A DNA stretch of 64,000 nt from Planctomycetota bacterium (GTDB lineage Bacteria > Planctomycetota > Phycisphaerae > Phycisphaerales > SM1A02): the NCBI GenBank assembly GCA_016872835.1, contig VGYX01000006.1, positions 62,001-126,000 of the forward strand, given 5' to 3'. Of this stretch, positions 1 to 64,000 are shown piece after piece. Numbering within the stretch: the stretch's first letter is position 1; each line of letters begins with the position of its first letter. The notes under the pieces are model-generated. The model did not search any database and had not been told where the DNA came from. It saw only the letters and a list, made by a program, of their open reading frames with translations. The position numbers and the translations under genes were made by a program.

Positions 1-902
1 TCGTCCAGCCACTGCAGCGCGTTGTCGCGGATGTAGGCCTGCACCTCGGTGCGCGTGTAGTCGGGGCGGGGGCCCCAGGGCGTGTTCGCGCGCAGCGTGT
101 CCTGGAAGAAGTAGATGCCGCCACCGGCGTTCTGGCTCCAGCCGTCGTATTGCCACATCGACAGGTCGGTCGGGCCCCAGTGGTTGTGCACCACGTCACC
201 CAGCACGGCAAGGCCTCGCGCATGGCACGCGTCCACGAACTGCTTCAGCGCGGTCGGGCCGCCGTAGGCGCTTTCCACGCTGAAGGGATAGGACGGGTTG
301 TAGCCCCAGCTGTTGTCGCCTGGGAACTCGCTCACGGGCAGCAGTTCCACGCAGTTCACGCCCAAGTCGACCAGGTTATCGAGCTTCTGGATCGCTCGGC
401 TGAAGTTGCTCGGCACGCTCGTGCCGCTGGGCACATGGAAGGAGCCGATGTGCAGCTGGTAGATCACCAGCTCGTTGGCGGGCGCGATCTGGAACGCGCC
501 CGTGCCCCAGGTGTAGGCCGCAGGGTCGTACACCACGCTGTTGCCGACGCTGTTCACCAGCTGCCGCGAACGCGGATCCTGCTTCTGCTGGTAGGTGCCG
601 TTGATCTTGATCGAGAACTTGTACTGCGCGCTGAAGGGGCAATTGGCCACGTCGCCCGACCAGTAGCCGTTGCCCTCGCTGGAGAGCTGGTGGGCCGTGT
701 TGCTCCAGAAGTTGAAGCTGCCGACCGCGCTCACGGCCTGGGCGTTCGGCGCCCACACCCGGAACGTGACGCCCTTGGCGGTGCCCGCCGTGTAGGGGGT
801 CGCGCCGATGCCCGGCCGACTGGAGACGGGCAGCACCACGGCGCTCGCCGCGCCAGCAACCATGCCTGCCGCGATCGCGATCGCGCACCATCCGCCCTGC
901 AT
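1..902 (-). CDS. Secreted GH13 (alpha-amylase clan) glycosidase, truncated by window edge
   Basis: Exported glycoside hydrolase family 13 enzyme acting on alpha-glucans; 300 codons are visible and the C-terminal part lies outside. The ATG at 902 gives a hydrophobic signal peptide (about residues 1-21, ending AGAASA). It is followed by a CBM48/E-set-like domain (GVTFRVWAPNAQAV) and the start of the (beta/alpha)8 barrel with GH13 region I (DVVHNH). Catalytic regions II-IV are not visible. It is a close tandem paralogue of the gene at 917-2995, only 14 bp downstream of that gene's stop, and is probably co-transcribed. CBM48 plus barrel suits a branching/debranching or amylase-type enzyme; specificity cannot be decided from this part. 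Whether it also ends in a dockerin-like repeat cannot be seen. Confidence 0.85.
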   Translation of the reverse strand, partial: MQGGWCAIAIAAGMVAGAASAVVLPVSSRPGIGATPYTAGTAKGVTFRVWAPNAQAVSAVGSFNFWSNTAHQLSSEGNGYWSGDVANCPFSAQYKFSIKINGTYQQKQDPRSRQLVNSVGNSVVYDPAAYTWGTGAFQIAPANELVIYQLHIGSFHVPSGTSVPSNFSRAIQKLDNLVDLGVNCVELLPVSEFPGDNSWGYNPSYPFSVESAYGGPTALKQFVDACHARGLAVLGDVVHNHWGPTDLSMWQYDGWSQNAGGGIYFFQDTLRANTPWGPRPDYTRTEVQAYIRDNALQWLD

Positions 903-916
903 TGGTCGACTCGACT

Positions 917-2995
917 TCAATTGCAGGTCCAGCCGAAGTCCAGAAGGATCAAGGCCAGATCGCTGCTTGTCACGATGCCGTCGGCATCCAGATCGGCTGG
1001 TCCGCCCTCGGTGCCCATGTCCAGCAGCAGGAAAGCCACGTCGCCGCTGTCAACGGCACAGCTGGCGTCCAGATCGGCCGGATTGCCGGGCACCTGCACA
1101 TCACCCTGTGAGTAGACCAAGATGGTGTACGGGCCAATCGAGAACACACCGCTCTGACCGAGCCCGTCGTAGGCGTAGCCGTTGGCCTCCACGTCGAGCG
1201 ACTGGGTGTTGCCGAAGTCGCTCGAGTAGCCGGTCCAGTCGCCGTTGAAGCGGCACTTCCACAGACCAGGGCGCGGCATGCCGATGCGGTAGTTGGTCCA
1301 GGTGGTCGCGCTGAAGTTGGCCAGCACCACCACGTCGTCGCCCGCGCCACCGTTCATCCAGCGGTGCCAGCCGATCAGCTTGTTCGAGTTGTTCACGTGA
1401 TGAACGTTGGTGTTCGGGCCCGTCAGGCCCTTCGTCACGCCGAGCTTGTTCGTGCGCAGCGCGATCATGTCCTTGTACATGGCGAAGATGCCCGCGAAGG
1501 TGGTCTTCTTGCTCCAGTCGAGCGGGTCGCTGTCCTGGAACCAGCCATCCTCGAGAATCTCCTGGCCCTGGAACATGAACGGGATTCCCGGGCTGAACAG
1601 CGTGACGCCGCCGCCGAGCGTGCTGCGCTTGCGCGCCCAGTAGTCGCCGGGCGTGGTCGGGCTGATGCTGCTCGACATGCGCTTCTTGCCGTTGGCCACC
1701 TCGTCATGGCTCTCCACGTAGATCGTGCGCTCGGTGTGATTGCCGTTGTAGCTGTGGGTGATCGACTCCTTCAGCTTCCACATGTCGCGGCCGCTGTCCC
1801 AAGTCTGCTGGATCACGTCACGCACGTTGTGCACGTACCAGTCCCACTGGCTGTCGAATCCCGCACCGCCGGCGCCGGTCGTCTTGCTGATCCAGTCGTT
1901 GTCGTCGAAGTCCTCGGCCATGCTGATCTTGCCGGGGAACTGCGCGTCGATCTCGTTGTTGCACCACTGCAGCAGGCTCCATGCCTCGGGCAGTTCCTGT
2001 CCGAACTGGTCGGTGCGGCGGATGTACTTCGTGGCGTCCCATCGCAGGCCGTCCATGCGGAACTCGCCAAGCCACAGCATCACGTTGTCGCGGATGAACT
2101 GTCGTACCTCGCCGCGGCGGTAGTCCGGGCGGGTGTTGCCCCACGGCGTGTTCGCGCGGCTGTCGTTGTAGAAGAAGATGCCACCGCCGTTGTTCAGGCT
2201 CCAGCCGTCGTACTGCCACATGTCTATGTCGTTGGGTCCGACATGGTTGTAGAGCACGTCGTTCAGGACGGCGATGCCACGGGCGTGCGCCGCGTCGACG
2301 AAGCGCTTCAGGTCGTCCGGCGTGCCATAGGCGCTCTCCACGCTGAACAGGTAGCTGGGGTTGTAGCCCCAGCTCAAGTCGCCCGGAAACTCGTTGATCG
2401 GCATCAGGCTGATGCAGTTCGCTCCCAGTTCCTTCACGTGGTCCAGTTTGTCGATGCAGTTCAGGAAGGTGGCTGGGGGATTTCCGCTGGCGGAGGTACC
2501 AAACGTTCCCACGTGCATCTCATAGATCACCAGCTCGTTCCAGTTCGCGATCTGGAAGTTCGACGTCTGCCACTGGTAGGCGTTGGGGTCGTACACGACG
2601 GAATTGCCCACGCTACTGGTGAGGTCACGCGCCCACGGGTCGTTCTTCAGCCGGTACGTGTTGTTGTACTTGATGGCGAACTTGTACTGCGCTCCGGGCA
2701 GCACATTGGGCACGTCACCTGACCAGTAGCCGTTGCCTTCGGAGGAAAGCTGCCACGCGGTGGTGCTGAAGAAATTGCTCGCCAACGCGGCGCTGACGGC
2801 CTGCGCATTGGGCGCCCAGGTTCGGAAGGTGACGCCGCGGGTGGTGCCGGACTGGTATGGGATCGCGCCGATGCCCGTGCGAGTGGACACGGGCAGCACC
2901 ACAGCCCATGCCGAAGCGCCAAGCGCAAGCGACGCGCAGAAGGCGATCACAGCTTGCAACGGTCGGGAGCGAAACGCTCGAGCCGCGTCGTTCAT
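917..2995 (-). CDS. Secreted GH13 enzyme with CBM48 and C-terminal dockerin-like repeat
   Basis: A 692-residue exported alpha-glucan-active enzyme. An in-frame ATG exists 49 codons upstream, but the ATG at 2995 has AGGGAG about 10 bases before it and starts a clear signal peptide (residues 1-31, cleavage near GASAWA). A CBM48-like domain covers about 45-140. GH13 motifs follow: region I DVLYNH (246-251), region II GLRWD (nucleophile D320), region III AED (acid/base E361) and region IV ESHD (D431), so the active site looks complete. The last ~55 residues hold two Asp-rich dockerin/EF-hand-like repeats (DLDASCAVDSGDVA and DLDADGIVTSSDLA), a C-terminal signature common in secreted proteins of Phycisphaerae. 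The downstream neighbour is a paralogue. Exact reaction (branching versus hydrolysis) is open. Confidence 0.9.
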   Translation of the reverse strand: MNDAARAFRSRPLQAVIAFCASLALGASAWAVVLPVSTRTGIGAIPYQSGTTRGVTFRTWAPNAQAVSAALASNFFSTTAWQLSSEGNGYWSGDVPNVLPGAQYKFAIKYNNTYRLKNDPWARDLTSSVGNSVVYDPNAYQWQTSNFQIANWNELVIYEMHVGTFGTSASGNPPATFLNCIDKLDHVKELGANCISLMPINEFPGDLSWGYNPSYLFSVESAYGTPDDLKRFVDAAHARGIAVLNDVLYNHVGPNDIDMWQYDGWSLNNGGGIFFYNDSRANTPWGNTRPDYRRGEVRQFIRDNVMLWLGEFRMDGLRWDATKYIRRTDQFGQELPEAWSLLQWCNNEIDAQFPGKISMAEDFDDNDWISKTTGAGGAGFDSQWDWYVHNVRDVIQQTWDSGRDMWKLKESITHSYNGNHTERTIYVESHDEVANGKKRMSSSISPTTPGDYWARKRSTLGGGVTLFSPGIPFMFQGQEILEDGWFQDSDPLDWSKKTTFAGIFAMYKDMIALRTNKLGVTKGLTGPNTNVHHVNNSNKLIGWHRWMNGGAGDDVVVLANFSATTWTNYRIGMPRPGLWKCRFNGDWTGYSSDFGNTQSLDVEANGYAYDGLGQSGVFSIGPYTILVYSQGDVQVPGNPADLDASCAVDSGDVAFLLLDMGTEGGPADLDADGIVTSSDLALILLDFGWTCN

Positions 2996-3090
2996 CGTTC
3001 TCGTGTCTCCCTGCGGGGGGGTGCGTGCGACCAGGACATTCTGCACCATAAGGCTTCGCTTTGGAAATGAAACCACCATTGTTTTGTCTG

Positions 3091-3120
3091 ATCGTAGACA
3101 TCTGTTCCGGATTGGGCCAA
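3091..3120 (-). promoter_or_regulatory. Putative promoter of the GH13 gene pair
   Basis: On the minus strand TTGGCC (3115-3120) and TACGAT (3091-3096) are 18 bp apart, which would give a leader of about 90 bases ahead of the Shine-Dalgarno-led ATG at 2995. The match is moderate. Confidence 0.35.
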
Positions 3121-3181
3121 CCGAAAGAGACCCATAAATCAAGACCGAATGGTCGGGGATTCCGGGCAGCCTTTGGCGGGC

Positions 3182-4108
3182 TCACTTGATCTGACCGGGC
3201 AGCGCCATGTCCCGGAACCCCTGTAGATCCGCCAGGGTTTCCCTGGTGAAGTCGGCAAATCCGTTCACGGGGTCGCTCTTCACTTCTCCCGACTCCAGTT
3301 TCTTGGTGCGCACGGTGTAACTGCCGGTGCTGCCGTCGCAGTAGGACAGATTGACCTGCTTCATGGGCGTCTGGAAGGCGGCGGGCGCGTCGAACCAGCG
3401 CGTCTGTGTTTCCGGGTTGGGATTGATGCAGAAACCGTTGAAGTTCCAGCCGGGGCAGGTCGCGGTGCGCTTGAACCCGTCATTGTCGCCGATGAAGAAC
3501 AGCGTGTTGCCGGGCTGGCGGATGCGGCTGAGCGTGCGCGTGTCGAAAGAGAGGCTGCACACATCCGGGTACTTTGAACCACCCTTGAACTTTTCGAGCA
3601 GGGGCTGATAGTCGTCGCAGTACAGCACACCCACCCACGCGTTCATGGAGTATGTACGCAGGCGACCCGTGGAATCCATCGGGCTCACGTAGGCGTTCGC
3701 CGAATCCACGTAGGGAAACAGCGTGCCGCGCTCCAGGGCGACCATCGTCTCCTTGCAATTTGCGTCGATCGAGCCCGGACAAATCTCGGCGTCGGCACAG
3801 ACCCAGCCGAGATACTTGTTTCCGTTCTGCGCCTCCTCGCGGATGGTCTTCTTGGCGCAATCCTTGAACGCGGAGGTGGGCCAGTCGCTGGGGGTGTCGG
3901 TGCGCGGGCTTGGGAATGAACTCTTGTTGCTGGCCGCGTAGGTGTTCGCCGCCTGTGCCAGGCTGCGCAGGCGCGCGCGATCCTCGGTGCCTCGTGCCGA
4001 GCGCTGCGCCGCACCGATCGCGACGACAAGCAGGCCCAGAAGCAGCGCGATGATCGCGATGACGGCGAGCAGTTCGACCAGGGTGAATGCGCTGCGGCGG
4101 TTGGGCAT
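3182..4108 (-). CDS. Type II secretion/pilin-like pseudopilin (H-X9-DG type)
   Basis: A 308-residue protein with a short basic leader followed by a class III prepilin signal: RRSAFTLVELLAVIAIIALL, residues 4-23. The prepilin peptidase would cut before the Phe-Thr-Leu-Val-Glu stretch, and the hydrophobic helix would anchor the protein in the inner membrane. The body is a long, Cys-containing globular domain with a late DGS motif (YCDGSTGSYTVRT), as in the planctomycete pseudopilin families that carry an H-X9-DG C-terminal motif. The ATG at 4108 was chosen because it places the leader correctly and has GATAGGG upstream; the ORF is open 26 codons further. Such pseudopilins are numerous in planctomycetes; the individual substrate or role is unknown. 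Confidence 0.8.
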   Translation of the reverse strand: MPNRRSAFTLVELLAVIAIIALLLGLLVVAIGAAQRSARGTEDRARLRSLAQAANTYAASNKSSFPSPRTDTPSDWPTSAFKDCAKKTIREEAQNGNKYLGWVCADAEICPGSIDANCKETMVALERGTLFPYVDSANAYVSPMDSTGRLRTYSMNAWVGVLYCDDYQPLLEKFKGGSKYPDVCSLSFDTRTLSRIRQPGNTLFFIGDNDGFKRTATCPGWNFNGFCINPNPETQTRWFDAPAAFQTPMKQVNLSYCDGSTGSYTVRTKKLESGEVKSDPVNGFADFTRETLADLQGFRDMALPGQIK

Positions 4109-4222
4109 TATGGCCCTATCCGATGGCTGCCGATTCGGTGTTGCAGGAGATTCGCTGCTGCACGCGCCACCGCCGGGAAAGATCATCCAGAATCGCGGAC
4201 GGCTGCATGCTCCGCATACAAG

Positions 4223-5356
4223 TCAATGCCCAAAGAGATTCTTCGTGGCGAACATGCCTTGCGCCTCGAAGAAGGCCAGCGCCTCGTCGACGCTGCGGAA
4301 GATCTTCGTGGCGGTCTCGGTGATGAACGGGCTGGGATTCTTCTTGGGCTTCCACACCACGTAGACCTCCTTCGCGTGCTCCCAGGCGTGCTGAAGCTCG
4401 CGCTCCACGCCGCTTGAAAGGCCAGGAATCCCGCCCGGCAGTTCCGGCACCAGGCTCACGATCATGTCGCTCTGGTCGATCAGCCGGAAGTCGCGCATGT
4501 AGATCTGGCCGTCCACGTCGCCGGCGATGTCCAGCACCTGCTTCACGCTCACGCGCATCGGCGCGGCGTCCTTGCGGCCGCCGAAGCTGTGCGCCGTCAC
4601 CTCGACGAAATCGCGGCCCTCGCGCGCGGCGGCGATCGCGTTGTCGAGCAGCAGCTTCTCGTCCACATCGCCCGGATCGAAGGTGATGAAGTGCTTCGCG
4701 AGCTCGGCGCGGAAGTGATCGATCTCGGCCAGCACGTCGGGCATGTCGACCACGTGGCTCATCGGGAAGCTGGGATAGACCTTCCGCATCTCCGGGCGCG
4801 TGATCATCCGAAGCGCCGTCTCGGTGGTGTCGACCTGGCGGCCGCGGCTCAGGATGTAGAAGCCGCCCTTGCAGCCGATGGCCTGCGCGACGAGCTCCGT
4901 GGCCAGGATCTCCTCCTCGCGCCAGACCATGCAGTCCTTCAGCGTGGCGTCGATGTCGTGCTCGGCGTGCAGGCGATGGTGCACCACCTCCACGTTGTCC
5001 ACCAGGCAGATGAACATGTCAGGCTTCAGCCGACGCAGCAGGTCGAAGTCGAAGGCCGCGAACAGGCCGTGCCGCCAGCGGAAGGTGGCGTGCGTGTTCA
5101 CGATGATGTTCGGATGGTCCTCGGCAGGTCCGGTGGAGCCGATGATGTCCTTGAAGGCGGCCCGGCGAAGGCTGGCGAGTCGGCTGATGGGCAGATCGAG
5201 GATGCGGCCCGGGCGCACGTCGGGCGCCTCGGTGTACATCAGGTCGCCCACGTTGAAGAGCTCGATGCGGTCGCCTCGCTCCGCGGCAAGTTCCTTGACG
5301 GCCTTCAGATAGGGCTTCTTGTCCACGCCGACCTGACCGGTGACGACTGCTCGCAT
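4223..5356 (-). CDS. P-loop kinase-like / nucleoside deoxyribosyltransferase-like fusion protein
   Basis: A 377-residue cytoplasmic protein. Residues 1-165 resemble archaeal-type adenylate kinase-like NTPases: a beta-strand plus P-loop-like TGQVGVDKK (6-14, no canonical GKS/T), then a strand ending NTHATFRWRHG (87-97) and LKPDMFICLVD (110-120). Residues ~285-345 resemble the nucleoside 2-deoxyribosyltransferase/SLOG-like fold: RDFRLIDQSDMIV (288-300), then LPGGIPGLSSGVEREL (306-321) with candidate catalytic Glu. A plausible role is nucleotide sensing or salvage, but substrate and activity are unknown. The gene has no Shine-Dalgarno and is preceded by TACACT ending 6 bases before the ATG. Fold assignments are by eye; the domain order is the firmest statement. 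Confidence 0.7.
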   Translation of the reverse strand: MRAVVTGQVGVDKKPYLKAVKELAAERGDRIELFNVGDLMYTEAPDVRPGRILDLPISRLASLRRAAFKDIIGSTGPAEDHPNIIVNTHATFRWRHGLFAAFDFDLLRRLKPDMFICLVDNVEVVHHRLHAEHDIDATLKDCMVWREEEILATELVAQAIGCKGGFYILSRGRQVDTTETALRMITRPEMRKVYPSFPMSHVVDMPDVLAEIDHFRAELAKHFITFDPGDVDEKLLLDNAIAAAREGRDFVEVTAHSFGGRKDAAPMRVSVKQVLDIAGDVDGQIYMRDFRLIDQSDMIVSLVPELPGGIPGLSSGVERELQHAWEHAKEVYVVWKPKKNPSPFITETATKIFRSVDEALAFFEAQGMFATKNLFGH

Positions 5357-5362
5357 GACGGT

Positions 5363-5368
5363 AGTGTA
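5363..5368 (-). promoter_or_regulatory. Leaderless -10 (TACACT)
   Basis: TACACT ends 6 bases before the ATG at 5356, so transcription should begin at or next to the start codon of the kinase/deoxyribosyltransferase-like gene. Confidence 0.6.
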
Positions 5369-5406
5369 GCGGAAACCATGGCGTTCCCCGGGATTTGGGC
5401 GTTTCT

Positions 5407-5904
5407 TCAGTGCGCCTCAAGCAGCGTGACCACGTGCACCTCGATCGCGCGACCCTCGCCGACGGCATCGACCTTCTCGTGGGTCTTGCCCTTCAGGTTC
5501 AAACGATCCTCGCTGCAGCCGAGCAGGCGCGCCAGGTTCGCGCGGATCGCCGCCTTGGCGGGGCCGATCTTGGGTCGTTCACAGATCACGGTGGCGTCCA
5601 GATTGCCCACGCGCAGGCCGCGCTCGCGCATGCGCCGCAGCGCCTCGACGAGAAAGAGTTCGCTGTCCTGGCCCTCCCAGCGGGCGTCGTTGTCCGGAAA
5701 GAGCTGTCCGATGTCGGGCTCGCCCATCGCACCCAGAATCGCGTCGGTGATCGCATGCAGCAGGGCGTCGCCATCGGAGTGGCCCACGGGTCCGCGGTCA
5801 TGTGGCACGCGAACGCCACCAAGCACGAAGGGGCGTCCAGCGCCGACGGGAGCCACGGGCTCGAGCCGATGCAGGTCGTAGCCGTGTCCGATGCGGGCCG
5901 ACAT
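5407..5904 (-). CDS. ispF: 2-C-methyl-D-erythritol 2,4-cyclodiphosphate synthase
   Basis: Converts CDP-methylerythritol 2-phosphate to the 2,4-cyclodiphosphate in the non-mevalonate isoprenoid pathway. The 165 residues match the usual length of 155-165. Metal ligands are present: D10 and H12 in GHGYDLH and H50 in GHSDGDALLH. The flexible substrate loop and the LFPD segment are also present. The C-terminal block (NLKGKTHEKVDAVGEGRAIE) deviates from the common NVKATTTEKLGFTGRGEGI form but keeps Thr-His-Glu-Lys and the Gly-Glu-Gly core. The start ATG shares one base with the upstream stop codon (TGATG), so translation is coupled to the lipoprotein gene before it. Confidence 0.95.
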   Translation of the reverse strand: MSARIGHGYDLHRLEPVAPVGAGRPFVLGGVRVPHDRGPVGHSDGDALLHAITDAILGAMGEPDIGQLFPDNDARWEGQDSELFLVEALRRMRERGLRVGNLDATVICERPKIGPAKAAIRANLARLLGCSEDRLNLKGKTHEKVDAVGEGRAIEVHVVTLLEAH

Positions 5905-6398
5905 CAGTTGTCGTAGTTCTTCTTCTTCGGATCCGGCATCGTGCCACCCTTGGGGGTGGCGTAGGGGGGCCGATCCGCTTCCTGATCAGTGCGCAGGCGC
6001 ACGGCCGGATCGGGCTCGGGCCACACGGGCGCCTTGCGGATGTCCACGTTGATGCGGCGACAGGCGGCGGGCGGGCAGGTGATCTGGTTGTCCAGATGTC
6101 CCATCGCCGTGCCGTTGTCCCACACGGCGTAGATCATGCGGTCCGGGGTGTACACCGGATCGTCGCCGCCGCCCTGCAGGAAGTTGAAGGTGAGCTGCTT
6201 GCCCGGCGGAAGTTCCATCACGAAGAAAGCTTCCTCGGTGCGGGTGTCGGTCACGCTGATCGTGAGCGGCGACATGCTGGTGCTCTGATAGGTGTACCCG
6301 CGACCCGAGCCCGGCATGAAGCCGCCATCGGGTGCGTAGCAACCGGTCAGGGTGGCGATCGCGAGAGCCAGAGTCGCAAGGAAGCAGCCGTGCCTCAT
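5904..6398 (-). CDS. Lipoprotein of unknown function
   Basis: A 164-residue exported lipoprotein. A short signal peptide ends in a lipobox (ATLTGC, Cys20). The mature part starts with a Gly/Ser-rich linker and then a compact beta-rich region (about residues 40-125) with the phrase FFVMELPPGKQLTFNF and two cysteines; the tail is Pro/Lys-rich and hydrophilic (MPDPKKKNYDN). I do not recognise a family. It heads a two-gene unit with ispF, with which it shares one base, but nothing in it suggests an isoprenoid role. It has no Shine-Dalgarno. Confidence 0.75.
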   Translation of the reverse strand: MRHGCFLATLALAIATLTGCYAPDGGFMPGSGRGYTYQSTSMSPLTISVTDTRTEEAFFVMELPPGKQLTFNFLQGGGDDPVYTPDRMIYAVWDNGTAMGHLDNQITCPPAACRRINVDIRKAPVWPEPDPAVRLRTDQEADRPPYATPKGGTMPDPKKKNYDN

Positions 6399-6406
6399 GG
6401 CGGGGA

Positions 6407-6412
6407 ATGCTA
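6407..6412 (-). promoter_or_regulatory. Leaderless -10 (TAGCAT)
   Basis: TAGCAT ends 8 bases before the lipoprotein ATG at 6398. It lies just inside the 3' end of murD's stop region, so the lipoprotein-ispF unit can be read independently of murD. Confidence 0.45.
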
Positions 6413-7780
6413 ACGGGAGCGCGCGAGTGCCGCGAATTGGCGGCCACGCTCCTCATAATTCAGGTACTGATCCCAACTGGCGCAGCCGGGCGAGAGCAGC
6501 ACCACGTCGCCAGGGCGAGCATTCGATCGGATGCGTTCGACCGCCATCTCCAGCGTGCCACAGATCGATCCGCCGCCACCGGCGACCTTCGCGGCGGTGG
6601 CGCCGATCGCGTACAGGCCCGCCAGGCGGGGAGCCAGGTTCGCGATGGCGGAGAGGTCGATCTTCTTCTCGTAGCCGCCTGCGATCAGATGCACCTTCGA
6701 GGGTTCCGCGAAGCTGGAGATGGCAAGCAGGGTGGCCTCGGGCGTGGTGGCCTTGCTGTCGTCGAACCAGCGGATGCCACCGGACTCGTGCACCAGCGCC
6801 AGGCGGTGCGGCAGTCCGTGGAATGAGGCAAGTCGCTTGGCGAGCGCGCGCAGGTCAGGTGTCAGTCCATCGGCACGCAGGGCTGCCGCCGCCACCTGAA
6901 GCGCCAGCCGAGCGTTGCGGCGGTTGTGCACGCCGGGCAGGGGACAGTCGTCGGTCAGCGCAGCGTCGGCCTCGATGGCCGGATCCAGCATGCCACCGCG
7001 CCACCACGCGCCCGACCCCAGCGTGGCGAAGTGCGCTGCAGCGGCGGGCTCGTCCAGATCGAAGCGGCTCACGAACGCGGCCTGGCCAGGCGCGCGGATC
7101 ACGGCCTTGCTGGCGCTGTAATGCGCGACGTCGCCGTGCCAGTCCAGATGGTTGTCGGCCAGATTGGTGAGCGCGGCGATGTGCGCGTGCCATGCGGGTG
7201 CCCCCGAATCGGGACCCAGCCACCACAGCATGAAACTGCTGAGTTCCAGCACCAGCCAGTCCTTCGCGCCAAGCGTGGGTGCGCGCTCCAGCAGGCTGCC
7301 GCCGATGTTGCCCGCAAGCAGCGCGCGCCCCGGAGCGCCATCCAGCAGGTGCGCGATCATCGCGCTGGTGGTGCTCTTGCCGGCGGTACCGGTGATCGCG
7401 ATCACGCGATTCGCGGGCAGCGACTCGAGCGCCAGGCGCATCTCGGTGGTCACGCGCGCGCCAGCCGCGCGCGCGGCGGTGAGATACGCGTTCTCCCATG
7501 GCTTCGGCACGGCTGGATTGGCGACCACCAGCTCGGCGCGCTTGAAGTCCTGAAGGTCGTGGCCGCCAAGGCGCAGATGAACCTGGCCCGAACGCACCAG
7601 CGGATCAAGTTCGCGCAGCGGGGCCTGCAGTCGATCGGGGGGAAAGAGATCGGTGACCAGCACTTCCGCCGCACCAGCCTGCGCAAGCGCGCGCGTGACG
7701 CCAAGGCCACCGCCAAAGGCGCCCAGTCCCATCACAAGGCATCGCCGCCCCTTGGCCTGCCGCTCGATCGCTGTGTTCAT
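6410..7780 (-). CDS. murD: UDP-N-acetylmuramoyl-L-alanine:D-glutamate ligase
   Basis: Adds D-glutamate to UDP-MurNAc-L-Ala in cytoplasmic peptidoglycan precursor synthesis. 456 residues, normal for the family. The N-terminal nucleotide-binding region (GLGAFGGGLG about 19-28) is followed by the Mur-ligase ATP loop AITGTAGKSTTSAM, the central-domain motif ALTNLADNHLDWHG and the C-terminal domain WFDDSKATTPEATL. Presence of a Mur ligase argues for a murein wall here. It overlaps the ABC ATPase stop by 4 bp (ATGA), so the two are translationally coupled. It is separated from ftsW/murG (13-15 kb) and murA (21 kb), unlike a classic division/cell-wall cluster. Confidence 0.95.
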   Translation of the reverse strand: MNTAIERQAKGRRCLVMGLGAFGGGLGVTRALAQAGAAEVLVTDLFPPDRLQAPLRELDPLVRSGQVHLRLGGHDLQDFKRAELVVANPAVPKPWENAYLTAARAAGARVTTEMRLALESLPANRVIAITGTAGKSTTSAMIAHLLDGAPGRALLAGNIGGSLLERAPTLGAKDWLVLELSSFMLWWLGPDSGAPAWHAHIAALTNLADNHLDWHGDVAHYSASKAVIRAPGQAAFVSRFDLDEPAAAAHFATLGSGAWWRGGMLDPAIEADAALTDDCPLPGVHNRRNARLALQVAAAALRADGLTPDLRALAKRLASFHGLPHRLALVHESGGIRWFDDSKATTPEATLLAISSFAEPSKVHLIAGGYEKKIDLSAIANLAPRLAGLYAIGATAAKVAGGGGSICGTLEMAVERIRSNARPGDVVLLSPGCASWDQYLNYEERGRQFAALARSR

Positions 7781-8652
7781 CGGGTGGGGGTGATGGCTGA
7801 GATCGGTGCCGTCTTCAGGCCGGTACTGAGCAGATCCTCGGCGTAGTTGGTGGCGGCCTTGCGCTCGGTGATCGGGCCCTTCGCGTCGCCACGCAGGAAC
7901 TGTCGAATCAGGCGATCGGCCTCGGGCAGGCTGGCGGCCTGCGCCTCGGGCAGCTTGCGCAGCGCGTCGAAGTTGTCGCGCGTGTCCACGCGCAGCGCAC
8001 GGCCCTTGTCCAGCATGACCATGCGGTCAGCGATGGTGAACGCGCTGTCCATCTCGTGGGTCACTACCACGCTGGTCACGCCAAGCTTGCGGGTGAGGTC
8101 AAGCATGAGCTGGTCGATCTCGGCGCTGGTGACTGGGTCCAGGCCGGCGCTCGGCTCGTCGTAGAACAGGATCTTCGGGTCCAGCGCGAGCGCGCGTGCG
8201 AGTCCCGCGCGCTTCTTCATGCCGCCCGAGATCTGGCTGGGGTACTTGTCGGCGTGCTCGCGCAGGCCCACGAGCTCCAGCTTGATCTTCACCTGGATGT
8301 CGATGATGTGGCTGTCGAGTTCGGTGTGCTCACGCAACGGCAGCGCCACGTTCTCGGCGATGGTCATGCTGTTGAACAGCGCGCCCGACTGGAAGAGGAT
8401 GCCGAAGTAGCCGCGCACGCGGTCCAATCCGCTCGGGTCGAGCGAGCTCAGCTCCTCACCGAAAAGCTTGATGGTGCCCGAGGTGGGCCGCAGGCTGCCG
8501 ATCAGATGGCGCAGCAGCGTGCTCTTGCCGCAGCCGGAGCCACCCATGATGACCATCGTCTCGCCCTCGTGGATGTCCACGGTGATGCCGTTCAGCACGG
8601 TCTGCGAACCGAACACGCGGACCAGATCGCGAACCTCGATGGCGGCAGGCAT
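7777..8652 (-). CDS. MlaF-type ABC transporter ATP-binding protein
   Basis: ATPase of an MCE/Mla-type lipid transporter, working at the cytoplasmic face of the inner membrane. 291 residues. Walker A GGSGCGKST (~37-45), Q-loop GILFQSGALFN typical of MlaF/Mkl rather than general ABC ATPases, signature SGGMKKRAGLARA, Walker B ILFYDEPSAGLDP and switch VTHEM are all intact. About 40 extra C-terminal residues follow the conserved core. No permease (MlaE) or MCE protein is adjacent; two MCE proteins lie 15-18 kb away at 23.5-26.2 kb and are the best candidate partners. The first gene of a unit with murD, with a leaderless start. Confidence 0.9.
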   Translation of the reverse strand: MPAAIEVRDLVRVFGSQTVLNGITVDIHEGETMVIMGGSGCGKSTLLRHLIGSLRPTSGTIKLFGEELSSLDPSGLDRVRGYFGILFQSGALFNSMTIAENVALPLREHTELDSHIIDIQVKIKLELVGLREHADKYPSQISGGMKKRAGLARALALDPKILFYDEPSAGLDPVTSAEIDQLMLDLTRKLGVTSVVVTHEMDSAFTIADRMVMLDKGRALRVDTRDNFDALRKLPEAQAASLPEADRLIRQFLRGDAKGPITERKAATNYAEDLLSTGLKTAPISAITPTR

Positions 8653-8656
8653 GCAA

Positions 8657-9355
8657 TCAGCGTAGCGCGGGCACGGCTGGTGCAGAAGGCGCGGGTTTGG
8701 GCTTGGCCGGCTCGAGCGGAGGCGGCGAGGGCTCGCCCGGCGGGAACGTGAGTTCCCCGGCGGCTGGATCGATGATGCGAAGGCTTCGCCACTTCATCAC
8801 GGTGGCGCCGGATCGCACGTCGAAGAGTTCCAGGCCCAGATCAGCCTCCACCGTGGCCCTCTCGAACTGGATCGTGACGGGGATCGTGGCGATCGAGCCC
8901 GAAGCCGCGGGCTTCAGCGGCGCGGTGCGAGTGGTGCTGGGCGTGGCGGCGATCAGGTCTCCGTAGCGTTGGCGGACCGGCTCGACGAAAGTGCGAAGCT
9001 GTTCCTCGTTCAGGCTGGTGGCCGGTCCGGACCAGTCCTGCTGCACGGCCGCGGGTTGAGCGCTCATCAGGGCGCGAAGTGGCGGCGTGGCGCCGCGCAC
9101 CAGCAGTGAAAGGCCATGGGTCCACAGCAGCACGCTCATCACGATGGTGCAGATGGCGCCGACGGCGATGGCGGTCCATGCCAGCCAGCCCCCGCGAAGG
9201 TTCGGGTTGCGCCCGATCTGGAACAGCGCCACACCCCCGGTGACGCAGGCCAGCAGCGACATGGGTGGGCAGCAGAGCGGCACGGCGAACATCGCGGCAA
9301 GCACCGCGGTGCGGCTCATTTCCTTGGGGGTTTCGTGGGGCGTGACCGGATCCAT
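8657..9355 (-). CDS. DUF4190-like small membrane protein
   Basis: A 232-residue inner-membrane protein of unknown function. After a short hydrophilic N-terminus come two hydrophobic segments (about 17-45 and 57-80) separated by a short basic loop (QIGRNPNLRGG), as in DUF4190-type proteins. The extracytoplasmic-looking C-terminal domain (about 100-205) is beta-rich, and the tail is Pro/Lys-rich (about 207-232). The ATG at 9355 is the first usable start after the upstream stop at 9366; no clear Shine-Dalgarno is visible. The upstream gene (9366-10052) has the same architecture, pointing to a tandem duplication. Confidence 0.65.
   Translation of the reverse strand: MDPVTPHETPKEMSRTAVLAAMFAVPLCCPPMSLLACVTGGVALFQIGRNPNLRGGWLAWTAIAVGAICTIVMSVLLWTHGLSLLVRGATPPLRALMSAQPAAVQQDWSGPATSLNEEQLRTFVEPVRQRYGDLIAATPSTTRTAPLKPAASGSIATIPVTIQFERATVEADLGLELFDVRSGATVMKWRSLRIIDPAAGELTFPPGEPSPPPLEPAKPKPAPSAPAVPALR
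8659..8664 (-). promoter_or_regulatory. Leaderless -10 (TACGCT)
   Basis: TACGCT ends exactly 6 bases before the ATG at 8652. It overlaps the stop codon of the preceding membrane-protein gene, giving the ATPase-murD unit its own start. Confidence 0.55.
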
Positions 9356-9365
9356 GAGCGGAACT

Positions 9366-10052
9366 TTACGGGTTGGTAGCGTCGGAATCCGGCGCCAGCT
9401 TGGCGGTGCTGCCGTCGGGCAGGGTGATCTCCACTTCCAGCACACGCACGGCCGGCAGCCAGTCGCGTTGGTCGGGATCGGAGGCGGGCACCCACTGCAC
9501 GCGTGCCCAGCCAGTGGCGGATTGGCGTTCGAACTCAAGCACCAGCGGCATGGAGACGGTGGGAGTCAGGGCGGAGCCACCCACGGATTCGTTCACCTGC
9601 GAGATGGAACGAAGTTCCCCAAGCGCCAAGCGCACCTGCGCAGCGAACCGGGTCATGGATTCGGCGGTTGGTGCGGGCAGTGGCTGCGCGAACGAGAGCA
9701 AGTCCGCGACGGCTGGAATGGCTGCGGCGTGATCGCCTGTGATGGCCGCCGTGAGCGCCACGGTGGTTCGCCTCTGCATGGCGGGTGCCAGCCAGCGGCC
9801 CGCAAGCAGCGACACGCCGACCTGTACCGACAGCGCCACACCCGCCATGATCAGCGCGATTCGAGGCAGCAGGGTGGGGGCGCCGCTTCGGCGCGCACGC
9901 TGAAACGAGATCACGCCACCAAACGCCGCGACACCCGTGAGCAGGGGCATGCAGGTGATCGCGGAGAGTGCGGCGAACACCAGTGCCCCGATCGCCATCC
10001 AGTCGCGAGGTCGGGTCGCGGCGGTTGGAGGCGTGGTCGGTTCGGATGACAT
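9366..10052 (-). CDS. Tandem paralogue: two-helix membrane protein with beta-rich C-terminus
   Basis: Membrane protein of unknown function, about 228 residues from the ATG at 10052; in-frame ATGs at 10085 and 10100 are alternatives and the start is uncertain. Two hydrophobic stretches (IGALVFAALSAITCMPLL and LIMAGVALSVQVGVSLLAG) are followed by a domain containing MPLVLEFERQ and a VLEVEITLPDG strand, which align by position with IPVTIQFERA and the LRIIDP region of the next gene. The two genes are 10 bp apart and probably one transcript. It begins just past the terminator at 10102-10133, so it needs its own promoter; none is obvious. Confidence 0.6.
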   Translation of the reverse strand: MSSEPTTPPTAATRPRDWMAIGALVFAALSAITCMPLLTGVAAFGGVISFQRARRSGAPTLLPRIALIMAGVALSVQVGVSLLAGRWLAPAMQRRTTVALTAAITGDHAAAIPAVADLLSFAQPLPAPTAESMTRFAAQVRLALGELRSISQVNESVGGSALTPTVSMPLVLEFERQSATGWARVQWVPASDPDQRDWLPAVRVLEVEITLPDGSTAKLAPDSDATNP

Positions 10053-10096
10053 GAAGGCGCGGAGGATAGTCCGTGGCTTCTGCATGGACGCCAAAC

Positions 10097-10133
10097 ACAA
10101 AAGACCCCTGTGTCCGTGAGGACACAGGGGTCT
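10097..10133 (-). terminator. Strong intrinsic terminator of the PEP-CTERM-like gene
   Basis: A perfect 14-bp stem (10102-10115 with 10120-10133) and a 4-base loop, followed on the minus strand by TTTTG. It lies about 30 bp after the stop of the gene ending at 10162 and reads in that direction. Confidence 0.9.
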
Positions 10134-10161
10134 GAAGAGTGTGGAAATGGGAGGCCGAAAC

Positions 10162-11127
10162 TCAGACCTTGCGACGACGGCCGATCAGGCCGGCAGCCGC
10201 CAGGAGCGCGCCCGCGCCGGGAGCCGGGATCGCAAAGGTGAAGTGGTTGCTGACCTTGTAGGCGGGGTTGGTGCCGGTGGTCAGAGCGCCCGAGAAGGTG
10301 GTACCCGACTCGTTGTTGGTGCCGCTGCCGTTCTTGCCCACCATGTTGAACTGCGCCTGCATGGTGATGGTCTGACCCAAGCGATCGGTGATGTCGATCG
10401 CGAAGCGGCCGACCATCCAGTGGAAGTCAAGCGAAGCACCGGCTGCACCAGTGAGCACGGCGGCGCCGGCGGCCGTGGTGCGGCCGGTCTGCATCTGGCC
10501 CTTGGTCAGAAGCACATCCGCACCGCGATACAGGTCTGTGTAGGTGCCGTTCCAGTTGCTGTTGTACAGGCTCACGCGGGCGAAGGGGTTTTCGTTGCCA
10601 GCAGCGCCCGAGTGGGCGTTGCCACCCTTCGCGCTGTACCAGCCCGCGGTGCTGCCTGCATCAATGTAGTTCGAGCCAGCGATGCCCATCTGGGAGAAAC
10701 CCGAGGCAGCGGTCCAGTTGCCTGCGACGCTGTGATCGATCAAGGTGCCAGCGCGGTTGGTGACCTTGGCATTTGCGCCCTGCGCGCGATTGCCCCCGGC
10801 GATAAAGCTGTCCCAACTCTTGGCGGCGCTGTCGGTGGGCAGCCAGCCGTTCCCATTGCTTCCAGCCTGCACGAAGATGTCGCTGCTCGCGGTGCCAAGG
10901 CTGGTCTTGAAGATCACACCGTGCGTGCTCAGGCCAAGGACCGAGCAGCCGAGTGTGTCACCGAGGTGACTGCCCTTGGCATAGATGTCAAGAACCGAAT
11001 AGAAGCGGGCGCTCGCGCCCGAGCCATCATTCACGATGTAGGTGTCGGCGTAGAGCTTGGACTCCACGGTGGCGAATGCGGAGGCGGCGATACCAATGGC
11101 CGACGCAGCAACGAGATAGTGCTTCAT
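10162..11127 (-). CDS. Secreted protein with PEP-CTERM-like sorting/anchor tail
   Basis: A 321-residue exported protein. The start at ATG 11127 has AGGGAAGAAG directly upstream and begins a signal peptide (MKHYLVAASAIGIAASAFA). The mature part is Ser/Gly/Asn-rich with low charge, resembling surface or extracellular autotransported beta proteins; I recognise no enzyme motif. The last 25 residues form a tripartite sorting signal: PAPGAG, a hydrophobic run (ALLAAAGLIG), then RRRKV. That variant of PEP-CTERM/VPxP tail is typical of planctomycetes of the Phycisphaerae type and predicts processing by an exosortase-like system. Monocistronic, with its own long leader and strong terminator, suggesting high expression. 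Confidence 0.8.
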   Translation of the reverse strand: MKHYLVAASAIGIAASAFATVESKLYADTYIVNDGSGASARFYSVLDIYAKGSHLGDTLGCSVLGLSTHGVIFKTSLGTASSDIFVQAGSNGNGWLPTDSAAKSWDSFIAGGNRAQGANAKVTNRAGTLIDHSVAGNWTAASGFSQMGIAGSNYIDAGSTAGWYSAKGGNAHSGAAGNENPFARVSLYNSNWNGTYTDLYRGADVLLTKGQMQTGRTTAAGAAVLTGAAGASLDFHWMVGRFAIDITDRLGQTITMQAQFNMVGKNGSGTNNESGTTFSGALTTGTNPAYKVSNHFTFAIPAPGAGALLAAAGLIGRRRKV

Positions 11128-11327
11128 CTCTTCTTCCCTTTCCCTCTCTTCAGGAGGATCTAGTTGTTGTCGAGGCGTTTCTCCCTCTCGCCTGGTGGAC
11201 ACTCATCCATCAGGCAGTGCCTCGACGTGTGAACTTCCGAACGATCGCTTCTGTGGGTTGCGTTGAAAGCCCACGAAGAAGAAAAAGCGCTGTTTCGGGG
11301 CGCGTGTGAGGCGTCTGGGGCCGTTCT

Positions 11328-11348
11328 TTGGCAAAAAAGCCAATGATA
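11328..11348 (-). promoter_or_regulatory. Candidate promoter/operator for the PEP-CTERM-like gene
   Basis: A perfect palindrome TTGGCAAAAAAGCCAA reading as 5-bp arms around a 6-A spacer lies at 11328-11343. It touches a TATCAT hexamer on the minus strand (11343-11348). A start downstream of TATCAT would fall inside the palindrome, giving a leader of about 200 bases. No convincing -35 is seen. The rest of the 250-bp gap holds no gene. Confidence 0.35.
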
Positions 11349-11378
11349 GACACCCAAGACAGTTATTACAGGACTCTA

Positions 11379-12956
11379 TCAGGCGCCTGCCGCCACGGTA
11401 TTCGGCAGCACACTGCCATGCAGCAGCAGCGCCGCGGAGCGATCCACCCGCGCCTGCACGATCTGACCCACCATCGACTCTGGTTCCGCGCCCGACGGTG
11501 CATCCATCGCCACGATCAGATCGCCGGCCGTGCGGCCACGAAGCGCGCGCTTGCCCGCCGCCGCGCGCTGGCCTTCCCACCGCAGCTCCACGCCACCCGC
11601 GGGCACGCGTGCAGGCGCGGCGTCGGTGAAACACTCCTCGATGAGTACGTCGACCTCGCGGCCCACCCAGTTTGCATGCACGCGCGCGCTCGTCTCCGAT
11701 TGCAGCGCAAGCAGTTGGTTGTTGCGAAGACGCTTTACCTCGTCGGGCACGTCGTCGGGGAAGCGATCGATCGCGATCGTGCCCGGCCGCGGCGAGTACT
11801 TGAAGATGAAGTTGTTCTTGAAGGGCAGCGTGCGTACCAGATCGCAGGTCGCCTGGAAGTCCTCGTCGGTCTCGCCGGGGAAGCCCACGATGATGTCGCC
11901 CGCCAGCGTGGCGTCGGGCAGGATCTCGAAGACCTCGTGCACGAAGTCCTCGTACTGCGCGCGCGTGTAGCCGCGGTTCATCAGGCCAAGGATGCGGTCA
12001 CTGCCCGACTGTGCGGGCGCGTGCAGGTAGCGACAGATACGCGGGCAGTCGCGCATGACCTGCAGGATGTCGCGGCCGAAGTCGCGCGGATAGCTGGTGA
12101 CGAAGCGAAGGCGCTGGATCGCGGGCACTTCATCGTGAATGCGCTGCAGCAGGCGCGCGAAGGTGGTGACGCGCTTTCCCTCGGGAATCGGGCTTCGGAA
12201 GGCCTGCAGGCCGGGGCCGATCTGCGGCGCCTCGCGGCCGCCCACGGTCACGGCGAGGCCATGCTCGTAGCGATAGTGATTCACCGTCTGCCCAAGCAGC
12301 GTGATCTCGATCGCGCCCGCGTCGGCCAGACGCTTGCACTCGTCGATCACATGGTCGGGTGGGCGGTGCACCTCGGCGCCGCGCGTGTAGGGCACCACGC
12401 AGTACGTGCAGAACTTGTTGCATCCGCGGGTGATGCGCACCTGTGCGCTGTGCGCGCGGCGGCCCTCGGCGTCGGGGTCGAAGGCGCGCGAGAGGTCGAG
12501 GGTTTCAAGATCATCCTGCACCGCACTCAGCACTGCACTTCGCCGGGTTCGGTTGCCGGCCAACGCCACGCGTTCGGCCTGACTGGCGGCTTCGCTTCGG
12601 CGGGCGGCATCGAGCAGGGCGGGCAGGCGGTCGAGTTCACCCGGGCCGCACATGACATCGACCTGCGGGTAGCGGCGCAACATGTCCAGCCCGTCGCGCT
12701 CGGCCATGCAGCCGAGCACGCCAAGCAGGACCCGCTCTCCCTGCGCTTTGCGCTTTCCCACCAGCCCGATGCGGCTGTAGGCCTTGCTTTCCGCGTGTTC
12801 GCGCACCGAGCAGGTGTTGAAGAGCACCACTTCGGCCTGCTCTGGAGCGTCCACGAACGAGTAGCCCAGCCGCAACAGTTGCCCACGGACCAGCTCGGAA
12901 TCGAGCTCGTTCATCTGGCAGCCGAAGGTTTCCAGGTAGATGGGAACGCCGGGCAT
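11379..12956 (-). CDS. miaB: tRNA-2-methylthio-N6-isopentenyladenosine synthase
   Basis: Radical-SAM methylthiotransferase that modifies A37 of UNN-reading tRNAs. 525 residues, longer than the usual ~440-475. The UPF0004 domain carries its three cluster cysteines (C13, C49, C83). The radical-SAM motif is CNKFCTYC (C179, C183, C186), and a TRAM-like domain closes the protein. Extra length comes from an insertion of about 25 residues after HYRYEHGL (around 250-275) and from a stretched linker between the first two domains. A TAGACT hexamer lies 12 bases before the ATG. Divergent from ftsW. Confidence 0.93.
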   Translation of the reverse strand: MPGVPIYLETFGCQMNELDSELVRGQLLRLGYSFVDAPEQAEVVLFNTCSVREHAESKAYSRIGLVGKRKAQGERVLLGVLGCMAERDGLDMLRRYPQVDVMCGPGELDRLPALLDAARRSEAASQAERVALAGNRTRRSAVLSAVQDDLETLDLSRAFDPDAEGRRAHSAQVRITRGCNKFCTYCVVPYTRGAEVHRPPDHVIDECKRLADAGAIEITLLGQTVNHYRYEHGLAVTVGGREAPQIGPGLQAFRSPIPEGKRVTTFARLLQRIHDEVPAIQRLRFVTSYPRDFGRDILQVMRDCPRICRYLHAPAQSGSDRILGLMNRGYTRAQYEDFVHEVFEILPDATLAGDIIVGFPGETDEDFQATCDLVRTLPFKNNFIFKYSPRPGTIAIDRFPDDVPDEVKRLRNNQLLALQSETSARVHANWVGREVDVLIEECFTDAAPARVPAGGVELRWEGQRAAAGKRALRGRTAGDLIVAMDAPSGAEPESMVGQIVQARVDRSAALLLHGSVLPNTVAAGA

Positions 12957-12968
12957 GGGAGGGGGGCG

Positions 12969-12974
12969 AGTCTA
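12969..12974 (-). promoter_or_regulatory. Possible -10 of miaB (TAGACT)
   Basis: TAGACT ends 12 bases before the miaB ATG; the pyrimidine-rich gap (CGCCCCCCTCCC) has no Shine-Dalgarno, so the leader would be only a few bases long. Confidence 0.4.
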
Positions 12975-13043
12975 GGGTCGCGCCAAGCTGATCCGCACCC
13001 GTTTTTGCCCCTTCTCGGCCCGCGAAGCCGATATCTGGTTCTC

Positions 13044-14261
13044 ATGCGCCCCGGTCACGGATTGCTGTTCATCGTGTTCGCGTTGCTGGTGACTGGCACC
13101 GTGCTTGTGAACAGCGCGGGCCTGACCAGCGCCAACGGCTCCGAGACCACCCTGCAGGAACTGCTGGTGGGCCGCAACACGATGTTCCTGCTGGCGGCGC
13201 TGGCCGCCCTGTGGCTGGGAACGCGGATTCGCGTGGAATCGATCTTCACGCGTCGCGGCTGGTCAAGCCCGATGCCGTGGCTGCTTGGCGTGATCCTGTT
13301 GGGGCTGCTGCTGGCACATGTACCGGGCATTGGCAAGGAAGTGAACGGCGCGAAGCGATGGATTGCGCTTGGTCCGCTCAGCTTCCAGCCCAGCGAGATC
13401 GCCAAGTGGGGTGTCCCGCTGATCGTGGCGTGGCACTGCTGTCGCCGCGCGGGGGCACTGGGCACCTTCTGGCAGGGCTTCATTCAGCCCTTCGCGCTGG
13501 TGAGCGTGATCTGCGCCTTGGTGGCTGTGGAGGATCTCGGCACCGCCGTGCTGATCATGATGGTGGCGCTGGCGATGCTGGTGAGCGCCGGCGTGCGATG
13601 GTGGCACGCGGGCTTGCTGCTGCCGCTGACGGGCGCTGCGTTCGTAGGACTGGTGGTCACCAGCCCGTATCGCGTGAACCGGATCCTGGCCTATCTGGAT
13701 CCATTCGCCGATGCGCAGGGCAAGGGCTATCACGTGATCCAGAGCATGGCGGCGATCTCGGGTGGTGGGCTGCCAGGCCGCGGACTTGGCAACGGCATCC
13801 AGAAGTTCGGCTACCTGCCCGAGGCGACGACCGACTTCATCTTCTCGATCGCGTGCGAGGAACTTGGCATGGGTGGCGCGATCGGCATCCTGCTGCTGTT
13901 CGCCATGCTGGCTTTCACGGGACTTGCGATCACCTGCGCATCGGCGCGCGTGCAGACACCGGGAGGCGAGGAGCGCCGCGTGCCGCTGACCACCAACTAC
14001 GAATCGCTGGTGGCGCTGGGCTTCACGCTGACCGTGAGCGTGCAGGCGCTGATCAATGTCGCGGTGGTCACCGGCCTGGCGCCCACAAAGGGCATCGCGC
14101 TGCCGTTGATCTCGCGCGGCGGCACCGGATGGATCCTGACCGCGTTCAGCCTGGGCATGCTGGCGTCGATCGCGCGCGTGAGCGAGGGTCGGCGCCGTGC
14201 GCTCCAGGTCGCGGGTGTGGCGCAGCCGGAGTCGGACGAGGGAATGCCGCAGCCTGCCTGA
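13044..14261 (+). CDS. ftsW: Cell-division/peptidoglycan glycosyltransferase, SEDS family
   Basis: Polytopic SEDS-family lipid II polymerase of the septum. 405 residues with about ten membrane segments. Family landmarks: GAKRWIALGPLSFQPSEIAKW, DLGTAVLIMMVA, NRILAYLDPFAD with GYHVIQS, LPEATTDFIFSIACEELG and the closing PLISRGGTGWI. The Asp in the TDFIF region and the PSE/K motif argue for an active enzyme. Its pairing with murG directly downstream supports FtsW over RodA. The start ATG at 13044 begins a plausible first helix (HGLLFIVFALLVTGTVLV); a TATCTG hexamer ends 6 bases upstream, so this start may also be leaderless. Confidence 0.92.
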   Translation: MRPGHGLLFIVFALLVTGTVLVNSAGLTSANGSETTLQELLVGRNTMFLLAALAALWLGTRIRVESIFTRRGWSSPMPWLLGVILLGLLLAHVPGIGKEVNGAKRWIALGPLSFQPSEIAKWGVPLIVAWHCCRRAGALGTFWQGFIQPFALVSVICALVAVEDLGTAVLIMMVALAMLVSAGVRWWHAGLLLPLTGAAFVGLVVTSPYRVNRILAYLDPFADAQGKGYHVIQSMAAISGGGLPGRGLGNGIQKFGYLPEATTDFIFSIACEELGMGGAIGILLLFAMLAFTGLAITCASARVQTPGGEERRVPLTTNYESLVALGFTLTVSVQALINVAVVTGLAPTKGIALPLISRGGTGWILTAFSLGMLASIARVSEGRRRALQVAGVAQPESDEGMPQPA

Positions 14262-14267
14262 GAAGCG

Positions 14268-15401
14268 ATGGGCGCGGTGACCCCACAGCAAGGTTCGATC
14301 GTGTTCGCGGGGGGCGGATCGGGTGGCCACCTGAGTCCGGGGTTGGCGATCGCGGAACGCCTGATCACCGTGGCCCCGGAGATCGGCTCTGTCTTCCTGT
14401 GCAGTGATCGCAAGGTGGACGCGATGATGCTGCGCGAGGCGGGCGCGAACTTCGTGCCCATGCCTGCGCGCTCGCCGTCGCTTCGGCCCATGGCGCTGCT
14501 TCGCTTCATGCGCGCGTGGTTCGCGGCGGGTGCCGCGGCGGAGCGGGCGTTGCGCGAGCATGGCGCACGACATGTGGTGAGTCTGGGCGGATTCGTGTCG
14601 GCGCCCGTGGTTCGGCGCGCGCGCAAGATGGGGATTCCCGTCACGCTGCTGAATCTGGACGCCACGCCGGGGCGTGCGAACCGATCGGTGGCGCGATGGG
14701 CATCGAACGTCTGGAGCGCAGTGCGTGCGAAGGGACTGCCTGGATGGAATGGCGCCGTGACGGGATTCCCGGTGCGTCGAAGCGCGATCGCGCCGGGCGA
14801 CGCGGCGTGCTGCAGGGTGGAACTGGGGCTTGATCCTGCGCGGCACACGCTGCTGGTGACCGGAGCCTCGCAGGGCGCGACCTCGTTGAACCGATTCGTG
14901 CCGCACTTCGCCGAACAGCGCGCATCACTGCTGGCGGGTTGGCAGATGCTGCATCTGGCGGGAAGCATGCCCGAGCAAGAGATCGCCGGGCTGGCGAATC
15001 GTTACGCGCGGGCGGGTGTGCAGGCCAAGGTGATTCCCTTCCTGCACCGCATGGGATTGGCGTGGGGTGCCGCGGACGTGGCGCTCACGCGCGCGGGGGC
15101 CAACAGCGTGGCCGAGGCGGCGCTCAACCGTGTGCCGTGCCTGTTCGTGCCGTACCCCTATCACCGTGATCTGCACCAGCGAGAGAATGCGCGTGAACTT
15201 GTCGAGGCCGGAGCCGCAGCGATCGCGCTGGATGCCATCGAGCCCGACGCGAACATGCAGGTCATGGGTCGTCTGCTGGAGAGCCTGCTGGCCGACGGTC
15301 CGGCGCGCGATCGCATGGTGGCGGCGCTTGAGGCCAAGCCGCGCGTGGATGCCGCGGAGCAGATCGCGCGTCGACTGGCGGAACTGGCCCGCAGGCGCTG
15401 A
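14268..15401 (+). CDS. murG: Undecaprenyl-PP-MurNAc-pentapeptide GlcNAc transferase
   Basis: Makes lipid II by adding GlcNAc to lipid I at the inner face of the membrane. 377 residues. The N-terminal GGGSGGHLSPGLAIAE loop is the MurG G-loop. LGGFVSAPVV, LLNLDATPGRANR and TGASQGATSLN mark the donor/acceptor domains, and GANSVAEAALNRVPCLFVPYP is the UDP-GlcNAc-binding segment. Begins 6 bp after ftsW with GAGAAG before the ATG, so it is an internal operon gene using a Shine-Dalgarno. One change from the usual LNxxxG pattern near the N-terminus (HLSPG rather than HVFPA) is conservative. Confidence 0.93.
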   Translation: MGAVTPQQGSIVFAGGGSGGHLSPGLAIAERLITVAPEIGSVFLCSDRKVDAMMLREAGANFVPMPARSPSLRPMALLRFMRAWFAAGAAAERALREHGARHVVSLGGFVSAPVVRRARKMGIPVTLLNLDATPGRANRSVARWASNVWSAVRAKGLPGWNGAVTGFPVRRSAIAPGDAACCRVELGLDPARHTLLVTGASQGATSLNRFVPHFAEQRASLLAGWQMLHLAGSMPEQEIAGLANRYARAGVQAKVIPFLHRMGLAWGAADVALTRAGANSVAEAALNRVPCLFVPYPYHRDLHQRENARELVEAGAAAIALDAIEPDANMQVMGRLLESLLADGPARDRMVAALEAKPRVDAAEQIARRLAELARRR

Positions 15402-15438
15402 GTGCCCGCCACGCAGCTACACGCATACCATCACGATC

Positions 15439-16650
15439 GTGATTCCCTCGCCGCTGCATGCACGATTCGAGCAGGAAGTGCTGGCGCAGGCCGAGCGCCT
15501 GCGGACGGCGGTCGCCTCAGCCGCGCGGCCCGGCGCTGCGGAGACCTCGCCGCTGCAACCGGCGATCGCGTGGATGCCCTATGGCCCGGACGCCGCGGAT
15601 GCGTGCGTGGAGATGGCGGCCGACCTGGGCGCGCCTGCGGCGGAGTACTCGGCGATTCGTCGTGGCGTGGGCGTGATGGACGGGTTCACGCGTGGCACGC
15701 TGCGCGTGCGTGGCGCGGACCGCGTCGCGTTCCTGCAGCGCATGGTCACGCAGGATCTGAAGGAACTGAAGCAGGGCGAAGCACGCGAGAGCTTCTGGCT
15801 GAACCGCAAGGGGCGTGTACAGGCGGATCTGCTGATCGCCGAGTTCGGCGACGAGATGCTGATGGATCTTGATCGCTTCGCCGCGGCGGCGACGGTGGAG
15901 CAGTTGCGCGGCTTCCTGTTCAGCGAGGACGTGCAGATCGACGACGTGACCGCCGCGACCGGACGGCTTGCGCTGCATGGCGCGGCGGTGCTTGCGCTGC
16001 TGCAGGCGCTTGGACTTCCCTCGGGCATGCTGGAGCAGGATCGATCCTGTGCCGCGTGCACGCTCGGAGGGATCGCGACGCGTGCGGTGCGTCGCGACCT
16101 GGCGGGCGTGCCGGGTGTGGAGCTGTTCATGGCACCCGACGCCGTGGTGCCCGTGTTCGACGCGCTGCTTGCGGTGGGACTGTCGCAGCCGGTGCGCGCC
16201 GTGGGGTGGCATGCGTTCAACGTGGCGCGCATCGAGGCGGGATCGCCGCGGTTTCTGGTGGACTTCGGTCGCGAGGCCCTGCCTCACGAGACGGGCGTGC
16301 TTGCGCGGCGCGTGAGCTTCCGCAAGGGCTGCTATCTGGGTCAGGAAGTGGTGGCGCGCATGGAGAGCCTGGGCAAGCCCAAGCAGCGGTTGGTCGGCGT
16401 GCGCATGCAGGAGGATCGTCTGCCCGTGGCTGGCGCCGAAGTGCACGTGGAGGCCGCGGGTGGCGAGGTGATCGGCGCCATCACCAGCAGCGGCCCCGCA
16501 CCCATGCTTGGCAGCGCGTGCGTGGCCTTCGCCATGCTGAAGTACGCCAGCGGCGAGCCCGGCACGCGCGTGCGCGTGGCGGCCGAGGGTGACTGGGCGA
16601 TCGGCGTGGTGCAGCCAAGCCTGCGGTTCCTGCCCGGGGGAACGCCATGA
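15439..16650 (+). CDS. ygfZ: YgfZ/GcvT-like folate-binding tRNA-modifying/Fe-S repair protein
   Basis: Member of the YgfZ/Iba57 group related to GcvT; in Escherichia coli YgfZ is folate-dependent and supports MiaB-type Fe-S radical-SAM enzymes. 403 residues from the GTG at 15439, the first usable start after the murG stop. The diagnostic motif KGCYLGQE with Cys lies in RKGCYLGQEVVARM. The aminomethyltransferase-like core (RGADRVAFLQRMVTQDL, then VDFGREALPHETG) is complete, with an N-terminal extension of about 60 residues. Finding it in the same neighbourhood as miaB is functionally sensible. Start codon is uncertain, as no Shine-Dalgarno is visible. Confidence 0.85.
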   Translation: MIPSPLHARFEQEVLAQAERLRTAVASAARPGAAETSPLQPAIAWMPYGPDAADACVEMAADLGAPAAEYSAIRRGVGVMDGFTRGTLRVRGADRVAFLQRMVTQDLKELKQGEARESFWLNRKGRVQADLLIAEFGDEMLMDLDRFAAAATVEQLRGFLFSEDVQIDDVTAATGRLALHGAAVLALLQALGLPSGMLEQDRSCAACTLGGIATRAVRRDLAGVPGVELFMAPDAVVPVFDALLAVGLSQPVRAVGWHAFNVARIEAGSPRFLVDFGREALPHETGVLARRVSFRKGCYLGQEVVARMESLGKPKQRLVGVRMQEDRLPVAGAEVHVEAAGGEVIGAITSSGPAPMLGSACVAFAMLKYASGEPGTRVRVAAEGDWAIGVVQPSLRFLPGGTP

Positions 16651-16781
16651 AGATGGAGCCCGAATTCGTGCTGTTCATCGCCGCGGGCGTGCTCACCGTG
16701 ATCGTGGCGGTGGTGGTGGGGCTGCTCCTTCGCCATGCCTTCCGCGAGGAACGCAAGCGTCAGGAAGGCGAGAAGCGGTGA
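16647..16781 (+). CDS. 44-residue single-pass membrane protein
   Basis: A very small ORF that fits exactly between ygfZ and mvaB: its ATG overlaps the ygfZ stop (ATGA) and its stop overlaps the mvaB GTG (GTGA). GGGGG precedes the ATG. The protein has one hydrophobic helix (FVLFIAAGVLTVIVAVVVGL, residues 7-26) and a strongly basic/charged tail (HAFREERKRQEGEKR), predicting an N-out, C-in topology. The double overlap is the best argument that it is translated. Family unknown. Confidence 0.7.
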   Translation: MKMEPEFVLFIAAGVLTVIVAVVVGLLLRHAFREERKRQEGEKR

Positions 16782-17665
16782 GCGGTGCAGTGATGGTGCG
16801 CGTGACTGAAGTGGGCCCGCGCGATGGCCTGCAGAACGAGCGTGCGACCGTGCCGGTGGTGGACAAGGTGGCCTTCGTGGATGCGCTGGTGGCCGCCGGA
16901 TTTCCCGAAGTCGAGGTGACGAGTTTCGTGAGCCCGAAATGGGTGCCGCAATTGGCCGACGCGGCCGAGGTGATGTCGCGCGTGAAGCGCCGTGCCGGCA
17001 CGCTGCTGTCGGTGCTGGTGCCGAACGAGAAGGGCCTGGAAGGGGCGATGGCCGCGAAGGCCGACAAGGTGAGCGTGTTCGTGAGCGCCAGCGAGGGCTT
17101 CAGTCAGAAGAACGTGAACGCGAGCATCGGCGTGTGCCTGCAGCGACTGGAGCCTGTGGTGCGGCAGGCTCGATCTGCAGGGTTGCGCGTGCGCGGCTAC
17201 GTGAGTTGCGTGGTGCGGTGCCCGTTCGATGGCGCGGTGACTCCCGAGGCGGTTCGCGCGGTGAGCGAGCGGCTGCTTGCGATGGGATGCACCGAGATCG
17301 ATCTGGGTGACACCATCGGTGTCGCGCAACCGGAGGACATCGAGCGGCTTCTCGCTGGCGTGGCGCGCACCGTGGCGCCGGGCACCGTGACGCTGCATCT
17401 GCATGACACACGCGGCATGGCCGCGGCGTGCGTGGAGCGTGCGATCGCACTGGGCGTTCGAAGCTTCGACTCCAGCGCAGCCGGGCTTGGTGGCTGCCCC
17501 TACGCACCGGGCGCGCCGGGCAATCTGGCCACCGAGACACTGCTCGCCACCATCGAACGTTGCGGACTGTGGCACGGCGTGGAAGCGGCGGCGGTGGCCG
17601 CGGCGGGCGCCCGCATGCGTCAGACGCTGACGCGCCTCCAGCGCGACTCGGGCGGCAATTCGTAG
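16778..17665 (+). CDS. mvaB: Hydroxymethylglutaryl-CoA lyase
   Basis: Splits HMG-CoA to acetoacetate and acetyl-CoA (leucine and ketone-body metabolism). 295 residues from the GTG at 16778, which has AGGAAGG nine bases before it and overlaps the preceding stop; an ATG at 16793 is the alternative. DRE-TIM motifs: GPRDGLQNE near the start, LGDTIGVA, the divalent-metal HLHDTRGMA and the family signature GGCPYAPGAPGN with catalytic Cys. It is the last gene of ftsW-murG-ygfZ-small ORF-mvaB, an odd companion for cell-wall genes. Its last 46 bases overlap the convergent phosphoesterase gene. Confidence 0.92.
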   Translation: MSGAVMVRVTEVGPRDGLQNERATVPVVDKVAFVDALVAAGFPEVEVTSFVSPKWVPQLADAAEVMSRVKRRAGTLLSVLVPNEKGLEGAMAAKADKVSVFVSASEGFSQKNVNASIGVCLQRLEPVVRQARSAGLRVRGYVSCVVRCPFDGAVTPEAVRAVSERLLAMGCTEIDLGDTIGVAQPEDIERLLAGVARTVAPGTVTLHLHDTRGMAAACVERAIALGVRSFDSSAAGLGGCPYAPGAPGNLATETLLATIERCGLWHGVEAAAVAAAGARMRQTLTRLQRDSGGNS

Positions 17666-18402
17666 CGGCCCCGGCGAAGGGACAGTGGAATCCACGCCAC
17701 GTCGTTGCCGCGCACCCACACGGCAGCGGGGCGCGACGGGGGATTGAAGCTTCCCGTGTTCAGCAACCAGCGATCGGCCCTGCGCACGCAGCCACGTCGG
17801 TGCGAGTGGCCACTCACCACCACGCGAGCCTGCGGTTGATGCCTGTCCACGAAGTCATGCACGCGCGCCGACCATTCCATCCAGGTGCGCACCACCGCCA
17901 CGATCGCCCACGGCCGCGTGAGCATCGCCGCGGCGTGCAACTTGCGTTCGCGCGAGGTGTCGCTCCATGCGGCCTCGCAGGCGGCCACCGAAGCGCGCAG
18001 GGCCGCGTGCATGGAGTCGCGCTCGTGCACGGGCACGCTCTGCAGGTACGCGTCGTGACGACGCCCCGCTTCGCGAGCCCACACCGACCATGGAGCGACT
18101 TCCGGAATGAAGGCGTGACCGTGCGTCACCAGCACGCGGTCGCCGGCAAGCATGCGATGCAGCGGGAAGGACTCGTCGTGATCATGATTGCCGGCCAGTC
18201 GCAGCAGTGGCAGGCCGCGCCGCGCGCAGGTGGCGTGGAGTTCCTCCAGCAGGCGGACCGCCCGGTCGCGGTAGCGGGGGTGGCGCGTCTCGGCCGTGTC
18301 GCCGTTCAGCCACAGTTCGTCGGCGGCCTCGATCAGGGGGGCCAGATGCCGGATTTCCAGCGGGGAAAGGCCCAGATGCAGGTCGGAGAGGATGAGGGGC
18401 AT
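17620..18402 (-). CDS. Calcineurin-like metallophosphoesterase (LpxH/YkuE-like)
   Basis: Cytoplasmic binuclear metallophosphoesterase of 260 residues. All five blocks are present: DLHLG (7-11), NGDTAE (33-38), GNHDHDE (~71-77), VTHGH (~93-97) and GHSHR (~199-203). This set fits UDP-2,3-diacylglucosamine hydrolase-like enzymes, which would suit an outer-membrane lipid A pathway, but the residues between blocks differ, so the substrate is uncertain. It overlaps the 3' end of mvaB by 46 bp on the opposite strand and diverges from rpsR, whose promoter lies across its start. Confidence 0.75.
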   Translation of the reverse strand: MPLILSDLHLGLSPLEIRHLAPLIEAADELWLNGDTAETRHPRYRDRAVRLLEELHATCARRGLPLLRLAGNHDHDESFPLHRMLAGDRVLVTHGHAFIPEVAPWSVWAREAGRRHDAYLQSVPVHERDSMHAALRASVAACEAAWSDTSRERKLHAAAMLTRPWAIVAVVRTWMEWSARVHDFVDRHQPQARVVVSGHSHRRGCVRRADRWLLNTGSFNPPSRPAAVWVRGNDVAWIPLSLRRGRYELPPESRWRRVSV

Positions 18403-18430
18403 TGGAGGATGGCCGGGATTCGGTTACACT
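18402..18430 (+). promoter_or_regulatory. rpsR promoter
   Basis: TTGGAG (18402-18407) and TACACT (18425-18430) with a 17-bp spacer, leaving a leader of roughly 55 bases before rpsR. The same layout, nearly base for base, stands before rpsP. Confidence 0.75.
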
Positions 18431-18492
18431 GCCCGGCTCGTCGCCCCCGACCGTCGGGGGCTCTCGAAACCGAGATCCAGGACGCACAGACC

Positions 18493-18708
18493 ATGAGCCA
18501 GTTCTCCGCACCGACCGAACGACGCACGATCAAGGGCCCCGTTGACTACAAGAATGCCGACGAGTTGCGTCGCATGATGACCGGCAACGGCAAGATCCTT
18601 GGTCGCAAGCGCCTGAGCCTGTCGGCCACCGAGCAGAAGCAGTTGACGCAGGCGATCAAGCGCGCCCGTCATCTCGCGCTGCTGCCCTTCACCAACGCCG
18701 CCAACTGA
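18493..18708 (+). CDS. rpsR: 30S ribosomal protein bS18
   Basis: Small-subunit ribosomal protein of 71 residues. The recognisable core is VDYKNADELRRM, GKILGRKR and LTQAIKRARHLALLPF, the near-invariant bS18 block. It is a stand-alone gene here; in many bacteria it sits with rpsF, ssb and rplI, none of which is adjacent. Many CxxC-containing bS18 forms exist, but this one lacks the zinc cysteines. Confidence 0.95.
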   Translation: MSQFSAPTERRTIKGPVDYKNADELRRMMTGNGKILGRKRLSLSATEQKQLTQAIKRARHLALLPFTNAAN

Positions 18709-18732
18709 GTCCGCGAGGGACCTTTGGATCGC

Positions 18733-18756
18733 ACACGCGCGTCGCTTGACGCGTGT
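18733..18756. terminator. Shared hairpin between convergent rpsR and TPR gene
   Basis: ACACGCGCGTC and GACGCGTGT pair around GCTT with a 2-base bulge. It lies directly after rpsR and abuts the stop of the convergent gene. No U-tract on either strand, so termination is plausible but unproven. Confidence 0.45.
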
Positions 18757-20120
18757 CAGATGTCGCCTGGGGTGGCGGTTCGAAGCCACGGGATGAGTCG
18801 CGCCATCCAGATGCGCAGCAGCACGCGACGCAGACCTGCGTCGCGCGGATGCTCGGACAATCCGCGTCGCGCCCAGGTGGAGGCCTCGGTCAGGTTGCCG
18901 CGCTGGAGCGCGCTGAGCGCCAAGTTGTAGGGTGCCGCGGCGTCGGTGGCGTCGAGTCGGTGCAGGTGCTGGCTCGCCTCATCGCCGCCCTTCAGGTCAC
19001 CGGTTCGATAGCGCGCCAGCGCGAGCTTGCGGAACAGTGAGGCGTCCTTGCGGCACGCCGCGAAGCGCAGCGCGGCACTCAGCGTGCGTGCGGCCATCGC
19101 GGGCCGATCGGCGCGCAGCATGAGCTCGGCCAGCGAGACGGCGCCCTGCGGATTGTCGAGTCGTGGATCCTGCTCGGGTGGCGTGCGTTCCGCGTGCACT
19201 TCAAGCAGACGCGCGGCCTCGTCGCGTTCGCCGCGTTCCAGGCGCGCGTGCGCCAATTCCACGCGCGGGGCGGGGTTGTCGGCGTCGAGGCGCATGGCCA
19301 TCTCCAGTTCGGCGCACGCCTCGTCGAGTCGGCGCGCGGCCAGCGCAAGCGAACCCATGCGCCAACGCGCGGCGGCGCTGTCGGGATCAAGTTCAACGGC
19401 GCGGCGGTATCTCTCGACGGCCTCGGGTGCGCGACGAAGGCGCACCAGCAGGTCACCGAAGGCGATCCACGCCTGCACGTCGCCCGGGTGGTGTCGCGTC
19501 TCCTCGGTCAGCAGCTCGATCGCGCGGTGCGGCTGCCCACCATCGGCGGCGAGTTGTGCGAGGCGAATGCGCACGCGCGCCAGCGACGGCTCCAGTCGAA
19601 GCGCCTCGCGCAGGCTCCATGCGGCGCGCGCGGTCTTGCCTTCCTCCAGCAGCACCTCGGCCATGGCCTGCAGCGAGGCGGGCGAGGCCTCGAGATGCTG
19701 CTGCGAAAGGTAGAACACAAGCGAGGCGTCTTCGCGGCGGCCGAGTCGGCGCAGCGACTCGATGCGGACCGCCCACGCGGCGTCGATGTCGGGCTTGCGC
19801 TGCGTGGCCTCCTCGGCCCACTTCAGGGCGAGCTGCCAGCGTTGAAGGGAAGCTGCGGCCACGGCGGCCGCCACGCGAGGTTCGGCGTGATCGGGCGAGC
19901 GCGCGCTGGCCATCTCGAAGCAGCGCAGCGCCTCGTCGGTGCGACCGAGCGCCTGCAGCGTGACGCCGAGGTTCATGCGCCATGTGCCGTGATCGGGATC
20001 GAGCTCGATCGCCTCGCGCAGGCAGGCCTCGGCCTCCTTGAAGCGACCCTTCTGGAACAACGCGCGGGCCTTCTCGGCCAGCTCTTCCGCGCGGTCGTCG
20101 GGGTCGGTCCAGTCGGGCAT
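18756..20120 (-). CDS. Tetratricopeptide-repeat protein
   Basis: A 454-residue cytoplasmic-looking protein made almost entirely of TPR-type helix pairs. Clear repeats include AEELAEKARALFQKGRFKEA, then LGVTLQALGRTDEALRCFE, AFGDLLVRLRRAPEAVERYR and ARWRMGSLALAARRLDEACA. No catalytic domain, signal peptide or membrane helix is visible, so the likely role is protein binding or scaffold. The ATG at 20120 is chosen over one 20 codons upstream because TATTCT ends 7 bases before it. Confidence 0.8.
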   Translation of the reverse strand: MPDWTDPDDRAEELAEKARALFQKGRFKEAEACLREAIELDPDHGTWRMNLGVTLQALGRTDEALRCFEMASARSPDHAEPRVAAAVAAASLQRWQLALKWAEEATQRKPDIDAAWAVRIESLRRLGRREDASLVFYLSQQHLEASPASLQAMAEVLLEEGKTARAAWSLREALRLEPSLARVRIRLAQLAADGGQPHRAIELLTEETRHHPGDVQAWIAFGDLLVRLRRAPEAVERYRRAVELDPDSAAARWRMGSLALAARRLDEACAELEMAMRLDADNPAPRVELAHARLERGERDEAARLLEVHAERTPPEQDPRLDNPQGAVSLAELMLRADRPAMAARTLSAALRFAACRKDASLFRKLALARYRTGDLKGGDEASQHLHRLDATDAAAPYNLALSALQRGNLTEASTWARRGLSEHPRDAGLRRVLLRIWMARLIPWLRTATPGDI

Positions 20121-20127
20121 GGAATGC

Positions 20128-20133
20128 AGAATA
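20128..20133 (-). promoter_or_regulatory. Leaderless -10 (TATTCT)
   Basis: TATTCT ends 7 bases before the TPR gene ATG at 20120; the remaining gap to the reductase gene shows nothing else. Confidence 0.55.
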
Positions 20134-20196
20134 GGGCGTGCGGGGGGCGGGGCACGCCAGACCGAAGAATTCCTCAGCAATTACCGAGGTTTCCGG

Positions 20197-21213
20197 TCAG
20201 TACACCTCGATCATGCACCGGTGCGTGGGGCGGACCCGGCGCTTGAGGTGCTCGTCGGTCCACTCCTTCGCGGGCACCTGCGCGATCTGCTCGTCAACCG
20301 TGAGGTAGCCGTTTGCCAGACCCTTCTCGCCGAGCATGCGGAACAGACCCATCTGCATGCCCGCCAGGCCACACACGTAGATCAGCGTACGCGGGCTGCG
20401 CAGCATGGCGTCGTAACGATCGCCCAGCATGCGCTCGATGAACTGGTGCGCGTACTCGCCCTTGCCGCCGTCGGCGCGAACCTCGCGGCTGATGACGGGG
20501 TGGTAGTGGAAGTTCGCGTGCTGCTTCACGAGGCCGCGGAAGAGGTCGTCGTAGAGCAGGTCGCTGGTGTAGGGACTGCCCATGACCAGCTCGATGCGGC
20601 TGCTGCAGCGCTTCCAGTTCGCTCGCCACGGGCTGCCCTCGGGCGGTCCCTGCAGCAGTTCCATGACCATGCCGCGGAAGGGGGCGATGCCCGTGCCCGT
20701 GGCCATGAACAGGTAGTCGTGCTGGTCGGGATCTTCAGGCAGCAGGAAGCGCTTGCCCGCGGGGCCGGTGACCGAGACCGGGGCGCCCGGCTTCAGGTCA
20801 CAGACATAGTTGCTGCAAACGCCCACGAACAGGCTGTGATCGGCGGGGTCGTCGCTCGCCTTCTGGGGGCTGCGCTCGGCGAGCAGGCGCTTGGGTGTGG
20901 TGGCCAGGACCTTGCCATGGCCGTCCTCGCCCCAGGAGGGGCTGGCGATCGAGTAGAGGCGCACCTTGTGGGGCTTTCCGTGGGCATCCACGCCCGGCGG
21001 GACCACCCCGAAACTCTGCCCGGCGCGGAAATTGCCAGCCAGCGCGGTGGATCCCACGTCGATGCAGACATGCCGCACGAAACTGGCCGAGCGGCCCTTC
21101 ATGCAGAGCTGGTTGCTGATCACCGACCCCTGGGCGGGCGCCGTGGGGGGGACCAGGTGCATCTTCACTTCCGGCAGTTTCGGCTCGCCGACGACTTCAA
21201 GGACGTTGCTCAC
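20197..21213 (-). CDS. Plant-type ferredoxin/flavodoxin-NADP+ reductase
   Basis: FAD enzyme exchanging electrons between NADP(H) and ferredoxin or flavodoxin. 338 residues with plant-type rather than bacterial-type markers: RLYSIAS for FAD (about 84-90), GVCSNYVCDL for the isoalloxazine (about 130-139), ATGTGIAPFRGM for NADP, YVCGLAGMQMG and a C-terminal EVY whose terminal Tyr stacks on the flavin. No N-terminal phycobilisome or transit domain. No ferredoxin gene lies near. The start codon is GTG, 6 bases after a TAACAT hexamer. Confidence 0.9.
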   Translation of the reverse strand: MSNVLEVVGEPKLPEVKMHLVPPTAPAQGSVISNQLCMKGRSASFVRHVCIDVGSTALAGNFRAGQSFGVVPPGVDAHGKPHKVRLYSIASPSWGEDGHGKVLATTPKRLLAERSPQKASDDPADHSLFVGVCSNYVCDLKPGAPVSVTGPAGKRFLLPEDPDQHDYLFMATGTGIAPFRGMVMELLQGPPEGSPWRANWKRCSSRIELVMGSPYTSDLLYDDLFRGLVKQHANFHYHPVISREVRADGGKGEYAHQFIERMLGDRYDAMLRSPRTLIYVCGLAGMQMGLFRMLGEKGLANGYLTVDEQIAQVPAKEWTDEHLKRRVRPTHRCMIEVY

Positions 21214-21219
21214 GCCGCT

Positions 21220-21225
21220 ATGTTA
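21220..21225 (-). promoter_or_regulatory. Leaderless -10 (TAACAT) before a GTG start
   Basis: TAACAT ends 6 bases before the GTG at 21213, showing the leaderless spacing also with a non-ATG start. Confidence 0.5.
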
Positions 21226-21313
21226 CGCCCGCCTCCGGGAAAGTGACCTTGGGGCCGCTGACTGGCCGATGGATTGGCTCTCCCCGCGCTTGGGGACCTG
21301 CAAGGAACGACTC

Positions 21314-22666
21314 ATGGATTTCTTCCGCATCGAAGGTGGTCGACGACTCAGTGGACGCGTGCGCATCGAGGGGGCGAAGAACGCGGCGCTGCCGCTGATG
21401 GCCGCCTGCCTGCTGACCGACCAGCCCGTCACCCTGCGCAACATCAAGCCGCTGGCGGACATCGCCAACATGGGCCGCCTGCTGGCGGAACTCGGCGTGG
21501 ACGTACGCCCCGCGGCGGGCGGACTCACCCTGCACAGCACCGACCCGAATCGCGTGCACGCGCGCTACGACATCGTGCGCACCATGCGCGCAAGCATCTG
21601 CGTGCTTGGACCCATGCTGGCGCATCGCCGCAAGGCGATGGTGAGCATGCCCGGAGGCTGCGCGTTCGGACATCGCCCGGTCGACCTGCACCTGCGTGGC
21701 CTGGAGGCCTTGGGCGCCAAGATCGAGCTGCGCGGCGGTGACATTTTGGCCACCTGCGATCGCCTGAAGGGCAACACCGTCTTCCTGGGCGGTCCCTTCG
21801 GCAGCACCGTGCTTGGTACGGCGAACGTGCTGAGCGCGGCGGTGCTGGCCAAGGGTCGCACCGTGATCGAGTGCGCGGCGTGCGAGCCCGAAGTGGTCGA
21901 GCTGGCGAACATGCTGACGGCGATGGGCGCCAAGATCCAGGGCGCTGGATCGCCCCGCCTGGTGGTGGACGGCGTGGACGAGCTTGGTGGCGTGGATCAC
22001 GTGGTGATGCCCGACCGCATCGTGGCGGGCACCTACGCGGCCGCGGCCGCGATCACCAACGGCGACGTGACGCTGGACGACTTCCCGTATGACGCGCTGC
22101 TGGCCAGCATCCAGCACTTCCGCGAGATCGGCGTGCATGTGGACCGGGTGTCGGGCGACGATCCGATGCGTTGCACCGTGCGTGTGACCAGCGAGCGCAA
22201 CTTGAAGCCGACCACGATCACCACGCAGCCGCACCCAGGCTTCCCCACGGACCTGCAGGCGCAGTTCATGGCGCTGCTGTGCCTGGCCGAGGGCAACAGC
22301 GTGATCACCGAGAAGATCTATCCCGAGCGCTTCATGCATGTGGCTGAATTGATGCGCATGGGCGCGCAGCTCTACCGCCAAGGCCCCACCGTGGTGGTGG
22401 CCGGCGGCCACAAGTTGATCGGCGCTCCGGTGATGGCCAGCGATCTGCGTGCCAGCGCCAGTCTGGTGCTTGCGGGCCTGGCGGCCGAGGGTGAGACGAT
22501 CGTGAACCGCGTCTACCACCTCGATCGTGGCTACCACCGCATGGAGGAGACGCTGAACGCGCTTGGTGCGCGCGTGGAGCGCCTGAAGGAAGAGAAGCCG
22601 CAGCCCGTCGAGGGCGAGCCGGTGCGCGGTGCCGGGTCGTCAGTGGCCACGGCGCAGTTCATGTAG
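21314..22666 (+). CDS. murA: UDP-N-acetylglucosamine 1-carboxyvinyltransferase
   Basis: First committed step of peptidoglycan synthesis: transfers enolpyruvate from PEP to UDP-GlcNAc. 450 residues, slightly longer than the ~420 norm because of a Glu/Pro-rich tail of about 25 residues. K22-N23 in EGAKNAALP and the catalytic/fosfomycin-target C116 in SMPGGCAFGHRPVDLHLRG are present. AAGGAA stands before the ATG at 21314, so this first gene uses a Shine-Dalgarno. Its 3' end overlaps the convergent methyltransferase gene by 27 bp. Confidence 0.95.
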   Translation: MDFFRIEGGRRLSGRVRIEGAKNAALPLMAACLLTDQPVTLRNIKPLADIANMGRLLAELGVDVRPAAGGLTLHSTDPNRVHARYDIVRTMRASICVLGPMLAHRRKAMVSMPGGCAFGHRPVDLHLRGLEALGAKIELRGGDILATCDRLKGNTVFLGGPFGSTVLGTANVLSAAVLAKGRTVIECAACEPEVVELANMLTAMGAKIQGAGSPRLVVDGVDELGGVDHVVMPDRIVAGTYAAAAAITNGDVTLDDFPYDALLASIQHFREIGVHVDRVSGDDPMRCTVRVTSERNLKPTTITTQPHPGFPTDLQAQFMALLCLAEGNSVITEKIYPERFMHVAELMRMGAQLYRQGPTVVVAGGHKLIGAPVMASDLRASASLVLAGLAAEGETIVNRVYHLDRGYHRMEETLNALGARVERLKEEKPQPVEGEPVRGAGSSVATAQFM

Positions 22667-23467
22667 AACCAGCGCGAGCGCCGTCGAGACGTTCAGGCTT
22701 GGGGGGCCGTCGCCATCGCCCGCAAGCGGATCGTGGCTCGCGTCGATCTCGACGCAGCGATCGCAGTGGGAAAGCAGTTCGGGCGAAACGCCGCGACCTT
22801 CGGCACCGACCACCACGGCCACACGCGGGCCTGGTCGCCACGCCTGCAGCGCGGTGGAGCCTGCGGCCTGCTCCAGTGCCACGCACTCCAGCCCGGCCGC
22901 GCGCACCTGCGCCACGGCAAGAGCCGCGCTTGGCACCTGCGTGAATGGCACGCTGAACACGCGGCCCATGCTGATGCGGACGCTCTTGCGGCCCAGCGGA
23001 TCGGCGCAGCCCGCACCCAGTGCGATGGCGGAGGCACCCAGGCACGCCGCGTTCCGGAAGAGCGCACCCATGTTGTCCACGTGCACCACGCCATCGGCGA
23101 TCACGAGCGTGGCGCGGGGACTTGGCAAGCCTGCCAGCAGCGCCGTCAGTCCGGGCCCCTCGGTGTGATGACCGAGCGCGAGCGCCCCGTGATGGAAGCG
23201 GTAGCCGCTGTGCTGCGCGATCCAGTCCATGGGGGCCTCGATGAGCGGACAGCCGGCGCGAGCGGCCAGCGGCTCAAGCAGCGGCAGGTGCTGCGAGGCG
23301 GCCAGCACGCTGACGGGTTTCCAGTGGCCGCTTGCGCAGGCACGCAGGAATCGCGCCACGCAGCGAGCGCTCTCGACCAGGAAGAGACCGTGCGCGCCGC
23401 GCAGGTCGGCGTCGCGGACATCGCGATAGGGGGCCAGGCGCGGATCGCCGTCAGGCGCGACGGTCAT
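22640..23467 (-). CDS. SpoU/TrmH-family RNA 2'-O-methyltransferase
   Basis: S-adenosylmethionine-dependent SPOUT enzyme that 2'-O-methylates rRNA or tRNA. 275 residues. Motif 1 is NMGALFRNAACLGA, motif 2 VVVGAEGRGVSPE and motif 3 LNVSTALALVLHE, the three knotted-fold motifs. An N-terminal substrate-binding domain precedes them (about 1-110). The ATG at 23467 follows the upstream MCE stop by one base, so translation is coupled. Target nucleotide unknown. Confidence 0.88.
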   Translation of the reverse strand: MTVAPDGDPRLAPYRDVRDADLRGAHGLFLVESARCVARFLRACASGHWKPVSVLAASQHLPLLEPLAARAGCPLIEAPMDWIAQHSGYRFHHGALALGHHTEGPGLTALLAGLPSPRATLVIADGVVHVDNMGALFRNAACLGASAIALGAGCADPLGRKSVRISMGRVFSVPFTQVPSAALAVAQVRAAGLECVALEQAAGSTALQAWRPGPRVAVVVGAEGRGVSPELLSHCDRCVEIDASHDPLAGDGDGPPSLNVSTALALVLHELRRGH

Positions 23468-23468
23468 G

Positions 23469-24782
23469 TCAGGGCTGCTGCTGGCTGAGATCGACAAGCC
23501 GCTCGACCGCGGTGCGGAAGGCCGTCACCGCACGCGCCGTCTGATCGCGGAGTTCCTGCGACAGGCCGGGCGCGGGCTCCTTCGCGTCGGCGGCCAGCTT
23601 CTCAAGCGCCGCGTTCGCGCGACGCAGCTCGTCGGTGGCGACCACCAGCCGGCTGGCCGCATCGTAGCGCTGCATGCGCGTGATCATGTTGGTATCGACC
23701 GCGGCGACGGCCACGCCGAAGACGGCGCGCAACGCCGCCAGCAGCGGCGTCTCGAGCGTGCGCGAGATCTGGCCACCCATCAGCGAGCTGTTGGCCATGA
23801 AGTCATGGAAGGCGTCGGCGGAATCGCCGCCCGCCTTGCGCAGCTGATCCAGCAGTTCGGTGGTTCGTGCCCACTCACTCCCGGAGCGCGTCCAGAGTTG
23901 AATGGCCTTCGGTTCGGCGTCCTTCAGGAAGCGCTCCTTCAGTGCCTCGAAGTCCGCCTTCAGCACGTCCCAGTCGGTGGAGATGCGCGTGCTGGTGGCA
24001 CGGATCGAATCGTCGAGGCTGGGGTTGCCTCGCGTGCTCTCGGCGAAGCGCGCGCGCAGCCGGTCCATCGCCTGTGAGGTGCGCTCGACGGCACCGGACC
24101 AGCCCGGCTCGTCGCTCACGAAGGCGTCGTGAAACTGGATCGCGTGATCCTGCAGGGCGGTGAACGCCGCCTTCGCCTGCTTGGCGTAGAGCTTCGCCCA
24201 GTTGGCCTTGATGGCCTCGAACTGCTCAGGAAGCTGCTCGAGGCTTCGCGCCGCCTGCACGCCCAGCAGGGCGATGCGGTAGTCGACCGGATCTGAAGCC
24301 GCCATCACGATGCCCTGGTCGATCGGCGTGCTGCGCGGGCCGGGCATGGAACGCCCACCACGCATGCCGCCGGTGTCGTTGATCACCAACGCCACGTTGC
24401 TGCCCAGGAAGGTGGCCGAGCGCGAGATGCTGGCACCCGGATACAGGGTGATTCGCGGATCGAGCTTGAACTCCACCACAGTGCCGCGCGAGGCATCGGC
24501 CTGCGCCGCGCGCATCGCGTCCTCGAGCGAGCCGGTCGCGTGGAATTCCGCGTGCTCCACGCGTGAGACCTCGCCCCATTGCAGGCCACCCAGGATCACC
24601 GGGGCGCCGGGCACGATGTTGGTGGCGTCCTGCGTGACCTTGAAGCCCACGCGATAGGTGTTCCACTGGCCCCACTGGATCGTGGCGAGCGTGATCGAGA
24701 GTACGGTGGCGCCGATCACCATGGACAGCGTGATCAGTCCGGCTCGCGCCTCGCGCAGGGGATTGGGTTCATGCGCGCCCAT
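23469..24782 (-). CDS. MCE/MlaD-domain protein with long helical C-terminus
   Basis: Substrate-binding component of a lipid transporter, anchored in the inner membrane and facing the periplasm. 437 residues: one N-terminal membrane helix (LITLSMVIGATVLSITLATI, about 16-35), an MCE domain (VGFKVTQDATNIVPGAPVIL, GEVSRVE) to about residue 145, then ~290 residues of mostly helical, coiled-coil-like sequence. It sits 12 bp after a second MCE gene and before a SpoU methyltransferase. The permease and ATPase are not adjacent; the MlaF-like ATPase at 7777-8652 is a candidate. Confidence 0.8.
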   Translation of the reverse strand: MGAHEPNPLREARAGLITLSMVIGATVLSITLATIQWGQWNTYRVGFKVTQDATNIVPGAPVILGGLQWGEVSRVEHAEFHATGSLEDAMRAAQADASRGTVVEFKLDPRITLYPGASISRSATFLGSNVALVINDTGGMRGGRSMPGPRSTPIDQGIVMAASDPVDYRIALLGVQAARSLEQLPEQFEAIKANWAKLYAKQAKAAFTALQDHAIQFHDAFVSDEPGWSGAVERTSQAMDRLRARFAESTRGNPSLDDSIRATSTRISTDWDVLKADFEALKERFLKDAEPKAIQLWTRSGSEWARTTELLDQLRKAGGDSADAFHDFMANSSLMGGQISRTLETPLLAALRAVFGVAVAAVDTNMITRMQRYDAASRLVVATDELRRANAALEKLAADAKEPAPGLSQELRDQTARAVTAFRTAVERLVDLSQQQP

Positions 24783-24794
24783 CGGCCGCGCGCC

Positions 24795-26153
24795 TCAGCG
24801 CTTCTCGCCGCCCTCGCTGGCGGGGGCGTTCAGCACGTCGTAGAGGCGGCGCTGGGCCTCCTCGTAGCGGCCCATGGCGTCGATCACCTCGCGCTGGATC
24901 CGCGTGCGGAAGGCCGCGTCGGATTCCATCTTGCCAGGCATGCGATCGACGGCCTGCTTCAGGGTCTCGCCCGCGGCGCGAAGGTCGTCGGTGGCGATCG
25001 CGAAACTGCGCGCGGCGTCGTAGAGGTTCTCGTGCGCGACCTCGCCCGCCTTGGGCTGGTAGAGCAGCTTCCACGGGCTGTGCCGCACCTCGATCGAGGC
25101 GAGCTTCAGCTGCGCGGCCATCTGACGCGAATCGTCGAGGAACATCTCCAGAGAGGGCAGCGACGAGATCATCGCTTCGCGCACCTGCTCGAGCGCCTTG
25201 GACAGGCTGTCGGCGGCCGAAGCGCCATCGTCCAGCAGCGCGAGCAGCTTGGGCATGCCCTTCTCGCGAAGCTCGTCCGTCATCTGCCGCGCATTGTCGA
25301 GCGTCTTCGCCGCGTCCGACAGACTCTGACGGATCGCCTGATCGTTGTCGGCCAGAAGCTTGTCGGCGCGCGTGACGGCGCCGGCTGCGCTCTGCAGCGT
25401 GCTGTCGATGTTGCCGCGCCAGCGCTCCGAATAGCTGTTCTTGATGTCAGCGACCATGGTGTTGGCGTTGCTGAGCATCGGGGCGACATCTTGCTCGTAG
25501 GCCTCGGGAAGCTTCTGGTTGATGTAGGCCATCGTGTCCGCGGCCTCGTCCAGCATCTGCCGCGCCTTCTGCGCGTTGTCCGGGCCCACGAGCGCGGCCA
25601 GCATGCCGCTACCCTCGAAGGCCATAATGCTCGAGTTCGGATCCTCGGCGAGCGGCTTGACCGCCGCCGCTGGGGGGCTGCCCACGCGAATGAAGTTGAT
25701 CGAGGCGGAGTTGCCCAGCAGGCTGGGCACACGGAGGGCCATGGCGGCCTCGTTGTGCGTCTTCATCGCCTCGGCGTGCTTCTTGGCCAGCTCGGTCCAC
25801 TGCGCGTCGGGGATCGAGCCGCGCTTGGGCAGGTCCTCGGGCTTCGGTGACCAGTACAGCATGATGTCCGAGTTCAGGCTGATCTGCACGTCGATGAACT
25901 GCAGCGCGCCGCCGTCCTTCGGCAGGTCGGGGGTGACCGCCTCGACCTTGCCGGCGAGCATGCCGCCCACGCGCACGTCGCTGCCCACGTTCAGGCCCGA
26001 CACACCTTCGGTGGTGGTGAACCGGATCAAGTACTGGTGCTTCCCCGAGAAGTCGGTCTTGCTGAGAACGAACACGATCGCGCCGAGCAGGAGCAGCGAA
26101 GTGCCCACGAAGATGCCCGCTCGGATGCTGTTGAGGGAGGTCGACTCGGCCAT
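24795..26153 (-). CDS. MCE/MlaD-domain protein
   Basis: 452 residues with an N-terminal membrane helix (IFVGTSLLLLGAIVFVLS, about 14-31). The MCE domain follows: YLIRFTTTEGVSGLNVGSDV, VRVGGMLAGKVEAV, with an inserted segment, then a strand with NSASINFIRVG. The rest (about 190-452) is helical and rich in Ala/Asp/Lys, typical of MCE proteins that build a tube or needle across the periplasm. Likely a hetero-complex with the next gene. Leaderless start; the two MCE genes and the SpoU gene form one unit. Confidence 0.82.
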   Translation of the reverse strand: MAESTSLNSIRAGIFVGTSLLLLGAIVFVLSKTDFSGKHQYLIRFTTTEGVSGLNVGSDVRVGGMLAGKVEAVTPDLPKDGGALQFIDVQISLNSDIMLYWSPKPEDLPKRGSIPDAQWTELAKKHAEAMKTHNEAAMALRVPSLLGNSASINFIRVGSPPAAAVKPLAEDPNSSIMAFEGSGMLAALVGPDNAQKARQMLDEAADTMAYINQKLPEAYEQDVAPMLSNANTMVADIKNSYSERWRGNIDSTLQSAAGAVTRADKLLADNDQAIRQSLSDAAKTLDNARQMTDELREKGMPKLLALLDDGASAADSLSKALEQVREAMISSLPSLEMFLDDSRQMAAQLKLASIEVRHSPWKLLYQPKAGEVAHENLYDAARSFAIATDDLRAAGETLKQAVDRMPGKMESDAAFRTRIQREVIDAMGRYEEAQRRLYDVLNAPASEGGEKR

Positions 26154-26160
26154 GGGCCGA

Positions 26161-26166
26161 AGGGTA
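26161..26166 (-). promoter_or_regulatory. Leaderless -10 (TACCCT)
   Basis: TACCCT ends 7 bases before the MCE ATG at 26153, within the 39-bp gap after rho. Confidence 0.55.
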
Positions 26167-26192
26167 TCGAAGCCCCGCGTTCGCCGCAGATC

Positions 26193-27332
26193 TCAGCTGG
26201 CTGCCGCAGCCGCCTGTCCGCCCACCATCACCTCGTTGGTGGGGTAGCGCTTCAGTGCGGCCAGCAGCTGCTCCACCTGCACGTGCGGTGGCAGGCTGAG
26301 CAGGCGACGGCGCAACGCCGTGACGGTCTTCAGTTCCTTCTCGCCCAGCAGCAGGTGCTCCTTGCGGGTGCCACTGGCGGCCAGGTTGATCGCCGGGAAG
26401 ATGCGCTTTTCGGAGATGTCCCGATCCAGGATGAGTTCCATGTTGCCGGTGCCCTTGAACTCCTCGAAGATGATCTGATCGGCGCGGCTGCCGGTGTCGA
26501 CCAGACAGGTGGCGATGATCGTGAGCGATCCGCCCTCTTCGCAGCGACGCGCGGCGCCGAAGAGCTGCTTGGGCACCTCGAGCGCGCGGTTGTCCAGGCC
26601 ACCGCTCATGGTGCGGCCGCCGCTGGCGAACCGACGATTGTTGTTGAAGGCGCGGCCGAGTCGCGTGAGCGAGTCGAGCAGCACCACCACATCCTTGCCG
26701 GCTTCGACCATGCGCTTGGCGCGCTCGATCGCCAGGATGCCGAGCGCGGTGTGTCGCTCCACGTCCTGGTCGTTGCTGCTGGCCAGCACGTGCGCGGGCA
26801 CGTTGCGCTTGAAGTCGGTCACTTCCTCAGGCCGCTCGTCGATGAGCAGCGCGATGAGCTCCACCTGCGGGTGGTTGTGCTTGATGCCGAACGCCAGATT
26901 CTGCAGCAGAATCGTCTTGCCGGCCTTGGGCGGCGCCACGATGAGGCCGCGCGTGCCGAATCCGATCGGACAGAAGAGGTCGATCAGGCGGCAGCTCGGC
27001 GGGCAGCCGCGGTGCTCAAGATGCATGCGCGGCGCGGGGTCGAGCGGCGTGAGTTCCGCGAAGACCTTGCGACTGGAGTAGTCGGTGGGCGCGAGCCCCT
27101 CGATGGCCTGAATGTCGATGGCGACGCGCTTCACGCCGGTGGGGCGGTTGGGCGCGTGGCGATCCTCGATCACGGCAGTCACTTCTTGGCCGGGTCGCAG
27201 CGCGAACTTCTGCGCCAACTCGGTCGGCAGGTACGGATCGTCGGGGGTCTCCTCGAGACCGTTGTTGAACTTGCGGATGCGTCCGTCGCCGCCACCGGAG
27301 GGCAACTCCAGGATCCCAGTGTGGGTGTTCAT
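26193..27332 (-). CDS. rho: Transcription termination factor Rho
   Basis: Hexameric RNA-dependent ATPase ending transcripts. The ATG at 27332 gives 379 residues, shorter than the ~419 of E. coli because the N-terminal helical (Rho-N) part is missing and the protein begins almost directly with the OB-fold RNA-binding domain ([17 protein letters not shown]). Walker A APPKAGKT (133-140), Walker [14 protein letters not shown] and the Q/R-loop region [19 protein letters not shown] are intact. A further 39 open codons upstream do not look like Rho and were left out. The Ala/Gln-rich tail is unremarkable. Confidence 0.95.
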
Positions 27333-27479
27333 GAAAGCCAAAATCCCCAAATGAAATGCCAACAGGTTCAGCGCACTGGACGGTCCATTCATGGACCGAT
27401 TGCCGACGAGCCCCGCACGGGGGCCCCATCTCCAGGTCGGTTGTGGCAAGCCGGGTGGGAACCCGACAGCGCAAGTGAA
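27333..27479 (-). promoter_or_regulatory. rho leader with inverted repeats
   Basis: This gap between psuG and rho holds a perfect inverted repeat CGGTCCAT-TC-ATGGACCG (27381-27398), about 50 bases upstream of rho, and a small hairpin CGGGT-GGGA-ACCCG (27452-27465) just after psuG. Possible autoregulatory leader or operator; Rho genes are often autoregulated. No clear -10 is seen. Confidence 0.35.
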
Positions 27480-28466
27480 TCAGATGGAGGCTTCCAAGTC
27501 AAGCAGCTTCCGGGCGATTTCGGACGCGGTGCGCGCGTTGTGCAACAGCAGCGCCACGTTCGCGCGTAGCGATTGTCCGCCGGTCTTTCGAGCCAGCGCG
27601 CCAAGCAGGAAGGGCGTGATGTCGAGTCCTGATACGCCCTTGCGCATCATCTCGGCAGAAACTTCCGCGTAGTCGCGCTCGAATTCCGCGCGCGGCGTCT
27701 GGAAAGATTCGGGGCACGGCTGCACCGCAAGCACGCCGGTGCCAAGGCCGAGCGACCAGTGCGCAGCGGCTGCGCGCGCAAGGCCCGCGGCGTCTTGCAC
27801 GCTGGCCGAGCAGCGCAGCGCGGGGTCCGGCGGACAGGTGAAGCAGGGGAAGTGCGCGGTGCCGATGCCGATCACCGGCACGCCGTGCGTGTCGAGCGCC
27901 TCAAGCGTGGCGGGAAGATCCAGGATCGATTTCGCGCCCGCGCACACCACCACGGCGCGCGTGGAGGCGATCGCCGCAAGATCTGCGCTGATGTCGAGCG
28001 TGTCCGCGAAGCCGCGGTGCACGCCACCGATGCCGCCGGTGGCGAAGGTCTGGATGCCCGCAAGGCGACAAGCCGCGAGCGTGGCCGCGACGGTGAGGCC
28101 ACCGGAGGCGCGTTCGGCGATCACCGGACCAAGATCGCGCGCGCTGAGCTTGCGGGCGGCACGATCGGCGCCGAGTCGCTCCAGTTCCGCGGCCTCCAGA
28201 CCGGCGCGAACTTCGCCGTCAAGCACGGCCATGGTGGCCGGCACCGCGCCGGCTTGGCGCACGGCATGTTCCATCGCGCGGGCAAGGGCTAGATTCGCCG
28301 GGGCGGCGCTGTCCCAGCCTTCGCCTGCGACGTCGTGAAGTTGCGGGGCGGCCTCTCGGGGCAAGCCATGCGTGAGCACCGCCGTCTCCAGCGCCACCAC
28401 CGGCTGGCGGGCGCGCAAGGCAGCCCTGACCTCGGGGTGGATCCGGATGGAAGTGCCCGTGCGCAC
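27480..28466 (-). CDS. psuG: Pseudouridine-5'-phosphate glycosidase
   Basis: Reversibly splits pseudouridine 5'-phosphate to uracil and ribose 5-phosphate (pseudouridine salvage). 328 residues, about 20 longer than usual. Family landmarks: VVALETAVLTHGLP, GLTVAATLAACRLAGIQTFATGGIGGVHRG, VVCAGAKSILDLPATLE and a C-terminal LDITPFLLGALARKTGG. Catalytic Lys/Glu positions appear retained in these blocks. GTG start at 28466, two bases after the helicase stop, so coupled to it. The kinase partner PsuK is not adjacent. Confidence 0.92.
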   Translation of the reverse strand: MRTGTSIRIHPEVRAALRARQPVVALETAVLTHGLPREAAPQLHDVAGEGWDSAAPANLALARAMEHAVRQAGAVPATMAVLDGEVRAGLEAAELERLGADRAARKLSARDLGPVIAERASGGLTVAATLAACRLAGIQTFATGGIGGVHRGFADTLDISADLAAIASTRAVVVCAGAKSILDLPATLEALDTHGVPVIGIGTAHFPCFTCPPDPALRCSASVQDAAGLARAAAAHWSLGLGTGVLAVQPCPESFQTPRAEFERDYAEVSAEMMRKGVSGLDITPFLLGALARKTGGQSLRANVALLLHNARTASEIARKLLDLEASI

Positions 28467-28468
28467 GC

Positions 28469-29812
28469 TCAGCGCCGACGCGTGGCCACGCGGCCACCGA
28501 GCCGCTTGGGTGGTAGTCCCGAGGGCACCACGCCGCCCGGGAACTTCGTCGGGTCGGCTACCTCGGGCACGGGCGCTTGCACCTCGAAGCGGTTGCGCTG
28601 CTGCTCCAAGTCCACCTTGCGCTTGGCCTCGAGTTCGCGTCGCGCGGTCACCTCGCTGGGCACGGGGCCTGGCGTGAAGTCGGCGTACTCCTTGCGCGGG
28701 ATCTCCACGTTCGTGAGCATCTCGATGTTCGTGAGCAATTCACCCTGATCGGGACAGACGAAGGTCCACGCCACGCCGCGACGACCCGCGCGCGCGGTGC
28801 GACCGATGCGGTGCACGTAGACCTCGGGATCCTCCGGCACGTCGTAGTTGATCACGTGGCTGATGTCGTCCACGTCAAGGCCGCGCGCGGCGAGATCACT
28901 TGCCACAAGCACGCTGAGCGAGCCGCCGCGCAGCTTCTCCATGACCTTGTCGCGGGCGCGCTGGTACATGTCGCCGTGGATCGGGTGGGCGTCGATGTTC
29001 TTCCTCTGCAGGTATTCCGCCACGTCGTCGACGGTGCGCTTGGTGCGGCAGAAGACCACCGTCAGGCCCGGCGTCTCGTGCGTGAGCAGGTGGTGCAGCA
29101 GGCGACGCTTGTCCCAGTGCTCCACGCCGAGGTAGCTCTGGTCCACCTGGCTGACCGTGAGGCTCTTCTCGGTGGTCACGATCTTCTCGGCGTCGCGCAT
29201 GTAGCTGCGCGCGAGCTTCTCGATCTCGGCGCTGATGGTCGCGCTCACGAACACCGTCTGCGGGTGCTGCTTCATCGAGCCGAGGATCCGTCGGATGTCC
29301 TCGCGGAAGCCAATGTCGAGCATGCGGTCGACCTCGTCGAGCACCGCGACCTTCACCTTGTTGTAGGGCAGCAGGCCGCGCTCGTTCATGTCCATGACGC
29401 GGCCCGGCGTGCCCACGATGATCGCGGGACCCTTCTGAAGCTTGGTCGCCTGTGCGTTCACCGAGTTGCCTCCGTACACCGCGACCACCGTGTGGCCGCT
29501 GTGGCGCGCAAACTCGTGGAACTCCTTCGCCACCTGGATGGCGAGTTCGCGGGTGGGCACCAGCACGAGACCCGAGAAGGCCTCGTCGGGCTTGACCCGC
29601 GCCAGCATGGGCAGCGCGAAGGCGGCCGTCTTGCCGGTGCCGGTCTTGGCCTGCCCCAGGCAGTCCCTGCCGGAGAGTGCCACCGGAAGCAGGGCGGCCT
29701 GGATCTTCGTCGGGTGCTGGAAGCCCTTCGCCTCCAGGGATTGGAGGATGGAAGCGGGAAGGCCGAGATCGGCGAACCGCACGTTGAGATCGAAGGTTTC
29801 TGCGCTTGCCAT
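28469..29812 (-). CDS. DEAD-box ATP-dependent RNA helicase (RhlE-like)
   Basis: Unwinds RNA structures, e.g. in ribosome assembly or cold adaptation. The ATG at 29812 gives 447 residues. Motifs: Q-motif FADLGLPASILQSL with Q38-type TKIQ, Walker A AKTGTGKT, PTRELA, GG, TPGR, motif II DEVD (rather than DEAD), SAT, then C-terminal ARGLDVDDISHVINYDVP and HRIGRTARAGRRG. The tail is short and basic (GGRVATRRR). Open reading continues far upstream but that part is antisense to alr and was rejected. Confidence 0.93.
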   Translation of the reverse strand: MASAETFDLNVRFADLGLPASILQSLEAKGFQHPTKIQAALLPVALSGRDCLGQAKTGTGKTAAFALPMLARVKPDEAFSGLVLVPTRELAIQVAKEFHEFARHSGHTVVAVYGGNSVNAQATKLQKGPAIIVGTPGRVMDMNERGLLPYNKVKVAVLDEVDRMLDIGFREDIRRILGSMKQHPQTVFVSATISAEIEKLARSYMRDAEKIVTTEKSLTVSQVDQSYLGVEHWDKRRLLHHLLTHETPGLTVVFCRTKRTVDDVAEYLQRKNIDAHPIHGDMYQRARDKVMEKLRGGSLSVLVASDLAARGLDVDDISHVINYDVPEDPEVYVHRIGRTARAGRRGVAWTFVCPDQGELLTNIEMLTNVEIPRKEYADFTPGPVPSEVTARRELEAKRKVDLEQQRNRFEVQAPVPEVADPTKFPGGVVPSGLPPKRLGGRVATRRR

Positions 29813-29869
29813 GAAATTCCGGGGGAGGGGTGATGGTAAGGCAAGCCGGGAGTCGATACAAAGTGCGCC

Positions 29870-31129
29870 GTGCGTGCTCGAAGTGAAGTGCTGATCGACC
29901 TTGCGGCCCTCGACCACAACCTGGCGGCGATCCGCGGCATGCTTCGGCAGGGCACGCGCCTCGGTGTCGTGGTGAAGGCCGACGCCTATGGACTCGGCGC
30001 GGCCCGGATCGCGCGCCACATGGCCTCGCAGGTGGACATGCTGGTGGTCTTCGGTCTGGACGAGGCCGAGGTGGTGCACGCCGCCGCGCCGACCACGCCC
30101 GTGCTGGCGCTGATGCCGACGCATGAGATCGACGCCGGCAGTCCCATGCACGGCATGCTGCTGCGCGGATTGCTGCATCTTTCCGCGCACGATGCGGGAC
30201 AGGTGGCGCGACTCGAGCGCGTGGCGGGTGAACTGGGCGTGCGCATGCCGCTGCATCTGGAGGTCGACACCGGCCTGGGTCGTGGCGGCTGCCTGCCCGA
30301 GGAGGCGACCGCGCTGGTGGCGCGCATCCGCGCGAGCGAGCGACTTGAACTTGCGGGCGCCTTCACGCACTACGCCAGTGCGGGTGGAAGCGAGATTGCG
30401 ACCGACGTGCAGCGCGAGCGGTTCGAGGCGTGGGTGGCACAGGCCGCGCTGCCGCAGAATTGCCTGCTGCACTCGGCAAGCACCTTCGCGGCGATCCGCG
30501 ACCCGCGCTTCCATCACCACATGGTGCGCGTGGGTCTGGCGTGGACGGGACTCTCGTTCGAGGGCACGCGCGACGGCCGCAGCATGACCGCGGCGCGCAC
30601 GCTGCGCCCCGTGTTCAGCTGGCGCAGCCACGTGATGCAGGTGCGGCAGCTGCCGCCGGGCAGTGCCGTGGGCTATGGCAGTCGCTGGGTGGCGCGCACG
30701 CCAAGCGTGGTGGGACTCGTGCCCGTGGGCTATGCCGATGGCTATCCGCTGCTGCCGATGGACGCGCGCACGCTGCGCCCGGCGCTGGCCGAACGACGCA
30801 TGGTGCGCGTGCAGTACGGCTCGGACGGCTCGACCGGCTGGGCGGAAGCGCCCGTGATCGGCGCCGTCAGCATGGACCAGATCGCGATCGACCTGACCGC
30901 GATCGCCGCCGCGCTTCCCGCCGCGGGCCTGTACGCCGCGGTGGAGGTGGTGTCGGGAGACTCCTCGGCGCCGAATCACGCCGCGCGAGTGGCCTCGATG
31001 ACCGGGCAGCACGCCTACGAACTTCTGTGCCGTATTCCGGCTCGCGTTGCAAGGCGCTATCTGGCGGCGCAGGAGCCGGTGGCGCAGGTCGCCGACGAGC
31101 CGGTCGCTGTCGTGCGCGTGGCCAGCTGA
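29870..31129 (+). CDS. alr: Alanine racemase
   Basis: PLP enzyme making D-alanine for peptidoglycan. 419 residues from a GTG start. PLP-Lys36 sits in VVVKADAYGLG. The second catalytic base Tyr is in GSAVGYGSRW, and the substrate-binding VGYADGYP and SMDQIAIDL blocks follow. An extra ~25-residue acidic/Val-rich tail closes the protein. It diverges from the DEAD-box gene over 57 bp and is followed after 41 bp by mqnA. A TACAAA hexamer lies 7 bases before the GTG, a poor version of the leaderless pattern. Confidence 0.93.
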   Translation: MRARSEVLIDLAALDHNLAAIRGMLRQGTRLGVVVKADAYGLGAARIARHMASQVDMLVVFGLDEAEVVHAAAPTTPVLALMPTHEIDAGSPMHGMLLRGLLHLSAHDAGQVARLERVAGELGVRMPLHLEVDTGLGRGGCLPEEATALVARIRASERLELAGAFTHYASAGGSEIATDVQRERFEAWVAQAALPQNCLLHSASTFAAIRDPRFHHHMVRVGLAWTGLSFEGTRDGRSMTAARTLRPVFSWRSHVMQVRQLPPGSAVGYGSRWVARTPSVVGLVPVGYADGYPLLPMDARTLRPALAERRMVRVQYGSDGSTGWAEAPVIGAVSMDQIAIDLTAIAAALPAAGLYAAVEVVSGDSSAPNHAARVASMTGQHAYELLCRIPARVARRYLAAQEPVAQVADEPVAVVRVAS

Positions 31130-31155
31130 AGCGCACGCGCCCCGATCGCTTCGCC

Positions 31156-31161
31156 TACAGT
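31156..31161 (+). promoter_or_regulatory. Possible -10 of mqnA (TACAGT)
   Basis: TACAGT ends 9 bases before the mqnA ATG; the gap (TTCCTTCCC) is pyrimidine-rich with no Shine-Dalgarno. Confidence 0.4.
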
Positions 31162-31170
31162 TTCCTTCCC

Positions 31171-32058
31171 ATGGCGCTGGCTTCAGCGGATCCCGTTGCT
31201 GTTCCTTCCGCGCCGCATGTCGCGGCGGCCGTGACGCGCCTGGGCGTGGTGCGCTACCTGAACACGCGGCCGTTGATCGCGGGCCTGGAGCGGCTGCAGG
31301 GACTTTGCATGCGTGGTGAGGTGCCGGCGGACCTGATCGGCACGCTGGAGCGTGGCGAGACCGACGCCGCGCTCTGTTCCAGCATCGACTTCCAGCACAG
31401 CGATGCCGATCTGGTGATCCTGCCCGCGGGCCTGCTGGGCTGTGACGGTCCCACGATGACCGTGAAGATCTTCTCGCGCGTGCCGCTGGATCGGCTTGAT
31501 CGCCTGCACGCCGACGCCGACAGTCACACCAGTCGCGTGCTGGCGCAGCTGGTGCTGGGACATCGCAATGGCCGCATGCCGACGCTGGTGGATGGGCTGC
31601 CCGTGGCGCGCGAGGCCGAGGCCATGCTGCTGATCGGCGACAAGGTGGTACTGCATGCGCCCGACGCACGCGAGTTCCCGCACACGCTGGATCTGGGACA
31701 GGCGTGGAAGGAGTGGACGGGCCTGCCGTTCACGTTCGCGTGCTGGATGGCGCCGCGCCCGCGCGACGCCGCCGCGCACGCGCGCCTGCGCACCTTGGCG
31801 CAGCTGCTGGATCACCAGCGCCGCCGCAACGCGATGCGTCGCGAGCCGCTGGCCGCGATCGAGGCGCGCGCGCATGGATGGCCCGCACCCGATGCGCATC
31901 GATACCTGAACGAGCTGCTTCGTTTCGAGTGGAACGACCGGCAGCGCGAGGGACTCGAGAGCTTCTGGAAGCGCGCCTTCGACGCGGGCCTGCTGGCGCG
32001 TCATCGTTCGCTGGCCCTGCTGGAGAGCGCATGCCTCCCCGCGCACGCCTGCGCCTGA
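31171..32058 (+). CDS. mqnA: Chorismate dehydratase of the futalosine menaquinone pathway
   Basis: Converts chorismate to 3-enolpyruvylbenzoate, the first step of futalosine-dependent menaquinone synthesis. 295 residues, periplasmic-binding-protein-like fold. Family markers: LGVVRYLNTRPLIAGL, the ALCSSIDF block, LGCDGPTMTVKIFS, DSHTSRVLAQLVL, EAMLLIGDKVVLH and the DLGQAWKEWTGLPFTFACWMA block. Presence implies menaquinone respiration. Its last 28 bases overlap the start of the sigma-like gene, so the two may be coupled. No other mqn genes are in the window. Confidence 0.9.
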   Translation: MALASADPVAVPSAPHVAAAVTRLGVVRYLNTRPLIAGLERLQGLCMRGEVPADLIGTLERGETDAALCSSIDFQHSDADLVILPAGLLGCDGPTMTVKIFSRVPLDRLDRLHADADSHTSRVLAQLVLGHRNGRMPTLVDGLPVAREAEAMLLIGDKVVLHAPDAREFPHTLDLGQAWKEWTGLPFTFACWMAPRPRDAAAHARLRTLAQLLDHQRRRNAMRREPLAAIEARAHGWPAPDAHRYLNELLRFEWNDRQREGLESFWKRAFDAGLLARHRSLALLESACLPAHACA

Positions 32059-33677
32059 GCGCCGCGACGCGCCTGGATCGACAGCTGGAATTCGCGGGGG
32101 CGGATGCGCTTCGACGCCATGCGCTGCGGGCCGAGTCGCTGGTGCGCGAGATTCCGCGCGACGCGCTGGTGAGCGAGGCGTGGCTTGTGGAGCGGCTGAC
32201 CGGCGTGCGAAGCCGTGACGCCGACACCGGCGCGACGCTGGTGGGACAGGCCGTGGCGATGGACAGTGCGGCGCTTGCGCTGCGCTGGTCGGAGCGGGGG
32301 CCGTTGCGACCCGAGGACCTTCCCGGCGGTGCGATCGCGCTGGAGGAAGCCGCGCGGCGCATGGGCGTGACGGTGCGTTCACTGCAGCGATGGCGTCGGC
32401 AGGGGCTCGTGTCCGTGCGGGTGCGCTTCGGGCGGTCCGTTCGCTCGGCGATCTCGGGCGAGACGCTGGCGTGGGCGCAGCGCGAGCTCGTGGCTAAGCG
32501 GCCCACGCGCACGCGGGATCCCGCGCGACGTGAGCGACTGGTCGATGTTGCGCGATCGATCGTGGCGTCCGGCGCTTCGCTGCATGCGGCGTCACGCGCG
32601 GTGGCGAGCGCGACGGGGGCCTCCGTCTCGACCGTGCGACGCGCGTTGGTCGCGGCCGAACGCAGCGGGGCGTTGCCGCGCCTGACGCGTCGCGAGACAC
32701 CGGGGGCGCGCACGCGGTCGGCGGCATGGCGCGCCTGGCGACGTGGCGCGGGATTGGCGGAAGTGGCGGAGCCGCTGGCGCGCAGTTCGGCCGCGACCCT
32801 GCGACTCATCCGTCGCGAGCGACGCGATCGGCTTCGATCGCTCCGGCTTCAGGTGCCTGCGCTGCCGACCTTCACGCGCGCGGATGCGGCCGACACGCTG
32901 CTGGCTCCGAAGTCCGTGCGAAGCGGACTTGCGGCGCGACCATGGCCTCACGAGGCACGCGGGTTCCTGCGGCGATTTCCGCCCGGCGTGCCGGGCGCCG
33001 ATCGTGCGTGGGCGACCGATGCGCAGCGGCTTGTGGCGCTTCGATTCCTGCTGTGGCGCGTGGAGCGCGAGATCGCCGCGCTGCGAGGTTCGGATCCCGG
33101 TGCTGGCCTGGACCGGGCCGAGGCGAACCTGCGTTGGGCGGCGCGGCTGAAGGTGTCGCTTGTCGAGAACGCGCTTCCGGGTGCGCTGGGCCGGCTGCAA
33201 GCGATGCGTGCGGGTCCGCTGACCGGTCTGCCTTCCAGCGCGTTGCGTCGGGCGATCGTGGCGGCGGTTTCGGCCGCGGGCGAGGTCGTCGCCGAGGCCA
33301 TGCTGAGCGAGCACGCGATCGAGCGCCCGCGTCTGGCGGCGCTGGCCGCCGCCACCGTGGAGCGGGCCGTGGCGGGGGCGTCGTGGCTTCGTCCGGGCGC
33401 GGCAAGCCGCGAAAGTGAGGTGACCTTGCCGCCTTCACTGCGTGACTCGGTGACGCCATGGGTGGAATGGGTGCCGCTGCGCGACGATCTTGCGGAGCTG
33501 GCGGCCGCCGATCGCGGCCACGGGGCGCGCGTGCTTGAGCGTCGCTTCGGATGGGACGGCGCGCCGCCGCTTTCCGGGCAGGATGCGGCACAACGGCTCG
33601 GCATGGACGCGCGCCACGCGGGGAAGATCGCAGCAGAAGCCTTCCGAAGGCTTCGTGCAGTGCCAGTGGGCCGATGA
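32031..33677 (+). CDS. Multi-HTH DNA-binding protein with sigma-70 region-4-like C-terminus
   Basis: 548 residues, very Arg/Ala-rich, no membrane segment. A MerR/excisionase-like helix-turn-helix (IALEEAARRMGVTVRSLQRW, 102-121) is followed by two more HTH-like segments (about 183-206 and 240-262). Region 335-400 has a faint sigma region-2 flavour (ANLRWAARLK). The C-terminus (499-543: ARVLERRFGWDG, LSGQDAAQRLGMDARHAGKI, EAFRRLR) strongly resembles sigma-70 region 4, with a recognition-helix spacing that fits. It could be a divergent sigma factor, anti-sigma-like decoy or transcription regulator. The start ATG at 32031 lies inside the end of mqnA. Confidence 0.6.
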   Translation: MPPRARLRLSAATRLDRQLEFAGADALRRHALRAESLVREIPRDALVSEAWLVERLTGVRSRDADTGATLVGQAVAMDSAALALRWSERGPLRPEDLPGGAIALEEAARRMGVTVRSLQRWRRQGLVSVRVRFGRSVRSAISGETLAWAQRELVAKRPTRTRDPARRERLVDVARSIVASGASLHAASRAVASATGASVSTVRRALVAAERSGALPRLTRRETPGARTRSAAWRAWRRGAGLAEVAEPLARSSAATLRLIRRERRDRLRSLRLQVPALPTFTRADAADTLLAPKSVRSGLAARPWPHEARGFLRRFPPGVPGADRAWATDAQRLVALRFLLWRVEREIAALRGSDPGAGLDRAEANLRWAARLKVSLVENALPGALGRLQAMRAGPLTGLPSSALRRAIVAAVSAAGEVVAEAMLSEHAIERPRLAALAAATVERAVAGASWLRPGAASRESEVTLPPSLRDSVTPWVEWVPLRDDLAELAAADRGHGARVLERRFGWDGAPPLSGQDAAQRLGMDARHAGKIAAEAFRRLRAVPVGR

Positions 33678-33684
33678 GGGCCGC

Positions 33685-34137
33685 TCAGCGCTTGCTGAAC
33701 TGGAAGCGACGACGGGCGCCAGCCTGGCCGTACTTCTTGCGCTCGACCTTTCGGGCGTCGCGGGTGAGCAGGCTCTGCTCACGAAGCACGGTCTCCTGCG
33801 CGGGCTCGTAGGCGAGCACGGCGCGGGCGAGGGCGAGCTGCATGGCGCCGGCCTGACCGGTCACGCCGCCGCCCGCGCAATTGGCGCGCACATCGATCGA
33901 GCCCTTCAGGCCCGACTTCTCGAGGACCGCGAGAATGTTCTTGCGGTCACGCTCGATGACGAAGAATTCCTCGAACGGACGCTCGTTCACGAGCATCACG
34001 CCCTTGCCGGGCTTCACGCGCACGCGGCAGGTGCTGGTCTTGCGGCGGCCGGTGGCCCACCACCAACCGAAGCGGTCGGCGGGCTGCTGGGCGCGCAGGG
34101 GGCGGGCGGCGGGGGTCGAGGCGGTGAAGGTGGTCAT
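33685..34137 (-). CDS. rpsI: 30S ribosomal protein uS9
   Basis: Small-subunit head protein whose C-terminal tail reaches the P-site tRNA. 150 residues including an ~25-residue N-terminal extension before the conserved WATGRRKTSTCRVRVKPGKG. The GGGVTGQAGAMQLALARAVL block and the terminal KVERKKYGQAGARRRFQFSKR region (ending SKR) are typical. 14 bp after rplM, the usual rplM-rpsI pair. Converges with the sigma-like gene over 7 bp. Confidence 0.97.
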   Translation of the reverse strand: MTTFTASTPAARPLRAQQPADRFGWWWATGRRKTSTCRVRVKPGKGVMLVNERPFEEFFVIERDRKNILAVLEKSGLKGSIDVRANCAGGGVTGQAGAMQLALARAVLAYEPAQETVLREQSLLTRDARKVERKKYGQAGARRRFQFSKR

Positions 34138-34151
34138 GCGTCAGCTCGTGA

Positions 34152-34607
34152 TCAGCGGGTGGTTCGGCGGGACTTCACTTCCAGTGCCTTCGGCGACTGG
34201 GCGGTGTGCGGGTGCTCGGCACCTGCGAACACCTTCAGGCGGCGGCGCATCTTGCTGCCAAGCGGACCGCGGGGAAGCATGCGGATGATGGCCTGCTCGA
34301 CCATCGAGCAAGGATCCTCCTTCTGCAGGGTGCGGTAGGTGCGCACGCGCAGGCCACCGGGGTAGCCGCTCCAGCGGCGCAGCGTCTTCTGATCGGCCTT
34401 CCGACCGGTCAGCTCGACGGCGCTCGCGTTGGTCACCACGACCGCCTCGCCGCAATCGACGTTCGGCGTGTAGTCCGGGCGATGCTTGCCCATGAGGACG
34501 GTGGCGACCTGGGTGGCGAGACGGCCCAGCACCTTGCCGGAAGCGTCGACATGACGCCAAGTGAGGTGGTTGGAACCGGGCTTGATGAAGGTGGTCTGGC
34601 GAGGCAT
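34152..34607 (-). CDS. rplM: 50S ribosomal protein uL13
   Basis: Early-assembling large-subunit protein, 151 residues. WRHVDASGKVLGRLATQVA and LMGKHRPDYTPNVDCGEAVVV are the standard uL13 start; MLPRGPLGSKMRRRLKVFAGAEHPH is the signature C-terminal block. First gene of rplM-rpsI, read from a consensus-like promoter. AGGAACACGAAAC precedes the ATG. Confidence 0.97.
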   Translation of the reverse strand: MPRQTTFIKPGSNHLTWRHVDASGKVLGRLATQVATVLMGKHRPDYTPNVDCGEAVVVTNASAVELTGRKADQKTLRRWSGYPGGLRVRTYRTLQKEDPCSMVEQAIIRMLPRGPLGSKMRRRLKVFAGAEHPHTAQSPKALEVKSRRTTR

Positions 34608-34644
34608 GTTTCGTGTTCCTGTTGCCCGATGGGCAGAACGGAGA

Positions 34645-34672
34645 AGGATAGGAAAATCGCCCTTTCTGTCAA
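34645..34672 (-). promoter_or_regulatory. rplM-rpsI promoter
   Basis: A consensus TTGACA (34667-34672) and TATCCT (34645-34650) on the minus strand with a 16-bp spacer. The leader to rplM would be about 30 bases. Confidence 0.8.
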
Positions 34673-34707
34673 GGGGTTCGGGGTGTCCCGTCCGGGAGTT
34701 GAAACTC

Positions 34708-34737
34708 TTGGCGGGGCCGAAATTGGACCGCTAGCCT
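34708..34737 (+). promoter_or_regulatory. Promoter with leaderless -10 for the CPBP gene
   Basis: TTGGCG (34708-34713), 18-bp spacer, TAGCCT (34732-34737) ending 7 bases before the ATG at 34745. One of the few leaderless starts with a recognisable -35. Confidence 0.55.
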
Positions 34738-34744
34738 GCAGGCC

Positions 34745-36124
34745 ATGCCCTCCGCGCTTCGAAAAGGCCTTGTCTGGCTGCTTCTGGTCCTCGTTCCGGC
34801 GCTCTGGATCGGGCTGGAAAGCACGGGGGGCGCGGATCACCCGGCCGAGGGGGAGGCTCCGTCGGAGGCGGCGAGCCTGAGCCCGATCACGGTGATGCAG
34901 GGACGCTTGGCCGTGTTGCTGGGGGGTCAGGCGCTTGAACCGGCGGACCCGCTGGGAACCCGACCGATGGCACGGCTGGCCGCGGCCATGGTGCTGGCTC
35001 GAGCGGGTCAGCGCGAGCGTGGCCTGGAGCAGATCCAACTCGCGCAGGAGTCGAAGGAGGACGCGACCGCTGCGGATCTTGTCGAGGCCGTGCGCGCTGC
35101 GGTGCAGGTGTGGCCCATCCGGGGCGACGATGGCGTGCGTTCAACGGCGCCCAACGCGCTGACCGCCGAGCAGTGGAAGGCGCTCGACGCGCACATGGGG
35201 TGGTTCGCCACGCTCGCGCGTGCGGATCTGGATGGCGATCCCGCGGCGGAGAAGAACGTGAGTGACGGACTCGACTGGCTCATGATCCTGCTGGCCATCG
35301 CCGCGATCTGGTTCGTCGGCGTGGGACTGGCCGGCGTGGTGCTGCTCGTGGTGCTGCTGAGCCTGGCGATCGTGAAGCACATTCGCAGCGGCATCGAGAC
35401 TTCGCCAAGCATGCAGGTGATTCTGGGGGAGACCTTCATCGCGTGGATGCTGACGTTCCTGGTGATCCGCGTGGTGAGCGGGTGGCTGTTCGATCGGGGC
35501 GAACCGGGTGCGGGCGCGATGTGGATCTCGATGGCGTGCACCTTCGCCAGCCTTGCGGCGCTCCTGTGGGCGCGCGTGCGCGGCGTGCGCTGGCGCACCT
35601 TCGCGGGGGCCGCGGGCCTGCGCTGGCACGGCGGATTCTTCCGGTTCTGCTGGATGAGCGCGACCAGCTACGCCTGCGCGCTTCCATGCATGGGCATCGG
35701 TGTGGCGGTGGGGTTGGCTCTCTCGAGCCTGATGAAGGGCCGAAGCTTCCAGGATGTCAGCCATCCGGTGCAGGAGATGCTTCCCGGAGCCTCGGGCGGC
35801 ATGGTGGTGGCGCTGTTCGCGATCGCCTGCGTGGCCGCGCCCGTGGTCGAGGAGATCGCCTTCCGCGGACTGCTGTATGGACACGTGCGTCAGGAGACCG
35901 CGCGCTGGCCCCGCTTCCTGTCGATCGCGCTTGCGATGCTGTTCAGCGCCACGATCTTCGCCGCGATCCATCCGCAGGGCGTGCTGGCGGTGCCGGCGTT
36001 GGCGGGGGTGTCGCTGGGGTTCTGCATCACGCGCGAGTGGTCAGGCAGCGTGTATCCCGGGATGGTGGCGCACGGTGTGCACAACGGCATCCTGCTTGCG
36101 CTGAACCTGGTGCTGCAGCCGTGA
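34745..36124 (+). CDS. CPBP-family intramembrane metalloprotease
   Basis: 459-residue membrane protein. An N-terminal signal/anchor helix (residues 5-22) and a soluble, helical extracytoplasmic region (about 25-170) precede six or more membrane segments. The CAAX-protease/bacteriocin-processing motifs are present: EE-IAFRG (E369-E370), FAAIHPQG in the next helix and VAHGVHNGI near the C-terminus. These supply the catalytic Glu and His residues. Substrate unknown; such proteins process membrane anchors or act in self-immunity. The stop overlaps a GTG of the next gene (GTGA), suggesting an operon with the lipoprotein. Confidence 0.85.
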   Translation: MPSALRKGLVWLLLVLVPALWIGLESTGGADHPAEGEAPSEAASLSPITVMQGRLAVLLGGQALEPADPLGTRPMARLAAAMVLARAGQRERGLEQIQLAQESKEDATAADLVEAVRAAVQVWPIRGDDGVRSTAPNALTAEQWKALDAHMGWFATLARADLDGDPAAEKNVSDGLDWLMILLAIAAIWFVGVGLAGVVLLVVLLSLAIVKHIRSGIETSPSMQVILGETFIAWMLTFLVIRVVSGWLFDRGEPGAGAMWISMACTFASLAALLWARVRGVRWRTFAGAAGLRWHGGFFRFCWMSATSYACALPCMGIGVAVGLALSSLMKGRSFQDVSHPVQEMLPGASGGMVVALFAIACVAAPVVEEIAFRGLLYGHVRQETARWPRFLSIALAMLFSATIFAAIHPQGVLAVPALAGVSLGFCITREWSGSVYPGMVAHGVHNGILLALNLVLQP

Positions 36125-36132
36125 GCGTCGCG

Positions 36133-36138
36133 TACCCT
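36133..36138 (+). promoter_or_regulatory. Leaderless -10 (TACCCT)
   Basis: TACCCT ends 6 bases before the ATG at 36145, supporting that start over the GTG at 36121. Confidence 0.5.
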
Positions 36139-36144
36139 TCCCGC

Positions 36145-37143
36145 ATGCGCTCCGCGGCTCGCTGGCTCTGCATCTCGCTGACATCGATCGCGCTGGTGGC
36201 GTGCGCCACGCAGCGTGCCACGCCCATGGCGAGCTCCGAGCGCACGCGCGAGGAACTCGCGCAGGCACTTCTGGATCTGGCCGACCTGACCATCTCGCGC
36301 TTCGAGGCCGCCTACCTGGAAGCGGCGTTCGAGAAGGCGGAACCACGCAAGCTCGCGGTGCTCGCGAAGACCCGCAACGAGGTGGCGATGAACGTGCGGG
36401 CGATCGCGCTGGGCGACGATCCGGGCCGCGATCTGGTGGACCTGTACGCGTGGAGTCGGATCGCGCAGGTGGCGTGCCACAACCGCGTGCGCAGGGCGCC
36501 CGAGACGTTCATCGACATCTGCGGGGACACCTACGGCCCAATCTGTGAACGCATCCAGGCACTGGCGCGGAAGTGGATCGATCCGGTGAAGATGGCCCGC
36601 ATCGACGCGGCGGTGGACAAGTTCCTCTCGGAGCACCCCGAGGTGGTCACGGCCACGCTTGTGCGACTGGTGGATCTGGATGATCGTCAGAACACGCTTG
36701 GCCTCTCGCGCGAGGAGCTCGAGAACCTGCAGGATCCCGACGACATGTTCGCGCCGGTGAACGAGGCGAACCGGCAGATCGAGCAGACGCGCATCACCGG
36801 GCAGCAGATGGTGTGGCTGCTCGCGCGCATGCCCACGGCCGCGGGATGGGAAATCCAGGCGCAACTCGATCTGGCGGTGAGTGGTCCGCCGCTCAGCGAT
36901 GCGTTCGCGAATCTCGGCCGCGGTTCGGGTGAACTGGGGCGCATGCCGAAGAGCCTGGGTGACCTCGCCACCACGATCGAGACGCTCTCAAGCCGCGTGG
37001 GCGGCAGCGATGGCCTGCGTGGCGTGACCCGCGACGCGATCCTGCTGGGTGGATTGATCGCGCTGGCGGTGATCGCGGCCGCCACGATCGGCGCACTCGT
37101 GGTGGTGCATCGCGTACATCACCTGCGCCGTCGCGGCGACTGA
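36145..37143 (+). CDS. Lipoprotein with C-terminal membrane helix, unknown function
   Basis: 332 residues. The N-terminus is a lipoprotein signal (lipobox LVAC, Cys20). The mature part is almost wholly helical with heptad-like Ala/Leu/Glu spacing (about 30-270). Near the C-terminus is one strong hydrophobic segment (AILLGGLIALAVIAAATIGALVVV, broken here for length: about 300-322) and a basic end (HRVHHLRRRGD). A lipid-anchored N-terminus plus a C-terminal inner-membrane helix would tether the protein at both ends. An in-frame GTG at 36121 overlaps the preceding stop, but the ATG fits the signal peptide and the -10. No family recognised. Confidence 0.7.
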   Translation: MRSAARWLCISLTSIALVACATQRATPMASSERTREELAQALLDLADLTISRFEAAYLEAAFEKAEPRKLAVLAKTRNEVAMNVRAIALGDDPGRDLVDLYAWSRIAQVACHNRVRRAPETFIDICGDTYGPICERIQALARKWIDPVKMARIDAAVDKFLSEHPEVVTATLVRLVDLDDRQNTLGLSREELENLQDPDDMFAPVNEANRQIEQTRITGQQMVWLLARMPTAAGWEIQAQLDLAVSGPPLSDAFANLGRGSGELGRMPKSLGDLATTIETLSSRVGGSDGLRGVTRDAILLGGLIALAVIAAATIGALVVVHRVHHLRRRGD

Positions 37144-37675
37144 GCGCTCCACGAGTGCCGGATGGTCCTTCGAGCAGCAGCAGATCGCGCAGCCTGGCCT
37201 GATCGGACGCTGGGGCGTGCTGGATCTTCTGCAGCGCGCGCGCGGAGCCCCCGGCGGTGATCCAGGATTGCAGCGTGGGGCGCAGCGATCGAAGCAGGGA
37301 TTCGGCCTGTGCGCGTGCTCGAGCGGTGCGACCAGAGGATTCGGTTCGCAACGCGACGGCGCCCTCATCGCCGCCGACCGCAAGCATGGAACCTGCGGCG
37401 TCGAGCGCGAGGGCGCGAACGGATCCCACGCCGGGCCGCAGCTGGCTGAGCTTGCGGCCTGAAGCCGCGTCCCACAGCACGACCTGTCCAGCCTCGGTTC
37501 CACAGAGCACCATCTGGCCCGTGGGATCGAACGCGACCCTCAGGACCGACATGAATTCGGTGTTCGCGGCGGTCTCGAGCAGTCGCTTCCCTGCGTCGAA
37601 TCGGACGGGTCGGTGTCCATGATCTGCGTACGCATGGGAGGCCTGTCCGGGGCCGCGCAGGCGGCTCCGAATGGC
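37144..37675 (-). pseudogene. Remnant of a WD40-repeat protein
   Basis: An open frame running from the TGA at 37676-37678 encodes one and a half recognisable WD40 blades: ADHGHRPVRFDAG, then LRVAFDPTGQMVLCGTEAGQ and VVLWDAASGRKLSQL, then VRALALDAAGSMLAVGGDEG. The first ATG (37552) is inside a blade, so no complete protein starts here. Past about 37150 the frame runs antisense into the 3' end of the lipoprotein gene and loses all family character. Best read as the decayed fragment of a larger beta-propeller protein. This accounts for the 585-bp stretch between the lipoprotein and HNH genes. Confidence 0.55.
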
Positions 37676-37728
37676 TCATCGACGGCTTGCGCGTGTGGCC
37701 GAGGCGCAATCCAGCCGGTTTCGGCGGA

Positions 37729-38364
37729 TCAACCCTCGCTCAGGTCGATCGTCCAGTAGGCCTCGTCCAGGAAGGCCTTCCAGCTCTGGTACTTCGGGCT
37801 TCCCAGACGCATCGCGATCGCGGGGTTTCGCTTGGGGCGCACCGCAGGCCGGATCAGCCTGATGCCCGCCTCGCTGGGGGTGCGGCCACCCTTGCGGGCG
37901 TTGCACTTCACGCAGGCGCACACCAGGTTGTCCCAGGTGTTCAGGCCGCCCTGCACGCGCGGCACCACGTGGTCGAGCGTGAGTTCCTTGGTGGCGAAGT
38001 GCTTGCCGCAGTACTGGCAGCGATTGCCGTCGCGCGCATAGATGTTGCGGCGGTTCAACTTCACCTGCTCCCTTGGGAAGCGGTCATAGCCGAGCAGTCG
38101 GATGATCTTCGGCACCGCGATCACCAGGCGTGGCGTGCGGATCCAGTCGTGCTGCTCGTGCTCGAACTCCCGCTGGAACTCGGCCGCCTCGGCCCACGTC
38201 TGCAGCGAGTAGTTCACGTACGTGCCGTTCTCGACCGAGACGATCTCCGCCACCTGCTTGCACAGCAGGGTGAAGGCCCGGCGCGCGTCGACGACGCGGA
38301 TCGCGCCGTAGAGGCGATTGAGAACGAGAACTCGAGCGTCGAGACCTGACGCCAGCGCGGTCAT
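37729..38364 (-). CDS. HNH endonuclease-domain protein
   Basis: 211 residues, cytoplasmic. The C-terminal half has a zinc-stabilised HNH (beta-beta-alpha metal) motif: CQYCGKHF, LTLDHVVPRVQGG with the catalytic His pair, NLVCACVKCNARKGGRTP with the second CxxC. The N-terminal ~95 residues are a helical domain (LNRLYGAIRVVDARRAFTLL) common to the widespread chromosomal HNH family of Bacteroidetes and Planctomycetes, not a homing or restriction enzyme. Role unknown, probably DNA repair or nucleic-acid processing. Good AGGAGG 9 bases before the ATG, directly behind a hairpin. Confidence 0.88.
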   Translation of the reverse strand: MTALASGLDARVLVLNRLYGAIRVVDARRAFTLLCKQVAEIVSVENGTYVNYSLQTWAEAAEFQREFEHEQHDWIRTPRLVIAVPKIIRLLGYDRFPREQVKLNRRNIYARDGNRCQYCGKHFATKELTLDHVVPRVQGGLNTWDNLVCACVKCNARKGGRTPSEAGIRLIRPAVRPKRNPAIAMRLGSPKYQSWKAFLDEAYWTIDLSEG

Positions 38365-38373
38365 CCTGACGAA

Positions 38374-38404
38374 CCTCCTGAACCCGCGGATCCTCCGCTG
38401 GGTT
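38374..38404 (-). promoter_or_regulatory. Hairpin abutting the HNH gene ribosome-binding site
   Basis: On the minus strand a 10-bp stem (AACCC/GGGTT and GCGGA/TCCGC with one bulge, 38381-38404) is followed 2 bases later by AGGAGG (38374-38379) and the ATG at 38364. It could damp or couple translation, or end the preceding transcript; there is no U-tract. Confidence 0.4.
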
Positions 38405-38474
38405 CGCGGAAGTCTACCTCCGCCGGGGCCAAGGGCAATCGGAACCCGAAATTGTTGTCGTGGGGTTCAATTTT

Positions 38475-39170
38475 TCAGTCCTCCGCACCAAGCCACGCGC
38501 GCTGCGCAGCCAGATTCCGATGACCCACGATCAAGGGGGTTTCCGCGGGCACATGCTCGGTCAGGAGTTTTCGAACCAGGTCGCGCGGCAGGGCGCCCTG
38601 ACCCAGCGGGCAGGGGCGTGGCGGATCGTCCTCGGCCATGGGACCGATGTCCTCCAGAAGCACCACCGCCGCACGCGGACCCAGTGTGGCGAACAGCCGC
38701 TCCAGATGCTCAGGCAGGTCGCGCAGCATGTCGGCGCTGATCATGTCGGCCGGGCTGAGGGCGATCTGCACGGGCAGGCCCGCGTGATCCGCGAGGAAGC
38801 GAAGGCATCCCTGCGCGTCACTGAGCACATGGCGCAGATGCGGTCGCAGGCAGAGCGAGCGGCCTTGCGCCTCGAGTGCGGGCGCGGACTGCGTGATCAG
38901 CGCGTCGAGCGCGGCGCGCCCCGGTCGCATCCAGTTGGGTGGATGGCTTTCGAAGAGTTCGCCGGCCAGCGATCCGCTCCAGCACAGCAGGCGCGGTCCG
39001 GGGCCGTCCGCCGCGGCGATCCATCCGGGCGCGAGCGGGTTGCCCTCGACCCACGCGGCGGCGATGCGGTCGGGCTGCCCCAGCCTGCAGGCGAGCGCGT
39101 CGCAGGCTGGCGGCGTGGCGCCCGTCAGGCGAGCCAGCGTGCGCGCGTCGTGCAGGACATGCAGGTTCAT
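38475..39170 (-). CDS. Hypothetical protein, possible TIM-barrel (xylose-isomerase-like)
   Basis: 231 residues, no signal peptide. The phrases LCLRPHLRHVLSD, LPVQIALSPADMI and AAVVLLEDIGPMAEDDPP are spaced like the strands of a sugar-phosphate isomerase/endonuclease IV TIM barrel, where such ends carry metal ligands. The barrel would be incomplete (about five strands). I do not assign a reaction. Leaderless start; divergent from the DUF1080 gene with core promoters only 11 bp apart. Confidence 0.6.
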   Translation of the reverse strand: MNLHVLHDARTLARLTGATPPACDALACRLGQPDRIAAAWVEGNPLAPGWIAAADGPGPRLLCWSGSLAGELFESHPPNWMRPGRAALDALITQSAPALEAQGRSLCLRPHLRHVLSDAQGCLRFLADHAGLPVQIALSPADMISADMLRDLPEHLERLFATLGPRAAVVLLEDIGPMAEDDPPRPCPLGQGALPRDLVRKLLTEHVPAETPLIVGHRNLAAQRAWLGAED

Positions 39171-39176
39171 GCGGTC

Positions 39177-39182
39177 AGGGTA
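39177..39182 (-). promoter_or_regulatory. Leaderless -10 (TACCCT)
   Basis: TACCCT ends 6 bases before the ATG at 39170, back to back with the plus-strand -10 at 39194-39199. Confidence 0.5.
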
Positions 39183-39193
39183 CGCGTGCGCGA

Positions 39194-39199
39194 TAGCAT
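39194..39199 (+). promoter_or_regulatory. Leaderless -10 (TAGCAT)
   Basis: TAGCAT ends 6 bases before the ATG at 39206. Both divergent genes have to share the 35-bp gap for polymerase binding. Confidence 0.55.
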
Positions 39200-39205
39200 T
39201 TCGCC

Positions 39206-40546
39206 ATGCAGCGTGCGCACGCGTTCGGACTCGTCCTGCTCGCCTCGCTTGGATCGCTGGCGCTCGCGCCGCAGGCGCCGCGCGCCGAGCCGCTCTTCAA
39301 CGGCAAGGATCTCTCGGGCTGGGTGGCTGTGAACTGCTCGCCTGCCACCTTCACCGTGAGGGACGGCGAGATCCGCTGCACCGGCAAGCCCACGGGCGTG
39401 CTTCGCACCGCCGAGCGCTACCGCAACTTCGTGATGGAGATGGAGTGGATGCACGAGGTCCCGGGCGGCAACGCGGGCCTGTTCGTGTGGAGCGATCCGC
39501 TGCCCGTGCGCGGGCAGCCGTTCACGCGAAGCATCGAGGTGCAGGTGATGCTGACCGACGACGGGAAGGACAAGGAGGGCCGACTCCTCTACACGGGGCA
39601 CGGTGACATCTTCTCGATCCACGGCGCCACGATGGTGCCGGACCGTCCGCACCCGGCGGGGTGGGCGCGCTGTCTGCCGAGCGAGCGGCTCACGAAGCCC
39701 GCGGGGCAGTGGAACCACTACAAGGTGACGGCGAGGGACGGCACCATGAAGCTCGAGGTGAACGGCCGCGAGGTGAGCGGCGGCCGCGACATGAGCCCAC
39801 GCGAGGGCCACATCTGTCTGGAGAGCGAGGGCTCGCCGATCCGCTTCCGAAACATCTCGATCACGCGGCTTCCCGATGACGGCACGCCGCTTCCCGCCGA
39901 GCAGCAGTGCGCGCCCGACGAGGGATTCCGCCCGATCTTCGACGGCACGCTCGATGGTTGGCACGAGACCGACGGCCACTACGGCCACTGGAAGCCAGCG
40001 GACTGGCGCCTGACCTACGACGGCCGCGGCGATTCGCTCTGGACCGACATGGAGTACGCCGACTTCGAGCTGATCTGCGACTGGCGATGGACCGGTGCCG
40101 CCACCAAGGCGAAGGTGCCCGTGATCCGCCCGGACGGCACGAGCCCCGCGGGTCCCGACGGCAAGCCTCTCACCGTCGAGATCGACGACTTCGGCGACAG
40201 CGGCATCCTGCTGCGTGGCAACGACAAGAGCCAGGTGAACATCTGGTGCTGGCCGGTGGGAAGCGGCGAGGTCTACGGCTATCGCAACGACATCAGCCAG
40301 CCGGCGGCGGTACGTGCGGCCGTCACGCCGCGCGAGAAGGCCGACATGCCGCCCGGGCAGTGGAACCGTCTGCGAATCCGCATGCAGGGCGACCGCCTGA
40401 GCGTGAACCTGAACGGGAAGACCGTGATCGAGAACGCGCAGCTGCCGGGTGTGCCGCGGCGTGGACCGATCGGCCTGCAGCACCATGGCGCGCCGATCGA
40501 GTTCGCGAACCTGTACGTGCGTGCGCTGAAGCCCGACGCGAAGTGA
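39206..40546 (+). CDS. Secreted protein with two DUF1080 (3-keto-disaccharide hydrolase-type) domains
   Basis: 446 residues, exported (signal peptide about 1-27, ending PRAEP). Two concanavalin-like DUF1080 domains follow. The first (about 28-215) has PLFNGKDLSGW, NFVMEMEW, GNAGLFVW and QWNHYKVTARDG; the second (about 225-440) has RPIFDGTLDGW, DFELICDW, SGILLRGN and QWNRLRIRMQGD. DUF1080 proteins are highly expanded in planctomycetes, and some hydrolyse 3-keto-glycosides. A direct duplication inside one chain is likely. Substrate unknown. Confidence 0.88.
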   Translation: MQRAHAFGLVLLASLGSLALAPQAPRAEPLFNGKDLSGWVAVNCSPATFTVRDGEIRCTGKPTGVLRTAERYRNFVMEMEWMHEVPGGNAGLFVWSDPLPVRGQPFTRSIEVQVMLTDDGKDKEGRLLYTGHGDIFSIHGATMVPDRPHPAGWARCLPSERLTKPAGQWNHYKVTARDGTMKLEVNGREVSGGRDMSPREGHICLESEGSPIRFRNISITRLPDDGTPLPAEQQCAPDEGFRPIFDGTLDGWHETDGHYGHWKPADWRLTYDGRGDSLWTDMEYADFELICDWRWTGAATKAKVPVIRPDGTSPAGPDGKPLTVEIDDFGDSGILLRGNDKSQVNIWCWPVGSGEVYGYRNDISQPAAVRAAVTPREKADMPPGQWNRLRIRMQGDRLSVNLNGKTVIENAQLPGVPRRGPIGLQHHGAPIEFANLYVRALKPDAK

Positions 40547-40549
40547 CGC

Positions 40550-40909
40550 TCAGCCGCGGTAGGCGCAGCGGCTCGTGCAGGTCTCCTGCACGATCACCTC
40601 GCTCAGCAGCGGCACCACGGGCTTGAGGCGATCCCAGATCCACTTCGCGAGCATCTCGCTGGTCGGGTTCTCGAGACCCGGAATCTCGTTCAGGCAGCGA
40701 TGGTCGAGTGCCTGCTCGATCGGATACGTGGCCGCCTTCAGGTCGGCGAAGTCCACGAGGTAGCCCTTCGCCGGATCGAGCGGGCCTTCGACCACCACCT
40801 CCACGCGGAAGCTGTGGCCGTGCATGCGGCGGCACTTGTGCTCGGGTGGAAAGCAAGGCAGCCAGTGGGCTGCCTCGAATCCGAATGTCTTGCTGAGTCG
40901 CACCTGCAT
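40550..40909 (-). CDS. queD: 6-carboxy-5,6,7,8-tetrahydropterin synthase
   Basis: Second step of queuosine precursor (preQ0) synthesis, from dihydroneopterin triphosphate. 119 residues, normal length. Zinc ligands H15 (FEAAHWL), H30 and H32 (RMHGHSF), catalytic C26 ([10 protein letters not shown]), and the charge-relay DHRCLNEI. The C-terminal [13 protein letters not shown] has the conserved Glu. Stop codons of this and the DUF1080 gene are 3 bp apart (convergent). The other que genes are not in the window. Confidence 0.93.
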
Positions 40910-40928
40910 GGCGCGGGAGGGCGGAGCA

Positions 40929-40955
40929 GGGGCCCGGCGGCGTTCGCCGGGCCCC
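40929..40955. terminator. GC-rich hairpin after rplS
   Basis: A perfect 11-bp stem (GGGGCCCGGCG with CGCCGGGCCCC) and 5-base loop, 9 bp past the rplS stop. No U-tract, so it may act as an RNA 3' stabiliser or Rho-assisted end of the rpsP-trmD-rplS unit. Confidence 0.55.
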
Positions 40956-40963
40956 GTGCGAGG

Positions 40964-41434
40964 TCAGTCCTTCGTGGCCTTCTTCTTGCCCTCGCCCTTC
41001 GGCGCGGTCTCGGCGGCGGGCGCCTCGGCGGCCACCGTGTCGGTGGCGGCGAGGGCAGCCTCGAGGCCCTTCAGGCCGCGGCGCTGGTCGCGCAGGCGAC
41101 GGCTCTTGCCGGTGCGCTCGCGCAGGTAGTAGAGCTTCGCGCGACGGGCGTCGGCGCGACGCACCACGTCGATCTTCGACAGGCGCGGCGAGTGCAGCGG
41201 GAAGATGCGCTCCACGCCCTCGTTCGCCACGATGCGGCGCACGGTGATGGTCGCGTTCACGCCGCGGCCCTTCTGGGCGATCAGCACGCCCTGGAAGACC
41301 TGGATGCGCTCCTTGTCGCCCTCGATGATCTTGTAGTGGACGTCGATGGTGTCACCCACGCTGAACGGGGGGAAGCTCTTCGCGTCCTTGAGTTGCTTGG
41401 AGAGGGTCTGTTCGATGGTGAGTTGGCGGTTCAT
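40964..41434 (-). CDS. rplS: 50S ribosomal protein bL19
   Basis: Large-subunit protein at the 30S-50S interface. 156 residues: the standard ~115-residue core (FSVGDTIDVHYKIIEGDKERIQVFQGVLI, shown here as FSVGDTIDVHYKI; ITVRRIVANEGVERIFPLHSP; RRADARRAKLYYLRERTGKS) plus an Ala/Lys-rich tail of ~40 residues. Last gene of the rpsP-trmD-rplS set. GAGAGACC precedes the ATG. Confidence 0.97.
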   Translation of the reverse strand: MNRQLTIEQTLSKQLKDAKSFPPFSVGDTIDVHYKIIEGDKERIQVFQGVLIAQKGRGVNATITVRRIVANEGVERIFPLHSPRLSKIDVVRRADARRAKLYYLRERTGKSRRLRDQRRGLKGLEAALAATDTVAAEAPAAETAPKGEGKKKATKD

Positions 41435-41486
41435 GTCGGTCTCTCAGTCCTGGATCCGTTCGTGGATCCGAATGTCCCGTTGCAGC

Positions 41487-41504
41487 CTTCGGATCCTTCC
41501 GAAG
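41487..41504 (-). other. Intercistronic hairpin between trmD and rplS
   Basis: CTTCGGA-TCCT-TCCGAAG forms a 7-bp stem in the 88-bp gap; two GGATCC repeats flank it. It may set the ratio of ribosomal protein to TrmD by processing or attenuation. Confidence 0.35.
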
Positions 41505-41522
41505 ACGCCGCGTGGGCGCTGG

Positions 41523-42248
41523 TCACTTGGGCCCTTCGTCGCCCAGGGGTGACCGTTCCATCAGATCCGGCCGACGCACACGCGTGCGGTGGATCGTCTG
41601 CTCGCGTCGCCATGCCTCGATCGCGGCATGGTCGCCCGAGAGCAGCACCTCGGGAACGCTCCGACCGCGCCACGAGCGCGGGCGGGTGTAGTGAGGGCAA
41701 TCCAGCAGTGGATTGCCTTGCTCGTCGCGGCGGCTGAAGGAGTCCTCCGCGGCCGAGCGGTCGTGGCCAAGGACTCCTGGAAGGAGCCGGACCACGGCAT
41801 CCGAGAGCAGCAGCGCGGGAAGTTCTCCACCTGAAACGGTGAAGTCTCCGACGCTGATCTCGAGCGGGCGAAGTTCCTCGATCGCACGCTCGTCGATGCC
41901 CTCGTAGTGGCCGGCGATGAGGAGCAGTCGCTCCTGCTTCGCAAGCCATTCCACGCGGGCCTGACGCAGGGGTTCCCCCTGCGGGGTGAGCAGCACGCGG
42001 CAGGCTGCCCGGTTGTCCATCTTCTCGACCGCCTCGACCGCGTCGACGAGGGGGTCACACATGAAGACCATGCCGGGTCCGCCGCCGAAGGGCCGGTCGT
42101 CCACCTTGTGGTGGGGACCCGTCGCCCACGTGCGGATGTCGTGCACGAAGTACTGCACGGCACCCGCGGCTGCGGCCCGCCCGGGAATGCTGGCGGCCAG
42201 CGGGGCCGTCATCATGTCCGGGAAGATCGTGAGGAGGTCGATGCGCAT
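41523..42248 (-). CDS. trmD: tRNA (guanine-37-N1)-methyltransferase
   Basis: SPOUT methyltransferase preventing frameshifts by m1G37. 241 residues. N-terminal MRIDLLTIFPDM, then HHKVDDRPFGGGPGMVF, knot motifs LIAGHYEGIDER and ISVGDFTVSGGELPALLLSD, and a C-terminal domain with SFSRRDEQGNPLLDCPHYTRP. The central Asp used for proton transfer is in GVLGHDRSAAEDSF. Lies between rpsP and rplS; the RimM gene normally between rpsP and trmD is missing. Confidence 0.96.
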   Translation of the reverse strand: MRIDLLTIFPDMMTAPLAASIPGRAAAAGAVQYFVHDIRTWATGPHHKVDDRPFGGGPGMVFMCDPLVDAVEAVEKMDNRAACRVLLTPQGEPLRQARVEWLAKQERLLLIAGHYEGIDERAIEELRPLEISVGDFTVSGGELPALLLSDAVVRLLPGVLGHDRSAAEDSFSRRDEQGNPLLDCPHYTRPRSWRGRSVPEVLLSGDHAAIEAWRREQTIHRTRVRRPDLMERSPLGDEGPK

Positions 42249-42272
42249 GCGCGCGGCCTCCGAAGGAGGGGA

Positions 42273-42608
42273 TCAGCCCTCCTTCTTCTCCTCGGCGGCC
42301 GGAGCCGGCTTCGGATGACGGCTGACCTTGCTGCGCACGGCGAGAGCCTTCACGGCGGCGGCCGGAATGGTTCCGCCGGCCTTCTTCACCAGGTTCGCCA
42401 CGGTCAGGCTGGGCTGCGCGCCCTTGCTGAACCAGTGCTGCACGCGGTCCATGTCGAACTTCCACTGCTTGCCCTCGGGCGCACCCGGGTCGTACCAGCC
42501 CAACTCCTCGATGACGGCGCCGTCCCGCGGGGCGCGCTGATCGGTGGCGCACAGACGGAAGCACGGCCGGTGGATTCGACCGAAACGCTTGAAACGCAAG
42601 ACAACCAT
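42273..42608 (-). CDS. rpsP: 30S ribosomal protein bS16
   Basis: 111 residues. The core VVLRFKRFGRIHRPCFRLCA, EELGWYDPG and RVQHWFSKGAQPSLTVANLV is diagnostic; the last ~30 residues are a Lys/Ala-rich extension. First gene of rpsP-trmD-rplS. TTG-rich leader; no strong Shine-Dalgarno, GAGGTACCCC precedes the ATG. Confidence 0.97.
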   Translation of the reverse strand: MVVLRFKRFGRIHRPCFRLCATDQRAPRDGAVIEELGWYDPGAPEGKQWKFDMDRVQHWFSKGAQPSLTVANLVKKAGGTIPAAAVKALAVRSKVSRHPKPAPAAEEKKEG

Positions 42609-42741
42609 TGGGGTACCTCGTCAGCCGCCGCCTCGGGACGCGCCGTTCACTCGAACGGCTCGCCAGTCCCGGATGCCGGTGGAGCGGGCCTGTCAGCCTC
42701 GCCGTGCCGGACACCTTCGAACGGGCAGGTGCGAATCGTCG

Positions 42742-42770
42742 AGTGTAGCGGAAGCCGCGGGGCCTTCCAA
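42742..42770 (-). promoter_or_regulatory. rpsP operon promoter
   Basis: TTGGAA (42765-42770), 17-bp spacer, TACACT (42742-42747) on the minus strand, almost identical to the rpsR promoter. It leaves a GC-rich leader of about 125 bases, able to fold and possibly regulatory. Confidence 0.75.
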
Positions 42771-42810
42771 GCCCTGTGAAACGGGGGATTTCAGGCCAGC
42801 TCAGGCCACC

Positions 42811-43473
42811 TCACGCCATCCAAGTGGCCACGCGGAGGGCCCATTCGGTGCCGAACACCTTGCAGAAGCGCTCGATGGGGGCGAAGAGCCCCAGCATGCC
42901 GCAGGCGAAGATGGCGATCCATCCGTACTGCTGCGCCTCGGGGCTCTCGATCAGGGGACGCACGGGCGGCAGCAGGCCGGCGGCCACCTTGCTGCCGTCG
43001 AGGGGCGGGAAGGGCATCAGGTTGAAGCAGGCAAGGAAGAGGTTCAGCCAGCCGCCGGTGGTCAGGAAGACCTGCACGTTGTCGTACAGCGGTGTGCCGG
43101 CTGGGCCCTTCACGAACCACACGCCCAGTGCGGTGAGCGCAAGGAACGCGAGCAGCAAGTTCATGGCGGGGCCCGCGGCGCTCACCAGCACGTCGCCCTT
43201 GCGACCCATGCGGAAGCGCCATGGCGCCACGGGCATCTGTCCCCAGGTGAATCCCACGAGCACGAAGAAAAGCAGTGCCGTCGGGCCCATGTGCACCATC
43301 GGATTCAGGTTCATGTGGCCCGTCACGCGCGGTGTGTCGTCGCCCTGCCAGAGGGCGGCCCAGCCGTGCGCAAGCTCGTGCAGCATCACGCTGAGCAGGA
43401 CCCAGAAGACCCAGCTCGAGAGCAGCACAGGGCTGCGCTCCCACAGGTCATGCATCCACCAGCCGCTTCCCAT
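42811..43473 (-). CDS. M50 (site-2-protease-type) membrane metalloprotease
   Basis: 220 residues with about five membrane segments. Zinc motif HELAH (H32, E33, H36) in the first core helix and the third ligand Asp in NLMPFPPLDGSKV (about 148-160). No PDZ or CBS domain, so this is the minimal form seen in many uncharacterised bacterial rhomboid-like M50 proteins. Could act in regulated intramembrane proteolysis; no sigma/anti-sigma pair is adjacent. Leaderless start. Confidence 0.88.
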   Translation of the reverse strand: MGSGWWMHDLWERSPVLLSSWVFWVLLSVMLHELAHGWAALWQGDDTPRVTGHMNLNPMVHMGPTALLFFVLVGFTWGQMPVAPWRFRMGRKGDVLVSAAGPAMNLLLAFLALTALGVWFVKGPAGTPLYDNVQVFLTTGGWLNLFLACFNLMPFPPLDGSKVAAGLLPPVRPLIESPEAQQYGWIAIFACGMLGLFAPIERFCKVFGTEWALRVATWMA

Positions 43474-43479
43474 GTGCGC

Positions 43480-43485
43480 AGGATA
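43480..43485 (-). promoter_or_regulatory. Leaderless -10 (TATCCT)
   Basis: TATCCT ends 6 bases before the ATG at 43473, in the 24-bp gap to the amidohydrolase stop. Confidence 0.6.
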
Positions 43486-43497
43486 GGTGCGCGCCGC

Positions 43498-45039
43498 TCA
43501 GGTTGCGTGGACGATCTGCCCACCCACCATGCACCAGCGCACGCGTGGTGGATCCGTGACCCAGTTGCAGCGGAAGGGATCGCGGTCCAGCGAGACCAGA
43601 TCGGCAGAGAGTCCCGGTGCGATACGGCCCGTGCGCTGGTTGCAGCGCAGGCAGCGTGCAGCGTCGACGGTATAGGCGCGCAGGGCCGCTTCGGGATCGA
43701 GGTTGTCCTCGGGACGGCAGACATCGCCGTGGATGTCGAGTCCGGTGATCGCGGCACGCAGGCCGGCGATCGCGTCGGGGGCCACGATCGGCCAGTCGCT
43801 GCCGAAGGCGAGGTTCGCACCGGCTTGGCGCAGGGCTCGGAAGGCGAAGAACCGGTCCATGCGAGCGGCCCCGAGCGCGGTCTCCGCGCCGGGCGCGTCG
43901 TGCGCCTTGTGCAGCGGCTGCATGCTGGCCCACCGGCCCTTCATGCGGGGCAGGTCGGCGGGGTGCACGGTCTGCGCGTGCTCGATGCGCAGCGCTTCGC
44001 GTGCGGGCGATCCGCGACGCTCGGCGGCGTCGGCGGCATCGAGCGCCGCGCGCGCCGCGGCGTCGCCGATCGCGTGAAGGCTCATGCTGAAGTCGCGGCG
44101 AAGGCCCTCGCGCATCCACTCAGCGAGTTGGCCGCGCTCGGTGAGCTCCATGAAGAGGCCGCTGTTGCCCGCCGCATCGGCGTAGTGCTCAAGCATGCGC
44201 GCTGTGCGGCTGCCAAGCGTGCCGTCGACGAAGGTCTTCCAGCCGATGATGCTCAGCATGTCGTCGTGCTGGATGCAGTTGGACAGGCTCCAGTCGAGCG
44301 GCCAGTCGCGATCGAGCAGCGTGGCCTGAATGCGCAGCGGCAGTTCACGGCGCAGCGGGTCGATCGCCTCGACCAGATCGCGTGCGTACTCCATGCTGCC
44401 GACGGTCGCGATGCCGTGTCGCGCCAGATGCGCGGCTGCGGCGCGAAGGCCTTCGCGGCGCTCCTGCAGGGTGGGTTCCGGCACGCAGGCCTTCACCCAC
44501 TTCCAAGCGGCCTGCTCCAGGAAAAGGCCGGTGGGCTGGCCTGAGGCGTCGCGTTGCACGCGGCCGCCAGCAGGATCGGTGCGCAGGTCGAATCGTGCGG
44601 TGATGGCGCGCAGGGCGGACGCGTTGACCACGCAGGCGTGCTGGTCCATGCGCCAGGCGATGGCAGGGCGGTCGCCCGAGTGTGCAAGCCACTCGGCGGT
44701 GGGAAGTTCGCCGCCCCAGCGGGACTGATCCCAGCCGTTGGCCTTGAGCCAGCGGCCCTCGGGCAGACGCGCGTGCGCGGCGGTGATGGCCTCGGCGAAG
44801 CGTTCGCGCGATGTGACGCCGGTCAGGTCGGTCTCGCCCAGCGAGAGTCCGCCGAGCGTGAGATGCAGATGCGCGTCGATGAAGGCGGGGCCGACCCATG
44901 GACCGCCGTCGAGGTCGCGATCGAACGCGCCGCCGTCGAATTGTTCGATGCGACGATGCTGGACCACAAGGCTGCGTGCGGAGGGGGTGTTCGCATCGGT
45001 GGTCCAGATGCGTTCGGCGCGCACGCGAAGTCGAGGCAT
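43498..45039 (-). CDS. Amidohydrolase (YtcJ/imidazolonepropionase-like)
   Basis: Metal-dependent hydrolase of 513 residues with the composite beta-sandwich plus TIM barrel. The first metal-binding HxH is in FIDAHLHLTLGG (~53-60). Later blocks: SMSLHAIGDAAARAALDA, LRIEHAQTVHPAD and FGSDWPIVAPD supply the remaining His and catalytic Asp, and GRIAPGLSADLVSLDRDP rebuilds the small domain. This is the amidohydrolase_3 group; physiological substrate unknown. No signal peptide. Its -10 overlaps that of the divergent lipoprotein gene. Confidence 0.85.
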   Translation of the reverse strand: MPRLRVRAERIWTTDANTPSARSLVVQHRRIEQFDGGAFDRDLDGGPWVGPAFIDAHLHLTLGGLSLGETDLTGVTSRERFAEAITAAHARLPEGRWLKANGWDQSRWGGELPTAEWLAHSGDRPAIAWRMDQHACVVNASALRAITARFDLRTDPAGGRVQRDASGQPTGLFLEQAAWKWVKACVPEPTLQERREGLRAAAAHLARHGIATVGSMEYARDLVEAIDPLRRELPLRIQATLLDRDWPLDWSLSNCIQHDDMLSIIGWKTFVDGTLGSRTARMLEHYADAAGNSGLFMELTERGQLAEWMREGLRRDFSMSLHAIGDAAARAALDAADAAERRGSPAREALRIEHAQTVHPADLPRMKGRWASMQPLHKAHDAPGAETALGAARMDRFFAFRALRQAGANLAFGSDWPIVAPDAIAGLRAAITGLDIHGDVCRPEDNLDPEAALRAYTVDAARCLRCNQRTGRIAPGLSADLVSLDRDPFRCNWVTDPPRVRWCMVGGQIVHAT

Positions 45040-45047
45040 GGGAGCGG

Positions 45048-45054
45048 TATCGTA
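45048..45054. promoter_or_regulatory. Shared divergent -10 (TATCGTA)
   Basis: The 7 bases TATCGTA give TATCGT on the plus strand, ending 6 bases before the ATG at 45060, and TACGAT on the minus strand, ending 9 bases before the ATG at 45039. The two genes should exclude each other for polymerase. Confidence 0.5.
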
Positions 45055-45059
45055 GGGCG

Positions 45060-45710
45060 ATGCGAAATGGATTCCTCATGGTGGCCTTGAGCGGCGTGAT
45101 GGTGCTCTCGTGCGGACCCTCCAGTCCGGCTCCGAAGCCGCCCGCGCCATTTCCACAGGCTGCGGCGCAGGTGAAGGCGAATGGATCCGCCGTCGCGGCG
45201 GCGCCTGTCGCGCCCGGCGTTCCCGCGCCACCCGCCACGCCAGTGGGCGTGAGCAGCGAGACCAGTGATCCCGCGTGGATGCAGTGCGGGTCGATCGAGT
45301 TCCCGAAGCCGGCGGCGTGGAAGTGGGTGAAGCCAAGCGCGCAGTTCCGCACGCTGCAGTACGCGGTGCCTGGCGATTCGGAACTGATCGTGAGCGTCTT
45401 CCCCGCCGGTGACGGCGGTGCGTTGGAAGCCAACATCGAGCGCTGGGCGAACCAGTTCGGTGGTGCGGGCAGCGTGAAGGCGCGTGTGGATCGCGTCGTC
45501 GGTGAGATTCGCGTGACGCGCGTGGACTTCGCGGGGAGCTTCAAGGGCATGGGCATGGCACAGGTGCGCACGGGCATGCTGCAACTGGGCGCGATCGTGC
45601 AGGCCCCGAAGCAAGCCGTGTTCATCCGATTGCTCGGTCCTGCGGCAGCGGTCGAGGCCGCGCGCGCGGAGTTCGATGCGCTCACCGCCGGCGTGCGCCC
45701 ACAGTCCTGA
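45060..45710 (+). CDS. Lipoprotein of unknown function
   Basis: 216 residues. Lipoprotein signal with VLSC (Cys18), then a Pro/Ala-rich linker (about 19-65) and a compact globular domain (about 75-210: IEFPKPAAWKWVKPSAQFR, GDSELIVSVFPAG, VFIRLLGPAAAVEAARAEFD). The layout resembles small secreted domains that start with a Phe/Trp-rich strand, but I name no family. Leaderless start. A hairpin follows the gene. Confidence 0.7.
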   Translation: MRNGFLMVALSGVMVLSCGPSSPAPKPPAPFPQAAAQVKANGSAVAAAPVAPGVPAPPATPVGVSSETSDPAWMQCGSIEFPKPAAWKWVKPSAQFRTLQYAVPGDSELIVSVFPAGDGGALEANIERWANQFGGAGSVKARVDRVVGEIRVTRVDFAGSFKGMGMAQVRTGMLQLGAIVQAPKQAVFIRLLGPAAAVEAARAEFDALTAGVRPQS

Positions 45711-45715
45711 AACGA

Positions 45716-45738
45716 GGGTCAGAGGCTGTTCCTGACCC
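45716..45738 (+). terminator. Possible terminator after the lipoprotein gene
   Basis: GGGTCAG and CTGACCC pair around a 9-base loop 5 bp after the stop. No U-tract. Confidence 0.4.
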
Positions 45739-45757
45739 CTTGGCGCCCGCCGTGCGC

Positions 45758-45763
45758 TATTGT
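45758..45763 (+). promoter_or_regulatory. Leaderless -10 (TATTGT)
   Basis: TATTGT ends 7 bases before the patatin ATG at 45771. Confidence 0.55.
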
Positions 45764-45770
45764 CCCACTC

Positions 45771-47033
45771 ATGCCCATCCGCTTCAACCAGTTGGCCTCG
45801 CGCCTTCGTCTTGTCGCCGTACTGGCGTTTGCGAGCGCGTTCCTGCCTGCGTGCCAAGCCCCGCCGCGCGCGATTGAGACGCCAGCACAGCGCACACAGC
45901 GCGCGGTTCGCGAACAGGACGCATGTCGGGCCTTCTTCGCGAACCTCACGACGCGGGTCGGGAGGCGACTGGACAAGAGGGCTCTCGAGCAGGGCTCGCT
46001 GGACATTCTGGTGCTCTCCGGCGGCGGAGACTTTGGGGCGTTCGGAGCCGGTTTCCTCCAGGGGTGGGGGCAAGTGGCCGATCCCGCGATGCGGCGTCCG
46101 GAGTTCGACGCCGTGTTCGGGACGAGCACGGGTGCGCTGCTTGCGCCTCTTGCCTTCGTGGGCACCGAGAGCGCGCTGCAGGCCGGAGCGGACCTCTACT
46201 CCAATCCACCGGCGGATCTGGTCGAGCCCAACGGCCTGATTCCGATCGTGCCATGGAACGAGTCGCTTGCGAAGCCGATCGGCCTGCGCCGCACCCTCGA
46301 GCAGCAACTGGATGCCGACATGCTGAAGCAGTTGCGCGCGGCGATGGCGCAGGATCGTGCGTTGGCGTGTGCAGCCACCAACGTGGACTTCGGAACCTTC
46401 CGCCCACTGGACCTTCTTGAGAACTCGGAACAGGATGATGCCGCCTTCCGCCAGTCGATCGTGGAGCGCCTGCTTGCGTCGTCGGCGATTCCAGCGGTCT
46501 TCCCGCCGATCGAGATGAACGGGTCTCTGTTCGTGGACGGTGGTGCCACGGCGAACATCTGGGCCGTGCGCGACCAGTCGCAGACGAACAGCGTGCTGCA
46601 GACTTGGGTGCGGGCGAACCCCGGCAAGAAGGCGCCGAGGATTCGCATCTGGGTGATCGTGAACAATCAGCTGTTTCCAGAGAACGGCAACGCGATGCGT
46701 GAGTGGATCAGTCTGGCCGGGCGCGGTGTGTCGATCATGTTGCGTTCGACCATGCTGAAGGACCTCCGACTCACCGCCTATGCGGCGCTTCAGGTCGACG
46801 AGAAGATGTGGGGCGAAATTGAGTTTCGCTTCATCGCGATTCCCGACGAATGGGTGCCGCCGGTTCCGGGCAACTTCAAGCCGGAGACGATGCGGTCACT
46901 CGTCGAGTTGGGTCGGAAGCTGGGCGCAGACGCGAAGAGTTGGCGCACGGAAATCCCGAACATCGACGACGTCGGCGGGTACGACATCGGCAAACTGGCC
47001 GTGCCGGAGGTGCGTGGCGACAGCGCGAAGTGA
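45771..47033 (+). CDS. Patatin-like phospholipase lipoprotein
   Basis: 420 residues. A lipoprotein signal (LPAC, Cys28) places it outside the cytoplasm. The patatin fold follows: oxyanion-loop glycines in LVLSGGGDFGAFGAGFLQGW, nucleophile S119 in GTSTG, and the catalytic Asp in FVDGGATANIW (DGG). The active dyad is therefore complete. Bacterial relatives hydrolyse phospholipid acyl chains, often as secreted lipases. Head-to-head arrangement is absent: the next gene (superoxide dismutase) is convergent, 19 bp away. Confidence 0.87.
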   Translation: MPIRFNQLASRLRLVAVLAFASAFLPACQAPPRAIETPAQRTQRAVREQDACRAFFANLTTRVGRRLDKRALEQGSLDILVLSGGGDFGAFGAGFLQGWGQVADPAMRRPEFDAVFGTSTGALLAPLAFVGTESALQAGADLYSNPPADLVEPNGLIPIVPWNESLAKPIGLRRTLEQQLDADMLKQLRAAMAQDRALACAATNVDFGTFRPLDLLENSEQDDAAFRQSIVERLLASSAIPAVFPPIEMNGSLFVDGGATANIWAVRDQSQTNSVLQTWVRANPGKKAPRIRIWVIVNNQLFPENGNAMREWISLAGRGVSIMLRSTMLKDLRLTAYAALQVDEKMWGEIEFRFIAIPDEWVPPVPGNFKPETMRSLVELGRKLGADAKSWRTEIPNIDDVGGYDIGKLAVPEVRGDSAK

Positions 47034-47052
47034 GCAGGACCAGGCGAGCGAA

Positions 47053-47823
47053 TCAGGCGAAACGCTTGCTGACCTCATTCCAGTTCACCACGTCCCACCA
47101 GCTCTTCAGGTAGTCCGCGCGGCGATTCTGGTACTTCAGGTAGTACGCGTGCTCCCACACGTCGCAGCCGAGCAGCGGCGTGCCGGTGGCGTCCACGAGT
47201 CCCGTCATGAGCGGGTTGTCCTGATTCGGCGTGCTCACGATCGCAAGCGAGCCGTCCGTCTTCTTGATGAGCCAGGACCAGCCGCTGCCGAAGCGCTTCA
47301 TGCCGGCGTCGGCGAACTTCGCCTTGAACTCGTCCATGTTGCCGAAGGCCTTGTCGATGGCCGCGGCGAGCGCCGCGCTCGGCGCGCCACCCTGACCCTT
47401 CGGCGCCATCAGCACCCAGAAGAAGGAGTGGTTGTAGTGACCGCCGCCATTGTTGCGCACCGGGCCCTTGATCGCGTCCGGCAGGCCGTTGATGCCGGCG
47501 CAGAGTTGCTCGATGCTCTTGCCCTGCAGATCCGCGTGGCCCTCCAGTGCCTTGTTCAGGTTGTCCACGTACGCCTGATGGTGCTTGGTGCGATGGATGT
47601 TCATCGTCTGCGCGTCGATCGACGGCTCAAGGGCGTTCTCGGGGTACGGCAGCGCGGGCAGGGTGAAGGGCATGGGTCGCTCCTGTGGGTTCGTGCTTGA
47701 GGTGCTGGAGGAAGTCGACGCGGTCGCCGCGCACGCCTGCACGCCGCCGAGCGCCGCGACGGCGCCAAGCGAGGCAAGCGAGCCTTTGAGGAAGTCCCTG
47801 CGCGGGTTCCGCGGTCCGGTCAT
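47053..47823 (-). CDS. sodA: Fe/Mn superoxide dismutase with Tat and lipobox signals
   Basis: Dismutates superoxide; 256 residues including a 50-residue export region. The start ATG at 47823 gives a twin-arginine signal ([20 protein letters not shown]) immediately followed by GVQAC, a lipobox, so the enzyme is probably a Tat-exported lipoprotein in the periplasm. The catalytic core begins [16 protein letters not shown]. Ligands: [22 protein letters not shown], and [11 protein letters not shown]. Metal choice (Fe or Mn) cannot be settled by eye. Symbol is for the family; it could equally be sodB. Confidence 0.9.
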
Positions 47824-47831
47824 GGCCTCGA

Positions 47832-47837
47832 ACGATA
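47832..47837 (-). promoter_or_regulatory. Leaderless -10 (TATCGT)
   Basis: TATCGT ends 8 bases before the superoxide dismutase ATG at 47823. Confidence 0.45.
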
Positions 47838-47886
47838 GGGCGCGGCGCACGAGACCGCCACCGCCGTTGCAACCCGCGTCGCCGCG

Positions 47887-47892
47887 TAGGCT
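47887..47892 (+). promoter_or_regulatory. Leaderless -10 (TAGGCT)
   Basis: TAGGCT ends 7 bases before the thi gene ATG at 47900. Confidence 0.5.
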
Positions 47893-47899
47893 TGCTCTC

Positions 47900-48943
47900 A
47901 TGAGCGACACAAATCGCGCCATCGACGCTTCCTCGAACCGCGCCTCGGAAGGGCTGCGGACCCTGGAGGACGCCGTCCGGTTCTCGCTGGACCGCGCGGA
48001 TCTGGTGGAGCGCTGCAAGGCACTTCGCCATCGACTGCGCACCGCGATGGAGCGACTGCCCGCTGGCCGCGCGCTCGCGCATCGTGACGCCGCGGGCGAC
48101 GCTGGCCGCGAGGTGCGCGGCGACCGTGAAGGCGACCGCGAAGGCGTGCAGGGCGTGGCCGCCGCCGCGATCCGCCGCGCGGCCGAGGCGCTGCGATCGC
48201 TCGAGGAATTCGGCAAGCTCGTGGACGCCGACTTCAGTGCGTCATGCGCGGCTCTGCGCTACGCCGCCTACGACCTTGAGCGCGACGCGCTGCTTGCATT
48301 CGGAAGCCCGCGCCGGTTCCAGCCCACGCTCTGCCTGCTGCTCACCGAATCGCTGTGCGTGCGACCTTGGCGCGAAACGCTGCAGTCCGCCATGGAGGGC
48401 GGCGTGGACATGGTGCAGGTGCGCGAGAAGGAGATGTCCACTCGCGCGCTGCTTGCGCGTGTTCGCGAGGTGATCGCGCTTGCGCGCCCGCACGGCGTGG
48501 CGGTGGTCGTGAACGATCGCGTGGATATCGCGGTGGCCGCGGGCGCCGACGGCGTGCATCTTGGAACCGAGGATCTTCCGCTGATGGAAGCGCGTCGCCT
48601 TGCCGGCACCGGCCTGCTGCTCGGTGCGAGCACCCATGATCTTGGTGAAGCAAGCGCCGCGGTGGAGGCGGGCGCGGACCTGTGCGGCGTGGGCGCGATG
48701 TTCGCGACGGCGCTGAAGCCCGACCGTGTTCCGGGCGGCACCGACTATCTGCGTGCCTATCTCGGGCGCTTCCCGCGAACGCCACACCTTGCCATCGGCG
48801 GCGTCACGCCCGCGAACATCGGTGCGCTCGCCTTGGCGGGGGCGCGTGGCGTGGCGGTGAGCGCCGCGATCTGCGCCGCCCGCGACCCTGGCGCCATCGC
48901 CGTCGCCATGTGCGAGCCGCTTCGCGCGGCGGCCGCGCGATGA
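47900..48943 (+). CDS. thiE: ThiD2-ThiE fusion (HMP-P kinase-like + thiamine-phosphate synthase)
   Basis: 347 residues in two parts. About 1-135 match the ThiD2-type domain ([50 protein letters not shown]), a non-canonical hydroxymethylpyrimidine-phosphate kinase often fused to ThiE. About 145-347 are Thi[65 protein letters not shown] and [15 protein letters not shown]. Together they would phosphorylate HMP-P and couple it to the thiazole, the last steps of thiamine synthesis. The stop overlaps the next gene (ATGA). Confidence 0.88.
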
Positions 48944-49761
48944 GCACCGCGCCCGCGAAGTTCACGCTGCTCGGCACGGGCACCAGCAGCGGCGTGCCCG
49001 TGATCGGCTGCGACTGCGTCACCTGCCGCAGCGACGACCCGCGTGATCGCCGGCTGCGATGCGGTGCGCTGCTGGAATTCACGTGCGGAAGCGGCGAGCG
49101 TCGCGCGGTGCTGTTCGACGTGCCACCCGATCACCGCGAGCAGAGCCTTCGCATCGGCCTGGCCCGCTGCGACGGGATCCTGCTGACCCACGCGCACGTG
49201 GACCACGTGTTCGGCCTTGACGAGGTGCGTCGCTACAACGCGATCATGCGGCGGCCGATTCCGGTGTACGGCGACGAGCCGACATGGGAGCAGCTGGAGC
49301 GCGTGTACAGCCACATCCTGTTCCGCGACCGCAACGTGAACGCGAGCTTCGTGGCCGACTTGGTGCCGCATCGCGTGCGTCATGGCGACACGGTCGACTT
49401 GCACGGCCTCCGCGCAACGGCCTTCACGCTGTGGCATGGCAAGCTGCCGATCCTTGGCTGGCGGATCGAAGGCCCTTCGCACGATCCACTCTTCCCGCTT
49501 GCCTACTGCACCGACGTGAATCGCATCCCGGAAGAGAGCCGGCCGCACCTGCAGGGCGTTCGCACGCTGGTACTGGACATGCTGCGCCCCCGGCCACACG
49601 ACACGCACTTCACCTGCGAGCAGGCCATCGCCGCTGCCCGCGAGATCGGCGCCGATCGAACCGTGTTCGTGCACATGACGCACGACATCCGGCATGCCGA
49701 GTTCGATCCCAGGCTGCCTGTGGGCATGCGGTTGGGCTTCGATGGTCTGACGCTTCCGTAG
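48940..49761 (+). CDS. PhnP-like metallo-beta-lactamase-fold phosphodiesterase
   Basis: 273 residues. A zinc-knuckle-like CDCVTCRSDDPRDRRLR (about 24-40) near the N-terminus and the MBL motif THAHVDHVFGLDEVRRYN (about 83-100) define the PhnP/RNase Z-like group. Later ligands: YCTDVNRIPEES and FVHMTHDIRH. PhnP hydrolyses cyclic ribose phosphates; no phn genes are present here, so the substrate may be another cyclic phosphodiester. Coupled by a 4-bp overlap to the thiamine gene. Confidence 0.85.
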   Translation: MSTAPAKFTLLGTGTSSGVPVIGCDCVTCRSDDPRDRRLRCGALLEFTCGSGERRAVLFDVPPDHREQSLRIGLARCDGILLTHAHVDHVFGLDEVRRYNAIMRRPIPVYGDEPTWEQLERVYSHILFRDRNVNASFVADLVPHRVRHGDTVDLHGLRATAFTLWHGKLPILGWRIEGPSHDPLFPLAYCTDVNRIPEESRPHLQGVRTLVLDMLRPRPHDTHFTCEQAIAAAREIGADRTVFVHMTHDIRHAEFDPRLPVGMRLGFDGLTLP

Positions 49762-49831
49762 GCTCCATTCCCGCCTTTTCGAGCAGGGTCTGGCAGGGCG
49801 GGGCGGCATGGAGGGGTGGGCCCGCTTCGGC

Positions 49832-49837
49832 TACCAT
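49832..49837 (+). promoter_or_regulatory. Possible -10 of atpG (TACCAT)
   Basis: TACCAT ends 9 bases before the ATG at 49847. This gene therefore looks independently transcribed rather than part of an atp operon. Confidence 0.4.
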
Positions 49838-49846
49838 CTCTGCCCC

Positions 49847-50722
49847 ATGGCACAGATCCGCGAGATCAAGAAGCGCATCGTGGCGGTCCGGACCATCCGG
49901 CGCATCACGAAGACGATGCAGATGATCGCCACCGCCAAGTTCACCGCGAGCCTTTCGCGGGCCAAGGCGAGCCGACCCTACATGGAGCGGATCCGCCAGC
50001 TCGTGGCCGAGGTGGCCGCGCGCGCCGGTGACGCCGCGCACCCGCTGTGCCTGCCCCCCGCGAAGGCCGCGAAGAAGGAACTCATTCTGGTGGTCACCAG
50101 CGACCGCGGTCTCTGCGGCGCCTACAACGGACATGTGCTGCGGACCGCGATGAAGGCGATCAAGGCGTGCCGTGAGGCGGGCCGCGAGCCGGTGATCGAG
50201 GTGGTGGGCAAGAAGGCCGTGGCCTTCTTCAAGTTCCAGAAGATCGCGATCGTGCAGCGCCACGCCTTCGGCGATCGGCCAAAGTTCGAGCAGGTCGAGA
50301 CGCTCGCGGATCGCCTGATGAACGAGTATCTCGCCGGGCAGTATGACGCCTGCCGCGTCGTCTTCATGAAGTTCGTCAGCAACAGCAAGCAGCTTTCCGA
50401 GAGCCTGCAGCTGCTGCCCATGAGCCTGCCGACGGCCGCGAAGGCCGAGGCGAAGGGCTCCGAGAGCCTCTACGAGTTCACCCCCGCGGCAGATCAGCTG
50501 CTGGGCGAGTTGCTGCCGCGCACCGTGAAGGTGAGCCTGTTCCAGGCCATCATCGATGCGGTGGTGAGCGAGAACGTGATGCGCATGGTGGCCATGAAGA
50601 GCGCCACCGACAACGCCGCCGGACTGGGTCGCACGCTGAACCGCAGCTACAACCGCGCCCGTCAGGCCCGCATCACCACCGAACTCACCGAGATCGTGTC
50701 GGGTGCCGCGGCGCTCGAGTGA
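49847..50722 (+). CDS. atpG: ATP synthase gamma subunit, stand-alone
   Basis: Central rotor shaft of F1. 291 residues. Conserved N-terminal coil MAQIREIKKRIVAVRTIRRITKTMQMIA (given here in pieces: AQIREIKKRI, RTIRRITKTMQMIA), VVTSDRGLCGAYNG in the globular part, and the C-terminal coil SENVMRMVAMKSATDNA with NRARQARITTELTEIVSGAAAL. It looks complete and functional. No atpA, atpD or other subunit gene lies beside it. Confidence 0.95.
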   Translation: MAQIREIKKRIVAVRTIRRITKTMQMIATAKFTASLSRAKASRPYMERIRQLVAEVAARAGDAAHPLCLPPAKAAKKELILVVTSDRGLCGAYNGHVLRTAMKAIKACREAGREPVIEVVGKKAVAFFKFQKIAIVQRHAFGDRPKFEQVETLADRLMNEYLAGQYDACRVVFMKFVSNSKQLSESLQLLPMSLPTAAKAEAKGSESLYEFTPAADQLLGELLPRTVKVSLFQAIIDAVVSENVMRMVAMKSATDNAAGLGRTLNRSYNRARQARITTELTEIVSGAAALE

Positions 50723-50744
50723 TCCGCGCGCTCGGCGCGATCGA

Positions 50745-51227
50745 TCAAGGCTTCTTGGCGGCCGGTGCCCCCGTCGGGGCTGTCTCGGCGGGCTTGGCGG
50801 TCGGATTGGAAGCGACCTCCAGGCCGTCGCTCTTCCATTTCTCCAAGCCGCCCCTCAGCGTGTAGACGTGATCGAAGCCGAGTTCCATCAGTCGCTTGCT
50901 GGCGGCCTTGGCGATGGTGTCGTCGTGGCTGGTGCCGTAGACGAAGAACATGTCGTAGCCGCGCAGCACCACAGGCGCTTCCGCGCTCATGCGCGGGAAG
51001 GGCAGGCTGATCGCCCCGGCGATGTGGCACTCCGCATAGTGCTCCGGCGTGCGCGGGTCGACCCACACGGGCCGCCGCTCGCCGCCGAAAAGGCCTGGCG
51101 ACTCGTGCGACTTGGCCAGTGCCTGATCGGGCTCCAGAAACACCACGTCGCGATCGCTGGTCTTGCGGGTGCAACCCGTGGCGATGGCGACAAGGGTGAC
51201 GAGGGTGAGCGCGAGGCGACGTTGCAT
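50745..51227 (-). CDS. Rhodanese-fold lipoprotein lacking the active-site Cys
   Basis: 160 residues. Lipoprotein signal with IATGC (Cys19). The rhodanese domain (about 40-140) shows VWVDPRTPEHYAECHIAGAI, FVYGTSHDDTIAKAA and HVYTLRGGLEKW. The catalytic loop normally starting with Cys (CxxGxR) reads VYGTSHDD, so it cannot transfer sulfane sulfur by the usual route; it may be a binding or scaffold domain. The tail is Pro/Ala/Lys-rich. Stop converges on atpG over 22 bp. GACAAT, not quite TANNNT, lies 6 bases before the ATG. Confidence 0.75.
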   Translation of the reverse strand: MQRRLALTLVTLVAIATGCTRKTSDRDVVFLEPDQALAKSHESPGLFGGERRPVWVDPRTPEHYAECHIAGAISLPFPRMSAEAPVVLRGYDMFFVYGTSHDDTIAKAASKRLMELGFDHVYTLRGGLEKWKSDGLEVASNPTAKPAETAPTGAPAAKKP

Positions 51228-51366
51228 GCCACGATTGTCGCGGCGGGCGCGTGTCGCCGCAACCGGGTCACGCGTCAGCCGAATCCCGAAAACTTTCGGC
51301 GATTGCTTCGGCTGGCCGCTTGAGAAGCGCCCTGTCATGAATCCATGAATCTCTCTCGCGCGCTCG

Positions 51367-51372
51367 TAGAAT
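51367..51372 (+). promoter_or_regulatory. Leaderless -10 (TAGAAT)
   Basis: TAGAAT, the best match to TATAAT among these sites, ends 7 bases before the ATG at 51380. Confidence 0.6.
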
Positions 51373-51379
51373 CTGCACC

Positions 51380-52210
51380 ATGTTGCACCCACTTCGGGCG
51401 ATCGCCCTGACATGTCTTGCTCTGCTCGCGTTGGGTGAGGGCACGGATCCGGCGCCACAACCGGTTCGTGTGAAGGACGTCTCGTGGTGCCGGCTCGTCG
51501 ACGGGCGCCCCGCGATGCTCGTCCGCTTCGTGGTGCAGAACGAGTGGCACATGTACTGGACGAATCCGGGTGACAGCGGCGCACCGCCCACCGCGAAGGC
51601 TGCGCTGCCCGAGGGATGGCGACTCGGCGGGCCGATCTGGCCGCGTCCGCGCGTGCAGCGCACCGATGGCGAGACGCTCTTCGTGCACGAGGGGGAGTGG
51701 GGGTGGTTGCTTCCGTTGGAAGGCCCGCAGCCCCGCGCGGTTCCCGATACGCCGATCGAACTGGCGCTGTCGTGGATGGTGTGCAAGACGAGTTGCACCG
51801 TCGGCAAGGCTTCCGTGCGTGTGCCTCCGCCCACGGGAACGCTGGCCGCGCCGCCCGAGTCGGTCGGAGGTTCACCGTTCCCGATCGCGCTGGGCCCCGA
51901 CGATTCATGCGCGGTCTCGCGGGATCGCCTGCGCGTGCGGTGTCGCGCGCGTGGGCGAATGAGTGCCAGCTTCATTCAGGCTTCGGATCCTGGCGTGAGC
52001 ACCGAAGCCGAGGGCGCCCCCGTGTCCGTACCCGTGCGGGACGGCGTCGCCAACCTGGATCTGGGCCTCTCGGTTCGACCGCAAGATGCGCAGGGCAAGG
52101 AACTTGGCGTGAGCGGCTTGCTGCTGCTTGGCGATCGACCGAACGACCCGTGCGTGTGGATCCGGCGAAACATTCCTGAATCCGGCCCCGCCACGCCGCA
52201 ACAGCCCTAA
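51380..52210 (+). CDS. Exported DsbD-alpha-like (thiol:disulfide interchange) domain protein
   Basis: 276 residues. A signal peptide (about 1-20) leads into a DsbD N-terminal alpha-like domain: FVVQNEWHMYWTNPGDSG, LEGPQPRAV and the redox pair SWMVCKTSCTVG. The membrane and thioredoxin parts of full-length DsbD are absent, so this is a free-standing periplasmic carrier that would take electrons from some membrane partner. A second Cys pair (SCAVS.., VRCRA) lies in the C-terminal half. Adjacent to a redoxin gene. Confidence 0.75.
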   Translation: MLHPLRAIALTCLALLALGEGTDPAPQPVRVKDVSWCRLVDGRPAMLVRFVVQNEWHMYWTNPGDSGAPPTAKAALPEGWRLGGPIWPRPRVQRTDGETLFVHEGEWGWLLPLEGPQPRAVPDTPIELALSWMVCKTSCTVGKASVRVPPPTGTLAAPPESVGGSPFPIALGPDDSCAVSRDRLRVRCRARGRMSASFIQASDPGVSTEAEGAPVSVPVRDGVANLDLGLSVRPQDAQGKELGVSGLLLLGDRPNDPCVWIRRNIPESGPATPQQP

Positions 52211-52251
52211 CCTTCGCTCGTTCCGGACAACCCATTTCAAGGAGACCTTTC

Positions 52252-52914
52252 ATGCAGAACAATCGATTCCTCTCGTTGCTTGCCGCCTCGGCCGTCGCGC
52301 TGGGCGCCGTTTCGCTCGCCATGGCCGACATGGAGAAGGGCGAGAAGAAGGAGCAGAAGGCCGGCGCCGTCGAGATCGGCTCCGCCGCGCCCGAATTCAA
52401 GCTTCCGACCGCCGACGGCAAGACTGTCTCGCTGGCCGACTTCAAGGGCAAGACCGTGGTGATCGAGTGGTTCAGCCCGTACTGCCCCTACAGCGGCCAG
52501 TCGGGCGATGACAGCTACTGGAGCACCGGTCGCGCCAAGCAGGTGATCGACGCCGTGAAGGCCGCCGACGCCAGCGCGGTCTACCTGTGCATCAACAGCA
52601 CGCACGACGGCTACAGCGGCAAGGACACCGCCACCAACATGAAGGACAGCACCAGCGCGGTCGCGTCAAGTCCCGTGCCGGTGCTCATGGACGCCTCGGG
52701 TTCCGTGGGCCACGCCTACGGCGCCAAGACCACGCCGCACATCTTCATCGTGGATGGCGCGGGCAACATCGCCTACATCGGCGCGCCCGTGAGCAAGGAC
52801 GGCAAGGATCTTTACGCGGCCAACGCGGTGAAGGCGATCAAGGAAGGCAAGAAGCCTGAGCCCGCCCGCACGAAGAACTCCGGCTGTGGCGTGAAGTACG
52901 CGAAGAAGGCCTGA
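52252..52914 (+). CDS. Exported redoxin (AhpC/TSA-TlpA-like) with CxxS
   Basis: 220 residues. Signal peptide MQNNRFLSLLAASAVALGAV with cleavage near AMA. The thioredoxin-fold domain shows IGSAAPEFKLPTADGKTVSL, a centre SPYCPYSG and the cis-Pro region TTPHIFIVDGAGNIAYIGAP. The usual second Cys of CxxC is Ser, so this is either a one-Cys peroxiredoxin or uses the late Cys in NSGCGVKY. AAGGAG is well placed before the ATG, and a textbook terminator follows: a well-translated periplasmic protein. Confidence 0.83.
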   Translation: MQNNRFLSLLAASAVALGAVSLAMADMEKGEKKEQKAGAVEIGSAAPEFKLPTADGKTVSLADFKGKTVVIEWFSPYCPYSGQSGDDSYWSTGRAKQVIDAVKAADASAVYLCINSTHDGYSGKDTATNMKDSTSAVASSPVPVLMDASGSVGHAYGAKTTPHIFIVDGAGNIAYIGAPVSKDGKDLYAANAVKAIKEGKKPEPARTKNSGCGVKYAKKA

Positions 52915-52935
52915 GTCGGCAGCCTGCAAACGATC

Positions 52936-52970
52936 GGAGCCCGGCCAAGCGGCCGGGCTCCGTTGTTTTT
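52936..52970 (+). terminator. Intrinsic terminator after the redoxin gene
   Basis: Perfect 11-bp stem (GGAGCCCGGCC/GGCCGGGCTCC), AAGC loop and GTTGTTTTT tail. The stem also faces the convergent dnaN end. Confidence 0.92.
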
Positions 52971-52986
52971 CACTCGCGTGTCGCGC

Positions 52987-54099
52987 TCAGGCCTGGCCGG
53001 TCGGCATCACCACGTAGGTGAATTCCTGACCCACCCGGAAGACGCCCGGCTTGTTCGGGGCCTTCATTTCCAGCGTGATCTCGGAGCTGTCGACCAGGCG
53101 CAGCGCCTCGGTCACGTAGCCCGGATTGAAGATGATCTCGATGGGCTGACCCTGAAAGCCGGTGAGCGGCATGCTGATCTCGGCCTCGCCCACGTCGGGC
53201 GAGCTGCCGCTGATCTTCAGCTCGGTGGCGTTGAAGCCCATCTTCACACCCTTGGACTGCTCGGTGGTGAGGATGCCCGCGCGGCGCACGCTGGCCAGCA
53301 GCTGCTGCACGTCGCAGGTCACCTTGCGGTCGTGCTCCTTGGGGATCACGTCCTCGAATGGCGGGAAGGTGCCCTCGATCAGGTTCGTGACCAGCTTCGC
53401 GGCCTCGGGGCCCTCGCCCACGGTGAACGCGAGGCGACCTTCGAGCTTCGCGACCTGCACCGCGTCGTCGGGCTGCGAGGCCAGACGATTCAGCAGGTTC
53501 ATGGCCTTGGTGGGCACGATGGCCACGGTGTCGCCGTCGGTGGCCGAACTGCAGTCGCCGCGCGTGACCACGAGCCTGCGGCCATCGGTGGCCACCAGGC
53601 GCAGGCGCTTGGCCTTTCGCTCCATGTAGACGCCACCCATCGCGAAGCGCGTGTTCTCGGTGGCCGCCGCGAACACGCTGCGCACGATCAGTCGGCGCAG
53701 GGTCTCCGCAGGCACGGTGAATTCGGTCTTGGTGACCGGATCCTTGGGGCTTGGGAACTCCTTCGGATCGAAGCCCAGAATGCTGAACTTCATGCGCTCG
53801 GCCTTGATGGTGAGCGTGTGCTTGACCACCTCGAAGCCGACCGTCGCGCCCTCGCACTCGCCCACGACCTCGGCGAGCTTCTTCGCGGGTACCAGTGCCT
53901 CGCCGGCCTCCTTCACCTCGACGGCTGCCACGGGCACCTCGACCGCGATGTCCTTGTCGGCGGCCTGCAGGGTCAGCCGTCCGTCCTTCGCGGTCAGCTT
54001 GATGCAGGAGAGGGCGGGAACGGCCGCGCGCGTGGCCACCGCCTGCTGGGCGAGTTGAACGGCCGTCGCGAGCACGGCCCGGTCACAGAGGATCTTCAT
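52987..54099 (-). CDS. dnaN: DNA polymerase III beta sliding clamp
   Basis: Ring-shaped processivity clamp. The ATG at 54099 gives 370 residues with the usual three-domain layout; it starts MKILCDRAVLATAVQLAQQA. Landmarks: LQAADKDIAVEV, GGVYMER, LVATDGRRLVVTRG, LIEGTFPPFEDVIP, and the C-terminal peptide-binding groove region RVGQEFTYVVMPTGQA ending MPT-G. No dnaA, recF or gyrB is next to it, so the familiar origin cluster is not shown here. Confidence 0.95.
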   Translation of the reverse strand: MKILCDRAVLATAVQLAQQAVATRAAVPALSCIKLTAKDGRLTLQAADKDIAVEVPVAAVEVKEAGEALVPAKKLAEVVGECEGATVGFEVVKHTLTIKAERMKFSILGFDPKEFPSPKDPVTKTEFTVPAETLRRLIVRSVFAAATENTRFAMGGVYMERKAKRLRLVATDGRRLVVTRGDCSSATDGDTVAIVPTKAMNLLNRLASQPDDAVQVAKLEGRLAFTVGEGPEAAKLVTNLIEGTFPPFEDVIPKEHDRKVTCDVQQLLASVRRAGILTTEQSKGVKMGFNATELKISGSSPDVGEAEISMPLTGFQGQPIEIIFNPGYVTEALRLVDSSEITLEMKAPNKPGVFRVGQEFTYVVMPTGQA

Positions 54100-54155
54100 T
54101 CGGAAAGCCTGCCTGCCATGGATAGGGGTGCGCGGCGACGCTCGCCGCAATCCAA

Positions 54156-54161
54156 AGTGTA
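54156..54161 (-). promoter_or_regulatory. Possible -10 of dnaN (TACACT)
   Basis: TACACT lies about 56 bases before the dnaN ATG. No convincing -35 at 16-18 bp, but the hexamer is the same as in the ribosomal-protein promoters. Confidence 0.4.
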
Positions 54162-54224
54162 ACGAAGCCCCGGAAAGCGGGTGGAAGTGCGGCCTTTGGG
54201 CACGACGCGAGGGGACGGGCCGTC

Positions 54225-54230
54225 TACGCT
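54225..54230 (+). promoter_or_regulatory. Leaderless -10 (TACGCT)
   Basis: TACGCT ends 6 bases before the ATG at 54237, divergent from dnaN. Confidence 0.5.
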
Positions 54231-54236
54231 GCGGGC

Positions 54237-54629
54237 ATGCTCCTGCTGCGGATCCTGCGATTCGTGAACCGTGCCTACCCGTTCATCGCCTTTGGCGCCT
54301 ATGGGTTCGCGTTCGTGGTGGCGTTCATCTGCATGTTCACCTTTCCGCTGGGCGCACTCACGCTGGTGGTGGCCGGGGTGCTCAGTCTCGCCGTCGTGGC
54401 GCTGGGTTCCGATGCGCTGAAGGGCTTTGAGCGCGTCCTGTCGCGTCGCGCGCTTCGTCGCGGTCGCTGCCCGGCGTGCCGCATGGGACCGGTGCAGTCG
54501 GTCGCGGAGGGCTGGTCCTGCCGCGGTTGCGCCGCGAACTTTGACGCCGACGGAACGCAGCGCGTGGTGGATGTGGCGGACGAGCCCGAGCAGGCCTCCG
54601 AGGACGCGGCCGCCGTGTCGGTCGCCTGA
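54237..54629 (+). CDS. Small membrane protein with zinc ribbon
   Basis: 130 residues. Two hydrophobic segments (about 15-35 and 38-60) are followed by a basic stretch (RRALRRGR) and a four-Cys zinc-ribbon (CPAC... then CRGC, about 78-100), then an acidic tail. Zinc-ribbon plus helices is a common layout in membrane proteins of unknown role. Converges with the gene ending at 54636. No family name offered. Confidence 0.6.
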   Translation: MLLLRILRFVNRAYPFIAFGAYGFAFVVAFICMFTFPLGALTLVVAGVLSLAVVALGSDALKGFERVLSRRALRRGRCPACRMGPVQSVAEGWSCRGCAANFDADGTQRVVDVADEPEQASEDAAAVSVA

Positions 54630-54635
54630 TTCGAC

Positions 54636-55220
54636 TCAGTCGACCTTGGCGTGCGCGAGGAGTTCCTCGCACTGCTTCGCCAGGTTGCGGTGGCCGGCGA
54701 ACAGGATCATCTCGCCGCGGGGCATGATCTCGATCACGAGTGGAGCACCATCGCTGCAGAGCGTGAGGCCGTGTTCGGAGTCGCGTGCCGCGGTCAGCAG
54801 CGTTCGGACCAGTTCCCGCAGCGTGTGCGCGTTCGCGGGCCCGAATTCCAGCGGATCCCTCCGGTTCAGCTCGATGCTGGCGCTGGTGTCCACCTCGCGC
54901 CACGCCCCATTGGCCTTCATGCCCTCGCTGACCGCGTCGAAGATCTCGCGCCATCGGCCCACGGGAATCGCGAACGTTCGCTGCAGGTGCATCTTGTGCA
55001 CCACGGCCTCGACGAAGTTCGCCAGCGCGCCTCGCGGAACACGCTTGATGCCCTCGCCGAGTTCCGCCACGTCGGGATGGTCTTCAGTGGCGATGTCCAT
55101 CACCACCACGCTGTCGCTGTCGGCGAGCTCAAGGCGAAGTTCCTTGGGCGAATCGACGGCCTTCACCACGCCTTGGCGGCGAAGGGGAGCCCACGCTTCT
55201 TCTGGATCGACGAATTCCAC
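54636..55220 (-). CDS. Hypothetical protein
   Basis: 194 residues from a GTG start, no membrane or signal segment. Two regions stand out: RLELADSDSVVVMDIATEDH, and a C-terminal half with NAHTLRELVRTLLTAARDSE followed by LVIEIMPRGEMILFAGHRN. These have mixed alpha/beta character with no conserved motif I recognise. It is upstream of dnaN on the same strand but separated by the 393-bp small-gene locus. Start choice is weakly supported. Confidence 0.55.
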   Translation of the reverse strand: MEFVDPEEAWAPLRRQGVVKAVDSPKELRLELADSDSVVVMDIATEDHPDVAELGEGIKRVPRGALANFVEAVVHKMHLQRTFAIPVGRWREIFDAVSEGMKANGAWREVDTSASIELNRRDPLEFGPANAHTLRELVRTLLTAARDSEHGLTLCSDGAPLVIEIMPRGEMILFAGHRNLAKQCEELLAHAKVD

Positions 55221-55301
55221 GATTCGACTCGTTTCGTGTCAGGGTTGAGGACCCGCGCAATGTAGCCGCCCGCGCGTGGTCGGGAAATGCGGTCCGCCCG
55301 C

Positions 55302-55307
55302 TACCAT
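55302..55307 (+). promoter_or_regulatory. Leaderless -10 (TACCAT)
   Basis: TACCAT ends 6 bases before the ATG at 55314. Confidence 0.5.
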
Positions 55308-55313
55308 CGCCGC

Positions 55314-55784
55314 ATGCGCACCGTGCTCTTTCTCTGCACCGGCAACACCTGTCGGAGCCCCATGGCCGAGGCCATCGCGCGGCACGCGCTGGAGCAGGGG
55401 CAGGTACCGGGCGTGAAGGACAAGATTTTCGTGGCCAGCGCCGGTTTGGCAGCCGGCGAAGGCATGCCGGTCAGCGAGGAGACCCTGGAGGCTCTGGAGC
55501 GAATCGGCATCTCGCACGAGGGCGCCAGCAAGGGCGCGACCGCCGAGATGCTGCGCAAGGCGGATCGGGTGCTTGTGATGACGGCTGGCCATCTGAACGC
55601 GGCGCGACGCCTGCTTGGCGACGACGAGCGCGCCAAGGCGAAGGTCGAGTTGCTGGATCCGGAGGGCGATATCGACGACCCGATCGGCCACGGCGTGGCC
55701 GCGTACCATGCCCTTGCGAAGCGTTTCCAGCGGCTGGTGCCTCGCCGGTTGGCCGAGTCGCTCGCTGGGACCGCCACGGTCTGA
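55314..55784 (+). CDS. Low-molecular-weight protein-tyrosine/arginine phosphatase
   Basis: 156 residues. The P-loop CX5R is C8TGNTCR14 in FLCTGNTCRSPMAEAI, and the general-acid loop is DPEGDIDDPIG. Both are complete, so it is likely active on phosphotyrosine or phosphoarginine. It is followed 11 bp later by rpiB, the same neighbour pair as ywlE-ywlF in Bacillus, which favours a YwlE-like role. A start 9 codons upstream was rejected because the leaderless -10 points to 55314. Confidence 0.9.
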   Translation: MRTVLFLCTGNTCRSPMAEAIARHALEQGQVPGVKDKIFVASAGLAAGEGMPVSEETLEALERIGISHEGASKGATAEMLRKADRVLVMTAGHLNAARRLLGDDERAKAKVELLDPEGDIDDPIGHGVAAYHALAKRFQRLVPRRLAESLAGTATV

Positions 55785-55795
55785 AGGAAGATGCC

Positions 55796-56254
55796 ATGAA
55801 GATTGCGCTTGGATCCGATCACCGTGGAAGCCAGATGGCCCAGGTCCTCATGCAGCAGTTGCGTGCGGAAGGCCACAAGGTCAGCGTGCTGGGCGAGTGC
55901 AGCGGCACGATGTGCGACTATCCGGACGTGGCATGGGTGGTGGCGAACGCCGTCGCCAACGGCCACGCCGAGCGCGGCATCCTGATCTGCGGCACCGGGA
56001 TCGGCATGTGCATCGCCGCGAACAAGCTCAAGGGCATCCGCGCGGCGCTTGCGCAGGACGAGCTCAGCGCGCAACTGAGCCGCACCCACAACGACGCGAA
56101 CGTGCTCTGCCTGAGCGCCGACTTGATCGGCCAGACGCTCGTGAAGCGCATCGTGGACGTGTGGTTCCGCACGAATTTCGACGGCGGCCGCCACGAGCGG
56201 CGCCTGCAGAAGATCGTGAAGATCGAAAACGGGCACGACCCGTCGGCGACCTGA
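55796..56254 (+). CDS. rpiB: Ribose-5-phosphate isomerase B
   Basis: Interconverts ribose 5-phosphate and ribulose 5-phosphate. 152 residues. SDHRG (7-11) binds phosphate, C65 in LICGTGIGMCIAANK is the catalytic base, and THNDANVLCLSA holds the conserved His98-Asn. GAAGATGCC before the ATG gives a weak Shine-Dalgarno. Second gene of the phosphatase-rpiB unit; its stop converges on pepA. Confidence 0.94.
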   Translation: MKIALGSDHRGSQMAQVLMQQLRAEGHKVSVLGECSGTMCDYPDVAWVVANAVANGHAERGILICGTGIGMCIAANKLKGIRAALAQDELSAQLSRTHNDANVLCLSADLIGQTLVKRIVDVWFRTNFDGGRHERRLQKIVKIENGHDPSAT

Positions 56255-56260
56255 CGCGGC

Positions 56261-57730
56261 TCAGGCGCCCGACCAGCGCCGCACCATCTCGACCAGCGTG
56301 CGCACGCCCCATCCGGTGGGACCCTTCACGAAATGATCGCTCGCGCTGTCCACGTTCGCCACGCCCGCGATGTCCAGATGGCACCACGGCACCTGCTTCT
56401 CCACGAAGAAGCTCAGGAAGGCCGCGCCCTGAATCGGATGCGCCATGCGCGCGGGGTTCGAGTTCAGGATGTCCGCGTGCGGGCTGCGCATGTACTCGCG
56501 GTGGTCGTTCCACAGCGGCAGCCGCCAGACACGCTCGCCGGTCGTGTCGCTCGCCTCCTGCACGCGCCTCCGAAGGCTCTCGTCCTCGCAGAACATGCCG
56601 GCGCTGAAGTGGCCGAGCGCCACCACCACGCCGCCCGTCAGGGTCGCCATGTCGATGATCGCGGTGGGCTCGAGCTTCTCGCAGGCCCAGCTCAGCGCGT
56701 CGGCGAGCACCAGACGGCCTTCGGCGTCGGTGTTCGTCACCTCGACCGTCATGCCGTTGTGCATGGTGATGATGTCGTCGGGGCGATAGCTGTCGCTCGC
56801 CACCATGTTCTCGGCGGCCGGCAGCAGGGCGGTCACCTTCATCGGCAGCTTCATGCGCGCGATCGCCAGCATGGTGCCCAGCACGTTCGTGCCGCCGCTC
56901 TTGTCGTACTTCATGCCGACCATGCCGTTGTTCACCTTCAGCGAGTAGCCGCCGGTGTCGTAGGTGATGGTCTTTCCCACCAGCACCAAGTGCTCGTTGC
57001 GGCAGGCGCGCGCGAGCTTGCGTGGGCGGTATTCCACGATGATCAGGCAGGGCTTCGAGGCGCTGCCCTGGCCCACGTTCACCAGACCGCCCATGCCAAG
57101 ACGCTTCGCCTCGGCGAAGTCGATCATGCGCACGCGCAGGCCTGCCTTGCGGCCAAGGGTCTTCGCCTCGCGCGCCATCCACTGCGGGTTGCAGACGTTG
57201 GGCGGCGTGGCACCCAGACGACGTGCGGCGTTCACGCCCTCGGCGATCGCCAGGCCGTCCTCCATGCCTTCCGCGAAGGCGCGGTCCGCGCTGGCGATCG
57301 CGAGCTTCGCGACCGCGGCGGGACGGATGCTGCCGGTGCCGTCGAAGAAGTCCACGCGCCACGCGGCGATGGCGAGCGCCTCGGCGAAGGCCTGGCCGAG
57401 TGTGCGCGCGTCGAACGCGCGCTTGTCGAGGCCCTGTGGCGCATGCACGGCGATCGCCGACACCTCGCGGCGATGCAGCGTCTTCACCAGCTTCGCCGCG
57501 GCGGTGCGCAGTCGAGCCAGCGAGAAGTCCTTTCGCTCGCCAAGGCCCACCACCAGATCGCGCGCGCCGGCGGGGGTGCACTCGCCGGCCTCGCCCTTGA
57601 AGCCGGGGGTCGCCAGCGCCACCGAGAGCGCCTCGGCGCCCCGTGCGGCCTTCGGGGGCTTCTCGCCCTGAAACACGAAGTGGACCTGAATGGGCTTGGA
57701 GCCGGTGGCGATCTGGATGCTCTTGAACAT
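56261..57730 (-). CDS. pepA: Leucyl aminopeptidase (M17)
   Basis: Cytoplasmic two-metal aminopeptidase, hexameric in relatives. The ATG at 57730 gives 489 residues. Metal/catalytic blocks: LVGKTITYDTGGYSLK (Lys and Asp ligands; Thr replaces the usual Ser of DSGG), KYDKSGGTNVLG, and the family signature NTDAEGRLVLADAL. GAAFLSFFVEK and HLDIAG close the catalytic domain. The N-terminal domain (about 1-165) is poorly conserved, as usual. In some bacteria PepA also binds DNA. A TACACT lies 9 bases before the ATG. Confidence 0.93.
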   Translation of the reverse strand: MFKSIQIATGSKPIQVHFVFQGEKPPKAARGAEALSVALATPGFKGEAGECTPAGARDLVVGLGERKDFSLARLRTAAAKLVKTLHRREVSAIAVHAPQGLDKRAFDARTLGQAFAEALAIAAWRVDFFDGTGSIRPAAVAKLAIASADRAFAEGMEDGLAIAEGVNAARRLGATPPNVCNPQWMAREAKTLGRKAGLRVRMIDFAEAKRLGMGGLVNVGQGSASKPCLIIVEYRPRKLARACRNEHLVLVGKTITYDTGGYSLKVNNGMVGMKYDKSGGTNVLGTMLAIARMKLPMKVTALLPAAENMVASDSYRPDDIITMHNGMTVEVTNTDAEGRLVLADALSWACEKLEPTAIIDMATLTGGVVVALGHFSAGMFCEDESLRRRVQEASDTTGERVWRLPLWNDHREYMRSPHADILNSNPARMAHPIQGAAFLSFFVEKQVPWCHLDIAGVANVDSASDHFVKGPTGWGVRTLVEMVRRWSGA

Positions 57731-57739
57731 GGGGCAGCG

Positions 57740-57745
57740 AGTGTA
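57740..57745 (-). promoter_or_regulatory. Leaderless-type -10 of pepA (TACACT)
   Basis: TACACT ends 9 bases before the pepA ATG; the divergent mnmG -10 is 36 bp away. Confidence 0.5.
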
Positions 57746-57781
57746 GAACCGCGCCGTTTCCGCGGCGAGGGGGTAGATGGC

Positions 57782-57787
57782 TAGGCT
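57782..57787 (+). promoter_or_regulatory. Leaderless -10 of mnmG (TAGGCT)
   Basis: TAGGCT ends 6 bases before the ATG at 57794. Confidence 0.5.
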
Positions 57788-57793
57788 TGCGGA

Positions 57794-59734
57794 ATGCAGG
57801 CGCGCTGCAGGGTTCTCGTGGTCGGAGGCGGTCACGCCGGCGTGGAGGCCGCGGCGGCCGCGGCGCGCGCGCTCGGTGGTGGCGAGGGCGTCTGGCTCGT
57901 CAGCATGGACCCCGCACGCATCGGCGCGATGAGCTGCAACCCGGCGATCGGCGGCCTTGCGAAGGGGCAGATGGTGCGCGAGATCGACGCGCTCGGTGGC
58001 ATCATGGGTGTGGCGGCCGACCATGCGGGCATCCAGTTCAAGGTGCTGAACTCAAGCAAGGGTCCTGCGGTACGCGGCCCGCGTGCGCAGTGCGACAAGG
58101 AGGCGTACCTCGCCGAGGTGCAGCGCCTGCTTTCGACGCATGGCGTACGCGTGCTGCAGGGACTCGTGGAGCGCATCGTGGTGGAGAGTGGTCGATGCGT
58201 CGGCGTGCGGCTGGCGCAGGCTGCGCCGGAGTGGCGCGCTTCGCAGGCGTCGATCGATTGGAATCGCGGTGGCGAGCGTCGCGCGCGGCCGGTGTATGAA
58301 CTCGCGGTGGGCGCGCCGATCGATGCGGAGATCCGCGCCGACGCGGTCGTGCTCACGACAGGCACCTTCATGCGCGCGCTCATGCACACGGGCGAGAACC
58401 GCACGGCGGGTGGGCGTGTCGGTGAGGGCGTGGCCGCCGGCATCAGCACGGCGCTGCGCGAACTCGGTCTCGAACTCGGTCGCCTCAAGACGGGCACGCC
58501 GCCGCGCCTGCGTCGCGCCTCGATCGACTGGGAGGCGCTGCCACCGCAGCACGGAGATGACCCACCGCAGCCCTTCAGCTTCCTGCCCGCCTGGCACATG
58601 GAGTCGGGGCGCTTTCCGAAACTGCGGCAGGTGGAGTGTCGACAGACCAGCACCACCGCGGCCATGCACGAGCTGATCCGCGCCAACCTGCATCGCGCAC
58701 CGATGTACGCCGGCGCGATGGAGACGCAGCAGGGCCCGCGCTACTGCCCCAGCGTGGAAGACAAGGTCGTGCGCTTCGCTGATCGCGACAGCCACGGCGT
58801 GTTCCTGGAGCCCGAGTGCCTGTTCACCGACGAGATCTACTGCAACGGCATCAGCACCAGCCTGCCTGCCGAGATCCAGCACGAGCTCGTGCGGCACATG
58901 CCGGGGTGTTCGCGCGCCGAGATCATCCGCCCTGGCTACGCCGTGGAGTACGACATGGTCTGGCCACACCAGATCGACGCCACGGCCGAGGCGAAGTCGG
59001 TGCCGGGACTCTTCCTTGCGGGTCAGATCAACGGCACGAGCGGCTATGAGGAAGCCGCGGGGCAGGGACTCGTCGCGGGCCTGAACGCCGCGCGTCGTGC
59101 GAGGGGCGAGGATCCCGCGCGCATCGGTCGCGACCAGGCCTACATCGGCGTGCTGATGGATGACCTTGTGGTGCGTCAGCCACGCGAGCCCTACCGCATG
59201 TTCACCAGCCGCGCCGAGCATCGCCTGAGCCTGCGCAGCGACAACGCCGACGAGCGGCTCACCGAACTCGGGCGTACATGGCGGCTGGTGCCTGACGCGC
59301 GATGGAGCGCCTTCGAGGCGGAACGCGCGGCCATGCGGTCACTTCGCGAAGCCCTGCAGGCGGCGCACATAGACGGACAGGTGGCGGCGTTGTGGGCGCG
59401 ACGCCCCGACGCCACGCTGGATCGCCTCGCGGCCGCGGCAGCGTGCCCCGTCGACGCAAGACTCGATCGTGTGGTGACCGACCTTCGCTACGAGGGCTAC
59501 CTCACGCGGCAGCGAGCCGAGATCCGTCGACAGCGCGAGAGCGAGCACGCGCCGATTCCGGCCGGCTTCGATCCGGACGCGGTGAAGGGTCTGCGTGCCG
59601 AGGCGCGCGAGGTGATCCGCAAGTTCCGCCCGACCACACTGGGACAGGCCTCGAGGCTTGCCGGCGTGAATCCCGCGGACGTGGCGCTGGTTGCGCTGTG
59701 GTTGAGGCGAGGTTCGGCACGCCGCCCCGCGTGA
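57794..59734 (+). CDS. mnmG: tRNA uridine-34 5-carboxymethylaminomethyl synthase subunit
   Basis: FAD subunit that with MnmE modifies U34 of tRNAs. 646 residues. FAD motif [19 protein letters not shown] near the start, [66 protein letters not shown] and [20 protein letters not shown] are all MnmG hallmarks. An insertion of about 40 residues around 138-175 ([20 protein letters not shown]) interrupts the FAD domain. The C-terminal helical domain is complete. MnmE is not in the window. Confidence 0.95.
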
Positions 59735-59864
59735 GTCGCTCGAGCCCCGCGGCGCGCACGAATCTGTGCGTGAGAGACGCGCGAACCGGCGTCTTCATGC
59801 AGGCCGCGCCTCTTTCATGGGCCTAGCATCCACCTCCCGCGGCCTTGCGCCGCAAGGCACACCC

Positions 59865-61322
59865 ATGAAGGCATCGAACAGCTCCACGCCCCCGTCCATC
59901 CGCACGCTCGCCGCGCTCCGCGCCAGCGGCTGGAAGTCGCGCACGGTGAAGGAGGAACTGCGCGGCAACTTCCAGCAGGCGCTCGCGCAGGCCGTCGCCT
60001 CGGGGCAGGGTGGTGCGTCGAGTCTGTTTCCCGGCATCGTGGGCTACGACGACACGGTGCTGCCCGATCTGGCCACCGCGATCATCGCGGGGCATGACCT
60101 GCTGTTCCTGGGCGAGAAGGGGCAGGGCAAGAGTCGCCTGATGCGCACGCTGCCCAACTTTCTCGACGCGTGGCTGCCGTACATCGACCTGCCCGGCTGC
60201 CCGGTGCACGAGGATCCGGAACGACCGATCACGTGCGCGGGTCGAGAACTCGTCGCTTCCACGCCGCCCGAGTCGGTGCCGATCGCGTGGTGGCACCGTT
60301 CCGATCGCTACGCGGAACGTCTCGCCCCCGGCACGAAGTTCGCCGACCTGATCGGCGAGATCGACCCGGCCAAGCTGGCCGCGGGCACCTCGATGGGCGC
60401 CGAGGAGGCGCTGCACTTCGGTCTGGTGCCGCGCATGCACCGCGCGATCTTCGCGATGAACGAGCTGCCCGACCTGGATGAACTGGTGCAGGTGGGCCTG
60501 TTCAACGTGCTGGAAGAGCGCGACGTGCAGATCCGCGGCTATCCGGTGAGCTTCGACCTGGACGTGCTGCTGGTGTTCAGCGCGAACCCGAGCACCTACA
60601 ACCGCAGCGGCAAGGTGATTCCGCAGCTGAAGGACCGCATCGGCAGCACCATCGTCACGCACTATCCGCGCGAGCGCGACATTGGCATCGCGATCACGCG
60701 TCAGGAGGCGGCCCTCGATCTGGGTGGTGATCATCCGGTGCTCGTGCCGCCCTTCATGGAGCGCGTGATCGAGGAGATCGCCGTCACCGCGCGCCGCAGC
60801 CAGTTCGTGGACCAGTCCTCGGGCGTGAGCGCGCGTTTCAGCGTGAGCAACTGGCGCACGATGGTGGCCAGCGCGCGGCGGCGAGGCATCCAGCTCGGTG
60901 AGCGCCCTGCGGTGCCGCGCATCAGCGATCTCGCGCATCTGCACGCCTCGGCGCTCGGCAAGCTGGAGCTCGATCTGATGGGCACGCACCAGATGGGCGA
61001 GCGTCAGGTGATCGACGCGATCCTGGCCGAGGCCGTCGGCACCGTGTTCCAGGAGTACGTGGATCAGCATGGCCTGGGCGCGATCGCGGAGGCCTTCAGC
61101 AAGGGCGTCCGCATCGAGGTGGGGGAACTCGTGCCAAGCGCGCAGTACGCGGAACGGTTGCGCGCCCTTCCTGAAGCGTGGGACAAGGCGTTCGAGGTGA
61201 ACGCGAGCGGCGATCCCGCCGTGCGCGCATCATGCGCGGAGTTCGTGCTGGCCGGCCTGTGGGCCGACGACAAGGTGAGCCGCGTGGTCAAGCACGGTCG
61301 CACCTCCTACGAGGTCAAGTGA
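59865..61322 (+). CDS. MoxR/ChlI-like AAA+ ATPase
   Basis: 485-residue cytoplasmic ATPase of the helix-2-insert AAA+ clade (magnesium chelatase ChlI, MoxR). Walker [10 protein letters not shown] (about 84-92), a sensor/insert region with [14 protein letters not shown], Walker B-like [18 protein letters not shown], sensor 1 [16 protein letters not shown] and an Arg-finger region [18 protein letters not shown]. About 150 C-terminal residues form a lid/helical domain. One base before the next ATG follows its stop: coupled to the VWA gene, the typical MoxR-VWA partnership used to remodel or activate target proteins. AAGG precedes the ATG; an in-frame ATG lies at 59818. Confidence 0.88.
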
Positions 61323-61323
61323 C

Positions 61324-63069
61324 ATGGCCGACGCGTCCCGCGATGCCCCTCGGCAGCCGCTTGGCGGGGCGTTCCATACGTACCTCGGTTTCGACGCGGT
61401 CCGCTTCGGCACGGCCATGCCCTCCGACGCCGGCGGTGCGGCGCGCGGCGCCTTCGAGCACATGCTCGCCACCGGTTCCATGCGTCGCTTCACCGACGAG
61501 GAACTCGCGAACGCCGTGCGCATCGATCCATCACAGATCCAGGGCCTTGGCCCAAGCATCGAGTCGCTGATCGAACTGCTGGAGGCGCGCAAGGCCAAGA
61601 TCCTCGCCACCTTCGACCCGGCGCCCGCCGCGACACAGGCAGCCGAGGCCTTCCAGAAGTCGGCGGATCGCGCGTTGCCCGACGACGGCTCGGAACTGAA
61701 CCGGCGCCTTGCCCACGCGATCAAGCAGGGACAGCTCCGCGATCTTGAGCGGCTCTGGTACCGCCTGTCCGAGGGTTCGGCGCCACAGCGGGCGCTCACG
61801 GTCGCGCTCGAGCGCCTGCGCGAGCGGTTTCAGATCGACGCGATGCGCTCGCGCTTCACCTTCACCGGACGTGAGGCGCTTTCGGTCGATCGTGCGATCG
61901 AGGTGGGCGAGGAACTGGAGCGGATCGAGCGACTGCTCGAACAACTGCGCGAGGCGCTGAAGAACGCCAAGCCCGCGATCATCGACCTGGACGCGCTGAG
62001 CGAATTCGCGCCGCAGGAGCAGGTGGACTCGATGCGCGACCTGCAGCGGCGCGTCAACGAACTCCTGGAGCGGCTGGCCGAGGAGGCCGGCCTTTCCCGC
62101 ACGCCGGAGGGCGGATGGTCCGTCTCGCCGAAGGCGCTTCGCCTGTATCAGCGTGGGCTGCTTGGCGCGATCTTCGGCGACCTGCAGGCCGCGCGCAGCG
62201 GGCGGCACGAGGGCGTCACCTCGGCCGACGGCGCCGTGGAACTTCCGGCCACACGGCCGTGGGAATTCGGCGACAGCCCCTCGGCGATGGACCTGCCCCA
62301 GAGTCTCACCAACGCGATGGTGCGCGAGACGGCGGCGGGTGCACGCGAGCTTGGCGCGCCGATCCGTCTTCGCGGGGAGGACATGGTGGTGCATCGCACG
62401 CGTCAGCAGCCAAAGTGCGCCACCGCGGTGATCATGGACATGTCGGGCTCCATGCGTCACGGCGGCCAGTACGTGCAGGCCAAGCGCATGGCGCTCGCGC
62501 TCGACGGATTGATCCGCTCCGAATATCCAGGCGACTTCCTGCAGTTCATCGAGATGTACACGCTGGCACGCCTGCGCAAGCCCGGTGAGATCGCGCAGGT
62601 CATGCCCAAGCCCGTGTCGATCCACGACCCTGTGGTTCGGCTGCGGGCCGACATGTCCGATCCCGGCATCACCGAGATGGACCTGCCGCTGCACTTCACG
62701 AACATCCAGCGCTCGCTGCAGTTGGCGAGGCAGTGGCTCACGGGCCGCCCCACGCCGAACCGGCAGGTGCTGCTGATCACCGACGGTCTGCCGACCGCGC
62801 ACCTCGAGGGCAACCAGCTCTACATGCTGTATCCGCCGGATCCGCGCACCGAACGCGAGACCATCCGCGAGGCCACGCGCTGCGCGGAATCCGGCATCAC
62901 GATCAACGTGTTCCTGCTGCCGAGCTGGAGCCAGACCGACGAGGACGTACAGTTCGCGCACCGCATGGCCGAGGGCTCGGGCGGGCGCGTGTTCTTCGTG
63001 GCGGGCAAGGAACTCGACCGCTTCGTGGTGTGGGACTACGTGAAGCGACGGCGGACGATCCTGGGGTGA
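61324..63069 (+). CDS. VWA-domain partner of the MoxR-like ATPase
   Basis: 581 residues without signal or membrane segments. The N-terminal ~370 residues are helical and charged (EELERIERLLEQLREALKNA about 195-215), likely the ATPase- or target-binding part. The C-terminal VWA domain starts CATAVIMDMSGSM, a full MIDAS (DxSxS), with the later Thr/Asp in MDLPLHFTN and LLITDGLPTA. The architecture parallels magnesium-chelatase ChlD or CoxE/NorD partners, but no cofactor-dependent enzyme gene is nearby. Target unknown. Confidence 0.85.
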   Translation: MADASRDAPRQPLGGAFHTYLGFDAVRFGTAMPSDAGGAARGAFEHMLATGSMRRFTDEELANAVRIDPSQIQGLGPSIESLIELLEARKAKILATFDPAPAATQAAEAFQKSADRALPDDGSELNRRLAHAIKQGQLRDLERLWYRLSEGSAPQRALTVALERLRERFQIDAMRSRFTFTGREALSVDRAIEVGEELERIERLLEQLREALKNAKPAIIDLDALSEFAPQEQVDSMRDLQRRVNELLERLAEEAGLSRTPEGGWSVSPKALRLYQRGLLGAIFGDLQAARSGRHEGVTSADGAVELPATRPWEFGDSPSAMDLPQSLTNAMVRETAAGARELGAPIRLRGEDMVVHRTRQQPKCATAVIMDMSGSMRHGGQYVQAKRMALALDGLIRSEYPGDFLQFIEMYTLARLRKPGEIAQVMPKPVSIHDPVVRLRADMSDPGITEMDLPLHFTNIQRSLQLARQWLTGRPTPNRQVLLITDGLPTAHLEGNQLYMLYPPDPRTERETIREATRCAESGITINVFLLPSWSQTDEDVQFAHRMAEGSGGRVFFVAGKELDRFVVWDYVKRRRTILG

Positions 63070-63121
63070 GCCGGGCATTCGCGGTGTGGGTGCGCGTCGC
63101 GGAATCGTGATGCCGAGCGTG

Positions 63122-63127
63122 TATCAT
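63122..63127 (+). promoter_or_regulatory. Possible tRNA-Thr -10 (TATCAT)
   Basis: TATCAT 19 bases before the mature tRNA 5' end; no clear -35 (GCGGAA at 17 bp). Confidence 0.4.
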
Positions 63128-63146
63128 TCCGGCATTGATTCCTCAC

Positions 63147-63219
63147 GCCGCCGTAGCTCAGTTGGCAGAGCAGCTGATTTGTAATCAGCAGGTCACCGGT
63201 TCGACCCCGGTCGGCGGCT
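63147..63219 (+). tRNA. tRNA-Thr (anticodon TGT)
   Basis: 73-nt cloverleaf: acceptor GCCGCCG/CGGCGGC, D-arm TAGCTCAGTTGGCAGAGC, anticodon arm GCTGA-TTTGTAA-TCAGC (anticodon TGT, reads ACA), variable AGGTC, T-arm ACCGG-TTCGACC-CCGGT, discriminator T. The 3' CCA is not encoded, so it must be added by nucleotidyltransferase. Confidence 0.97.
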
Positions 63220-63238
63220 CTCGTTCAGGAATGCCTGC

Positions 63239-64000
63239 ATGCGCGGCGTGAGCCTGCGCATCCGCGTCGCCGCGGTCGTCGCGCTCGCGTGCATCATCTG
63301 CGCCGTGGTGATGGGCCTGCTCGGCCTGCGCATCACGCGCGCGCGCATTGTGGAAGCTGCGGGCGGCGCCTCGATGGACGTGGTGAGTCTGCTGGCCGCC
63401 GATCTCGAGGCGCAGGGCATCACGCCCGATCGCCTCACAGCCGACCCCTCACTCGAGCCCCGCGCCTCCGCCATGCTGGCGGCGGCCCTGGAGCGGCTGA
63501 ACAAGGTGGGCTCGGTCTGGACGACCGCGCACATCCTGCAGCCCGAAGGCGACCGTTGGCGTCTGCTCGCGATCGCGTCGACGCTGGATTCGGAGTATCG
63601 GCTGCACCATCCCGGCGATGTGTTCGCGATCGAGACCGAGGACCCAATCCAATCGCTCTCCACCCAGCACGCGTCCGCGGGCTGGTTCTCCACCGACTTC
63701 AACGAGTTTTTCGGCGCGTCCGCGCCGCTGGGCGGTTCGTCGGGCATCGTGACGATGGTGATGCACACCGACGAGGCCTCGGCCTACCTGCAGCAGATCC
63801 TGGGGATGGTAGCACGCGCCCTCAGCATCTCGATCGCCGTCGGCCTTCTTCTCGGCTGGTGGTGCGCTGGTGTGATCTTGCGTCCCATCGAGATCGTGCG
63901 TGACTTCGCGGGCAGCCTCGGGCGGCGTGAATACGCGAGCCGTGTCGTGGAGCGTGGCGCGCCGGAGATGCGCCGGCTGCTGCACGACATGAACCAGCTC
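63239..64000 (+). CDS. Two-helix membrane sensor with HAMP-like segment, truncated by window end
   Basis: 254 codons visible. ATG at 63239, 19 bases after the tRNA. A first membrane helix (AAVVALACIICAVVMGLLGL, about 12-31), an extracytoplasmic sensor domain (about 35-185), a second helix (MVARALSISIAVGLLLGWWC, about 188-207) and then ILRPIEIVRDFAGSLGRREYA, a HAMP-type linker with its Pro. The sequence stops just after MRRLLHDMNQL, where a histidine kinase or cyclase/phosphatase output would begin. A sensor histidine kinase is most likely, but the output domain is outside the window. Confidence 0.7.
   Translation, partial: MRGVSLRIRVAAVVALACIICAVVMGLLGLRITRARIVEAAGGASMDVVSLLAADLEAQGITPDRLTADPSLEPRASAMLAAALERLNKVGSVWTTAHILQPEGDRWRLLAIASTLDSEYRLHHPGDVFAIETEDPIQSLSTQHASAGWFSTDFNEFFGASAPLGGSSGIVTMVMHTDEASAYLQQILGMVARALSISIAVGLLLGWWCAGVILRPIEIVRDFAGSLGRREYASRVVERGAPEMRRLLHDMNQL

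Follow-up and report, generated by a model that had tools for sequence, protein, structure and literature searches.

A sigma factor depends on its region 2 to function, and the gene at positions 32031..33677 (forward strand) of the window, the stretch of 64,000 nucleotides of planctomycete DNA analysed here, raises the question of what becomes of a protein that ends like a sigma factor and in which region 2 has worn away. To our knowledge, few cases are known of a protein with an eroded region 2 that is kept throughout an order. The reading that we favour, with a probability of about 0.6, is that of a former sigma factor that would have been repurposed as a DNA-binding regulator and has kept its sigma module as a relic.

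The frame contains no internal stop, is translated into 548 amino acids and is the single match within the window's own genome. Residues directly after the proposed start are common to relatives (MPPRARL in some members of the genus and MPRxARF in a wider set of relatives), and since the starts of the relatives were picked by script near that of the query, it is these shared residues that support the start of the window gene. The N-terminal half opens with a conserved domain without Pfam match (residues 1–95, 32031..32315), delimited by comparing N-terminal halves from genus to phylum, and continues with three helix-turn-helix (HTH) units, in agreement with the original prediction of a MerR/excisionase-like HTH and two further HTHs in the front half. 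HTH 1 (residues 103–137, 32337..32441) covers a Pfam MerR match at residues 106–130 (E = 5.8e-4, 20.1 bits, below the curated cut-off of 28.2). HTH 2 (about residues 184–212, 32580..32666) is represented in the relative L142 by an HTH_38 match at 190–209, and HTH 3 (about residues 228–265, 32712..32825) by HTH_23 matches in L142 and in a second relative, L101. The likeness to MerR/excisionase-type proteins lies in this weak HTH 1 match under the cut-off; unlike in MerR proteins, no other MerR feature was found and the remainder of the sequence aligns with members of the sigma family.

The C-terminal half begins with a descendant of sigma region 1.2/2.1 (residues 333–372, 33027..33146), identified by alignment and by profile comparison of the whole half and including a gained tryptophan, W369. 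It is followed by an eroded region 2 (residues 373–449, 33147..33377), assigned from an in-register chain of profiles, the loss of the canonical motifs and purifying selection, by a linker (residues 450–489, 33378..33497) that includes another gained tryptophan, W477, recognised from its counts among members, and by an eroded region 4 (residues 490–545, 33498..33665), placed by Pfam and profile matches, in which the R-x-R-Q of the recognition helix is lost. All of these features lie on the forward strand.

Taken by itself, the window protein is no proof of sigma ancestry, because both of its Pfam matches, MerR and a weak Sigma70_r4 at residues 500–543 (E = 0.024, 14.6 bits, cut-off 24.1), fall below the cut-off; for Sigma70_r2, no match was listed up to E = 10. 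Among 52 members from the order, matches at E ≤ 0.01 were recorded for HTH_17 in 39, Sigma70_r4 in 33, HTH_23 in 31 and MerR in 20, and for Sigma70_r2 in only 6. A profile of 11 members of the genus gave 19 matches to solved structures at E ≤ 1, the top three of which were non-sigma (terminase small subunits and a regulatory protein, over residues 105–256) and 13 of which were sigma region 4 chains aligned to positions 485–548 (best E = 0.024). With the 52-member profile, sigma chains of solved structures were matched at a best E of 3.5e-16, the best stretch lying in region 4. The structure predicted for the full protein with the help of one close relative was too poor to use (mean pLDDT 45.4, pTM 0.28).

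The family is found throughout the order to which the window belongs. Single-protein and family-profile searches together recorded it in 61 of 61 genomes: relatives were found with the single protein in 57, among them every one of the 15 further genomes from the genus (some in pieces), and the remaining four (G045, G049, G053 and G020) were matched by the family profile, G049 and G053 being counted on their best E-values alone (2.9e-79 and 2.3e-104, respectively). The family is also present in many genomes of the class. The family profile had a match at E ≤ 1e-5 in 297 of 298 class genomes searched, a threshold that also admits ordinary sigma factors, so that this figure is no count of the HTH-array family; in about a dozen class genomes the best E was no better than 1e-16. 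In a sample of the phylum, a profile of members of f5, one of the families labelled f1 to f6 within the order, had matches at E ≤ 1e-30 in 24 of 149 genomes; nine of the 24 belong to the class and some of the matches are partial or paralogous. A scan of contigs with the single protein returned at least one relative.

In the 26 members scored from outside the order (20 from the class and 6 from the phylum sample), hereafter the canonical members, this N-terminal HTH array precedes sigma-70 regions 2 and 4 that are both intact. They reach 103–133 bits for region 2 and 71–95 bits for region 4 with models that were built on these same rows. Three relatives outside the order exceed the Pfam cut-offs for both regions, and for most class rows the canonical state rests on model scores and column counts. 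Region 3 had no Pfam match in the four canonical members checked. These canonical relatives look unusual in their own right, as sigma factors bearing their own array of three HTHs.

Within the order, the sigma regions are lost in grades. All six members of f5 match models for RpoS, RpoD and SigA (NCBIfam TIGR02937, TIGR02394 and TIGR02997), mostly below the curated cut-offs of these models (TIGR02937 lies above its own for the member shown), and their region 2 scores 50–90 bits with the canonical model; region 4 is weak in one of them, L043 (8.2 bits). Region 2 is partly kept in the four members of f6 (4.6–29.9 bits), in none of which region 4 was found by alignment or with the region 4 model. 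Scores for region 2 are at most 8.1 bits in f2–f4 and at most 2.7 bits in f1 (9 of 19 rows reported), and in the window's genus region 2 was reported in a single row out of 14, at −4.7 bits. The corresponding scores for region 4 are 28.9 bits in f3 (one row), 4.4–34.1 in f2, −3.0 to 14.7 in f4, −0.6 to 20.1 in f1 (17 of 19 rows reported) and −1.0 to 6.7 in the genus (12 of 14 reported). Before counting, 13 rows were removed from the 91-row alignment, namely eight second fetches of genomes already included (L121–L127 and L139), the same gene as L045 (L141), two near-copies (L003 and L147) and two incomplete sequences (L016 and L026); a copy of L003 (L031) and two matches to the sigma end only (L058 and L059) had been removed earlier.

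Whether the eroded half descends from a sigma factor was addressed by realigning the C-terminal halves group by group and comparing profile with profile. The N-terminal halves of the genus and the canonical members are collinear through the three HTHs (E = 8.3e-37 over 292 columns). For the C-terminal half, the genus was linked to f1 at E = 5.8e-31, and the canonical profile was matched by f1 at 2e-17, by f2 at 1.4e-18 and by f3 and f4 combined at 6.3e-20 over 215 columns; genus and canonical profiles compared directly gave E = 1.3e-5 across 100 columns that lie mainly at the end with region 4. The descent of the tail from sigma region 4, as originally claimed for residues 499–543, is supported, and the HMM–HMM check for an unrelated C-terminal family came out on the side of sigma.

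For region 2 alone, the genus showed no similarity to the canonical profile directly (E = 0.3), and its ancestry there consequently rests on intermediates: the genus matches f1 in register (E = 1.1e-10 over 72 columns), and the canonical region 2 is matched, also in register, by f1 (4.1e-5), f2 (2e-6) and f3 with f4 (6e-9). As a background for these values, 50 comparisons with column-shuffled canonical profiles (ten for each of five groups) gave a best E of 0.067, and comparison of C-terminal with unrelated N-terminal profiles, HTH against HTH, reached 2.8e-4. Single E-values near 1e-4 are therefore untrustworthy alone, and the link between f1 and the canonical region 2 surpasses the best unrelated comparison by no more than a factor of about ten. 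Judged by profile similarity, the link of the window's region 2 to sigma region 2 is transitive yet consistent, and the C-terminal module shares ancestry with sigma-70 regions 2 and 4, by way of the intermediates in the case of region 2 of the genus. Replacement by an unrelated helical domain, in place of erosion, was considered as well and was rejected because f3 and f4 match the canonical profile over 215 columns at an E-value that the shuffled profiles, with 0.067 at best, do not approach.

The residues lost in the genus include several that are invariant in the canonical members. Six columns of region 2 are identical in 26 of 26 canonical rows, and the genus matches them in 0, 1, 0, 0, 0 and 0 of 14 rows, which bears out the strong degeneration of region 2 that was initially suspected. 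The G of SDGN, the F of FDYARG and the F of FSTY (each 26/26 in canonical rows) occur in 0/14 rows of the genus, as does the Y of FSTY (24/26 in canonical rows). The D of FDYARG is lost in the genus and kept in 17 of 19 rows of f1 and 13 of 15 rows of f2. The R and Q of the region 4.2 motif R-x-R-Q are present in all 26 canonical rows; in the genus the R531 column matches in 0/14 and the Q532 column in 1/14, and the window protein reads H-A-G-K at these columns. Other canonical-invariant columns of region 4.2 are partly kept (R529 in 6, A537 in 10 and R542 in 5 of the 14 rows). By E. coli sigma-70, the lost residues are presumably contacts to polymerase, −10 DNA and −35 DNA.

The HTH positions, on the other hand, are conserved in eroded and canonical members alike. 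Among 49 eroded members (55 rows minus six near-copies), R120, R122, G125 and L126 of HTH 1 are found in 47–49, with R120 and G125 both in 49/49, and in 24–26 of the 26 canonical members. R203 of HTH 2 is present in 49/49 eroded and 24/26 canonical members, and R258 and R264 of HTH 3 in 44/49 and 47/49 eroded and in 23/26 and 25/26 canonical members, respectively. The eroded members have also gained residues: W369 occurs in 41/49 and W477 in 45/49 of them, and both are absent from all canonical (0/26), f5 (0/6) and f6 (0/4) members.

Purifying selection acts on the eroded part. Across 13 pairs, of which nine come from the genus and two each from f4 and f2, dN/dS was 0.04–0.33 for the eroded region 1.2–2 and 0.07–0.44 for the N-terminal half; region 4 was looser (0.09–0.48), and the whole C-terminal half reached up to 0.43 in one pair with few changes. 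Sequences are shared between pairs and dS is high or saturated in several of them (5.0 in one), which makes these ratios rough. A gene, or a C-terminal domain, that is decaying with no remaining role could account for the loss of motifs and for the f6 members in which region 4 was not found; such decay is largely refuted and has hardly any probability left, given retention in 61 of 61 genomes of the order, dN/dS well under 1 in the eroded part and the appearance of new conserved tryptophans.

A tree built by quick search from N-terminal columns only (86 of 91 rows, 17 of them flagged for odd composition, including that of the window) recovered the order with an SH-aLRT support of 99 and, within it, f1–f4 with 98, f5 with 99 and f6 with 97, and gave no resolution for the placement of f5 and f6 relative to the other families of the order. 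In the simplest scenario, region 2 eroded once, on the branch to f1–f4, and region 4 was lost independently in f6. Should f6 be the sister group of f1–f4, region 2 may have started to erode already in the ancestor that they share.

The original prediction had also allowed for a novel alternative sigma factor, and this part of it found no support, the motif residues for polymerase, −10 and −35 being lost. The C-terminal half is like sigma-70 factors of the RpoD, RpoS and SigA kind in its descent from regions 1.2/2 and 4; unlike them, the clade of the window is without these motif residues, and a half of 300 residues with HTHs precedes a sigma module in which region 3 was unmatched in the four canonical members. 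As a control, other sigma genes of the same genome were scored. Region 2 passes its Pfam cut-off in ten frames of this genome; scored with the canonical model of the region, three of them reach 71–74 bits, one 30.9 bits and the remaining six no more than 2.3 bits. A canonical region 2 is thus kept by at least three further sigma genes, and the six low-scoring frames presumably belong to other sigma groups. Since all six are recognised by Pfam, this model is not enough by itself to separate divergent sigma factors from non-sigma proteins.

A very divergent working sigma factor, reading an unusual −10 element and gripping polymerase by changed residues, is accordingly to be weighed on other evidence. 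Purifying selection on the C-terminal module would fit a working sigma too, the helices of the low-confidence model (pLDDT 45.4) fall at the positions expected for regions 1.2, 2 and 4, and the near-zero scores of the six frames show that a Pfam-recognised region 2 may escape the canonical model. Unlike those six frames, however, the window protein has no listed Sigma70_r2 match up to E = 10; the canonical-invariant positions of SDGN, FDYARG, FSTY and R-x-R-Q are lost in the genus as described; and the four f6 members in which region 4 was not found are an argument that this branch can do without promoter reading. The case against a working sigma factor hence consists of the Pfam region 2 result (for the window protein and with 6 of 52 members matching), the lost columns and the history of the family, and we regard a divergent sigma as unlikely.

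The repurposed sigma factor that we favour goes back to a sigma-70 protein extended at its N-terminus by a half that bears three HTH units, a form that relatives outside the order still have. Toward f1–f4, the C-terminal module lost the residues that in known sigma factors serve for clamping polymerase, for reading and melting the −10 element and for reading the −35 element, while the N-terminal HTH positions stayed and two tryptophans were gained. The protein would now most likely be a site-specific DNA-binding regulator whose N-terminal HTHs find the site, as suggested by the HTH matches and the conserved HTH positions, and the lost motifs point to a loss of initiation activity. The sigma relic would serve as a folded interaction module, with a flap contact, an oligomer contact or another partner as candidates. 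It may still touch polymerase through region 4, but the protein would no longer open promoters by itself, and it may, as was originally proposed, bind −35 DNA or polymerase without melting.

A narrower version of such contact is a cofactor anchored to DNA by its HTHs, whose region 4 relic holds the beta flap and helps another sigma factor or supplies region 4 for it. In its favour, region 4 scores above region 2 in f1–f3. The pair RsoA/SigO is known from Bacillus. A precedent for dividing the labour is provided by phage T4, in which, according to the excerpts of PMC7892883, gp33 clamps the flap tip helix and gp55 bears the homology to region 2, so that flap contact and −10 contact are separable between proteins. 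The same excerpts describe gp33 as structurally unrelated to sigma region 4 and as not binding DNA by itself, which weakens the parallel, and region 4 was not found in f6 and scores near noise in the genus. A cofactor of this kind is, in our estimate, quite improbable.

The gene adjoins mqnA (31171..32058, forward strand; PF02621, E = 5.6e-38), which lies upstream and overlaps its start by 28 bases. This neighbour, noted in the original prediction, is real: with longer flanks, mqnA was found upstream at 41 of 47 loci of the order, ending at most 70 bases from the gene at 38 of them, and at 0 of 20 loci of the class outside the order, within the stretch fetched. Clustering of neighbouring open reading frames was swamped by spurious frames in GC-rich DNA and was therefore repeated for mqnA alone; among the clusters listed, no conserved upstream partner besides mqnA was established. 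Two of the six exception genomes carry a PF02621 gene elsewhere. PF02621 was not found in four genomes that bear the family (G031, G016, G282 and G041, 95–98% complete), and as these still keep the protein, its task is probably independent of the menaquinone pathway. The window protein is thus probably more than a menaquinone regulator.

The general stress response of Alphaproteobacteria offers another sigma-like domain that is put to a use besides initiation. PhyR combines a receiver domain with an ECF-like sigma domain and is not known to initiate transcription. By analogy, the relic could bind an anti-sigma factor and so free another sigma factor. The excerpts of PMC5830050 and PMC4814048 give the precedent, describing PhyR as a response regulator domain joined to a sigma factor domain that acts as an anti-sigma factor antagonist. 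In the window protein, no receiver domain is among the Pfam matches, the upstream neighbour found is mqnA, and the conserved HTH positions suggest DNA binding; unlike PhyR, it has HTHs of a predicted DNA-binding type and an RpoD/RpoS-like ancestor. We consider a mimic of this kind very unlikely.

Among the matches listed from the literature on planctomycetes and Phycisphaerae and on degenerate or repurposed sigma factors, the family is undescribed. In our view, it represents a documented transition from a sigma factor to a probable non-sigma protein. Intact, intermediate and eroded states stand on one tree, beside mqnA at 41 of 47 loci, which makes the conversion of an initiation factor directly testable. 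It is conceivable, as a tentative extension, that in much of the order a sigma factor able to anchor itself has become a transcription factor that sits at promoters and still docks to polymerase, yet does not initiate. If true, the family would offer a natural series in which a sigma factor grades into a general regulator, with f5, f6, f3 and f4 as its living intermediates.

Two genes convergent to the sigma relic, the window protein with eroded sigma regions 2 and 4, lie downstream of it on the minus strand (33685–34137 and 34152–34607), and both read in sequence like ribosomal proteins, which we take to resemble S9 and L13, respectively. At loci of family f1, clustering of neighbouring ORFs found clusters recurring at the place of these S9/L13-like genes, among the matches listed. 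Elsewhere in the window's genome a second gene matching Pfam PF02621 (G000:C4:103375–104193) outscores, in a PF02621 search, the one adjoining the sigma relic, and is presumably mqnD.

A single in-frame stop is crossed by the family match in genomes G033, G045, G312 and G133 (family profile search) and in G035 and G041 (search with the window protein alone). G045 and G041 carry members of f6, the family in which region 4 was not found in any of four members, and the sequence past their stops might be a remnant of a lost linker or region 4, or else chance. In member L043 of f5, region 2 can still be recognised (50 bits) but region 4 scores weakly (8.2 bits), possibly an early stage of erosion that arose independently.

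As judged from sequence, the HTH-array sigma-70 factor is widespread: three HTH units in a 300-residue N-terminal array precede the sigma-70 module in L046, L047, L049 and L050 of f5 and, outside the order, in L101–L120, L142–L146 and L148. Sigma region 3 had no Pfam match in any of the four members checked, and a literature search on planctomycete, atypical and repurposed sigma factors yielded no description of such a factor among the matches listed. The protein itself may supply upstream DNA contacts of its own.
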